Shown here piece by piece: positions 1-36,479 of a stretch of DNA of 36,479 bases. Made by a program: the position numbers and the translations under genes. How positions within the stretch are numbered: position 1 is the stretch's first letter; the number at the start of each line of letters is the position of its first letter. Where the stretch lies: assembly GCA_012031965.1 (NCBI GenBank), contig JAAUSC010000054.1, positions 1-36,479 on the forward strand, given 5' to 3'. This DNA is from Scytonema sp. RU_4_4. Its GTDB lineage: Bacteria > Cyanobacteriota > Cyanobacteriia > Cyanobacteriales > Nostocaceae. The notes under the pieces were generated by a model. The model was not told where the DNA came from. It made no database searches and saw only the letters and a program-made list of their open reading frames with translations.

Positions 1-36
1 GCTTCTGCTGCTTTAGCTAAAAATCAAATGAGTTGA
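1..36 (+). CDS. possible C-terminal end of an upstream gene (partial)
   Basis: Frame 1 is open from the window edge and reads ASAALAKNQMS before a TGA at 34-36. An alanine-rich tail of this sort could be the end of a protein that starts outside the window. With only eleven codons visible this cannot be told from chance, and nothing about function can be said. Confidence 0.2.
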   Translation, partial: ASAALAKNQMS

Positions 37-87
37 AGCAGCACCAAAGAGGGAAAATATTTTTGAGCCTCTTGATCAAGATATTCA

Positions 88-1248
88 ATGAAAACCTACG
101 ACTGGATTGTTGTTGGTGCGGGTATTACGGGTGCTGCACTCGCCTACGAACTGGTAAAAAAAAGCTGCAAAGTGCTTTTACTAGAGCAATATGCAACGCC
201 ACATAACGCGACTCGTTATAGTTATGGTGGTTTAGCCTTTTGGTCTGGTACCACTCCACTGACTCGCCAATTGTGCGACGAGGGTATTGCACGTCACCGC
301 ATTTTGTCGGAAGAGTTGGACGCTGATACCGAGTTCCGGGAACTAGACTTATTGTTAACCATTTCCGTCGATACAGATCCAGCAAGCGCAGTGGAGTCCT
401 ACACTCGTTTTGTAATCCCTCCAAAATTACTTAGTGTCAAAGAAGCCTGTGAATTAGAACCTCTGTTGAATCAAGAGGCGATCGCCGGTGCTTTAACTAT
501 CAAACACGGTCATATCCACCCTGAAAAAACTGCTCAAGCTTACATTAACGCCTTTTTGCGTGCAGGCGGCGAAATGGAGATTACCCAAGTCGTGCAAATA
601 TTGCAAAGAGCAGTGACAACAGTACAAGAGACATACTACGGTGCTAACACTGTCGTGTGTGCTGGTGGACTGAGCCGACAACTGCTACAATTATCAGGCA
701 TTTCCACCAGCCTGTATTTCACTCACGCAGAAATGATTGAAACTCCACCTGTAGATGTACATCTGCGTACCCTAGTCATGCCCGCAAATCTAAAAAGGTT
801 CCAATTAGAAGCAGATTCCGCTAAAAATGATGAATTATGGAACCAATCAGGTCTTGAGTTAGTACCACCTATCTTAGATGCAGGCGCAGTTCAATTTCGA
901 GATGGTAGTTTTCGCCTTGGTCAAGTGAGCCGCGCCATCACAGATCCTCACGCCAATATTGACTCAAAGCAAAGCGAAGCCGAGTTAAGAGCAAGCATCG
1001 GAAAAATTTTGCCAAAATTAAACGATTTACCAGGAACTTGGCACCATTGTGTGGTGTCATTCAGTAGTGATGCACTTCCCTTAATTGGTGTGGTTCCAGA
1101 GCGCGAAAGCCTTCACGTTTTTTCTGGTTTTAGTAATCCTCTTGTTATTGTGCCTCCTCTGGCACAACGTTTTGTTAATTGGCTCTTTGGAATGGAAGAC
1201 GAAATAATTACCAAATTATCCCCCGTTCGCTTCCAAAATTTTTTGTAG
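88..1248 (+). CDS. FAD-dependent oxidoreductase, DAO (D-amino acid/glycine oxidase-like) family
   Basis: The 386-residue protein opens with a Rossmann dinucleotide fold: G10-x-G12-x-x-G15 after a hydrophobic strand, and E33 at the end of the second strand to bind the FAD ribose. The C-terminal part has the usual DAO closing element (SSDALPLIGVVPE followed by HVFSGFSNP), which contacts the flavin. Length is normal for the family, which oxidises amino acids or other secondary or tertiary amines in the cytosol. The substrate cannot be read from the sequence. The ATG has only a weak ribosome site. The gene stands alone on the plus strand, about 1.4 kb from the cyanophycinase gene on the other strand, so a link to amino acid turnover is possible but is inference. 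Family assignment is firm; specific function is open. Confidence 0.85.
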   Translation: MKTYDWIVVGAGITGAALAYELVKKSCKVLLLEQYATPHNATRYSYGGLAFWSGTTPLTRQLCDEGIARHRILSEELDADTEFRELDLLLTISVDTDPASAVESYTRFVIPPKLLSVKEACELEPLLNQEAIAGALTIKHGHIHPEKTAQAYINAFLRAGGEMEITQVVQILQRAVTTVQETYYGANTVVCAGGLSRQLLQLSGISTSLYFTHAEMIETPPVDVHLRTLVMPANLKRFQLEADSAKNDELWNQSGLELVPPILDAGAVQFRDGSFRLGQVSRAITDPHANIDSKQSEAELRASIGKILPKLNDLPGTWHHCVVSFSSDALPLIGVVPERESLHVFSGFSNPLVIVPPLAQRFVNWLFGMEDEIITKLSPVRFQNFL

Positions 1249-1423
1249 CGTCTATAATAAAAACTAATGATTTAAGTAACTTGCTACAAGTACTTAGCGA
1301 AACAGATGTTGCTTTTTCTAGCACTCACGGCTTTGAATAGACATCTCCAAAATAGAAGCGTTCTGTGGTAAAAGAGTATAAAATTATCTTTTATACCAAT
1401 TGTTAAGTCTTATTTAATACCCT

Positions 1424-2194
1424 TTATTTCAGAGACTGCTCAACTTGCTGTTTGGTATCAATTTGTTCTGAAGCCAAAATTTCTGCTGCTTCCTGTAAAA
1501 GGTGATTCTGTTCCTTTTGAATTTCTTCTAGTCGAGTAGAAATTTCTACCAATCTTTGTTGCTTTTCTTGGCAAATTTGCGTAGAAAGTGAAGGTAGGAC
1601 TGTTGATATGTGATCAGTTGTTTTCGTATCTGTCAGTTGTTTAACAGCAAAGCGACTCACTTTGGTGAACGATACAAAGCTAACTTTTACAAGAGCTTGA
1701 AGTAATTTGAAAGGAACTTGCAAAAGCGACAAACTAGTTGACTCAATTATGCGACCGATTGCCTTAATAAGGCTCCAAATGACAGCAAGAACAAAAAGCA
1801 GAATCACTAAACTGATGATAGGGTGGTTAGCTGCCCAAGCGAGAATTTGAACAAGCCGCAAAAGTGTAGGATATTGCTCAAACCAATCATCCATAGCAGA
1901 AAAAATAACTGTTTCAACTGCTACCAGTGTTGTATTCTTTACTTGTTCAGCTGATTGGAATGTCTGTTCAACAGAAGCTTTAGCTTGTTCAAGGGTTGTC
2001 GTAACTGTATCAACAGCCCGACTAGTAGCTTGAGATGCTGTTCTCTGCCAAGACTCCCCAATTTGTTGCGTTGATTGAGTTACATAATTAACACCCTGGT
2101 TCATAAAATCTTTCGTCTGCTGAAAATGTTGAAAAACTTTTTCAGGTAGATTTCTATAAAGATAAAAATCAGAAATTTTATCTAGAAATGCCAT
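1424..2194 (-). CDS. membrane-anchored coiled-coil protein of unknown function
   Basis: I do not recognise a named family. From the ATG at 2194 the product is 256 residues (MAFLDKISDF...). An in-frame TTG ten codons upstream would also work, but neither start has a clear ribosome site. The N-terminal half is rich in Q, T, S and A with helical heptad character (QSTQQIGESWQR, TTTLEQAKASVEQTF), in the manner of apolipoprotein or LEA-type helices. One strong membrane segment follows (HPIISLVILLFVLAVIWSLI), then an amphipathic stretch rich in L, V and F. The last 60 residues are a charged coiled coil (LEEIQKEQNHLLQEAAEILA). This suggests an inner- or thylakoid-membrane protein with two soluble helical arms. 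It is monocistronic. Confidence 0.65.
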   Translation of the reverse strand: MAFLDKISDFYLYRNLPEKVFQHFQQTKDFMNQGVNYVTQSTQQIGESWQRTASQATSRAVDTVTTTLEQAKASVEQTFQSAEQVKNTTLVAVETVIFSAMDDWFEQYPTLLRLVQILAWAANHPIISLVILLFVLAVIWSLIKAIGRIIESTSLSLLQVPFKLLQALVKVSFVSFTKVSRFAVKQLTDTKTTDHISTVLPSLSTQICQEKQQRLVEISTRLEEIQKEQNHLLQEAAEILASEQIDTKQQVEQSLK

Positions 2195-2224
2195 AAAGTA
2201 TTTTACAACGGACACTGAAAGCAA

Positions 2225-2631
2225 GATGATTAACTTGATTCAATGTAAGCAGAAATTTTTCCAGTTAATTGTAAACTTTGGATAATAGACATTCTATCCC
2301 CAGATAGAAGCGCATACTTTCAAGAAACACAGGGGTGTAAGGGTGTAGGGAAAAAGAGTGTTTTTTCCATTCGTAGCGGGTGGTGCGCCGCCAGTGGGGC
2401 TGCTCCTAAGAAACACATTTTATAATCCATGCCCAGTAAGGATTTGAGGTTTTCAAGATGAATGTGTTTCTTTCATATGTTGCGGGAGCGATCGCCGCGC
2501 CCGTGAGAGGCTCTTAAGAAACAAGTCAGAAGGGAAGAAGATTTGACTTGTTTCTTCTATACGGTCAAAACACCCAAGCCATCAATTTTTACGAACTATT
2601 TTGGTTCAAGCTACCCATGCTTTGGCTTGCA
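2225..2631. other. intergenic stretch with two hairpins and repeat-like GC-rich patches
   Basis: No gene is supported. The stretch contains a 12-base inverted repeat (2408-2419 with 2461-2472), a better 13-base hairpin (2516-2528 with 2544-2556), and a HIP1 site near 2487 set in GC-rich sequence unlike the AT-rich surroundings. The middle part resembles the small palindromic repeats scattered through Nostocales genomes. Confidence 0.55.
2516..2556 (-). terminator. hairpin downstream of cphB, likely terminator
   Basis: The arms AAGAAACAAGTCA (2516-2528) and its exact complement (2544-2556) form a 13-bp stem with a 15-base loop about 75 bases past the cyanophycinase stop codon. On the minus strand the 3' arm ends in a T-rich run (TGTTTCTT) but there is no long uridine tract, so terminator function is probable rather than certain. 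Confidence 0.45.
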
Positions 2632-3483
2632 CTAAGATTTACCTTGCTGCCCAGTAGGGACAGTTGTTACAGTGCGACTATCTAAGATAGGCTTGCGTGT
2701 TTTCAGGTCAAATTTGTATCCGTGTGGCAAGATATGAAGCCTTGCTCCGCAAACTGCCAAAGGTTCATCCTTCAAAATGTCGTCAACGTTGCTGTGCATA
2801 ACCTCTGAATCATCAACAACCGTAATACAACCTTCACCAATGACTTCAAACTCATTATTGGTCACCACCATCGCTGTGTTCTCATCAATACCAAATCCCA
2901 AGACAACAGGCTGCTGTGCTAGAGCCGCAACTAGGCGTCCTAAGCGTCCGCGTTGAGAGAAATGCTGGTCTATCACCACTCCTGGTAGAAAAGCCAAACC
3001 AGGACCTAATTGGACAATTTCCATTCGAGGGTTTGTCTCGGAGTCGCCTTCCACAATCATCACGTCTGGCATGACAGCGGCTCCCGCGCTTGTCCCTCCT
3101 ACAACTATACCTTCAGAGAAGCGTTTGTGTATAGCTGCATCTAGTTCAGTATCCTTAAGAACATTCGTAATCCGAGCTTGATCTCCTCCAGTAAAAAATA
3201 CACCAGTAGCTTTCTCAATCGCTTCTAACGCTGTAGATGAGGATGCATCTTCACGGGTTTCAGTATCAACTATACGAACATCTTCGGCACCTAGCCGTTC
3301 AAATACTCTAATATAATTCTCTCCTACTTCTCTTGGCAGCTCTGTTGCAGCCGTCATTATGACGAGCCTAGCTTTTGTACTCCCAGCGCGGCGAATAAAT
3401 TCCCGAAGAATGTGGCAATCTGCCTCTTTATCTTCCGCTCCCCCAATAATGACTAATTGTCGCCTAATTTCACTAGCTACCAC
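2632..3483 (-). CDS. cphB: cyanophycinase (peptidase family S51)
   Basis: Cyanophycinase is a cytosolic serine exopeptidase that cuts the nitrogen reserve polymer cyanophycin (multi-L-arginyl-poly-L-aspartate) into beta-Asp-Arg dipeptides. The 283-residue protein has the usual length. The nucleophile elbow GGTSAGAAVM places the catalytic serine at residue 132, the same number as in the characterised Synechocystis enzyme. Other family blocks are VIIGGAEDKE near the N-terminus, FFTGGDQARI (96-105) and GFGIDENTAMVV. The start is a GTG with AGGAG about ten bases upstream. The gene lies on the strand opposite cphA2, separated by two small genes, so polymer breakdown and synthesis are encoded together but not in one operon. 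Confidence 0.95.
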   Translation of the reverse strand: MVASEIRRQLVIIGGAEDKEADCHILREFIRRAGSTKARLVIMTAATELPREVGENYIRVFERLGAEDVRIVDTETREDASSSTALEAIEKATGVFFTGGDQARITNVLKDTELDAAIHKRFSEGIVVGGTSAGAAVMPDVMIVEGDSETNPRMEIVQLGPGLAFLPGVVIDQHFSQRGRLGRLVAALAQQPVVLGFGIDENTAMVVTNNEFEVIGEGCITVVDDSEVMHSNVDDILKDEPLAVCGARLHILPHGYKFDLKTRKPILDSRTVTTVPTGQQGKS

Positions 3484-3848
3484 AGTAGAGGCTCCTGATA
3501 TGAGTTATTTATTTCTATAAAACATGATGATTATCAAGGAAAAAACATCCATTTGGTAGATTATAATACAAAAAAATAAGGCTTATTATAGTAGTGCTTA
3601 ACAATAAAATGTTTCTGTGTGAGAAAAAAGAGTAAAATAACGACTCTTTGTTGACATCAAGTGAAAACAAATAAAGAAGTCAAAAGTCCAAAACAATTTA
3701 ACTGTTCTAACTTTTGACCAAAAGAAGGCTTGTATTGACTTTTTTATAAGTCTTGAATGCAACGTTTACAATTTACAAGCCTCCAAAGACATTCTCTAGA
3801 GACTTTACTGTGTTGACTAGTTCTTTAAATGAATTGACTTGGTGTTAG
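3484..3848. other. AT-rich upstream region of cphB
   Basis: No gene is supported in these 365 bases. They are strongly AT-rich, follow the 3' end of the 101-codon gene, and must hold the cphB promoter if cphB is transcribed separately. I saw no convincing -35/-10 pair or GTA-N8-TAC (NtcA) site. Confidence 0.5.
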
Positions 3849-4127
3849 TTAACCATTACTTACTTCTTTGTCATCAGTCTTGACCCATTCCGAATATAAA
3901 TCTTCCTTGATTGAAGTTGTTTGATGGCTATCGTTTTGGTTGGAAACGAGTACTTTGAGGGTTGTTTGGTAAGCATTATTCACTAGCTCATGACCGTAAC
4001 CTATCACGACACCAGACTCGCGTGTTTTTTGATGAATCGCACAATCGCCAACAGTAAGCATAATTACTAGCTTGTTGTTGAATTTAATGTATTTTTTGTA
4101 TTGTTCTCTGAGTGTTAAATTAGTCAC
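3849..4127 (-). CDS. small conserved-looking protein of unknown function
   Basis: Not recognised. The frame is open from a TTG at 4154, but a GTG at 4127 has AAAGGA at good spacing, giving about 92 residues (VTNLTLREQYKKYIKF...). A further ATG at 4061 would give 70 residues starting MLTVGDCAIH. The core (GDCAIHQKTRESGVVIGYGHE, then LKVLVSN, then EDLYSEWV) looks like a compact beta-rich fold, as in small cyanobacterial hypothetical proteins. There is no signal peptide or membrane segment. It sits between cphB and another small gene, all on the minus strand, with gaps of 300 bases or more, so each is probably transcribed separately. Any role in cyanophycin metabolism is only suggested by position. 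Confidence 0.6.
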   Translation of the reverse strand: MTNLTLREQYKKYIKFNNKLVIMLTVGDCAIHQKTRESGVVIGYGHELVNNAYQTTLKVLVSNQNDSHQTTSIKEDLYSEWVKTDDKEVSNG

Positions 4128-4214
4128 ATCATCCTTTTGAAGGATGTTTGTCAAGAAATATTAACAAATTTAATTGTATCTAAAGGTAGATGAAAAATAT
4201 GATTTTTTGGTATT

Positions 4215-4257
4215 ACTTACGCACCATCTGCTAGAAACCCGGTTTCTTTGCGTAAGT
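4215..4257. repeat. nested palindromic repeat
   Basis: The outer arms ACTTACGCA (4215-4223) and TGCGTAAGT (4249-4257) enclose inner arms GAAACC (4234-4239) and GGTTTC (4241-4246). A double-stemmed foldback of this kind is typical of small dispersed repeats in filamentous cyanobacteria; whether it recurs elsewhere in this genome cannot be seen here. Confidence 0.5.
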
Positions 4258-4378
4258 CCTGTTTAGAATTAGTACCTTTCTTGAAAAAATTTTATTAATA
4301 ATCGTCAAGACAGCATACACCAGCACACAATTCATAACGACTTCTTAATTTTCATCAAAAATGTCTTATGTAGAAATG

Positions 4379-4413
4379 AAAAAACCTCCCGATTTTAATA
4401 ACGTATCAGGAGG
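4379..4413 (-). terminator. rho-independent terminator of the 75-codon gene
   Basis: Read on the minus strand, CCTCCTGAT pairs with ATCGGGAGG (nine pairs, one of them T-G), with an eleven-base loop and a run of six T directly after the stem. It lies about 60 bases past the stop codon of the small gene at 4472-4699. Stem plus T-run is the textbook arrangement. Confidence 0.8.
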
Positions 4414-4471
4414 CTTACCTCAGTGAATGCCGCTTACTATTTATCGTAATTGTGGCGTTCTATGTCCAACG

Positions 4472-4699
4472 CTAAACACTCAATTCTTCTGAACATTTAC
4501 TCACCTGTTTCTCAAACAGTAAGTCGCATAAGAAAGAACGTGCTTGTTCTAGAGAGAAATGCCTAGGTTTACCTTGAAATACGATTTGATACTCGTGATT
4601 GTCTGGACCCTCTCCATATCCAGAAATAAGCTTGCGATGAAAAGCTTCCTCAGCAAGATGCTGTACTTCTTTTGTGAGAACAGCTTCTGCGCTACTCAT
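4472..4699 (-). CDS. small soluble protein of unknown function (75 aa)
   Basis: Not recognised. The 75-residue product (MSSAEAVLTKEVQHLAEEAF...) has no signal peptide or membrane segment. It reads as helix, short strand pair (HEYQIVFQGKPRHFSL), helix (EQARSFLCDLLFEKQ). The ATG is well supported by AAGGAG nine bases upstream, and an intrinsic terminator follows, so it is probably a real single-gene transcript. It is divergent from cphA2 with 388 bases between them. Two cysteines (C58 and C69) lie near the C-terminus. No function can be assigned. Confidence 0.65.
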   Translation of the reverse strand: MSSAEAVLTKEVQHLAEEAFHRKLISGYGEGPDNHEYQIVFQGKPRHFSLEQARSFLCDLLFEKQVSKCSEELSV

Positions 4700-4828
4700 A
4701 CTTGCCGTCTCCTTAGTGCTTCCTAGTATTTACTATTTATAAAATTGATTAGTATTTAATTGCACCTTTCAAAGGTTATATATTCAGCCATTAGTAAATG
4801 GTAAAGGTTTTAATTTGATTTTTCTGTC

Positions 4829-4850
4829 ATTTTAACATTATTTTAACATT
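4829..4850 (+). promoter_or_regulatory. tandem 11-mer, possible activator (Pho-box-like) site upstream of cphA2
   Basis: ATTTTAACATT occurs twice in a row (4829-4839, 4840-4850). The 11-base period is one helical turn, and the core TTTAACAT is close to the cyanobacterial Pho box unit (PyTTAAPyPyT/A, repeated every 11 bases). The second copy touches the -35 element. A third unit (CTTGGTAA from 4853) is degenerate. The match is suggestive only. Confidence 0.35.
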
Positions 4851-4877
4851 GACTTGGTAACATTACTTAACTATACC
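4849..4877 (+). promoter_or_regulatory. sigma70-type promoter, likely of cphA2
   Basis: TTGACT (4849-4854) and TATACC (4872-4877) are separated by 17 bases, the ideal spacing, and point toward cphA2. This predicts an untranslated leader of about 205 bases. Confidence 0.5.
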
Positions 4878-5087
4878 TTTAGATAGCTGCAAATCTTAGC
4901 AATAAGAGTATAACTAGCTAGTGTAGGCGTTGCGATTAATGCTCCCATGTTAAGCGTAATGCATAAGTTTAGCATAGGCTTTAGCCATCGCTTACCAAAC
5001 AGTACTAAATTCATAGACAGCAAATACGTCTGGGGAGACGCTAGTATTTGTCTAGATTCCAGGGTGTTTAGCCAGAGGTTATAGTCA

Positions 5088-6998
5088 ATGGTTCAAGACA
5101 AAATCGCCGATACGGTTCGCGTTAATGCAAGAAAAACTGATGCATTTGATATCTTCAAATTCAAGCATTACATAGGACCAAATCCCTACTTAGAAACAGG
5201 GGCACTAGTATTTGATTTTGCTCTAACTGGGTTTACAAGACCTCTGCCTATTGAGGATTACGTCTCAATTATTGGCGATCGCTACCCACATCTAGCCGAC
5301 GAAACATTTGATTCTTATGCTCATCTGTTTGCCCGTACCGTGTCAGAAGTAGGAAAGCTAGATATGGGTTTGCATCTTGAGCGTTGGAATGTCAAGCCAT
5401 ATGAAACTTATGCGACAATTAGCATACAATCACTTCACGAACGTACGACTCGGGGTGTCCTTTACTTTGTTTGGGATTGGTTTGAAGCCATAACCCAAGA
5501 CAAAGAGATTGCCTTTGAGGAACGACTTTCAACCTTTCAAAGTAAATTTCGGTTATCTGTCTACGGTGGTCCCACAGTCTACGCTTTATTGCGTACAGCT
5601 GACACAAAAGGCATTCCCACCTTTTACTTATGGGATGAAGGACTAACCCAGTATGGATACGGAAAAAAACAGGTTCGCGGTGTCGCAACGACATTTGACT
5701 GTGATAGCCATTTAGATTCAGACTTCACCACGCGCAAAGATGACTGCAAAGCATTTTTAAAAACTTTGGGTTTTCCAGTGCCGAAGGGTGATATTGTCGT
5801 TTCTGTGAGGGAAGCTCTTGCAGCAGCAGCAGACATTGGCTACCCAGTCGCAGTCAAGCCCGTAGCTGGTCATAAAGGAATTGGAGTCACCGCTGAAGTA
5901 CGAGATGAGTACGAATTGGAATCTGCTTTTAGAAGGGCACTTGAGGCAATTCCAGAAAACGAGCCAATCCGAGTTATTGTTGAGAAAAGCATTACTGGGT
6001 CAGACTTCCGGTTGTTGTGCGTTAATGGCAGATTTGTTGCTGCTACTGAACGTCGTCCTGCATGGGTTGTGGGTGACGGATACTCAACCATTGAAGAGTT
6101 AATCCGAGACGAAAACCGAAAACCTAGACGTCTGGATACACCCACCTCGCCTATGGCTAAAATTCAGTGCGATGAAGCGATGGAACAGTATCTTGAACAA
6201 CAAGGCTTATCATTGGACAGCGTTCTTGATAAAGACCAAAAGGTTTATCTTCGCAAAGTTGCAAATCTTTCAGCTGGAGGTGTGAGCATTGATGCAACTC
6301 GCACTGTTCATCCCGACAATATTATTTTGGCACAAGACATTGCCCAACACTTCCGCCTTGTTTGCTTGGGGATTGATGTCATTGCTCGAAATCTGAATGA
6401 ATCTTGGAAGTCTGGCGACTTGTCCATCCTAGAAATCAACGCCGCACCTGGTATTTTAATGCATCTTAACCCTGCTATAGGTGAAAGCGTTGATGTACCC
6501 TCACACATTTTGGAAACCTTTTATCAATTGGACACAGATGCCAGAATACCAATAATCACATTCAACCACATCTCGATTCACGAAATTCAAGAAACAATTG
6601 ACCATATTCTTTTACAACACCCCGACTGGACAATAGGCGCTGTCTGTCGTGATGGTACTTTCATAAATCGCTCAGAAAAAATCTTGAGTAAGGACTACAA
6701 CACCAACGTTCTCTCTTTGTTGCGTAATCCCAAACTTGACTTGCTGATTGCTGAATACAAAGAAGATATTTTGGAGAAGGAAGGAATGTTTTACTACGGG
6801 AGTAACATGGTAGTTTTAAACAATCCTACCGAAATCGAGATGGTCCTAGCGCGGGACGTTTTTGATGGTTCAACTGTTGTTATTAGAAATGGAGACAATA
6901 TTTCTGTTAGACGCAAGGGTTTAATTGAAGAATATACTCTTGGTGTAGATGAACCATTTACACGGGTTTATTTGAAGGAAATTGGTACAGTTTTGTGA
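5088..6998 (+). CDS. cphA2: cyanophycin synthetase, short CphA2 type
   Basis: At 636 residues this is far shorter than CphA1 (about 875-900). Residues 1-160 match the CphA N-terminal domain. The ATP-grasp domain follows, with GYGKKQVRGVATTF (190-203), the ATP lysine block KPVAGHKGIGV (257-267), GSDFRLLCVNGRFVA (304-318) and the metal-binding LEINAAPG (448-455). After residue 480 comes a remnant of the Mur-ligase-like half. Where CphA1 has the P-loop GTNGKTTT, this protein has ITFNHISIHEI (490-500), so arginine-adding ATP binding is lost, and most of the remaining domain is missing. Characterised CphA2 enzymes of this architecture polymerise beta-Asp-Arg dipeptides, the product of cyanophycinase encoded 1.6 kb away. 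The ATG has AGAGG about eleven bases upstream. A 12-base direct repeat (6991-7002, 7003-7014) spans the stop codon. Confidence 0.9.
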   Translation: MVQDKIADTVRVNARKTDAFDIFKFKHYIGPNPYLETGALVFDFALTGFTRPLPIEDYVSIIGDRYPHLADETFDSYAHLFARTVSEVGKLDMGLHLERWNVKPYETYATISIQSLHERTTRGVLYFVWDWFEAITQDKEIAFEERLSTFQSKFRLSVYGGPTVYALLRTADTKGIPTFYLWDEGLTQYGYGKKQVRGVATTFDCDSHLDSDFTTRKDDCKAFLKTLGFPVPKGDIVVSVREALAAAADIGYPVAVKPVAGHKGIGVTAEVRDEYELESAFRRALEAIPENEPIRVIVEKSITGSDFRLLCVNGRFVAATERRPAWVVGDGYSTIEELIRDENRKPRRLDTPTSPMAKIQCDEAMEQYLEQQGLSLDSVLDKDQKVYLRKVANLSAGGVSIDATRTVHPDNIILAQDIAQHFRLVCLGIDVIARNLNESWKSGDLSILEINAAPGILMHLNPAIGESVDVPSHILETFYQLDTDARIPIITFNHISIHEIQETIDHILLQHPDWTIGAVCRDGTFINRSEKILSKDYNTNVLSLLRNPKLDLLIAEYKEDILEKEGMFYYGSNMVVLNNPTEIEMVLARDVFDGSTVVIRNGDNISVRRKGLIEEYTLGVDEPFTRVYLKEIGTVL

Positions 6999-7039
6999 AG
7001 TATTTTGTGAAGTATTAAGGGCTGTTGTTTGATGTTTAG

Positions 7040-7062
7040 TGACAGTCGCTTTCTGACTATCA
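7040..7062. terminator. weak hairpin between convergent genes
   Basis: TGACAGTC (7040-7047) faces GACTATCA (7055-7062) with one mismatch, and GATTTTA follows on the plus strand. It lies in the 68-base gap where cphA2 converges with the repeat-protein gene, so it may end transcripts from either side, but the stem is weak. Confidence 0.3.
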
Positions 7063-7066
7063 GATT

Positions 7067-8443
7067 TTAGTACCTATTGAACCCGCTACCAGTATACTGT
7101 CCTGGAATCTGAGTAGGAGATGAATAAATATACTGCGGTACTGGAGCAGGAGCTTGCTGCAAAACTGAATTTCCAGAATTGTTGGACGTTGTTGGCGTAT
7201 TATAAATAACATTACTTTGATTGGGTGTGTAGTTGGGAGCAATGTTATTGAGTGTATTAGAGGAAGGGGATACTACTGATGTTGGTTGTGTAACACCAGG
7301 CAATTGCTGACCACTATTTATGTTATTCAACCTATTCCTCATAATTTCGTTAAAAATAGTAGCAGAGCGATTGGGAACTGCACTTGGAGTTTGCGGTATA
7401 CCTGTTAGTCCTGATTGAGGTTGAGGATAAGCTGTTCTAGAAAAGGAATTTTGCGGCTGATTTGAGATTCCTGGTTGTATGTAACTTGTTCCAGAGATAG
7501 AATTTTGCGGTTGCAAATTATTGATACCAGGTTGAGGGTAGCTTGTTCCAGGAGTGAGATTTTGTATTTGTGTTGTAACTCCCGGCTGTATGTAACTTGT
7601 TCCAGAAATTGCTCCCGACTGTGTAGAACCTGTTCCTACATTAAGGGAATTGATTGTATCTTTATTTAACCCTGTGTTTGGAATAAGAGGCTGAATGTGT
7701 CTGTTTTCAGCAGATAGTTGAGATGATGGTTCAAAGGGAGTTCTCTGAGCGGAGGTGATGCCTAAGTTTGGCTGAGTCTGGTTCTTTAATTGATTAAGCG
7801 CTGTTTGTAGCGCGCTTTCTGAAACATTGTTTTGATTAGAATTGGTTTGATTAGCTAATGCTGCTCCTAAACCAAATGAGTTTTGTGCTGAATTTTGTTG
7901 ACCTAAGGAAGGAGTTAACGCCTTAACTCCTTGTGAGTTGCTACTACTTTGAAAATTTCTCAGTTGCAGTAAATTCTCTGCTTGTGTCAAGAAGGGATTT
8001 TCCAACTGTTGAACGGGTGTGGAATCACCTTCCTTCACGCTAGACTTTAATTTAGCATCACTTGTAGAAGTCTGACTCTTGCTATTTAAAGCATCTAGTA
8101 ATAAGTCTCTGCTATTTTTTGCCTGAGTGTTCTGCTTGGAGGCGAGAGTTTTTGCTGCTGACGGATTTGCTTGGTTGAAATCAGTATTATACGGAATTGG
8201 TAAGTCATTAATATCCGCAGCAATTGCTTTGTCTTTTTCTGAAAGAGACGAGTTGACAGGCTTGTCAGCGACTTGATTTCTTTGCCAATGAGTAAAAAAG
8301 TCTGGGTTTGTCCAGTATTCTTTAATGATTAACCCGACGACAGATAAAAAAATTGCTGTTCCCCAAATACTAGGTCGTGTCAAATTCCATAACCTAGCCT
8401 TAAGATAGCGTAAGTAGGCGGGAGGATGATGGTGGTGTGACAT
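7067..8443 (-). CDS. Q/N/S-rich membrane-anchored repeat protein, unknown function
   Basis: Not recognised. From the ATG at 8443 the protein has 458 residues, starting with a short histidine-rich cytoplasmic segment (MSHHHHPPAYLRYLK). One membrane helix follows (SIWGTAIFLSVVGLIIKEYW, about 25-45), then a long low-complexity region rich in Q, N, S, T and P with no cysteine. Residues about 280-360 contain four imperfect units built on GTSYIQPG or GTSYPQPG followed by QPQNS, encoded by imperfect DNA repeats 44-57 bases apart (about 7415-7610). The topology is a bitopic protein with a disordered periplasmic tail. It lies 193 bases downstream of lptF on the same strand and may be read with the LPS export genes, but a role there is inference. 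Confidence 0.75.
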   Translation of the reverse strand: MSHHHHPPAYLRYLKARLWNLTRPSIWGTAIFLSVVGLIIKEYWTNPDFFTHWQRNQVADKPVNSSLSEKDKAIAADINDLPIPYNTDFNQANPSAAKTLASKQNTQAKNSRDLLLDALNSKSQTSTSDAKLKSSVKEGDSTPVQQLENPFLTQAENLLQLRNFQSSSNSQGVKALTPSLGQQNSAQNSFGLGAALANQTNSNQNNVSESALQTALNQLKNQTQPNLGITSAQRTPFEPSSQLSAENRHIQPLIPNTGLNKDTINSLNVGTGSTQSGAISGTSYIQPGVTTQIQNLTPGTSYPQPGINNLQPQNSISGTSYIQPGISNQPQNSFSRTAYPQPQSGLTGIPQTPSAVPNRSATIFNEIMRNRLNNINSGQQLPGVTQPTSVVSPSSNTLNNIAPNYTPNQSNVIYNTPTTSNNSGNSVLQQAPAPVPQYIYSSPTQIPGQYTGSGFNRY

Positions 8444-8642
8444 GGGCAATAAAGTCTAAGTTTACTAGAAAGTGGCAAATCTTCAGAAAGCCATAGAGTA
8501 AAAATATCCGAATGGAGCTTTCCTTGTTGACTTAAATTAAATGAATTTTAAATGAATTTTTCAATGAATGTGGACTTTACTTTTATCCTACCTACTTCAC
8601 AATTGTAATTCATGAACCGCAAGTGTAGTTCTAGTCAAAAAT

Positions 8643-9815
8643 TTATCTTTGTGCGACCCGCATTAATAAAAATATACCTATTCCTAATCCTAAGAAGTTC
8701 GGCAGCCAAGCCCCCATGAAGGTAGAAAGAACTTCCGCCTGTGCTAGGGCACCAGTGATAAAATATAATATGTAGTAAGTAAATATCACGATGACACTGA
8801 CACCAAAACTTGTCGCTCGCCCAGTACGCTGAGGTATCGTTCCCATCGCTGCACCAACTAAGCCAAAAACAACACAGACAAAGGGTAGGGCTATTTTTTG
8901 TTGAATCCTGACTTCGAGTTTACGAATTTTTTGTTCATCACCGCCGAGTCGTTCAATCTCCAGTTGTTCTAGCGATTGAGCAATGTTCATTTCACCATAG
9001 TCTCGGCTTTTCTGTGCTAAATCTAATGCGGTACGGGGTAATTTCAGTTGTTGCTGTTCAAAACGCAGAATGTTGCGATAAGAGCGATCTGGAGCAACCA
9101 AGTAGATAGTACCGTTGTAAAAATCCCAGACGTTTTGAGATGGATTCCACTCGCCTGATTCTGATACGATGATTTGACTGAGACCTTTTGTAGAACGGTC
9201 AATAATTGTCAAGCCTTTCATCTGCTTACCGTCAAACTCATCAGCGTAAAATAAGCGCGTCAAGATTTTTTTCGTACTACCATCTTCTTGCTTCAATTTT
9301 TGGTATTCTGGATAAAATATGTTTTGCTGCTTGGCAATAGTTGGCTTGTCAGATTTCAGGGCTTTGTCCAGGATTTGAGATGATTGGTATTTTGATGCTG
9401 GTGCAAGATGCTCGTTAAAGACAAACGTCATTCCTGTGACAACCAAACTCAACATCACAGCAGTTAGCACCATGCGATAGACACTCACCCCACAGCCTCG
9501 TAGTGCTATGAGTTCGCTCTCGCTTGAAAGACGACTATAGGTCATCAAGGTAGCCAGCAGGGTGGACATGGGGAAGGCTAAAACGATAAACTCTGGCATC
9601 CTTAACACAAAGACCTGAACGGCGATGCCTATCGGTAGTCCGGATTCCACAATTTTCCGCACCAAGTCGAACATAGCATCTATTGTTACGCCGATTGAAG
9701 CGAAAGCCCCAACACCAAACAAAAATGTCGGCAGCAATTCGCTTGCCAAGTAGCGATCCATGATAGAAAAAGGCAGCAGCGAATTGAGGGTGTAGAAAGA
9801 CTTGAATTTAGCCAT
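8643..9815 (-). CDS. lptF: LPS export ABC transporter permease, LptF/LptG (YjgP/YjgQ) family
   Basis: LptF/G permeases extract lipopolysaccharide from the inner membrane and pass it to the periplasmic bridge. The 390-residue protein has the family layout: N-terminal membrane helices (about 26-55, 65-90 and 100-130, including SRLSSESELIALRGCGVS, the coupling region that contacts LptB), a periplasmic beta-jellyroll domain (about 145-275), and three C-terminal helices starting near KIALPFVCVVFGLVGAAMG. Cyanobacteria commonly have one such gene rather than an lptF/lptG pair, suggesting a homodimer. The ATG at 9815 is used; an internal ATG at 9761 (MDRYLASELL), where family similarity begins, is an alternative. 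lptB and lptA lie upstream on the same strand, 268 bases away. Confidence 0.9.
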   Translation of the reverse strand: MAKFKSFYTLNSLLPFSIMDRYLASELLPTFLFGVGAFASIGVTIDAMFDLVRKIVESGLPIGIAVQVFVLRMPEFIVLAFPMSTLLATLMTYSRLSSESELIALRGCGVSVYRMVLTAVMLSLVVTGMTFVFNEHLAPASKYQSSQILDKALKSDKPTIAKQQNIFYPEYQKLKQEDGSTKKILTRLFYADEFDGKQMKGLTIIDRSTKGLSQIIVSESGEWNPSQNVWDFYNGTIYLVAPDRSYRNILRFEQQQLKLPRTALDLAQKSRDYGEMNIAQSLEQLEIERLGGDEQKIRKLEVRIQQKIALPFVCVVFGLVGAAMGTIPQRTGRATSFGVSVIVIFTYYILYFITGALAQAEVLSTFMGAWLPNFLGLGIGIFLLMRVAQR

Positions 9816-10083
9816 TAGTTATTAGCCATGAGTCATGAGTCATTGATACTAGGTTTTTTGTCACGAGTCATCAATCATTTGGTATGCACCATGCTATGCA
9901 AACTCCACTAAGAAATCCTGGTTTGGGATCGGGAAAATCTCACCCACAAGAAGATTTAAGCATCAAAAATGTAGCAGCTATCAAAAGAAATAGGAGACAA
10001 AATGAAGCAAAATTACGAAATCGCAAATAAAAAAAATAAATAAAAAATATTTTTAATTTATAAATTTAAGTTTACATCTGAAT
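9816..10083. other. lptB-lptF spacer with short tandem repeats
   Basis: This holds short repeats of the type CATGAGT near 9826-9840 (and variants to about 9870), then a very AT-rich run (about 10010-10075) after lptB. No gene is seen. Confidence 0.45.
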
Positions 10084-10812
10084 TTACATCTGGAAGTTAT
10101 CGCCCAGATAGTATTGACGCACAAGTGGGTTATTGTAGAGTTCACTGGAGGTGCCAGAAGCAAGGATTTGCCCCTCACGCATAATATATGCACGATCTGT
10201 GATGGCTAGAGTTTCGCGGACGTTGTGATCCGTGATTAAAATGCCCATATGGCGATCGCGCAGTTGCGCCACAATTTGTTGAATTTCTGAGACTGCTATG
10301 GGATCAACTCCAGCAAATGGCTCATCTAAAAGTAAAAATTTTGGTCCTTCTCTACCAGCAGCCAAAGCCCTCGCCAATTCTGTTCGTCGTCTTTCACCTC
10401 CAGAAAGTTGAATTCCTTTGCTGTTAGCCAGCCTCTCCAAACGAAACTCCCGCAACAAAGTGTCCACTCGTCTTGCCCATTCCCAGCGAGGCACATTCGT
10501 TTGCTCTAGCACCAAAAGAATGTTATCTCGCACACTCAGTTGACGAAAAACACTTGCTTCCTGTGCTAAATAACCAATGCCCAGCCGCGCCCTTCTATGC
10601 ATTGGTAGTGGAGTCACCTCCAAATTGTCTAACCAAACTTTTCCCTTGTCTGGTTTTTCTAAACCTGTGGCTATGTAAAAAGTCGTCGTTTTACCAGCGC
10701 CATTGGGACCAAGTAACCCGACAATTTCGCCTTGGGCTACAGAAAGGTGGACGCGATTAACAATGACTCGCTTGCCGTAAGTTTTGTGAATATTTTCTAA
10801 GATAATTCTCAC
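10084..10812 (-). CDS. lptB: LPS export ABC transporter ATP-binding protein
   Basis: LptB is the cytoplasmic ATPase that powers LPS extraction by LptF/G. The 242-residue protein has Walker A GPNGAGKT (35-42), the Q-loop in GYLAQEASVF, signature LSGGERRR, Walker B FLLLDEPFAGVDP and the switch histidine in LITDHNVRE. The block EASVFRQLSVRDNI and the closing YYLGDNFQM are characteristic of LptB rather than of other ABC ATPases. The start is a GTG with AAGGA about eleven bases upstream. It begins 22 bases after lptA, so the two are surely one operon. Confidence 0.95.
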   Translation of the reverse strand: MRIILENIHKTYGKRVIVNRVHLSVAQGEIVGLLGPNGAGKTTTFYIATGLEKPDKGKVWLDNLEVTPLPMHRRARLGIGYLAQEASVFRQLSVRDNILLVLEQTNVPRWEWARRVDTLLREFRLERLANSKGIQLSGGERRRTELARALAAGREGPKFLLLDEPFAGVDPIAVSEIQQIVAQLRDRHMGILITDHNVRETLAITDRAYIMREGQILASGTSSELYNNPLVRQYYLGDNFQM

Positions 10813-10834
10813 TTTCTCGCGTCCTTATATTGAA

Positions 10835-11350
10835 TTATCTCTGTTGATTATTTTTCTTCAGAGGTGCTGTTGTAGGAGCAGAGCCAGGAGCTTGGTTGTT
10901 AATTTGAGTGTCGTTGACCATGTAAATAGATTCTACCTGACGACCTTGCTTGGGTGTGGCGACAAATCGCCCTTCGTCAATCAGATATGTTACTGAGTCA
11001 GCCTTGATGCTATTGCTGCCCTGTTGCAAAACATAGACATTGCCACTGAGAACAATCTGACGTTCGCGGGTAAAATATTGTGCTTGGGCAGCAGTTGCTT
11101 GAATACCTCGTGCGGGATAAGACAGCTCCACTTCACCACGAACAGTCGCCACTTGTGTTTTAGAGTTATACTCTTGCACTTTCCCACGGATGTAGAGAGG
11201 GCGATTTTGGTCAGCTTTTTGAGATGTTTGTGCGATCGCTCTTTGCAGTTCGGTAGGAAACGTCATTGCGCCCAGAAGTACAGCTGGTACCATTAAAGCT
11301 AACCCCAAACGACGCATCTGAAACTGAAGCAATTGATAGTGGCGCATCAT
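10835..11350 (-). CDS. lptA: LptA/OstA-domain periplasmic LPS transport protein
   Basis: LptA forms the periplasmic beta-jellyroll bridge for LPS between the inner membrane complex and outer-membrane LptD. The 171-residue protein starts with a signal segment (about 10-42: RLGLALMVPAVLLGAMTF, then RAIAQTS, a plausible signal peptidase site). An OstA-like domain follows, with alternating strands (YIRGKVQEY, ATVRGEVELSYP, QATAAQAQYFTRERQIVLSGNVYVLQQGSNSIKAD in broken blocks). The last 25 residues are a disordered P/T/Q-rich tail. It is 22 bases upstream of lptB. LptC has a similar fold, but the OstA sequence pattern fits LptA better. Confidence 0.85.
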   Translation of the reverse strand: MMRHYQLLQFQMRRLGLALMVPAVLLGAMTFPTELQRAIAQTSQKADQNRPLYIRGKVQEYNSKTQVATVRGEVELSYPARGIQATAAQAQYFTRERQIVLSGNVYVLQQGSNSIKADSVTYLIDEGRFVATPKQGRQVESIYMVNDTQINNQAPGSAPTTAPLKKNNQQR

Positions 11351-11590
11351 AGCAATTTACAATTTATAGTTTTTTTGTTATTCGACTTTTCTCAACGACT
11401 TTAACCAGAGATAATAAAATACGCATTCTGGGCTATTCAAGGATAGCGATTGGCTTAAGAACTAAAACTATTGACGTTTTCCAACTTTTAAGGTTTCACA
11501 AGCTGCCACGTATATTAAGAATGCACACAGCTCAAGGCTAGACAATTCTCTATCACTATTAAAAAAAATGTCAATATAATTTTTAATTCT

Positions 11591-11991
11591 TTACGCTTTT
11601 TCATTATTCACTTTTATCATCCTAGGTAAGAGCAAAGTGTTATCTTGACCCAGGTTAAGAGCGGCAATCTTTTCTGGCTCTGTTTGTTGTAATGCCTTCA
11701 ACAATGCCGCACTTTGACTTAATAATTCGTCTACATCTATGCCGCCGTATTCTGATGGGTAACGTCGCAAGCGGTTGCTACCCTCACCCAACAAAATCAT
11801 TGCACCACGTAAGTTATGGTTGTTCAGATGATACAGCGCCACTGCAATTTGCAGAATGCCTTGATAAAAAGTTTTTCTGGCTCTGTTGCTTCAATCCACA
11901 GAGCCTCTAAGGTGTCATGACAGGTATAATACTGCTCAGCGTTAAACTGCTCTACACCTTGCCAAAACTCATCAGGCATTTCTTCGTTCAT
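11591..11991 (-). pseudogene. DUF309 family gene with a single-base frameshift
   Basis: The gene starts at an ATG (11991) that overlaps the ftrC stop codon in an ATGA, so it is translationally coupled. The first frame reads MNEEMPDEFWQGVEQF and continues with CHDTLEALWIEATEPEK, the DUF309 H..LE.LW hallmark, but would stop at 11824. The adjacent frame, ending at 11591, carries the rest of the domain (GILQIAVALYHLNN, LRGAMILLGEG). The two join cleanly if one A is restored in the five-A run at 11872-11876 (minus strand), giving EPEK-TFYQG and a 133-residue protein. This is either a recent deletion, a read error, or slippage rescue. DUF309 function is unknown. Confidence 0.8.
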
Positions 11992-12353
11992 GCCATAGTC
12001 TCTCGCACTTGCTTGATTGTTTCTAGAGAAATTTGTTGCTGTTCACCAGCGAAGTCATTCTCTGGAGTTAGGAATAGCATACAGTGGCACTCTTTGCGTT
12101 CTCGCATTGGCACGCACGGACAGTTCCAAAAAGTAGCTTTGACTTCCGCTTCCTTGTCTTCATAATGACGACAGGGACATAAAGGAGCTCCGAGTTCATC
12201 TTTGTGTTTGGCAAGTCCTTCAATCACTACTGCAGTAACAGAAGGTTCAGCACAGAAGTACGTTCCAGTGCGCTTAGCGTATTGTTCGGAAAAATGCCGC
12301 ATTGCCTCTAGGCTGTGTTCGCTGGATTTTGTGTTAACTTCTGATGAAATCAT
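11988..12353 (-). CDS. ftrC: ferredoxin-thioredoxin reductase catalytic (beta) chain
   Basis: FtrC uses photosynthetically reduced ferredoxin to reduce thioredoxin through a [4Fe-4S] cluster next to a disulfide. The 121-residue protein shows the full pattern: C59-P-C61, C78-P-C80 and C89-H-C91. By spacing with the characterised Synechocystis enzyme (constant offset of four), C59, C78, C80 and C89 hold the cluster and C61/C91 form the active disulfide. An extra cysteine at 34 is outside the motif. Length is typical. It is the first gene of a pair with the DUF309 gene, whose start overlaps its stop by four bases. This gene supports an oxygenic phototroph as host. Confidence 0.96.
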   Translation of the reverse strand: MISSEVNTKSSEHSLEAMRHFSEQYAKRTGTYFCAEPSVTAVVIEGLAKHKDELGAPLCPCRHYEDKEAEVKATFWNCPCVPMRERKECHCMLFLTPENDFAGEQQQISLETIKQVRETMA

Positions 12354-12713
12354 GGGTCAGCTACTCATAATTTAAACATTTCTTTGCATTGTACCGCAGC
12401 CTATGGGAGCTATAACTGGGGATTATTCCCCCTCTTTAGAGAGATTTAAATTTTGAATTTTAGATTTTGAATGAGTGAAAACCTTATGGGAAGCAGAGTA
12501 TAGTGGAACTGGCAGAATCTTGGCATGACATATAGTTGCCGTTTCTTTGCACGGATTGGAAATTTGAATGCATGACCTCAGTCGGTGCAAATGGTTATGG
12601 TAGTTCAATGGTTACGCTTCTCTTCATCGTTGCGATGCTGTAAACAATAAACAATGAGTGCTGAGTCTTGAATGAGATTTCCTCAAAACTCAGCACTCAG
12701 GATCTAAGAGCGT
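12354..12713. other. spacer between typA and ftrC
   Basis: No gene in 360 bases. It contains the typA terminator hairpin (12655-12699), an AT-rich patch near 12440-12470, and presumably the ftrC promoter on the minus strand. No tRNA-like fold was found. Confidence 0.5.
12655..12699 (-). terminator. hairpin downstream of typA
   Basis: TGAGTGCTGAGT (12655-12666) and its exact complement (12688-12699) form a 12-bp stem with a 21-base loop, starting 15 bases past the typA stop. There is no strong T-run after it on the minus strand, so it may be a terminator or a common cyanobacterial intergenic repeat ('gagtgctgagt' type). Confidence 0.5.
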
Positions 12714-14503
12714 CTAACGTTTCGCCAACTTCTTCGCCAACTTCCGCAGACGAATTGACGCAGGAGTGACTTCCACCAATTCATCTGGTCCGATGTACTC
12801 TAAAGCACGCTCTAGACTCATATCCACTGGTGCTTGCAACTGCACCAGTTCATCACCACCAGATGCACGATGGTTGGTCAGTTGCTTCGTCTTGCAGACG
12901 TTCAGTTCCAAGTCTTGGGGACGATTGTGTTCTCCCACAATCATGCCTTTGTAAACCTTGGTACCTGGAACAATAAAGAAGACACCTCTATCTTCGGCGT
13001 TCTTCATGGCGTAGAAGGTGGAAACGCCTTCCTCAAAGGAGATTAAGACGCCTTTGTTACGAGCCTCAATATCACCAGAGATAGAACGGTAGTCAAGGAA
13101 ACTGTGGTTCATGATACCTTCACCACGAGTCATACGCATGAATTCACCCCGGAAACCAATTAATCCACGGGCGGGAATGACAAATTCTAGCTGGGTGCGT
13201 CCGTTACCACCCACTTGCATATCTTGCATTTCGCCTTTGCGTTGTCCCAGTCGCTCAATGCAACTACCAACAGCATCTTCAGGAACGTCTAATACCAGAA
13301 GTTCGTAAGGTTCGCAAGGTTGTCCGTTGACTTCGCGGTAAATCACCTGTGGCTGAGAGACTTGAAACTCATAACCTTCGCGGCGCATGGTTTCGATTAA
13401 GATACCCAAGTGTAGTTCTCCACGTCCAGAAACCAGGAATTTATCGGGGGAGTCGGTTTCTTCAACGCGCAGAGCGACGTTGGTTTCAAGTTCACGAAGG
13501 AGCGATCGCGCACTTGTCGTGATGTTACCAACTTTCCTTCTTGACCTGCAAAAGGTGAATCATTCACCGAGAAGGTCATTTGCAATGTTGGTTCATCGAC
13601 CTTAATGAGTGGTAATGCTTGGGGTTCGTTCGGGTCAGTAATGGTTTCCCCAATGTTGGCATCGGCAAATCCTGCCACAGCTATGATGTTTCCAGCGGAT
13701 GCTTCTGAGATTTCAATTCGCTTGAGCCCTTCAAAGCCCATCAACTTGGTGATTTTTGCTTTGACAGTTTCGCCGTTTTCTTTCACCAAAGCGGCTTGCT
13801 GTCCCATGCGGATGATACCGTTGTGAATTTTGCCAATGACAATCCGTCCTAGATACTCGGAATAATCCAGGGTTGTCACTTGTAGTTGCAGAGGTTTCTC
13901 TGCGTCACCCACTGGTGCTGGTACATGGCGCAGGATAGCTTCAAACAACGGCTGCATATCCTTAGATTCATCTTCTAACTGTTCTTTGGCATAGCCACTC
14001 AAACCAGAAGCAAACAAGTAAGGAAAATCACACTGGTCATCATCTGCCCCTAGTTCCAGAAACAGATCCAACACTTTATCTGTAGCACCATGTGGATCTG
14101 CTTGGGGACGGTCGATTTTATTGACCACGACGATGGGGCGCAGTCCTTTTTCCAAGGCTTTTTTCAAGACAAACCGTGTTTGGGGCATGGGACCTTCATT
14201 TGCATCAACAATGAGAATGCAACCGTCAACCATGCCGAGTACACGTTCGACTTCGCCACCGAAGTCAGCGTGTCCGGGTGTATCAACAATGTTGATCAGC
14301 GTGTCGCCATAGCGAACCGCAGTATTTTTGGCAAGAATTGTAATTCCCCGTTCCCGTTCAAGGGCGTTGGAGTCCATGACGCAATCCGGAACGTCTTCTC
14401 CTTCACGGAAGATGCCAGATTGTTTGAGGAGAGCATCAACAAGGGTTGTTTTGCCGTGGTCAACGTGGGCAATAATAGCGACGTTACGGATGGGGAGCGT
14501 CAT
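12714..14503 (-). pseudogene. typA: ribosome-associated GTPase TypA/BipA, single-base frameshift
   Basis: TypA is a translational GTPase of the EF-G group that assists 50S assembly and stress adaptation. The N-terminal part (14503 down to about 13500) has G1 AHVDHGKTT, switch G2 in RERGITI, G3 DTPGH, G4 NKID, then domain II. At residue about 334 (VTSRQVRDR) the frame breaks and runs into an unrelated tail ending at 13397. The following frame continues exactly where it should ([20 protein letters not shown], then [13 protein letters not shown]) to the stop at 12714. Restoring one base at 13498-13506, beside a HIP1 site, gives 596 residues, the normal length. Because both halves are otherwise perfect, a sequencing or assembly error or a very recent mutation is most likely. 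Confidence 0.9.
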
Positions 14504-15227
14504 AGTAGCACGTTTGGATAAAATCTAGTGGGGACTTTAGAACTTATATCTAAATGGTGGAAATGCTGTAACAGAATTTGGGTGATTTTATAAATTCTGT
14601 AAACAAGCCTTAATAATTCTATATTAACTCTTTATGGTTCAAGTGTTTTTTAGGGAACGAACCGCGAAGATGCCTTCGCGTAGCGTGCGCCTGCTGCGCA
14701 TAGGACGCAAAGAAATATTGTGAAGGGGACTGGGGAACTCACCGGTCCCCTCTGGGGATAAGGGGCAATGGGGATTAGGAATTGGGGATTGGGTTAAAAG
14801 AGCGAAAAATTATGGAAGGGGCAACAAAGCCCCGTACCATTTTTGAACATTTTTCCCCGGAGCACGTCCCCAGTCCCCAAACAGGCGAGCGCCCATTCAT
14901 CCCATCACCAAATCAAAGATTATGGTGGGGGCATTCTGGGCGCGACTTGGTAAAGTTTGAAATCATACCCTTACTCAATCCGGTGTAGCTTATGCATAAG
15001 TTAGTTTTCCTAGCATCTATTAAAAATCAGAAGGAAAGCGAAGGAGGGAGAAAACTACCAGAGGAGCGAGTCCACCTGCTATCAGCCACTTTGCTTAGAA
15101 CAAAGGATATCTGATGTTTGACGTTATTTCATGAAGCTGTCAGTGAATCAGTATTATTTATCCAAGCTCAACACTCTCAAAGAAATAATTCTAACAGCAT
15201 AGAAAAGTCAAAAAAAGAGGTAACAAT
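14504..15227. other. repeat-rich intergenic region upstream of the protease gene
   Basis: No gene is supported in 724 bases. At 14650-14712 lies a GC-rich block (CGCGAAGATGCCTTCGCG and GCGCCTGCTGCGC palindromes) of the dispersed kind seen elsewhere in the window. At 14726-14752 GGGGACTGG faces CCGGTCCCC with one G-T pair. Purine-rich G runs follow to about 14800. The short open frame at 14782-14988 has no ribosome site or protein-like composition. The last 120 bases should hold the protease promoter. Confidence 0.5.
14650..14712. repeat. GC-rich palindromic dispersed repeat
   Basis: The block contains the self-complementary strings CGCGAAGatGCCTTCGCG (imperfect) and GCGCcTGCTGCGC. Related wording (ccttcg-, -gctttgcg-) recurs near 21885-21920, 29170-29300 and 36215-36255, so it is probably one of a family of small palindromic repeats. 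Confidence 0.45.
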
Positions 15228-17024
15228 ATGGATATACAATTGCAAGAAGCCTTTACTGACATTGACCCAAGAATACAACTGCATCTGGATCGCAGAGCTA
15301 GAGGGTTAGTACCTCCTGCCACAGCCTCGACAGCAAAGGGGGAAATTGCTGTCATTGCCAAGGTTTCTGATTTAACAAGCTGGTTGAGCCGAAGCGAAGT
15401 CTTTGCAGGAGCTAATCTGGGCAACACACTTGATGGTGCTTATATTGTTACGGCAAGAGTACCACTCAATCGGGTGGAAATTCTACGACAACTTCCTTAC
15501 GTTCAAAGCCTCAAGGCTTCTCAAATCCTCAAACCGGCACTAAAGTCAACAATTGAAGAAATAAAAGCCAGGGTAGATTTGCTACCGCCTCTGACTCAAG
15601 GACAACAAGGAGAAGGTGTTGTCGTTGGCATTATCGACTATGGATGTGACTTCGTCCATCAAAATTTTCGTAATCCTGATGGCAGTACGCGTATTCTGGC
15701 ACTGTGGGATCAAACTGTTTTATCTGGAACATCTAGCCATTTAGGATATGGTCGGGTTTACACTCAAACTGAAATTAATGCGGCTTTGCAAACAGTTGAC
15801 CCCTACACTAGCTTAGGACACGATCCAGGCAGAGCAAGTCATGGAACCCATGTAATGGATATTGCCTGTGGCAATGGTGGTGGCAGCAGTGTCCCTGGTG
15901 TTGCTCCCCAAGCAGATATAATCTTTGTGCAAATCAGTGCTAGCGACATTCCTTGGCAAGGCTCAGATGTAGTTAGCTCTAATTTTGGAGGTTCAGTACA
16001 ACTTTTAGAAGCCATTCAATTTATCTTTGAGCAAGCAGGGACTCGCCCTTGCACTATTAACATTAGCCTGGGAACGAATGGTGGTTCTCATGATGGAACC
16101 AGCTTAGTTGAGCAAGGAATTGATGCTGTTGTTACTGCTCAACCTAATCGCGCTGTTGTCATTGCTGCCAGCAATTCATATGAAGATGGTATCCATGCCA
16201 GTGGTCAGGTTATGCAAGGAAATTTTATCGACCTTATCTGGCAAATTGGGCAGTTCGATTTTACTCATAACGAACTCGAAATTTGGTATAGCAAAGACGA
16301 TCAACTAAAGTTAGAACTCATTGAGCAAGACGATCGCAGCATTGGTGAAGTAAATTTGGGTGCTTCTGCTCGGATTCTTAATCAGGCAAACGAACTACTC
16401 TTTTTCGTTGCTCATCGCCAAGGAGATCCTAACAATGGAGACAATACCATTGGTATTTTCATGAATACTGAGTCTATGCCTTCAAGCCTCCCCCCAAAAA
16501 TTAAGCTTCGCCTACATGGTATCACTATCAATGATGGTCAGTTTCATGCTTGGATCGAACGAGATGACAATGGGCAGTCTAGCTTTGCCCCTCCCCATGA
16601 TAACTCCCATACACTTGGGTCTATCTCCTGTGGAAAACAAAGTATAGTCGTAGGCTCATACGATGCTCACACCTCTGGACAGCCCTTATCTTGGTTCTCT
16701 AGTGCTGGTCCAACCAGAGATGGACGACAAAAGCCAGAAATTAGTGCGCCCGGACATAATGTATTGGCTGCCAATTCTTCAACCCGCATCGGGGTTACTC
16801 GTATGTCTGGAACTAGCATGGCTGCTCCTGCTGTCACTGGAGTTGTAGCCCTTATACTTGCTGAAGCCCGCAGCCTAAATAAAGATCTTACAGTTGATCA
16901 GATCCGTGACATTTTAGCTAAGACCCCTGGTTTAAGTCCACCCAATACGGCATGGAATGATCGCTACGGCATGGGACGTGTGGACGCTAGTGCATCGGTA
17001 CAGAAAGTACGCGATCTGCCATAG
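15228..17024 (+). CDS. subtilisin-like serine protease (S8 family, CspA-like insertion)
   Basis: The 598-residue protein has the S8 triad in order: Asp137 in GIIDYGCDF, His205 in SHGTHVMD, Ser530 in GTSMAAPAVTG, plus the oxyanion Asn315 in AASNS. Residues about 38-105 form an I9-like propeptide (EIAVIAKV...AYIVTARVPLNRVEILRQLPYVQSL in blocks), so it is probably made as a self-inhibited zymogen. After the Asp comes STRILALWDQT and YTQTEINAAL, a feature of clostridial CspA-type subtilases, and a beta-rich insertion (about 330-460) lies between Asn and Ser. No signal peptide is visible, so a cytoplasmic location or non-classical export is implied. The ATG follows GAGG at good spacing. A small partner gene starts 10 bases after the stop. 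Confidence 0.93.
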   Translation: MDIQLQEAFTDIDPRIQLHLDRRARGLVPPATASTAKGEIAVIAKVSDLTSWLSRSEVFAGANLGNTLDGAYIVTARVPLNRVEILRQLPYVQSLKASQILKPALKSTIEEIKARVDLLPPLTQGQQGEGVVVGIIDYGCDFVHQNFRNPDGSTRILALWDQTVLSGTSSHLGYGRVYTQTEINAALQTVDPYTSLGHDPGRASHGTHVMDIACGNGGGSSVPGVAPQADIIFVQISASDIPWQGSDVVSSNFGGSVQLLEAIQFIFEQAGTRPCTINISLGTNGGSHDGTSLVEQGIDAVVTAQPNRAVVIAASNSYEDGIHASGQVMQGNFIDLIWQIGQFDFTHNELEIWYSKDDQLKLELIEQDDRSIGEVNLGASARILNQANELLFFVAHRQGDPNNGDNTIGIFMNTESMPSSLPPKIKLRLHGITINDGQFHAWIERDDNGQSSFAPPHDNSHTLGSISCGKQSIVVGSYDAHTSGQPLSWFSSAGPTRDGRQKPEISAPGHNVLAANSSTRIGVTRMSGTSMAAPAVTGVVALILAEARSLNKDLTVDQIRDILAKTPGLSPPNTAWNDRYGMGRVDASASVQKVRDLP

Positions 17025-17034
17025 GAGTTAAGTC

Positions 17035-17406
17035 ATGAAAAGATGGCACAAAGCTATAATTGTAATAGTTTCAACGTTGATCGTGGTCTTCCCTATTTCT
17101 AAATACGCTATGTCTTCAGATCAGCATGATAACACCTCAAAATACAGGGTTGAATACGTTCCCCCTGAAAATTCAAAGTTGAAGTTAAGTGGAGAAGCTC
17201 TTAGACAGTTGAATCAGGAAGCTTTTCTGGTGGCAACAGTGAAGGTTGCCAAGGAGGGATATATACCCTCTGGGATTGAGATTCGTACTTGGATTAGTTC
17301 ATCAATCTTTACTGCAAATATCCCCCGTGAGATATTAGCTCGTCTAGAAGGCGATCCTGCTGTTGTGTCGATTGAACCAGTTTATAAGTTGAGATCGTAC
17401 GAATAA
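17035..17406 (+). CDS. small secreted or anchored protein resembling a protease propeptide (I9-like)
   Basis: The 123-residue product starts with KR and a hydrophobic segment (residues 7-22, IIVIVSTLIVVFPI), a signal peptide or membrane anchor. Residues 64-119 match the shape of the propeptide of the preceding protease. FLVATVKV parallels IAVIAKV; IFTANIPREILARLEGDPAVVSIE parallels the propeptide stretch that reads YIVTARVPLNRVEILRQLP and then YVQSLK. That alternation of strand, helix, strand is the I9 inhibitor fold. It starts 10 bases after the protease stop with GGAG upstream of the ATG, so they are co-transcribed. Free-standing I9 domains known elsewhere inhibit or help fold subtilases; that role here is inference. 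The export signal, absent from the protease, is odd. Confidence 0.8.
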   Translation: MKRWHKAIIVIVSTLIVVFPISKYAMSSDQHDNTSKYRVEYVPPENSKLKLSGEALRQLNQEAFLVATVKVAKEGYIPSGIEIRTWISSSIFTANIPREILARLEGDPAVVSIEPVYKLRSYE

Positions 17407-17415
17407 AGTCTGTTT

Positions 17416-17453
17416 ATTGACACTCCCCGTGCTAAAGCACGGGGAGTGTCAAT
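17416..17453. terminator. strong hairpin after the protease pair
   Basis: A perfect 17-bp stem (17416-17432 with 17437-17453) built on CACTCCCCGTGC with loop TAAA begins 10 bases after the stop codon. It could end transcription, but no T-run follows on either strand. Hairpins reading CCCCGTGC-TAAA-GCACGGGG are also common at ends of IS200/IS605-type elements, so it may instead be a mobile-element scar. Confidence 0.55.
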
Positions 17454-17584
17454 GATGTTGATTCAATATAAATTCCAAACTTCTAGTCTGTGGGCAATTT
17501 AAACATTTGGGATGCTTCCGCAGATAATACCATTTTGGATTTTATAGCGGTTCTCATTTGAATCACATACACCACCACGAATAA

Positions 17585-17614
17585 TGTAGAGACGTAGCAT
17601 GCTACGTCTCTACA
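17585..17614. repeat. 30-base perfect palindrome
   Basis: TGTAGAGACGTAGCA is followed directly by its exact reverse complement with no loop. Perfect palindromes of this GTAGAGACG type occur as dispersed repeats in many cyanobacterial genomes; a second copy is not present in this window. Confidence 0.7.
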
Positions 17615-17812
17615 GCCGTGTATTGCATTCAACACCAGAAGCGCTATAAGTAGGTAGGCACAAATAAACCTAACTATGTAACAAAATATGCGGACATACT
17701 GATAAATTTTTCTGCCCACCTACTTAGATTTTGGATAATGGAATTGTAAAAGAGCTACTGAACAAGCTTTTGGGCATTCCATCTGTCGCAATCATTATTC
17801 AAATTGGTATAA

Positions 17813-18607
17813 CTACATTGATTCCAAACGCTGACGCAATTTGCTACTCAAGGCATCAATCACAGTCACGACTACCGACAGTATCAATATCATAGTCGTT
17901 GCCTTAGTATACTCAAAGCCATCTATATAACTTTTGAGTTCAAAACCAAACCCTCCAGCACCGACAGCACCAAGAACTGAAGCAGCACGGATATTGTACT
18001 CAAACATCCACAAGGTGTAGCCCAACACTAAAGGTAGTACTTGGGGCAAAATACCATATTGAGCAATTTGTATTCGAGATGCACCAGCAACTTGTAAAGA
18101 CTCAATAGAACGAGGGTCAACCGCTTCAATAGCTTGCTGATAGAATTTTCCTAGGTAGCCAATTGTGTAAATACTTAAAGCTAATGTACCTGCTAAGGGA
18201 CCCAATCCAGTTGCTGCGACAAATAATAATCCAAGAATAATCGAGGGGACAGAACGCACAGCATTTTGCAGGAAATTCGCTAACCATTGCAGCCAAACAG
18301 GAGCGACATTGCGAGCGCTTGCAATAGCAATGGGGAGAGAAAACATTGCTCCAAGAGTCGTTCCTACCACAGACATCTGCACAGTTTCTACAAGTGCTTT
18401 GACTGTTTTGTTGAAAATATCCCAACTTGTATTTGGGGGAAATAACCGTGACACAAAATCAATGATGTTGAACAAACTCTGTTTTAAGAGTCCAAAATCA
18501 ACTTTAAGACCTTGCAACGCCCAACCATAAACCAAAATAACAACGCACAGGATGAGTAGGCGACTCACCCAAGAAAAGCGTTTCCAAACACGAGAAAAAT
18601 TTTTCAT
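17813..18607 (-). CDS. phnE: phosphonate/phosphite-type ABC transporter permease
   Basis: This is the inner-membrane channel subunit of a PhnCDE-type importer. The 264-residue protein has about six membrane helices. The binding-protein-dependent permease (EAA) loop lies in the last third: EAVDPRSIESLQVAGASRIQIAQYGILPQVLPLVLGY in blocks, where E-x3-AGAS-x(9)-LPQ is the PhnE form. The C-terminal RAASVLGAVGAGGFGFEL and FEYTKATTMILIL are also typical. It is last of three minus-strand genes, 40 bases after phnC. The substrate may be phosphonate, phosphite or phosphate; the sequence does not decide. Confidence 0.9.
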   Translation of the reverse strand: MKNFSRVWKRFSWVSRLLILCVVILVYGWALQGLKVDFGLLKQSLFNIIDFVSRLFPPNTSWDIFNKTVKALVETVQMSVVGTTLGAMFSLPIAIASARNVAPVWLQWLANFLQNAVRSVPSIILGLLFVAATGLGPLAGTLALSIYTIGYLGKFYQQAIEAVDPRSIESLQVAGASRIQIAQYGILPQVLPLVLGYTLWMFEYNIRAASVLGAVGAGGFGFELKSYIDGFEYTKATTMILILSVVVTVIDALSSKLRQRLESM

Positions 18608-18647
18608 CTACAAAAAAGAATTCGCCTACTATGTGCGATCGCCTCGA

Positions 18648-19376
18648 CTATACCTGAGCAAATTGAGCTTGCAGATTATCACAACACCCATCGTAAATAA
18701 CACGTCCAGCATCCAACACAATTGCTCGCTGGGCGTACTCAGCCGCTACACCCAAATCGTGTAGAACTGTAACGATTGTCATACCTTGCTGTGAGTGCAG
18801 CATTGACAAAGTGTCCATCACCTGCTTAGATGCTTTGATATCCAATCCCGTAATGGGTTCATCTGCGAGTAGAATTTGAGGAGATTGAATTAAAGCACGG
18901 GCGATCGCCACTCGTTGTTGCTGTCCACCGCTGAGTTGACCTGTTTTTTGATAAGCTTGCTCCCTTAAGCCCAATTGTTCCAACAGTTCCAATGCTTGAC
19001 GACGGTCATTTTTAGGAAACCCAAACAGCGTTTGCCAAGTTGTCCTAGTACCCAGGCGTCCACACAACACATTTTCAATAGCTGATAACTGACGAATCAA
19101 TCCGCCACCCTGAAATAACATACCAATATCACGTCGAATGTGAGGCAGTGTGCGAGGAGTTAACGACGTACCATTGATCTCGATTGCTCCCCGCAAGATT
19201 GGTACTAACCCAACTAAAGAACGCAAAAGCGTAGACTTCCCAGCGCCATTGAGTCCCAGCAATACAACAAACTCACCCTGATGAATCTGGCAATTAATTC
19301 GATTAAGGATCGGACGATTTAGAGCTGCGGAATAGGTAGTTTCTATATCCTGACACTCAATTACTGGCTGAGTCAT
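18648..19376 (-). CDS. phnC: phosphonate/phosphite-type ABC transporter ATP-binding protein
   Basis: This is the cytoplasmic ATPase of the importer. The 242-residue protein has Walker A GLNGAGKST, the Q-loop in IGMLFQGGGLIRQLSAIENV (a form typical of PhnC), signature LSGGQQQR, Walker B ILLADEPITGLD and the switch histidine in TVLHDLG. The stretch NVLCGRLGTRTTWQTLFG is the PhnC-specific insertion. It lies between phnD (106 bases upstream) and phnE (40 bases downstream), on the same strand. Confidence 0.92.
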   Translation of the reverse strand: MTQPVIECQDIETTYSAALNRPILNRINCQIHQGEFVVLLGLNGAGKSTLLRSLVGLVPILRGAIEINGTSLTPRTLPHIRRDIGMLFQGGGLIRQLSAIENVLCGRLGTRTTWQTLFGFPKNDRRQALELLEQLGLREQAYQKTGQLSGGQQQRVAIARALIQSPQILLADEPITGLDIKASKQVMDTLSMLHSQQGMTIVTVLHDLGVAAEYAQRAIVLDAGRVIYDGCCDNLQAQFAQV

Positions 19377-19482
19377 ATATTATGTTGCTGAGTATTTCTA
19401 TTAGCTGTTTGGAAAGATGAGGTGATGGGGAGATGGGGAGGATGTTACTCCCTTATCTCCCTTATCTCCCTCATCTGACTAA
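19377..19482. promoter_or_regulatory. intra-operon inverted repeat between phnD and phnC
   Basis: GATGAGGTGATGGGGAGATG (19418 onward) faces the pyrimidine-rich CTCCCTTATCTCCCTCATC on the far side of a short loop. The imperfect hairpin directly follows the phnD stop and could protect or partly end the phnD mRNA, a usual way to obtain more binding protein than transporter. There is no T-run. Confidence 0.35.
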
Positions 19483-20457
19483 TTACGGTTCAATTCCTGC
19501 ATTCTTCAGGGCTTCACGAATTGGTCCTAAGTGCTTGTTATGGTCAACTTTCACCAATTCTGTGGAGTTATACAAGCCGCGCAGCATCTCGTTGTTTTGT
19601 GGCTCATTTAATTTCAGCAAAGCATTGATAATTCGTTCACGCATGGGAGCAGAAACGTCATCATCAATAGCTACGCCGTGTGCTGGAACACCAGGAATTT
19701 TATACAAAACCCGTAACTGACTTTTTTCTGCGTCTGAAATATACGGGGTGCCGAAAGCATATTCTGACACAGCTGCTGCATCTGCCTGACCTTGCACAAC
19801 TGCTTTTAAAGCTTTACTGTAATCGCCACCGTAAACAACTTGACTGAAGAAACTGTCTAGGCGATCGCGATTTTCCACAAGTTTCTGTTTAACCATCTCA
19901 CCCACAGGGAAGATGAACCCAGAACCAGAAGTTGGCGAAGTAAATGCCATTTTTTTACCCCGCAACTGTTCCAAGGTCGCTTTGGATGTGCCTAGAGTTT
20001 TGAGGGAGCTATCTTTCGGGACAACAATGATTGAATTATAAGTGTATTTTCCAGAGTAATTCGGACGTACCTCAGCTAAGTACAAGCGTGCGCCTGCGAG
20101 TTCCTCAGCTTTCAAAGCCGGACGGCTACTCAAGAAAGCTACATCAGCGCTATTTGCTCTTAAGGCTTCTACAGCAGCTGTATCATCACCGACTTTTGCC
20201 TGAACTGGCATTTTGAGTTCTTTTGACAAAAACGCTGCGACTTTATCTGCTTTACTTTGCAAATCTGGTGCATCTTTGCGATTAGGAAAGATAACTGTTA
20301 AAGTTTTTTGCTGTCTTTGAGCAAGTAAAGTTGAATCTTTTTGATTTCGCGTTGAGTTAGCAACTGCTTGCATACCTCCAAAGCTACCAGCAACCAAACC
20401 TGTCAGCATCACAAATGCAGCACCAGCACTTAACCAACCGTTTTTCCTCACACTCAT
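19483..20457 (-). CDS. phnD: phosphate/phosphonate/phosphite ABC transporter substrate-binding protein
   Basis: This is the periplasmic receptor of the importer. The ATG at 20457 (MSVRKNGWLSAG) is preferred over the TTG 14 codons upstream because GGAGAA lies eight bases before it and the signal peptide (SAGAAFVMLTGLVAGSFGG) then sits correctly at the N-terminus. The 324-residue product has the PhnD fold: TVIFPNRKDAPDLQSKADKV in the first lobe, ADVAFLSSRPAL, the ligand-pocket segment FTSPTSGSGFIFPVGEM, then YGGDYSKALKAVVQGQADAAAVSEYA. The Ser/Thr-rich S-P-T-S-G-S-G loop binds the oxyanion. A perfect 14-base palindrome (20507-20520) stands 50 bases upstream. Confidence 0.9.
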   Translation of the reverse strand: MSVRKNGWLSAGAAFVMLTGLVAGSFGGMQAVANSTRNQKDSTLLAQRQQKTLTVIFPNRKDAPDLQSKADKVAAFLSKELKMPVQAKVGDDTAAVEALRANSADVAFLSSRPALKAEELAGARLYLAEVRPNYSGKYTYNSIIVVPKDSSLKTLGTSKATLEQLRGKKMAFTSPTSGSGFIFPVGEMVKQKLVENRDRLDSFFSQVVYGGDYSKALKAVVQGQADAAAVSEYAFGTPYISDAEKSQLRVLYKIPGVPAHGVAIDDDVSAPMRERIINALLKLNEPQNNEMLRGLYNSTELVKVDHNKHLGPIREALKNAGIEP

Positions 20458-20506
20458 GTAATATTCTCCATTAGAAAAGTTTCTTAATAATTTTGCCAAA
20501 GTCTTT

Positions 20507-20520
20507 TAACAAGCTTGTTA
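20507..20520. promoter_or_regulatory. perfect palindrome upstream of phnD, possible operator
   Basis: TAACAAGCTTGTTA is a perfect 14-base dyad 50 bases before the phnD start. The size and position suit a dimeric repressor site. No regulator gene is adjacent, and it does not look like a Pho box. Confidence 0.35.
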
Positions 20521-20709
20521 TTAGAAAAGAATACTATTAAGATTCTAGCTTTTTGGAGAAAAAGTCAATAAGTGCTGAGTCTTTTGATTGTAAAAAAAAC
20601 TTGAAATTACAACTTTAACCCCTAACACAGAGGTGTTTCACATCATGTCCGGTTCATTGCTTATAAATCCAGAAAAACCCCACCCCGGTTTTGTCTTGCG
20701 CCAAAACTG

Positions 20710-20900
20710 CCCCTCCCCTTGGTAACTACGGTGGTGTACACAAGTGCTTGAATTAGCCACTCGTTCCCGCAAAACCTCACCTTGCCCTATCGGGCATCCC
20801 TCTCCGAACTCGTGGAGAGGGAAAGATTTTAGCGCAGCTAAAAGCGAGGGTGAGGTTTTGAGCAAGATGTGTACACCACCGTAGTTGGTAAGGGGAGGGG
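20710..20900. mobile_element. MITE-like foldback element with 33-base terminal inverted repeats
   Basis: The left arm (20710-20742, starting CCCCTCCCCTTGG) and the right arm (20868-20900, ending AAGGGGAGGGG) are reverse complements at 30 of 33 positions. Inside, AAAACCTCACC (20771-20781) pairs with GGTGAGGTTTT (20849-20859), CCTCTCC faces GGAGAGG, and TTTTAGC faces GCTAAAA. The whole thing would fold into one long branched hairpin. There is no transposase inside, so it would be non-autonomous. Target duplications are not obvious. Confidence 0.6.
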
Positions 20901-20985
20901 ATTAAGGGGTGGGTAAAATCAACGTGCTATAACGCTAAGCTAAAACACATCTAACTTGCATAATTTAAAGTTTTGATAAAAAGCA

Positions 20986-21474
20986 TCAAACTCTTTTATC
21001 TCTTACTCTGCGCCACGCCAGGTCGCACCGTCGGGGGAACCCCAACGCCAGAACAAGCGTGAGGGAAACAAGGACTGCAGTACTGGCTCCGCAACGCACT
21101 GGCTCCTCTGATGACTTGAGTTTTTCCATTAATGCAATATTGTGATACCACGTAATTTGTGCAGCAGGCTGCTGCACAAATTGCTCATCAGGGTAAGCCT
21201 CAGCAAAAGCCCGCATATACTTAAGATTGCGGGACAAAAAACCCTTCATGTCTGGAAAAGCTTTGCGTAAGTCAGCCGCCAAACGATCAATAACTTTTGC
21301 TCCCCAGCCTTGCTGCTGCTGTCGCATGAGGATATCTCGCCCAATTTGCCAATACAGAAGTATCAATTCACGGTTAACAGCAAGCGCCGCCCGTACTTGA
21401 GCTTGTCTAATACGTTCTTTAAGTTCGCCTAAAAACTCTTCATACCCTTGAGCAACAGGTAACTCATTCGCCAT
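20986..21474 (-). pseudogene. truncated DUF1016 (YhcG-type) nuclease gene
   Basis: Residues 1-124 match the DUF1016 N-terminal domain: LLYWQIGRDILMRQQQQGWG, VIDRLAADLRKAFPD, SRNLKYMRAFAEAYP and ITWYHNIALMEKLKSSEE in blocks. Family members are about 340-380 residues and carry a C-terminal PDDEXK nuclease domain; here that domain is missing. After codon 124 (21103) the frame enters repeat DNA (21064-21105) that also occurs near 29386-29427, and continues as a meaningless tail (PVRCGASTAVLVSLTLVL). So the gene was cut by a repeat insertion or deletion. It starts 3 bases after the ridA stop on the same strand. Intact relatives often accompany restriction or defence loci. Confidence 0.8.
21064..21105. 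repeat. dispersed repeat, copy 1
   Basis: This 42-base block (starting GGAAACAAGGACTG, ending CAACGCACTGGCTC) matches 29386-29427 at 37 of 42 positions. It lies exactly at the break in the DUF1016 gene. Confidence 0.65.
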
Positions 21475-21477
21475 AAC

Positions 21478-21873
21478 TCAGCCTGAAATCACCGCAATAC
21501 ACTCAATCTCCACCAACACATCCTTAGGTAAACGCGACACTTGCACACACGCACGCGCTGGTGCGATCGCCTCATCAAAAAACTTTGCATAAACTGCATT
21601 CATCGCCGCAAAATCATTCATATCTGCCAAGAACACTGTCGTTTTTACTACATCCTCAAAAGTCGCCCCAGCAGATGTGAGAATCGCGTCTAAATTTGCC
21701 ATCACCTGTTGAGTCTGCTCAGTCACATCCCCTTCACCAACAATTTTCCCTGTGTTGGGATCAAGAGGAATTTGCCCAGCCACAAAAACCAATTCACCAG
21801 AAGCAACAATCGCTTGATTATATGGTCCCACTGGTGCAGGAGCCTTATCAGTACGAATAACTCTTCTACTCAT
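21478..21873 (-). CDS. ridA: RidA family reactive enamine/imine deaminase
   Basis: RidA hydrolyses 2-aminoacrylate and related imines made by PLP enzymes, protecting the cell from enzyme damage. The 131-residue protein is full length, with [21 protein letters not shown] near the N-terminus (in blocks), the middle [23 protein letters not shown], and the signature [12 protein letters not shown] followed by VEIECIA, which includes the substrate-binding arginine of P-x-R and the conserved C-terminal glutamate. It is a cytosolic trimer in the family. It is followed after 3 bases by the broken DUF1016 gene on the same strand. Confidence 0.95.
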
Positions 21874-21937
21874 TTTTCCTCTTCGCGCTCTTCGCGTCTA
21901 TGTCCTTCGGACACGCTTTGCTAACGTGGTTTAACTC

Positions 21938-21969
21938 AGTTATCAGTTATCAGTTATCAGTTATCAGTT
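21938..21969. repeat. heptamer tandem repeat (AGTTATC)
   Basis: AGTTATC is repeated four times exactly plus a partial unit, upstream of ridA. Short heptamer arrays (STRR type) are a hallmark of filamentous heterocyst-forming cyanobacteria. Confidence 0.85.
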
Positions 21970-22063
21970 TGAAGAAGAATTCAGCAATTCTGCAATTCTT
22001 GATTCAGAAGGAAGAAATAAAGAATTGCGACTTCTGACCGGAGGCGGAGCGTCTCCGGCTCCG

Positions 22064-22090
22064 CTCCTGACTCCTGACTCCTGACTCCTT
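22064..22090. repeat. heptamer tandem repeat (CTCCTGA) after the NUDIX gene
   Basis: Three exact copies of CTCCTGA plus a partial fourth directly follow a GC-rich hairpin (GGCGGAGC near 22043 against GGCTCCGC near 22057). Together they lie just past the NUDIX stop on the minus strand and may end that transcript. Confidence 0.7.
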
Positions 22091-22110
22091 CCCTGTTCAC
22101 TGTGTACTGT

Positions 22111-22551
22111 TCACTGATTGACTTCCAACCTGGGACGTATCCCATAATGCCGATAACGCCAGTAATCCTGCAAAATCCTATCATGGTCAAAACACAGATG
22201 ATTAGGAACACGCCAAGACTCAAAAATTTCTATACCCTTAGCATCATCCCCCGCCTGGGGTGTACCTGTCGCCGTTGCCAAAAACACAACGCTTAATGTG
22301 TGCTTCCGGGGATCACGACTAGGATCAGAATATACGTGAAACTGTTCAATCAACTCTACCTGCAAACCAGTCTCTTCCAAAGCTTCGCGCCGCGCCGCAA
22401 CCTCTACAGATTCGCCGTAATCTACAAAACCACCAGGGATAGCCCAACCTAAAGGGGGATTGTGTCGCTCAATTAACACTATTGGTCGATGAGGACGGTC
22501 AATCAATTCGATGATGATATCAACTGTCGGAGCAGGATTTCGGTAAGTCAT
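22111..22551 (-). CDS. NUDIX hydrolase
   Basis: The 146-residue cytosolic protein contains a complete NUDIX box, G-G-F-V-D-Y-G-E-S at its start and [14 protein letters not shown] after it, fitting GX5EX7REUXEEXGU, so the Mg-binding glutamates are intact. The family cleaves nucleoside diphosphates linked to another group. The N-terminal [13 protein letters not shown] and [19 protein letters not shown] resemble ADP-ribose or NAD-related pyrophosphatases, but the substrate is not determined. The start codon lies inside a six-copy heptamer repeat (22547-22588), so the leader is made of repeat units, each carrying an ATG. Confidence 0.9.
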
Positions 22552-22588
22552 TCGTCATTCGTCATTCGTCATTTGTCATTTGTCATTT
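22547..22588. repeat. heptamer tandem repeat overlapping the NUDIX start codon
   Basis: Six units in a row, three GTCATTC and three GTCATTT. On the minus strand each reads (A/G)AATGAC, and the last one supplies the NUDIX ATG (22549-22551). Confidence 0.85.
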
Positions 22589-22733
22589 AACCATTGAACG
22601 CAGGGCAAATAACAAAGGACGACCAACACGAGTTTACCTCATTTACGCGCAGTTACTGTTCCGTGATAAATTCAATGCGATCGCGCACGCTGCGCGATCA
22701 TGCATTTGCTTGCTCATTAACGATAGGTTTAGT

Positions 22734-24242
22734 ATGCCTTTTCCCAGATCCAGTGGTATTCTGCTACATCCCACGTCCTTTCCCAGTCGATTTGGCATTG
22801 GGGATTTAGGAATCGAAGCTTATCGCTTCATTGATTTTCTCAGAGAGAGTTGCCAACAATTTTGGCAAGTACTACCTCTAGGACCAACTGGGTATGGCAA
22901 TTCTCCTTACGCTTGTTATTCAGCAATGGCTGGAAATCCCCTGCTCATAGCCTGTGAAAAACTGGTAGAACAGGGTTTGCTAACTGAGGAGGACTTTGCT
23001 CATTTACCAGTCTTTCAGGAGTCCAAGGTAGATTACGAGAAAGTCATACCCATTAAGGTAGGACTCTTAAAAAAAGCCTGCGAGAATTTTAAAGATAAAG
23101 CAACGCCCTTACAGCAGAAGGAATTCGCTGGTTTTTGCGACAGCAAGGCTTATTGGCTAGAGGATTATGCTTTATTTATGGCGCTCAAAGATGCTCATAA
23201 TGGAACAAGCTGGCATACTTGGGAGCCAGAACTTGCCAAACGTACACCAGAAGCCATCGAACGGGCAAGGCGGATGTTAGCTGCTGAAATTTTTTATCAC
23301 AAATTCACCCAGTACGAATTTTTCCGCCAGTGGTCGCAACTCAAAACCTATGCCAATATGAGCCATATTCAAATTATTGGCGATATTCCCATCTACGTCG
23401 CCCATGATAGTGCTGACGTGTGGTCCCATCCTGATATTTTTTGTTTGGACGAAGAGACGGGAGAAGCGGCGCTGATGGCGGGAGTCCCACCAGATTACTT
23501 CAGCGTTACTGGTCAATTATGGGGTAATCCTATTTATAACTGGGAGGAATTGAAAAAACAGGACTTCAGCTGGTGGATAGGACGCTTTGAGGCGATGCTG
23601 GATTACGTGGACGTTATTCGCGTTGACCACTTCCGAGGGTTTGAAGCTTACTGGGCTGTGAAAAAAGGGGAAGAAACAGCTGTCAATGGAGAATGGATAA
23701 AAGCTCCTGGAGAAGAGTTGTTTGAGACGATTAAACAGCAATTGGGTAAGCTACCTGTGATGGCGGAGGATTTGGGAGTGATTACGCCAGAGGTAGAAGC
23801 GCTGCGAGATAAGTATGAATTTCCTGGAATGAAAATTTTGCAGTTTGCTTTTGGTTCTGATCCTGGTAACCCGTTTTTACCTTTCAACTATTCACGCAAT
23901 TGTATCGTTTACACCGGAACTCACGACAACGACACAACCGTCAGCTGGTTCAATCTAGCGTCAGAGTACGAAAAGCAAAACTTGTTGCTTTACTTGGGTT
24001 GTCAAAGTCCTGAAGGTATCCATTGGGATTTGATTCGACTTGCTATGACTTCCGTGGCGAATCAAGCAATTATTCCTTTACAGGATGTTTTGGGTTTGGG
24101 AGGTGAAGCGCGGATGAATTTCCCCAGTAAGGTAGAAGGAAACTGGGAGTGGTGCTATCAAGCGGATGCTTTGACTAAGGAATTGAGCGATCGCCTACAA
24201 ACTCTCACCAGGTTATGTGGACGTGCGCCCCAACCTAAGTGA
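22734..24242 (+). CDS. malQ: 4-alpha-glucanotransferase (amylomaltase, GH77)
   Basis: MalQ moves alpha-1,4-glucan segments between maltodextrins during glycogen turnover in the cytosol. From the ATG at 22734 (MPFPRSSGILLHPTS), preceded by TAGG, the protein has 502 residues, as expected for the family. A TTG eight codons upstream is less likely. GH77 blocks are GILLHPTSFPSRFGIGDLG, QVLPLGPTGYGNSPYA, the nucleophile in VIRVDHFRGF, the acid/base glutamate in MAEDLGVITP, and the transition-state Asp in TGTHDNDTTVSWF. It is convergent with the rodZ-like gene; the tail-to-tail gap holds an octamer repeat and an inverted copy. Confidence 0.96.
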   Translation: MPFPRSSGILLHPTSFPSRFGIGDLGIEAYRFIDFLRESCQQFWQVLPLGPTGYGNSPYACYSAMAGNPLLIACEKLVEQGLLTEEDFAHLPVFQESKVDYEKVIPIKVGLLKKACENFKDKATPLQQKEFAGFCDSKAYWLEDYALFMALKDAHNGTSWHTWEPELAKRTPEAIERARRMLAAEIFYHKFTQYEFFRQWSQLKTYANMSHIQIIGDIPIYVAHDSADVWSHPDIFCLDEETGEAALMAGVPPDYFSVTGQLWGNPIYNWEELKKQDFSWWIGRFEAMLDYVDVIRVDHFRGFEAYWAVKKGEETAVNGEWIKAPGEELFETIKQQLGKLPVMAEDLGVITPEVEALRDKYEFPGMKILQFAFGSDPGNPFLPFNYSRNCIVYTGTHDNDTTVSWFNLASEYEKQNLLLYLGCQSPEGIHWDLIRLAMTSVANQAIIPLQDVLGLGGEARMNFPSKVEGNWEWCYQADALTKELSDRLQTLTRLCGRAPQPK

Positions 24243-24244
24243 AG

Positions 24245-24319
24245 ACAAGGGGACAAGGGGACAAGGGGACAAGGGGAGGATGGATTTCTCCTTGTCTCCC
24301 CATCTCCTTGTCTCCCCTC
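24245..24319. repeat. octamer tandem repeat and facing complement between convergent genes
   Basis: ACAAGGGG occurs four times in a row (24245-24276), and CTCCTTGTCTCCCC follows in two copies (24287-24319). Their pairing would give a stable stem between malQ and the rodZ-like gene, able to stop transcription from both sides. Confidence 0.65.
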
Positions 24320-24326
24320 CTCTTCA

Positions 24327-25151
24327 TTAAGACCTAGTATTAGCTGCGATAGTCACTTCTTTGACTGTACCAGGTTCTCCTAGTTGCTTGGCTTGTTGCT
24401 TGTTGACGCTCATCAAAACGCCACCAGCATTACCTGCTCTAACAGTCAGTTGTCCTTGAGCCATCCAAGTGCGTTGGGTTCCCTGTGGGAGTTCACCTTC
24501 GTACTGGACTTTACCATCTGCTACCACTTTAATCCAAGACTTCTGTTTCAAAGTCACACCAATTTGCACCTGCTGCGGTTCTATAGTGTTGTCAGGTAAT
24601 TTGCTCACAGCTTGGACGAGTTGTGCTTGATGATTTTGAGCGACTTGTTGTTGATCAATGCGCTCTTTTTGTGTCTTCTGGTTATCTTGGCTATCTTGGC
24701 TATAGCTTGCTTGTAATGTCACTGCATTCAGTAACTGAGACAAACCACTGACAGAGCAAAAAATTAAAAATACGTACAGCATATAAAGATGAGCAGGGCG
24801 TAATTGACCCACTGATATCGTTTTCCAGCCTAACTTTTGGCTCACGCTGTTCATATCTGTGGGAAAAGTGCTGGAAAATTGTGTACCATTTAACCCTAGT
24901 GCGTCAGCAAATTGCCGTATCAAACCTTGAGTGTAAACTGGCTGTGGTAGCTCAGCTAAATTACCTTCTTCTATCGCCTGTAAGAGTCGTCGCGGAATTC
25001 TGGTCAACATGACCACTTCTTCTAGCGATAAACCCTGTTCCAAGCGTAATGTCCAAAGTTGAGCACCCATTTCGGCTATAACTTTGGCTCTTTGTTGCTC
25101 GAATGGAGGTATTGACTCATCCTTGTCTTTCTTTGTTTGCCACATCATCAT
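24327..25151 (-). CDS. RodZ-like helix-turn-helix membrane protein
   Basis: The 274-residue protein has the RodZ architecture. A cytoplasmic HTH domain comes first (about 28-90: LWTLRLEQGLSLEEVVMLTR, IPRRLLQAIEEGN, PVYTQGLIRQFADALGL in blocks), then one membrane helix (about 118-142, HLYMLYVFLIFCSVSGLSQLL), a Q-rich linker, and a periplasmic DUF4115-like beta domain (QIGVTLKQKSWIKVVADGKV ... GQLTVRAGNAGGV). RodZ couples MreB to the wall elongation complex; whether this copy does so is inferred from layout. Three ATG codons stand in a row after GGAG. It starts 32 bases after the pseudouridine synthase gene, so the two form an operon. Confidence 0.85.
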   Translation of the reverse strand: MMMWQTKKDKDESIPPFEQQRAKVIAEMGAQLWTLRLEQGLSLEEVVMLTRIPRRLLQAIEEGNLAELPQPVYTQGLIRQFADALGLNGTQFSSTFPTDMNSVSQKLGWKTISVGQLRPAHLYMLYVFLIFCSVSGLSQLLNAVTLQASYSQDSQDNQKTQKERIDQQQVAQNHQAQLVQAVSKLPDNTIEPQQVQIGVTLKQKSWIKVVADGKVQYEGELPQGTQRTWMAQGQLTVRAGNAGGVLMSVNKQQAKQLGEPGTVKEVTIAANTRS

Positions 25152-25183
25152 ATTGTGTTACACTCCTTAACCCCACTGAATCT

Positions 25184-25942
25184 TTAATAGGAAACTGCTG
25201 CGATTGCTTTTTTTAAAAAACGAATTTCAAACTCTTCTAGATGACGATACTCACCCTCAGCTAAATAGCCTTTTTCAGGAGTTTGTAATTCAATAGAACC
25301 TATGGCTGTGCGATGTAGTTCAATGACTGGGTATCCCAATTGTTGGGCGACACGGCGAATCTGACGATTTCTCCCCTCCTTCAAAATAATTTCCAAACAG
25401 CAAGAAGAAGCTAGCTTTTCTATCACTCGTACTTGTGTTGGTCGTGTTTTTCTCCCCTCCAATACCACACCCTGACGCCACATCTGTAGCACTTCTTGTG
25501 GAGGATGTCCTTTGACTAAAACACGATATGTTTTAGGAATATTATGACTGGGATGGGTTAGACCAAAAGTTAGGTCTCCATCGTTTGTAAGTATCAATAC
25601 TCCTGTAGAGTCTATATCTAAACGACCCACTGGGTGAATACCTTGACCGGAACTTATTTGTTTAGGTAGTAAGTCTAAAACTGTAGGTCTTCCTTGTGGA
25701 TCCTCACAAGTGGTAAGCACCCCTATTGGTTTGTGCAATAACAGGTAAACGAAAGCTGGGCGCTGTACGACAGACACCAGCTTTCCATCAACCGTGATAG
25801 TATCTGTTTGGGGATCAGCTTTTTGACCCAAGTGTGCTAATTCACCATTGATGAGCACGCGTGAGTGCTTGATCATCTCTTCAGCTTCACGACGTGAGGC
25901 TATACCCCATTGAGAAAGAATTTTTTGTAACCGTGCCTGCAT
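25184..25942 (-). CDS. rluB: rRNA pseudouridine synthase, RsuA/RluB family
   Basis: This family isomerises specific uridines of 16S or 23S rRNA. The 252-residue protein begins with an S4 RNA-binding domain (1-60: LQKILSQWGIASRREAEEMI, then SRVLINGELAHLGQKAD). The catalytic domain follows, with LLLHKPIGVLTTCEDPQGRPTV in blocks, the catalytic Asp in PVGRLDIDSTGVLILTNDG, and RQIRRVAQQLGYPV near the end. Length fits RluB/RsuA. Which rRNA site it modifies is not decided by sequence alone; RluB is the usual cyanobacterial annotation. It is the first gene of a pair with the RodZ-like gene. Confidence 0.9.
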   Translation of the reverse strand: MQARLQKILSQWGIASRREAEEMIKHSRVLINGELAHLGQKADPQTDTITVDGKLVSVVQRPAFVYLLLHKPIGVLTTCEDPQGRPTVLDLLPKQISSGQGIHPVGRLDIDSTGVLILTNDGDLTFGLTHPSHNIPKTYRVLVKGHPPQEVLQMWRQGVVLEGRKTRPTQVRVIEKLASSCCLEIILKEGRNRQIRRVAQQLGYPVIELHRTAIGSIELQTPEKGYLAEGEYRHLEEFEIRFLKKAIAAVSY

Positions 25943-26087
25943 GTGGAAATTACTGATATTCTATCAGAATAGTGATCAGCAAATAATATGTTTACATTCT
26001 GTCATTCGTCGCTATAAATGCTACAGTGATATCCCGTAAATGTCCCTGGTAGTTGTTAGTTTGGATAACCATAAGCAAAACGGTTAG

Positions 26088-26804
26088 ATGCAAGAATCTA
26101 AATTACACTCAAAAAAATCACACAAGACACGTATTGTCACAAACGTTCTGACAGCAGCACTCAAGCTGTGGTTGAAAACGCAAGTGAGCCAAGTTTCCCA
26201 ACTGGAAGTGGAAATCAAAGCTAGCGATCGCCAACTTCTCTCTGGTTGTATTCCTTGGGTATCTGTTTTTGCCAGTCATGCTGTTTATCAAGGTCTCCAT
26301 CTTACACAGATTCAACTAGTTGCAGAAAATATTCGTATCAACATTGGATCAGTACTCAAAGGACAACCACTACGACTGTTAGAAAAAGTACCAGTAGTTG
26401 GCGAACTCATCCAATCAGAGGAGGATCTCAATACCTCTGTTTCATCTGCCTTATTATCAACTGCTCTATATGACCTTCTGGTTGAACTTTTACCAGAAGA
26501 CTACCTCAAATTCAAGTCAATAGCTTGGAAAAAAATTAACCTTGACCAGAGTCAAGCAACACTCTTCGCTGTTTTGGCAGACGAAAGCGAGCCCACTCAT
26601 TTAAATATTAGTATGAGTCCCGAGTTACTAAGCACACAGGAGTTGCAACTCTCATCAATCCAAGTAAAAAGCAATACGGGAGCGTTACTTGATAGTAGCC
26701 ACAAAGAACTTTATTTCAATCTGGGATCGGATGTTGATATCCAAGAACTCACTCTATCCTGTGGAAACTTACAATGTCGCGGAAGGATTAACATCAACCC
26801 CTGA
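26088..26804 (+). CDS. DUF2993 domain protein
   Basis: The 238-residue protein matches the DUF2993 pattern common in cyanobacteria and actinobacteria: LKLWLKTQVSQVSQLEVEI, then DRQLLSGCIPWVSVFASHAVYQGL in blocks, QIQLVAENIRINIGSVLKG, and a middle section of helical turns (SSALLSTALYDLLVELLP) before a beta-rich end. The fold resembles lipid-binding tubular domains, and actinobacterial LmeA of this family acts in lipomannan maturation, but the cyanobacterial role is unknown. There is no signal peptide. It is monocistronic, with 144 bases to the divergent pseudouridine synthase gene. Confidence 0.85.
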   Translation: MQESKLHSKKSHKTRIVTNVLTAALKLWLKTQVSQVSQLEVEIKASDRQLLSGCIPWVSVFASHAVYQGLHLTQIQLVAENIRINIGSVLKGQPLRLLEKVPVVGELIQSEEDLNTSVSSALLSTALYDLLVELLPEDYLKFKSIAWKKINLDQSQATLFAVLADESEPTHLNISMSPELLSTQELQLSSIQVKSNTGALLDSSHKELYFNLGSDVDIQELTLSCGNLQCRGRININP

Positions 26805-27042
26805 TGATTAAAAATAAAAAAACTAAATAAGTTGATTATTTATTATTATAAATTTAGCCAAAAAATTTAGCTATAACATTTTAGCTACAAAATTTATTGG
26901 TTAATCTGAGTACAGTCTTTCCTCATTTCGTAGCACTGTGGTTTGTGGTTACGATAACCGCACCTCAGCCAACAATCGTTACTAACTTGTCCAATTCTGT
27001 ACTCAGTAGAACACAGGAGACTTTTTACGATGGTTTTGTCAG

Positions 27043-27594
27043 TTATGAGAGATGAGAAGCAACCGGACGATTCTCATCCAAGCATAAGGTCATTAGCTGT
27101 TCATCCAAGAACCACAAACGCTTGTCTATGACCCGAGAAATTTCTGCGTACAGGTACGCTGTCTCTGCATCCCCCAAAATAGCAGTGCGGTCAATATTCT
27201 CCCACAGCAAAGAGCCATAGATGGATAGACGCTCTGCTAGGGATGCTATGTGTTCTTGACCTTCTGTAATATGAAAGGGGTATTCAGGTAAGACTGAATT
27301 TTTGACAGCAGCCCGAGCAGTTCCTCTGGCTAAGCCACCAAGAGTTGTCACTCTCTGGGCAAGCAAATTAATGTATACCTCCAGTTCCGTGGCAATTTCA
27401 TGAAACAATTCCTGGAAAAGATCAATGTTCATGCTTTTCACATTCCAACGCGCTTGCTTGACCTGAGTCTTTAGATCAACAGTCGTTGCTAGTGTTTGAT
27501 TAAGAATGTCAATCAGTTGCGCTTGAACTTCTAACGTTGTACTATGGCGAGTAGTATCAGGGCGAGTACAGCGAGGCTTGCAATTATCGCTCAT
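27043..27594 (-). CDS. Dps-family ferritin-like protein with altered ferroxidase site
   Basis: The 183-residue protein has the four-helix Dps fold (LIDILNQTLATTVDLKTQVKQARWNV in blocks, LFQELFHEIATELEVYINLLAQRVTTLGG in blocks, and ERLSIYGSLLWENIDRT). Dps normally oxidises iron at sites made from two subunits. Aligned by exact spacing with the canonical ligands (His, His, Asp, Asp, Glu at 0, +12, +16, +27, +31), this protein has R49, Q61, H65, N76 and Q80, so all five are replaced. Cyanobacteria also have Dps classes with other ferroxidase chemistry (the His-type), so loss of activity is not certain. An N-terminal extension carries C5 and C9. AAGGAG stands 6 bases before the ATG. The gene is next to an AraC regulator on the same strand. 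Confidence 0.88.
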   Translation of the reverse strand: MSDNCKPRCTRPDTTRHSTTLEVQAQLIDILNQTLATTVDLKTQVKQARWNVKSMNIDLFQELFHEIATELEVYINLLAQRVTTLGGLARGTARAAVKNSVLPEYPFHITEGQEHIASLAERLSIYGSLLWENIDRTAILGDAETAYLYAEISRVIDKRLWFLDEQLMTLCLDENRPVASHLS

Positions 27595-28010
27595 ACGCTC
27601 TCCTTAAATGAACATCAGATGAAGAAAAGGACGTAGTGGTAGAACGCGCCCAACAAGCACTTTTTTGCAAACGTCTCCTTGGAGATGCACCGCAATACTC
27701 ATCACTCTAATTTGATTCTCCCAATCCCTTGAATTTGATAGGAGTTTTTCTGTAGCCACCAAAAGAAATGCGGGGGATAAGGGAGGATTTATCCCCAACC
27801 TCCTTTACCGCAAGAGTTGTTGAGTGAACAATCTTGCTGACTTTGGGGGGCAAGAAATGAGTCCTGTGTTTCCAAGGGAGGTTATTAGGAGAATCTACTG
27901 GTTCGAATACCACTAGCCGAGATTAATAGGGACATTGGTTTTTATTTAAAGGTATATGAAACCTTGATTCCTCGTGTCTAGAGGATTCTTGCTGTTTTGT
28001 AACATTCTTG
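27595..28010. other. intergenic region upstream of the dps-like gene
   Basis: No gene in 416 bases. It must hold the dps promoter (minus strand) and the end of the araC-type transcript. I see no clear hairpin with T-run or recognised operator. The short open frames here lack ribosome sites. Confidence 0.45.
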
Positions 28011-28907
28011 CTATTTTTTTGTACGAATTTCTTTAGGTGTCACTCCTAATAAGCGTTTGAAGTGGCGTGTGAATTGACTTTGGTCAGCAAAACCAACATG
28101 TGAAGCGACTTCAGAAATTTTTAGTTGACTCTGTAGGAGTAGCATCTTAGCACGCTCAATTCGGCAATGGATCACATATTGGTAGGGAGAAAGACCTGTA
28201 GACTGCTTGAACAGGCGAGCGAAATGGTACTGACTCATGCTGACTTCTTGTGCCATAGTCCCAAGCAGCAAATTATCTGCCAAATTGTCGATAATAAATT
28301 CAATGACTCGCTGTAGCTTATATTTCGGTAATCCTCCTTGATATTCTCGAAGTGTGTGCTTCGGTGCAGAGTAATGCTGCAACAGGTGAGCTGATAATGC
28401 AGTTGCCATTGATTCAGCGTAAAGGTCACTAGCCCCTCCATCTGATTGCAATGCTGTCTTAAGGGCAAGCCCAATTTGATAAATTAACGGGTCAGGTTTG
28501 GAAAAGTGTGGTATGATGCCCAAAACATTTCGATTAGTTGACTCATCCGCAATACTTGAGACAAACTGAGAATTTAAGCACAAAGCAATAAATTCTGACT
28601 CTTGAGAAGAAAATACCTTGTGAGTGACATGAGGGGGAATGACCACTACATCACCTGGCATGCTGTTCTCGCTTTTATGACAGTCGCCTAGCCACCGCTC
28701 CAGCCGTGACTGACCGCGCAGACGAATCGCAAGTGTGTAATGTGATGCGTAATGTTCAGGGCTTTCATATTCTGGTTGAAGGTGATACTCCAGATACAGG
28801 TGCTCCCATCCAGCGTGGTGGCTAGATAGTAGAGGTTGTCTAGGGAGTATATACTTGCGAGCTTCTACTCTAGTCACATCAATGGCTAAAGCTTTCTGTT
28901 GTGGCAT
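28011..28907 (-). CDS. AraC family transcriptional regulator
   Basis: From the ATG at 28907, which follows GAGG at eight bases, the protein has 298 residues; a GTG three codons upstream overlaps that ribosome site and is rejected. The N-terminal half is a cupin-like sensor (YTLAIRLRGQSRLERWLGD, GDVVVIPPHVTHKVF). The C-terminal 100 residues hold two helix-turn-helix motifs: LGTMAQEVSMSQYHFARLFKQ (split) and ISEVASHVGFADQSQFTRHFKRLLGVTP (split), the AraC signature. The ligand is unknown. It is transcribed toward the dps-like gene 416 bases away, which it could regulate, but that is inference. Confidence 0.92.
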   Translation of the reverse strand: MPQQKALAIDVTRVEARKYILPRQPLLSSHHAGWEHLYLEYHLQPEYESPEHYASHYTLAIRLRGQSRLERWLGDCHKSENSMPGDVVVIPPHVTHKVFSSQESEFIALCLNSQFVSSIADESTNRNVLGIIPHFSKPDPLIYQIGLALKTALQSDGGASDLYAESMATALSAHLLQHYSAPKHTLREYQGGLPKYKLQRVIEFIIDNLADNLLLGTMAQEVSMSQYHFARLFKQSTGLSPYQYVIHCRIERAKMLLLQSQLKISEVASHVGFADQSQFTRHFKRLLGVTPKEIRTKK

Positions 28908-29201
28908 TGATTTCACCTCGTCTGCTAGGCTTTTACCGTTAATCCCGCCAAAAACGTGTTGGCTATGGTTTGTAGTGGTTTGTAGTGGTAAACCTAACTT
29001 CCTGGGCGACTATTGAGTTAGCGTTACTTTTAGAAGTCACGCTTACATTGGAACACAATTTTGAGCAGCGATTGTGCGCGTAGATCTTACGTAGATCTTG
29101 CATATATTTTCGTTTAGACTGTCACCGAAGAAGAATTTAGCAATTGTGAATATACCCTGCGGGCACACGGGTATGTCCTGAGACTGCGGGCACGGCTGCG
29201 C

Positions 29202-29502
29202 CGCAATTCGTAGTTTTTCTGAAAGGAGTCACGGACAGGCTGCGTTGTTGGCGCAAGCTTCAGCAGGACTTACGCCTCTGGCGTGGCTTTGCGCTTACAC
29301 CAGTCGTCTGGTCCTGGGAAATCCTCCTGCATAGCGCTGCATTCAATGCAACGCACTAGCTCCTCAAGTGGAGCATAGGAGCGTTGGAAACAAGAACTAC
29401 AGGACTGACTCCCCAACGCACTGGCTCGGGAACCCCAAAGCCCTTCGGTTATGCTGCAGCACGTCTACGACGCAATTCGTAGCTTCTCCGTAGGAGGTAC
29501 GC
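29202..29502. repeat. composite repeat block flanked by related direct repeats
   Basis: The 32-base blocks at 29202-29233 and 29471-29502, both beginning CGCAATTCGTAG and sharing the GGAG core, flank about 240 bases. That interior contains the 42-base dispersed repeat (29386-29427) and a second partial version (near 29349-29365). Confidence 0.5.
29386..29427. repeat. dispersed repeat, copy 2
   Basis: It matches 21064-21105 at 37 of 42 positions, in the same orientation, and ends with CAACGCACTGGCTC like that copy. Confidence 0.65.
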
Positions 29503-29723
29503 CAGTTACCAAGGGCGGGGGAAACCCCTGTCATGCACCAGATCGCCTCCCAAGAACGCTGCTTCACCAGTCGTACAGAATTTCTCCAGCAATTCTGACT
29601 CCTGAGTACTCATGAATCGTCTGTCATTACAAACGACTAGTGACTCATAACTAGAAAATTCGCAATTTAAATGCGTCACAGCTGACAAACAAAATTGCAA
29701 CCGCTTTTTTCCTAAAGGCGAGA

Positions 29724-29744
29724 CAACGGAAATTATTTCCGTTG
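29724..29744. repeat. short perfect hairpin
   Basis: CAACGGAAA and TTTCCGTTG pair perfectly around TTA. No T-run follows and no gene end is nearby, so it is recorded as a structural repeat. Confidence 0.5.
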
Positions 29745-29917
29745 CTAAGGAATTTAGCCCAAGGTTAGATACCGAAATATCTTGTTTCTTGTAGTAGCAA
29801 TTACCTTTACTTTTAGCACAAAATATTAAGAATAAGTTAAAGAAAATATTATAAATACTAATAAAAACATAAAGATATTTACAAAGGCACTTGCCAGTCA
29901 TAAAATACTCCGCCGTC

Positions 29918-29938
29918 GCCCAGCCCTCCGGGCTGGGC
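29918..29938. repeat. GC-rich perfect hairpin, REP or IS200/IS605-end-like
   Basis: GCCCAGCCC and GGGCTGGGC pair perfectly around TCC. It stands alone in AT-rich DNA. Subterminal hairpins of this kind mark IS200/IS605 elements and REP sequences, but no tyrosine transposase or TnpB remnant could be read next to it. Confidence 0.5.
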
Positions 29939-30310
29939 ATCAACACTCATAACCGTTTTGCAGACTCGTTAACGAATACAGTGGAGCATTTTATTTTTTG
30001 GAGTTCCCACAGAAAGTAGACATTAATAATTATGAAGAAAAGCAAAGTTTCTGCTTGATAAATAACCCTCATGAACTGCGGTGTACCAATAAGGGAGGGC
30101 GATCACCATAGGCATAGGGCTTGTCAGCATTGTGAATTCTGCGAAACCGTTAGTTTTGCAGAATTTCAGGGAAATATAGCAACGTACTTCTCTTGATTGT
30201 CGGTCTCTTAAGGCAGAAGCCTAGAAGCCAAAAGCTAAAATCGCTTCAATGACAAAGCATACGAGTGGAGAAGTTCTCTTGTTAGATTTTTCAATTGCGA
30301 GGAATAAACT

Positions 30311-32494
30311 GTGAAACAGCTTCACCCTAGTGTTAGTAGTTTTGTATTAGGTACCGCTGCAATGCTTGTTTTAGCGACTCAACCAGTATGGGCAGAGACT
30401 ACTCAAATTACTGGAGTGCAGCTAAGTCCAGTTGATGGTGGAATTAACGTAACATTGGAAACTGCTTCAGGTTCTTCGCGCCCACAAATTTTTACAACAC
30501 AAAAAGGTCATGTTTTAGTCACAGGTATTACTAACACTCAATTACGTTTACCGAAAGGAAATAGTTTCCACCAAGATAATCCTGCTCCAGGAATTGCCTC
30601 AGTGACAATTTATCAACTTGATACTGATAGTATTCAGGTGATAGTGACCGGAACCAGCAGCGCCCCCAACACTCAACCTGTAGTGCAACAGCAGAACAAA
30701 ATAGTTCTTGGCTTTCGCCCAACAAAGGAAACACAGGTGAGGACAACTGTACCACAAGCAGGACCAATACAAACTGCGCCCCCTGTTTCTCACTTACCTC
30801 AACCTGGTCAAAAGCCAGACGTTCTGGTTTCTAAGGCACAAATTAGTATTAACGGCAAACCTACACAAGCAGCAGAACCTGGTCTAGACATGCATCAAAC
30901 TCCGCGTATTTTGTCAAGAGCAATTGCACCACCAGTTGGTGATATTGCTATTTCAAATATCGATGCTTCTTCTAGCAACATTGACTTAGGAACTCAAGAA
31001 CGAGTGTCTCGCCTAGTGTTGCGAGAAGCGCCAGTACGCGAGGTTTTGTCACTGCTTGCTCGTGCTGCTGGTCTTAACCTAGTTTATGCAGGAAGAGAGA
31101 CACCAGAGCAAGCTTCTGAAGGACAGCAAAGTATTATTGAGAGTAAAGAACGGACAATCTCGTTAGATATACAAAACGAGTCAGTTCAAGAGGTTTTTAA
31201 CTATGTCTTGCGCTTGAGTGCTCTGGAAGCGAACCGCAGGGGACAGACAATTTTTGTTGGAGCCAAACTGCCTAATGCCATCCGTGATGTGATTGTACGT
31301 AGTGTGCGACTCAATCAGGTAACGGTGGGCACAGCACTAAGCTTTTTGGTTGCTTTAGGAGCAGAAAGTGCAGTCAGCCGCGAAAGGCAAGTGACTAATG
31401 TGACTGCTGTACCTGTGGGTAGTAGTACTGTCAACCCCATCACACAAAGTCAGACAACAACAGAAACTAAAATTGAACGCTTAAGTCTTGAGGACTCCAA
31501 ATACTTAACGCCCATACTCCGAGGTTTACAAGCATTAGGAGACGAACGCACCAATTCCATTACTTTAATAGGTTCTCCCAAGCAAGTTGAAACGGCAACA
31601 TCTCAACTCACTCAGCTTGATGTCCGCCGTCGCCAAGTGGTCGTTAACGTCAAAATTATTGATGTTAATTTACAGAACACCAAGGATTTTAACACCAGCT
31701 TCTCCTTTGGCATAGGCAACAACTTCTTTGCCAACGATGGCGGTGCAGCAGTTCTAAATTTTGGTGGTTCTAGACCAGCTAATAGTTCTGAAGTGACAAA
31801 TAGTTTAAGTAGCAGTCCAACAATAAATAACACTTCACTAGAAAATCCACTTAAGTTTCCTAAACGTTTGCTTGTTAGTTTACAAGCTCAGGTACAAAAT
31901 GGTAACGCCAAGATTTTGACTGATCCAACTCTGATTGTGCAAGAAGGTCAGCAAGCGCAGGTGAACTTAACCCAAGAAGTTGTAGGAAACATAACCGAAA
32001 AGATAACTGATACCCCAGGTGGCTCTAGAACGCAAAAAACAATTGATAAACAAAAAGTCGGTTTAACCCTAAATATGAAAATTGAGCGAATTGACGATAA
32101 CGGTTTTGTCTCTTTATCGGTTGCTCCCTCTGTCAGCGCACCCGCAAGTGAACAAGATACAGGAAATGGAAAAATTGTTTTAGTGTCAGAGCGCTCACTT
32201 CAGTCTGGCTTGATTCGCCTACAAGATGGTCAGACGCTCATTCTCAGCGGTATTATTCAGGATTCAGACCGAGTCAATGTATCTAAAATTCCCCTATTGG
32301 GTGATCTTCCGCTTCTTGGTTCGCTATTTAGAAGAACAAATAAAACTAACGAGCGTAATGAGGTGATTGTATTACTAACGCCTCAAATTGTAGATGACTC
32401 AGAGCGCTCCTCTTTTGGCTATAACTACACCCCTAGCCCTGAAGTACGGCAAATACTAGAACGTGGTGGTGGTTTACAGGTACCGAAGCATTAA
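30311..32494 (+). CDS. pilQ: type IV pilus secretin with AMIN domain
   Basis: PilQ forms the outer-membrane channel for type IV pili, used in motility and DNA uptake. The 727-residue protein has a signal peptide ending near residue 28 (QPVWA-E), an AMIN peptidoglycan-binding domain (about 30-130), a proline-rich linker, a secretin/TonB short N-terminal domain (LVLREAPVREVLSLLARAAGLNLVY in blocks, about 232-290), an N1 domain with LDVRRRQVVVNVKIIDV (about 440-460), and the beta-barrel secretin domain ending KIPLLGDLPLLGSLFRR and EVIVLLTPQIVDD. The start is GTG with GAGGA eight bases upstream. The pilM, pilN and pilO genes that often precede pilQ are absent; a repeat-filled region lies upstream. 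A terminator follows. Confidence 0.93.
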   Translation: MKQLHPSVSSFVLGTAAMLVLATQPVWAETTQITGVQLSPVDGGINVTLETASGSSRPQIFTTQKGHVLVTGITNTQLRLPKGNSFHQDNPAPGIASVTIYQLDTDSIQVIVTGTSSAPNTQPVVQQQNKIVLGFRPTKETQVRTTVPQAGPIQTAPPVSHLPQPGQKPDVLVSKAQISINGKPTQAAEPGLDMHQTPRILSRAIAPPVGDIAISNIDASSSNIDLGTQERVSRLVLREAPVREVLSLLARAAGLNLVYAGRETPEQASEGQQSIIESKERTISLDIQNESVQEVFNYVLRLSALEANRRGQTIFVGAKLPNAIRDVIVRSVRLNQVTVGTALSFLVALGAESAVSRERQVTNVTAVPVGSSTVNPITQSQTTTETKIERLSLEDSKYLTPILRGLQALGDERTNSITLIGSPKQVETATSQLTQLDVRRRQVVVNVKIIDVNLQNTKDFNTSFSFGIGNNFFANDGGAAVLNFGGSRPANSSEVTNSLSSSPTINNTSLENPLKFPKRLLVSLQAQVQNGNAKILTDPTLIVQEGQQAQVNLTQEVVGNITEKITDTPGGSRTQKTIDKQKVGLTLNMKIERIDDNGFVSLSVAPSVSAPASEQDTGNGKIVLVSERSLQSGLIRLQDGQTLILSGIIQDSDRVNVSKIPLLGDLPLLGSLFRRTNKTNERNEVIVLLTPQIVDDSERSSFGYNYTPSPEVRQILERGGGLQVPKH

Positions 32495-32815
32495 GTTGAC
32501 CCACCTCCCCTGTTTCCCTAGCAATAGGGGTTTTTACTAAGTATTTTTTCCTACTTTAGGGCAGTTTTCAGTAAAACAATTGCCCAATTTTCACAAAAAA
32601 TCCTGAAATCTATATAAATTAATGGTTTCATCTGTTCACTTCTGGCTAGGACACTTTAGAATGATTCATTGAAAAGTCGATTCTACAGGAATTACAGCCG
32701 CTTTGAGCATAAATACTCAGAAAACGACTTTTGTAAATCTCTAAACAGAGATTTCAGTAATGATGCATCAGGGGCATCTGTACACAATCTCAAGTAAAAC
32801 CTCAAGGAGTTTGAC
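32495..32815. other. pilQ-HU intergenic region
   Basis: It contains the pilQ terminator at its start and about 280 bases of HU leader and promoter region, with no gene. The HU ribosome site AAGGAG is at about 32801-32806. Confidence 0.5.
32516..32535 (+). terminator. rho-independent terminator of pilQ
   Basis: CCCTA-GCAA-TAGGG followed by G and five T lies 22 bases past the pilQ stop. The stem is short (five pairs) but GC-rich, and the T-run is in place. Confidence 0.7.
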
Positions 32816-33100
32816 ATGAACAAAGGTGAATTAGTTGATGCTGTAGCTGAAAAAGCAAGTGTTACCAAAAAGCAAGCTGATGCCGTCTTAACTGCGGCTT
32901 TGGAAACCATTATCGAAGCGGTTTCCTCTGGCGATAAAGTTACATTGGTCGGATTCGGCTCATTTGAATCACGGGAACGTAAAGCTCGTGAAGGTCGTAA
33001 TCCCAAAACCAATGAGAAGATGGAAATTCCGGCAACAAAGGTTCCTGCCTTCTCTGCTGGAAAACTCTTCAGAGAAAAGGTTGCACCCCCAAAATCTTAG
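32816..33100 (+). CDS. hup: HU-type nucleoid DNA-binding protein
   Basis: HU is a small dimeric protein that bends and packages DNA. The 94-residue protein is complete: MNKGELVDAVAEKASVTKKQ at the start, the helix-strand join VTLVGFGSFESRERKAREGRN in blocks (the family signature GFGSFxxRxRxxRxGRNP), the DNA-binding arm with the intercalating proline in EIPATKVPAF, and SAGKLFREKV at the end. AAGGAG stands about nine bases before the ATG. cobD starts 26 bases later in the same direction, so the two may share a transcript. In heterocyst-forming cyanobacteria HU (hanA) is needed for heterocyst development. Confidence 0.96.
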   Translation: MNKGELVDAVAEKASVTKKQADAVLTAALETIIEAVSSGDKVTLVGFGSFESRERKAREGRNPKTNEKMEIPATKVPAFSAGKLFREKVAPPKS

Positions 33101-33126
33101 GTTCTTTTCTAGGTCACCCTTTTTCT

Positions 33127-34287
33127 ATGCGGCAACCAGCACACGGGGGAAATCTATCCTGGGCAGCAGCACTAGCTGGCTGTCCCCCAAGTGCTATTCT
33201 GGATTTTTCTGCAAGCATTAGCCCTTTGGGACCACCGAAAAGCGCGATCGCCGCAATTGAGTCCCAATTGGTCCATCTCAAGCATTATCCAGATCCTGAT
33301 TATTGTGAACTGAGACTTGCTCTCAGTCACTTTCATCAATTGCCCCCTGAATGGATTTTGCCGGGTAATGGTTCGGCAGAATTACTTTCTTTGGCAGGTC
33401 GGGAATTAGCACAGTTAGCCGCAACAGTTCTGATAACTCCAGCCTTTGGCGACTACTACAGGGCGCTGGCGGCATACCACGCAGAGGTACTGGAGTTTTC
33501 CTTGTCATTGGAAGCGACTACGTTACCGGGGTTCCAACACTCTTATCCTGAGGTTGTCTCTGGTGCAGTACTGGCTCCCCCATTGAAGCAAGTGGCGTTC
33601 ATGAGTGATTTGTCATTAATTTTTGACAAAAGGCAAAGCACAAAGGACAAAGGACTATTGCTAAATAACCCCCATAACCCAACGGGAGTGTTATTTTCAC
33701 GAGAAGTCATTCTGCCATACCTAAAAGAATTTGCCTTGGTGGTGGTGGATGAAGCTTTTATGGATTTTCTGCCCCCAGAAGAGGAACAAAGCCTGATACA
33801 AGTGGTGCAGGAATATCCAAACTTAGTGATTTTGCGATCGCTAACCAAGTTCTACAGTTTGCCTGGTTTGCGACTAGGATATGCGATCGCCCATCCTGAC
33901 CGTTTGCGGTGCTGGCAGTTGTGGCGCGATCCTTGGCCCGTAAATACTTTGGCAGCAGCAGCAGCAGTCGCTGTCCTCCAGGATAAAGAGTTTCAGGAGC
34001 AGACTTGGGCATGGCTACCATCAGTACGAAACCAACTCTTCGGTGGTTTAGCCTCTGTACCAGGATTGCAACCCTTGCAAGGTGCTGCTAATTTTTTACT
34101 CGTTGCATCACAGCAATCGAGTTTGGAGTTGCAACAAAAATTACTCAAGCATCACCAGATTTTCATTCGTGATTGTCTGAGTTTTCCTGAACTTGGCGAC
34201 AGATATTTTCGGGTAGCTGTACGCTCTTGGTCAGATAACCAACGCTTACTAGAAGCACTATCATTAGTCATGAGTAATAGTCATTAG
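33127..34287 (+). CDS. cobD: threonine-phosphate decarboxylase-like aminotransferase (CobD/HisC fold)
   Basis: CobD is a PLP enzyme of fold type I that makes (R)-1-amino-2-propanol phosphate for the cobalamin (in cyanobacteria, pseudocobalamin) nucleotide loop. The 386-residue protein opens with HGGNLSWAAALAGCPP and LDFSASISPLGPP, the CobD form rather than the HisC form. Then follow LPGNGSAELLSLAG, the NPHNPTG turn that binds PLP, VVDEAFMDF, and the Schiff-base lysine in RSLTKFYSLPGLRLGYA (near residue 240). Arg near the C-terminus (DRYFRVAVRS) binds the substrate carboxylate. The gene lies 26 bases after HU without a clear ribosome site. A histidinol-phosphate aminotransferase role is a less likely alternative. 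No other cobalamin gene is in the window. Confidence 0.82.
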   Translation: MRQPAHGGNLSWAAALAGCPPSAILDFSASISPLGPPKSAIAAIESQLVHLKHYPDPDYCELRLALSHFHQLPPEWILPGNGSAELLSLAGRELAQLAATVLITPAFGDYYRALAAYHAEVLEFSLSLEATTLPGFQHSYPEVVSGAVLAPPLKQVAFMSDLSLIFDKRQSTKDKGLLLNNPHNPTGVLFSREVILPYLKEFALVVVDEAFMDFLPPEEEQSLIQVVQEYPNLVILRSLTKFYSLPGLRLGYAIAHPDRLRCWQLWRDPWPVNTLAAAAAVAVLQDKEFQEQTWAWLPSVRNQLFGGLASVPGLQPLQGAANFLLVASQQSSLELQQKLLKHHQIFIRDCLSFPELGDRYFRVAVRSWSDNQRLLEALSLVMSNSH

Positions 34288-34306
34288 TCATTAGTCATTA
34301 GTCATT
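34280..34306. repeat. heptamer tandem repeat (TCATTAG) after cobD
   Basis: TCATTAG-type units occur about four times in a row across the end of the cobD gene and into the gap (stop codon at 34285-34287). It belongs to the same short tandem repeat class as 21938-21969 and 22547-22588. Confidence 0.7.
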
Positions 34307-34405
34307 AAGGACAAAGGACAATTGACATAGAAGCCAAAACCGTTCCGCAGGCATAAGGCTTCGGGCTAGGGTAGAACAATTGACAAAAGACTAGGGACAA
34401 ATAAC

Positions 34406-35887
34406 GTGACTCTTGACTACGATGTCGTGATTATTGGTGGCACTTTAGCGGGACGCTATGCTGCCCTTAGTGCTTCTAAACTAAAAGCCAAGGTTGCCTT
34501 GGTAGAACCAATAACAAATGGTGCGTCTAACTTTGTTAACGCACCTTATGAGTTTATTTATAACCATGCTCTAAGCTACACCAGCAATTTGAGCAAGCAA
34601 CTAGGTCATGCATCACGACTTGGGCTTTATACCTTATGTACTGATACTCCAGAAAAATGCGATATATCCGTAAATACTCCTGAAGCGATGCTGTATGCTC
34701 ACAGCGTTGTTTCTAATCTCCAAGAGCAGAATTCACTTGTTGTTCTAGCAGCCCTTGGAGTGGATGTCATCGTAGGTAATGGTCAATTTCAATCGTCACC
34801 CCATCTTTCATTTGTTGTTAATAATCGAGTGCTACGCGCACGCACTTATTTACTTGCAATGGGTTCTCGTCCAGTCATTCCAGAAATAGAAGGATTACAA
34901 AGAACTGGCTTTTTAACCATTCCTCAGATATGGCAATCCCTCAGCAATTCTACACCACCAAAACAGTGGGTTATTCTTGGTGGTGTGCCTCAAAGTATTG
35001 AACTAGCTCAAACTCTAGCGCGGTGTGGTTACGATGTCACACTAGTTGTGGAACATCGCAATCTTCTTCCTAATATTGATTCAGAAATAGCCCAACTGCT
35101 TTGTAGTGTGTTAGAAGCAGAAGGCGTGCGTGTCTTCCTCAAAACATTAATCACTCAAGTCAGAAAAATTGAGGAGAAAAAATGGCTTCAAGTCGGAGAT
35201 AAGGCAATTGAAACAGATGAAATTGTCGTCGCAATGGCACAACAACCAAATATTGAATCCTTAAATTTGGCGGCGGTCGATGTTAAATGGAATCAGCGTC
35301 GTTTACTCGTAAATGACAAACTACAAACGACAAATCCTCGCATCTGGGCTTGTGGGGATGTGATTGGTGGCTTTGAATTCGCTAATATTGCTAACTATGA
35401 AGCAAGAATAGCCCTGCAAAATGCGCTCTTTTTCCCTAGGTTGAAAGTCAATTATCGGCATATTCCTTGGGCAGTATTTACTAACCCGATGTTTGCACAA
35501 GTCGGGTTAACAGAGGCGCAAGCCAAACGCCAATATAGTCCTGATGAAGTTATCGTTTTACGCCAGTTTTTTAAAACACTCTTTGCTGCACAAATCCAAG
35601 ATGAAACCACAGGTATCTGTAAACTCATTGTCCTACGGGATGGAAAAATTTTGGGAGCTTCGGTTTTAGGTACACAAGCAATAGAGTTGATTCATGTCAT
35701 TGCTTTGGCGATCGCCCAAACAATTAAAGTCTATTGCCTAGCTCATTTAGCTCCTCTGTATCCCAGTTTTTCAGAAATTTTTGAGCAAATTGTACGAGAT
35801 TGGAAACAACAAAAGTTGAATAGCAATATTGCTTGGCAAGACTTTCTGGAAAGCTTTTTTCACTTCCGACGGAATTGGAATTTATGA
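34406..35887 (+). CDS. FAD/NAD(P)-dependent oxidoreductase, disulfide-reductase-like without redox cysteines
   Basis: The 493-residue protein has the architecture of lipoamide dehydrogenase and mercuric reductase. FAD binding is at GGTLAG (11-16), the pyridine nucleotide motif at WVILGGVPQSIELAQTLARCG (split), the second FAD motif at RIWACGDVIGGF, and a C-terminal dimerisation domain (FTNPMFAQVGLTEAQA...). Where active members have GGTCxNxGCxPSK, this one reads NGASNFVNAPYEF (39-50), so both redox cysteines are gone. The C-terminal catalytic HPT of HxHPTxxE is replaced by the last residues of LYPSFSE, so the histidine is missing too. It therefore cannot use the disulfide mechanism; a flavin-only oxidoreductase activity is likely. 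The start is GTG after AGGGA. Confidence 0.88.
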   Translation: MTLDYDVVIIGGTLAGRYAALSASKLKAKVALVEPITNGASNFVNAPYEFIYNHALSYTSNLSKQLGHASRLGLYTLCTDTPEKCDISVNTPEAMLYAHSVVSNLQEQNSLVVLAALGVDVIVGNGQFQSSPHLSFVVNNRVLRARTYLLAMGSRPVIPEIEGLQRTGFLTIPQIWQSLSNSTPPKQWVILGGVPQSIELAQTLARCGYDVTLVVEHRNLLPNIDSEIAQLLCSVLEAEGVRVFLKTLITQVRKIEEKKWLQVGDKAIETDEIVVAMAQQPNIESLNLAAVDVKWNQRRLLVNDKLQTTNPRIWACGDVIGGFEFANIANYEARIALQNALFFPRLKVNYRHIPWAVFTNPMFAQVGLTEAQAKRQYSPDEVIVLRQFFKTLFAAQIQDETTGICKLIVLRDGKILGASVLGTQAIELIHVIALAIAQTIKVYCLAHLAPLYPSFSEIFEQIVRDWKQQKLNSNIAWQDFLESFFHFRRNWNL

Positions 35888-36479
35888 ACTTTTACATAAA
35901 AAAACAAACTCAAATAGCATTCAAGCTTTTCCTAAAGGAAAAAATTACTGTGGCGATACTAGAGCTAAATGAGTTTTGCTAGTGCTACGTAGCTATAGTA
36001 GAGCCTGATTCAGGCTTTGGAAAGGGTTGCTATGCATAAAATACATCAATTCAATGCATTAATTAAATTTACTGTATGAAATAAAAATTGAAGAAAGGCA
36101 GAAGGCAATCAGGTAGAGATTGATAATCTTATCTCATTTGAGATAACTATCATAAGTAAGAGTCTTAAACTGATGTGTCAATAGATGCTGAGTTCCTTTG
36201 AGACATGTTGCGCGTATGCCTTGAAGGCAAGCTTTGCGCTTACGTTTCGCTAAGCCATACTCAGCGTGACAAAACTGAATTCATACAATAATTTAGTAAC
36301 GCTATTTTTCACTGTGTATACAATTACAACCGTCAAACTGTGATATTTCCAGACTGGAATTTATTCCATTATTAACCTGAGAATAATCAAAATAAACTGA
36401 AATTAATCTTATATTAAATAATATATAAACTTAATATAGTATGTATTATTGATACATCAAAAATCTATTCAAGTTTTAG
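35888..36479. other. noncoding 3' end of the window
   Basis: No gene in 592 bases. Only a short dispersed-repeat-like patch (about 36210-36260, TTGAAGGCAAGCTTTGCG and TTTCGC words) stands out in otherwise AT-rich DNA, most extreme in the last 80 bases. It may be the upstream region of a gene beyond the window. Confidence 0.5.

Follow-up and report, generated by a model that had tools for sequence, protein, structure and literature searches.

Stand-alone mimics of subtilase propeptides are known from eukaryotes, namely the MEROPS I9 inhibitors POIA1 of Pleurotus, the yeast proteinase B inhibitor and SPI-1 of Arabidopsis, and the protozoan proteins MIC5 of Toxoplasma and SUB1-ProM of Plasmodium. 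The described cases come from fungi, a plant and protozoa, and none from bacteria was found in searches of the open-licence literature. SUB1-ProM, which is propeptide-like and encoded beside subtilase genes, is a potent inhibitor of SUB1 (PMC6993865), and swapping six C-terminal residues between POIA1 and YIB2 alters the inhibitory potency (PMC10580911). The propeptide of the germination protease CspB remains bound as an inhibitor. Provided in trans, it rescues folding and prevents labelling of the active site; the latter effect is lost when its last 3-4 residues are removed (PMC3567191).

We analyzed a 36,479-nucleotide stretch of the genome of Scytonema sp. RU_4_4 (hereafter, the window), in which the gene for a subtilisin-like (S8) protease is followed by a small gene. 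Like the mimics listed above, the small protein is a separate gene product, here with a fold that is predicted to be propeptide-like, and, as with SUB1-ProM, its gene lies beside that of a subtilase (PMC6993865). Unlike those eukaryotic proteins, it is bacterial and its neighbor is a protease that retains its own propeptide. The solved proteins closest in sequence to this protease are CspB and other Csp germination proteases, whose propeptide can act in trans, whereas the regulation of CspB rests on the cis propeptide and the available part of the source mentions no separate propeptide gene (PMC3567191).

The protease and the gene downstream of it

The protease gene (15228-17024, plus strand) encodes 598 residues and matches PF00082 in the Pfam search (E 8.7e-29), which places it in peptidase family S8. 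D137 (15636-15638), H205 (15840-15842), N316 and S530 (16815-16817) are all present and invariant across a 22-row alignment, so that the window protease has both the Asp-His-Ser triad and the domain that define S8 membership. In the PDB sequence search, Csp germination proteases were its nearest solved relatives (9sj6, E 8e-70; 4i0w, E 9.7e-69); among the best 60 of 117 matches, seven of the top eight are named Csp or germination proteases, and the remaining one, 9sj9_A, is an S8 peptidase from the same entry as one of the other seven. Because the NCBIfam scores were below the cut-offs (CspBA, 148.7 bits against 1250; CspC, 101.5 against 675), we do not file the window protease as a Csp orthologue. 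Beta strands at residues about 321-444 of the structure model, which is of low to moderate confidence there, may represent a counterpart of the jellyroll insertion of the Csp protease (PMC3567191). The core of the protease's own propeptide, located by the structure model and profile matches, spans residues 39-97 (15342-15518), with strands predicted at 39-46, 59-66, 72-79 and 92-97 and helices at 49-53 and 80-87 (block pLDDT 58-77), which gives the order strand-helix-strand-strand-helix-strand.

The small gene (17035-17406, plus strand) begins after a gap of 10 bases and encodes 123 residues, so that the layout is exactly that of the original prediction. By its profile matches and predicted fold, its product is a stand-alone propeptide-like protein. 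An AGGAG Shine-Dalgarno-like site (17023-17027, plus strand) lies 7 bases before its ATG and overlaps the protease stop codon, and translational coupling of the two genes is therefore likely. The motif occurs at the equivalent place in two relatives (G597 and G652) and is absent in another (L027). Just 3′ of the small gene, a terminator-like hairpin of 19 pairs (17414-17455, plus strand), a consensus match only, is consistent with a two-gene unit; by the same consensus 5 such sites were found against 2.3 expected from shuffles. From this arrangement we infer a shared transcript and coupling.

Residues 7-21 of the small protein (17053-17097) form a hydrophobic segment with a mean hydropathy of 2.97, a candidate anchor or export signal. 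No such segment is seen in the protease, where the maximum 15-residue hydropathy in the first 60 residues is 1.15, and partner and protease of the window's clade may therefore not share a compartment. By hydropathy, the N-terminus is strongly hydrophobic in 4 of 29 representative partners and not in the other 25, which marks the putative membrane or export segment as a trait of one clade.

Relation of the small protein to subtilase propeptides

The small protein had been thought to carry a domain paralleling the protease's propeptide. Neither Pfam (E up to 10) nor NCBIfam (E up to 1) has a match for it, and a BLASTP comparison of the two proteins gave no relevant alignment, the best one (E 0.71) covering other parts of the sequences; any likeness therefore lies below pairwise detection. 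Profile comparison did reveal it. The 16 best non-self matches of the small-protein profile among 627 distinct ORFs were S8 N-terminal propeptides, and the weak non-self matches of the propeptide profile in the same set included small proteins (best E 0.019). When 15 window-like partners were compared by hhalign with 26 propeptide segments, cut by hand, the probability was 96.0 (E 4.7e-9, score 52.9), well above 100 column-shuffled controls, which reached at most probability 5.9 and score 20.2. A profile of propeptides only detected the small protein at E 4.6e-6.

The predicted structure agrees with this. The model has strands at residues 64-71, 82-86, 91-97 and 110-115 and a helix at 98-106, with a block pLDDT of 83-92 as far as residue 110 and of 73 beyond it (mean of the whole model 65); the fold core, supported by model, fold search and profiles, is residues 64-115 (17224-17379), and the first propeptide helix is absent. 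The segments originally cited as parallel fall within predicted elements of both proteins. The nine best Foldseek matches were all subtilase propeptides or pro-forms, with a best probability of 0.98 and no E-value below 0.1. The alignments used for structure prediction contained only the window and related-loci sequences (15 and 14 rows); larger ones of 20 and 22 rows were left out. Searching PDB sequences with the profile of the small protein gave chance matches only (best E 0.22). A match to Pfam Inhibitor_I9 (PF05922) was found for neither the small protein nor the protease's own propeptide, and as PF05922 was found in only 1 of 40 relatives' genomes and not in the Scytonema genome, it is of no use as a bridge. 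For this reason, "I9" here means the fold and homology to subtilase propeptides.

These results establish that the 123-residue protein and the upstream protease's propeptide are homologous. That the resemblance of a small membrane ORF arose by chance is hardly credible: the missing Pfam and BLAST matches, Foldseek E-values of 0.1 or worse and the absence of the window protease from the matches of the small-protein profile (E up to 5, 627 ORFs) would suit it, but it is contradicted by the shuffled controls, the reciprocal profile matches, conservation across phyla and dN/dS values of 0.10-0.35 in 11 pairwise comparisons of window-like homologues. The same values show that the small gene is under purifying selection.

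Distribution and forms of the pair

The two genes are kept together in related genomes, as the original prediction required. The small gene was found in 19 of 217 genomes of the same family, and the identical 19 carry the orthologous protease (counted at E up to 1e-170); in an order-wide sample of 388 it was found in 7, again the same 7 as the protease, the pairing being examined in both search directions. A sample of the phylum, searched with the first small-protein profile, yielded one match among 292, the window itself. Orthologue-like proteases for which no partner was found occur in Paenibacillus, G671 and Acaryochloris; that of Paenibacillus is 46% identical and has an IS3 element directly downstream. 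When 15 cyanobacterial neighborhoods were compared, only the protease and the small gene were common to all, with no conserved third gene. A defence role for the window pair argued from its own neighbors found no support, because these neighbors change.

Distances between catalytic domains correlated with those between partners (r = 0.959, 24 pairs; maximum 0.413 in 2000 permutations), which is evidence of travelling together only, because shared ancestry gives an equal result. This comparison left out G628 and G237, in which the protease lies in two frames, G236, in which it is 1.7 kb away, and R. etli.

At least three S8 groups show the arrangement, which is also found on plasmids. Besides the window-like downstream partner (type A), there are an upstream partner (type B) and another downstream type (type C), and one protease has a propeptide-like domain at each end; the 30 partner sequences compared are chosen representatives (15 of type A, 6 of B, 8 of C and the fused form). 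Types A and B show no direct resemblance (hhalign probability 0.9) and are linked via propeptides. Type B lies beside 6 of 12 remoter S8 proteases; at the other 6 no partner was seen, two of these loci (L066 and L067) having no upstream side in the stretch. All profiles, run on 19 loci, revealed no overlooked separate partner at L060, L061, L065-L067, L080 or L113-L121. Type C is carried by the Scytonema genome, near relatives and an actinobacterial plasmid. Plasmid context was taken from 14 records and Embleya, out of 25 with a related protease: pairs occur on rhizobial and sphingomonad plasmids, the Sphingobium pair adjoins Tn3 and IS66 transposase genes, and the type A partner is annotated "hypothetical protein" in all five annotated records examined. 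The type B partner had no plasmid match, and its profile found 0 of 339, a count that carries no information unless a known carrier is among those sampled. The conserved pair is neither limited to cyanobacteria nor of a single form.

Some partners have no protease at hand: in 3 of 11 genomes type C has none within 1.5 kb, and a Leisingera plasmid carries a lone type A copy. This suggests that some partners act alone or on another protease. For the window, the corresponding reading is that the small protein targets another protease, or several, and owes its place beside this gene to history; the nine S8 loci of the Scytonema genome and the possible compartment mismatch of the window's clade also lend it some weight. 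We consider it very improbable, since two samples show type A together with a single orthologous protease, the pair is co-inherited on plasmids of other phyla, and at the nine loci partner and clear propeptide-profile match coincide at the same two, both matching propeptides being themselves in that profile.

Proposed role of the second propeptide

The last strand and C-terminal tail of the small protein, VVSIEPVYKLRSYE (17362-17403), place Leu119 in alignment with the conserved Leu in the tail of the protease's own propeptide. According to our reading of individual tail sequences, the tail of type A stops 3-4 residues past this Leu in 13 of 15 representatives, and that of the upstream type 3-5 residues past the equivalent Leu or Met in all six, close to the expected cut site in the tail of the protease's own propeptide. 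Types A and B thus appear mostly to end at the expected end of a cleaved propeptide. The longer type A tails (9 residues past the Leu in 7 of 20 aligned cyanobacterial partners) and those of type C (in 7 of 8, 6 to 17 residues beyond the corresponding position) fit a product-like tail less well.

Given the computed homology and similarity of fold, the joint occurrence and inheritance of the two genes, the purifying selection and the coincidence of tails, we think it probable that the small protein is a free second copy of the propeptide, acting in trans as a product-like inhibitor of its neighbor and possibly as a folding helper. Binding, inhibition, location, biological role and trigger are what we infer here. 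Protease and free copy would be made from one two-gene unit. The small protein would bind the catalytic domain as the cleaved propeptide does, its sheet packed on the enzyme surface and its tail in the substrate groove, with the conserved Leu at about P4 and the end at about P1/P1′. When self-cleavage has deprived the protease of its own propeptide, the free copy could re-cap the enzyme, and a threshold would be set, as re-capping would last until this copy is outnumbered or degraded. The inhibitor reading of the original prediction is upheld in so far as it concerns propeptide fold, homology and conserved pairing; guarding of the membrane cannot be a general function, since only 4 of the 29 representatives have the hydrophobic N-terminus.

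Propeptides commonly both fold and inhibit, and the restoring of CspB folding in trans, together with the shared two-gene unit, would also fit a protein that mainly helps its protease to fold and is no lasting inhibitor. This is unlikely, because a second helper looks redundant where the protease has a complete cis propeptide, and because the conserved tail position is one that matters for inhibition.

An immune or toxin-antitoxin-like module is compatible with trans-acting inhibition and adds a role to it. In such a module the free propeptide would keep an intracellular subtilase in check until a trigger, for example phage infection, sets the enzyme free, and plasmid copies would come with effectors; we hold this as possible, though doubtful. 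The portability of the two-gene unit, its varying neighbors and patchy occurrence and the transposase genes beside the Sphingobium pair speak for it. In three annotated Rhizobiaceae plasmids the pair is followed by a PLD-like protein (PLDc_2 in the two checked, E 1.1e-21 and 3.4e-24), with a CHAT-domain gene upstream in one of the three. S8 genes that are related but have no partner carry an MBL-fold hydrolase gene directly after them; one such hydrolase resembles LmuA (E 1.4e-36) and Avs1a (E 2.2e-29) and has an XendoU RNase gene upstream, and the other locus has a Shedu gene nearby. Activation of MBL nucleases by proteases has been demonstrated as a mechanism of antiviral defence (PMC12799240), and the rhizobial relatives of the window protease resemble those nuclease-protease pairs in adjoining PLD or MBL genes. 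In contrast, the nuclease-activating proteases are trypsin-like, not S8, and the available part of that source describes no inhibitor protein (PMC12799240); beside the cyanobacterial pair neither an effector nor any other third gene is conserved. Further, PADLOC gave the window protease only a generic subtilase model and a weak IetS match and the small protein none, and no relative of the small protein was found in phage records or in viral contigs, the latter searched with one relative's protein. In its most specific form, which is equally tentative, these would be Csp-like intracellular subtilases under a safety catch, with a cis propeptide and a separate or far-end-fused one; the free copy would be the antitoxin of an immune switch based on proteolysis, which in rhizobial plasmids may act with or on a nuclease-like effector.

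We regard the pair as a bacterial version of the known stand-alone propeptide inhibitors, tied to one protease. In the literature examined, such inhibitors otherwise appear as scattered eukaryotic cases; here their putative counterparts occur in genomes of cyanobacteria and on plasmids of proteobacteria and actinobacteria, the partner lying upstream or downstream of the protease or being fused to it, and the partner in the window escapes both Pfam and NCBIfam. Being compact and natural, the system lends itself to the questions of why a protease should have two copies of its inhibitor domain, how folding and inhibition may be divided between cis and trans propeptides, and whether subtilases may serve as switches inside bacterial cells.

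A protease gene and its small neighbour

The S8 protease encoded at 15228-17024 on the forward strand (598 aa; PF00082, E = 8.7e-29) possesses D137, H205, N316 and S530, and is followed, after a gap of ten bases, by an ORF of 123 aa at 17035-17406 on the same strand, confirming the gene pair of the original prediction. An AGGAG site overlaps the stop codon of the protease gene in the window and in two sample genomes (G597 and G652) and is absent at this place in the L027 locus, and a terminator-like hairpin is located 3′ of the small gene in the window. Purifying selection acts on the small gene (dN/dS 0.10-0.35 in 11 pairs).

The expectation that the two genes are kept together in related genomes was borne out. 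When relatives were gathered by the small protein or its alignment alone, disregarding neighbours, the small gene was found in 19 of the 217 genomes of the same family. A separate search of this sample for the protease found it in 27 genomes with a cut-off of E = 1e-40; tightening the cut-off to 1e-170 left exactly the 19 that carry the small gene. In the order-wide sample (388 genomes, three of them shared with the family sample) seven genomes had the small gene, and the identical seven had a protease match of E = 1e-170 or better; one further genome (G671) had a protease at 1e-126, and no partner was found there. The six further genomes that belong to the genus of the window all lacked the small gene. 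The protease was directly upstream of the small gene in 18 of the 19 family genomes and 1.7 kb off in the other, and the 14 named loci of a genome collection, which overlap with the sample genomes and are not independent of them, comprised 13 directly adjacent pairs and one 1.7 kb apart. Among 15 neighbourhoods compared for ORFs of at least 80 aa, the protease and small genes were the only ones common to all, the next commonest gene being present in five.

ABC transporter genes (permease, ATPase and phosphonate-type binding protein; 17813-20499, minus strand) adjoin the pair in the window and were found at none of the other 14 pair loci in the comparison. Also on the minus strand, a TypA/BipA-like GTPase (12714-14503; Pfam GTP_EFTU, EFG_C and BipA_C) is split over the overlapping frames 13397-14503 and 12714-13409, by either a frameshift or a sequencing error, and an ORF of 162 aa at 20986-21474 carries a DUF1016_N domain and is presumably shortened relative to usual family members. 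In a Richelia genome (L028, L059), the propeptide of the protease is encoded in two separate frames, which may be an assembly error, and the separate partner is intact.

Relationship to subtilase propeptides

Because the resemblance of the small protein to the protease's propeptide, first noticed by reading the sequence, was detected neither by Pfam and NCBIfam searches of the small protein nor by pairwise BLASTP against the protease, statistical tests were needed. Among the 627 distinct ORFs from the loci collected up to then, a small-protein profile ranked the small proteins first and next the N-terminal propeptides of 16 S8 proteases, ahead of all other ORFs (best E = 5.2e-5, weakest 0.76), with the matches at about residues 70-105 of the orthologues. 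The window's own protease was not matched in this set (E above 5), and its propeptide is thus among the more diverged ones. In the reverse search with a profile of 18 propeptides, small proteins appeared among the weak non-self matches (E of 0.019 and weaker). With enlarged sets of sequences, comparison of 15 partners of the window type (type A) with 26 propeptide segments by hhalign gave a probability of 96.0, a score of 52.9 and an E-value of 4.7e-9, compared with at most 5.9 and 20.2 for probability and score in 100 column-shuffled controls, and a propeptide-only profile gave E = 4.6e-6 for the small protein of the window. The predicted resemblance is therefore one of homology.

AlphaFold2 arranged residues 64-115 of the small protein as strand, strand, strand, helix, strand (block pLDDT 83-92 to residue 110, then 73), and the protease's own propeptide, at lower confidence, as strand-helix-strand-strand-helix-strand. 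When the PDB was searched with the small protein by Foldseek, the best nine matches were all subtilase propeptides or pro-forms, including 2z57_B, 3cnq_P and 2z58_B, with probability up to 0.98, yet every E-value was at least 0.1, and the helix that comes first in a standard propeptide is missing from the type A model.

Other partner types, plasmids and following genes

Protease searches gave twelve remoter S8 proteases (nine from the family, three from the order sample). In six of these (L062, L063, L064, L068, L081 and L082) the partner, of about 90 aa, is encoded upstream in the same orientation (type B). No partner was found for the other six, of which the L066 and L067 stretches are without the upstream side. 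A profile of two upstream-type partners matched the propeptides of all six neighbouring proteases (E = 3.7e-5 to 0.029), and hhalign of the six partners against propeptides gave a probability of 95.8 over almost the full length. Of the nine S8 loci in the window's own genome, one (C152, L088) has a third type of partner, situated downstream (type C; probability 96.2 against propeptides). Partner and clear propeptide-profile match coincide at two of the nine loci, both of whose propeptides are members of the profile used. The third type was found in 11 of 17 near genomes, own genome counted: an S8 gene adjoins it in seven and is about 1.1 kb off in one, and in three (L103, L104 and L105) none was present within 1.5 kb on each side, so that these partners are possibly solo inhibitors. 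Types A and C are alike at a probability of 81 and B and C at 82; A and B are not directly alike (0.9).

The plasmid survey covered 15 of the 25 records with a related protease. A separate partner was found in six, namely window-type pairs in Sphingobium, Agrobacterium, R. etli, Rhizobium TH2 and R. leguminosarum, whose proteases are 48.6-51.5% identical to the window protease over 96-99% of its length, and the third-type arrangement, as at C152, in Embleya. The S8 protease encoded on a Sinorhizobium medicae plasmid (L120, 2431-4767) carries propeptide-like domains at its N- and C-termini, matched by the profile at residues 71-194 and 713-793 when the ORF is read from the first start codon. 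No partner was found in eight records, including that of Paenibacillus, where an IS3 element directly follows a protease of 46% identity. The protease with a separate partner is thus an arrangement wider than the window's case. On a Leisingera plasmid, a lone type A partner (L107, 3926-4192) is followed by an IS110 transposase gene, and the surrounding 8.2 kb contained no S8 motif.

In three annotated Rhizobiaceae plasmids (L109, L111 and L112) a PLD-like protein, Pfam-supported in two, is encoded after the pair, with partial DrmC matches; in the two tested, the N-terminus also matched NAL1_N weakly. In Sinorhizobium and Rhizobium, MBL-fold hydrolases come after relatives of the protease that are partnerless. 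One such row, on a plasmid of Sinorhizobium meliloti (L118, 1157-5939), has a XendoU-type RNase upstream of the S8 protease and an MBL hydrolase resembling LmuA and Avs1a after it, and a Shedu gene is near the other such locus. It has been demonstrated that trypsin-like proteases switch on MBL nucleases in antiviral defence (PMC12799240). The free propeptide may be the antitoxin of a switch built on a subtilase; no conserved effector gene was found in the cyanobacteria.

Location, tail and possible role of the partner

The protease has no N-terminal hydrophobic segment (over its first 60 residues the 15-residue hydropathy peaks at 1.15, compared with 2.97 in the small protein), in agreement with the original prediction that it carries no visible export signal. 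The hydrophobic N-terminus proposed as the partner's export signal or anchor is present in the window's clade (the window, G628, G597 and G652, the G628 partner being identical to that of L027/MH1_Bin12), and is a clade trait, because of 29 representative partners the remaining 25 are without it. From the sequence the segment may be either a signal or an anchor, and in this clade protease and partner may lie in different compartments.

The tails are the most telling feature for the probable mechanism. The last strand of the propeptide in the protease itself leads into a tail that has a conserved Leu a few residues ahead of the likely cut, and the small proteins show a matching strand-into-tail run, the P4/P1 numbering of which we presume from propeptide complexes. 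In 13 of the 15 type A representatives the chain stops 3-4 residues past the conserved Leu, and in all six upstream-type partners 3-5 residues past the equivalent Leu or Met. A free propeptide ending near the cut position would resemble the enzyme's own cleaved propeptide. The longer tails of type A (9 residues beyond the Leu in 7 of 20 aligned cyanobacterial partners) and type C (6 to 17 residues beyond the equivalent position in seven of eight) count against such a product-like ending.

Three well-characterised stand-alone propeptide mimics, from Pleurotus, yeast and Arabidopsis, are described in PMC6993865, which also names Toxoplasma MIC5 and a Plasmodium protein; no bacterial one was found in full-text searches of open-licence papers. 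The small protein resembles these mimics, but differs in being without a Pfam I9 match and in forming a bacterial unit with its protease. The propeptide of CspB stays bound and inhibits, can be supplied in trans, and blocks by its last three or four residues (PMC3567191), and Plasmodium SUB1 is potently inhibited by a stand-alone mimic whose gene lies next to subtilase genes (PMC6993865). Because of these experiments and the tail positions, we consider that the small protein is probably a trans-acting, product-like inhibitor, for which help in folding would be a possible second role.
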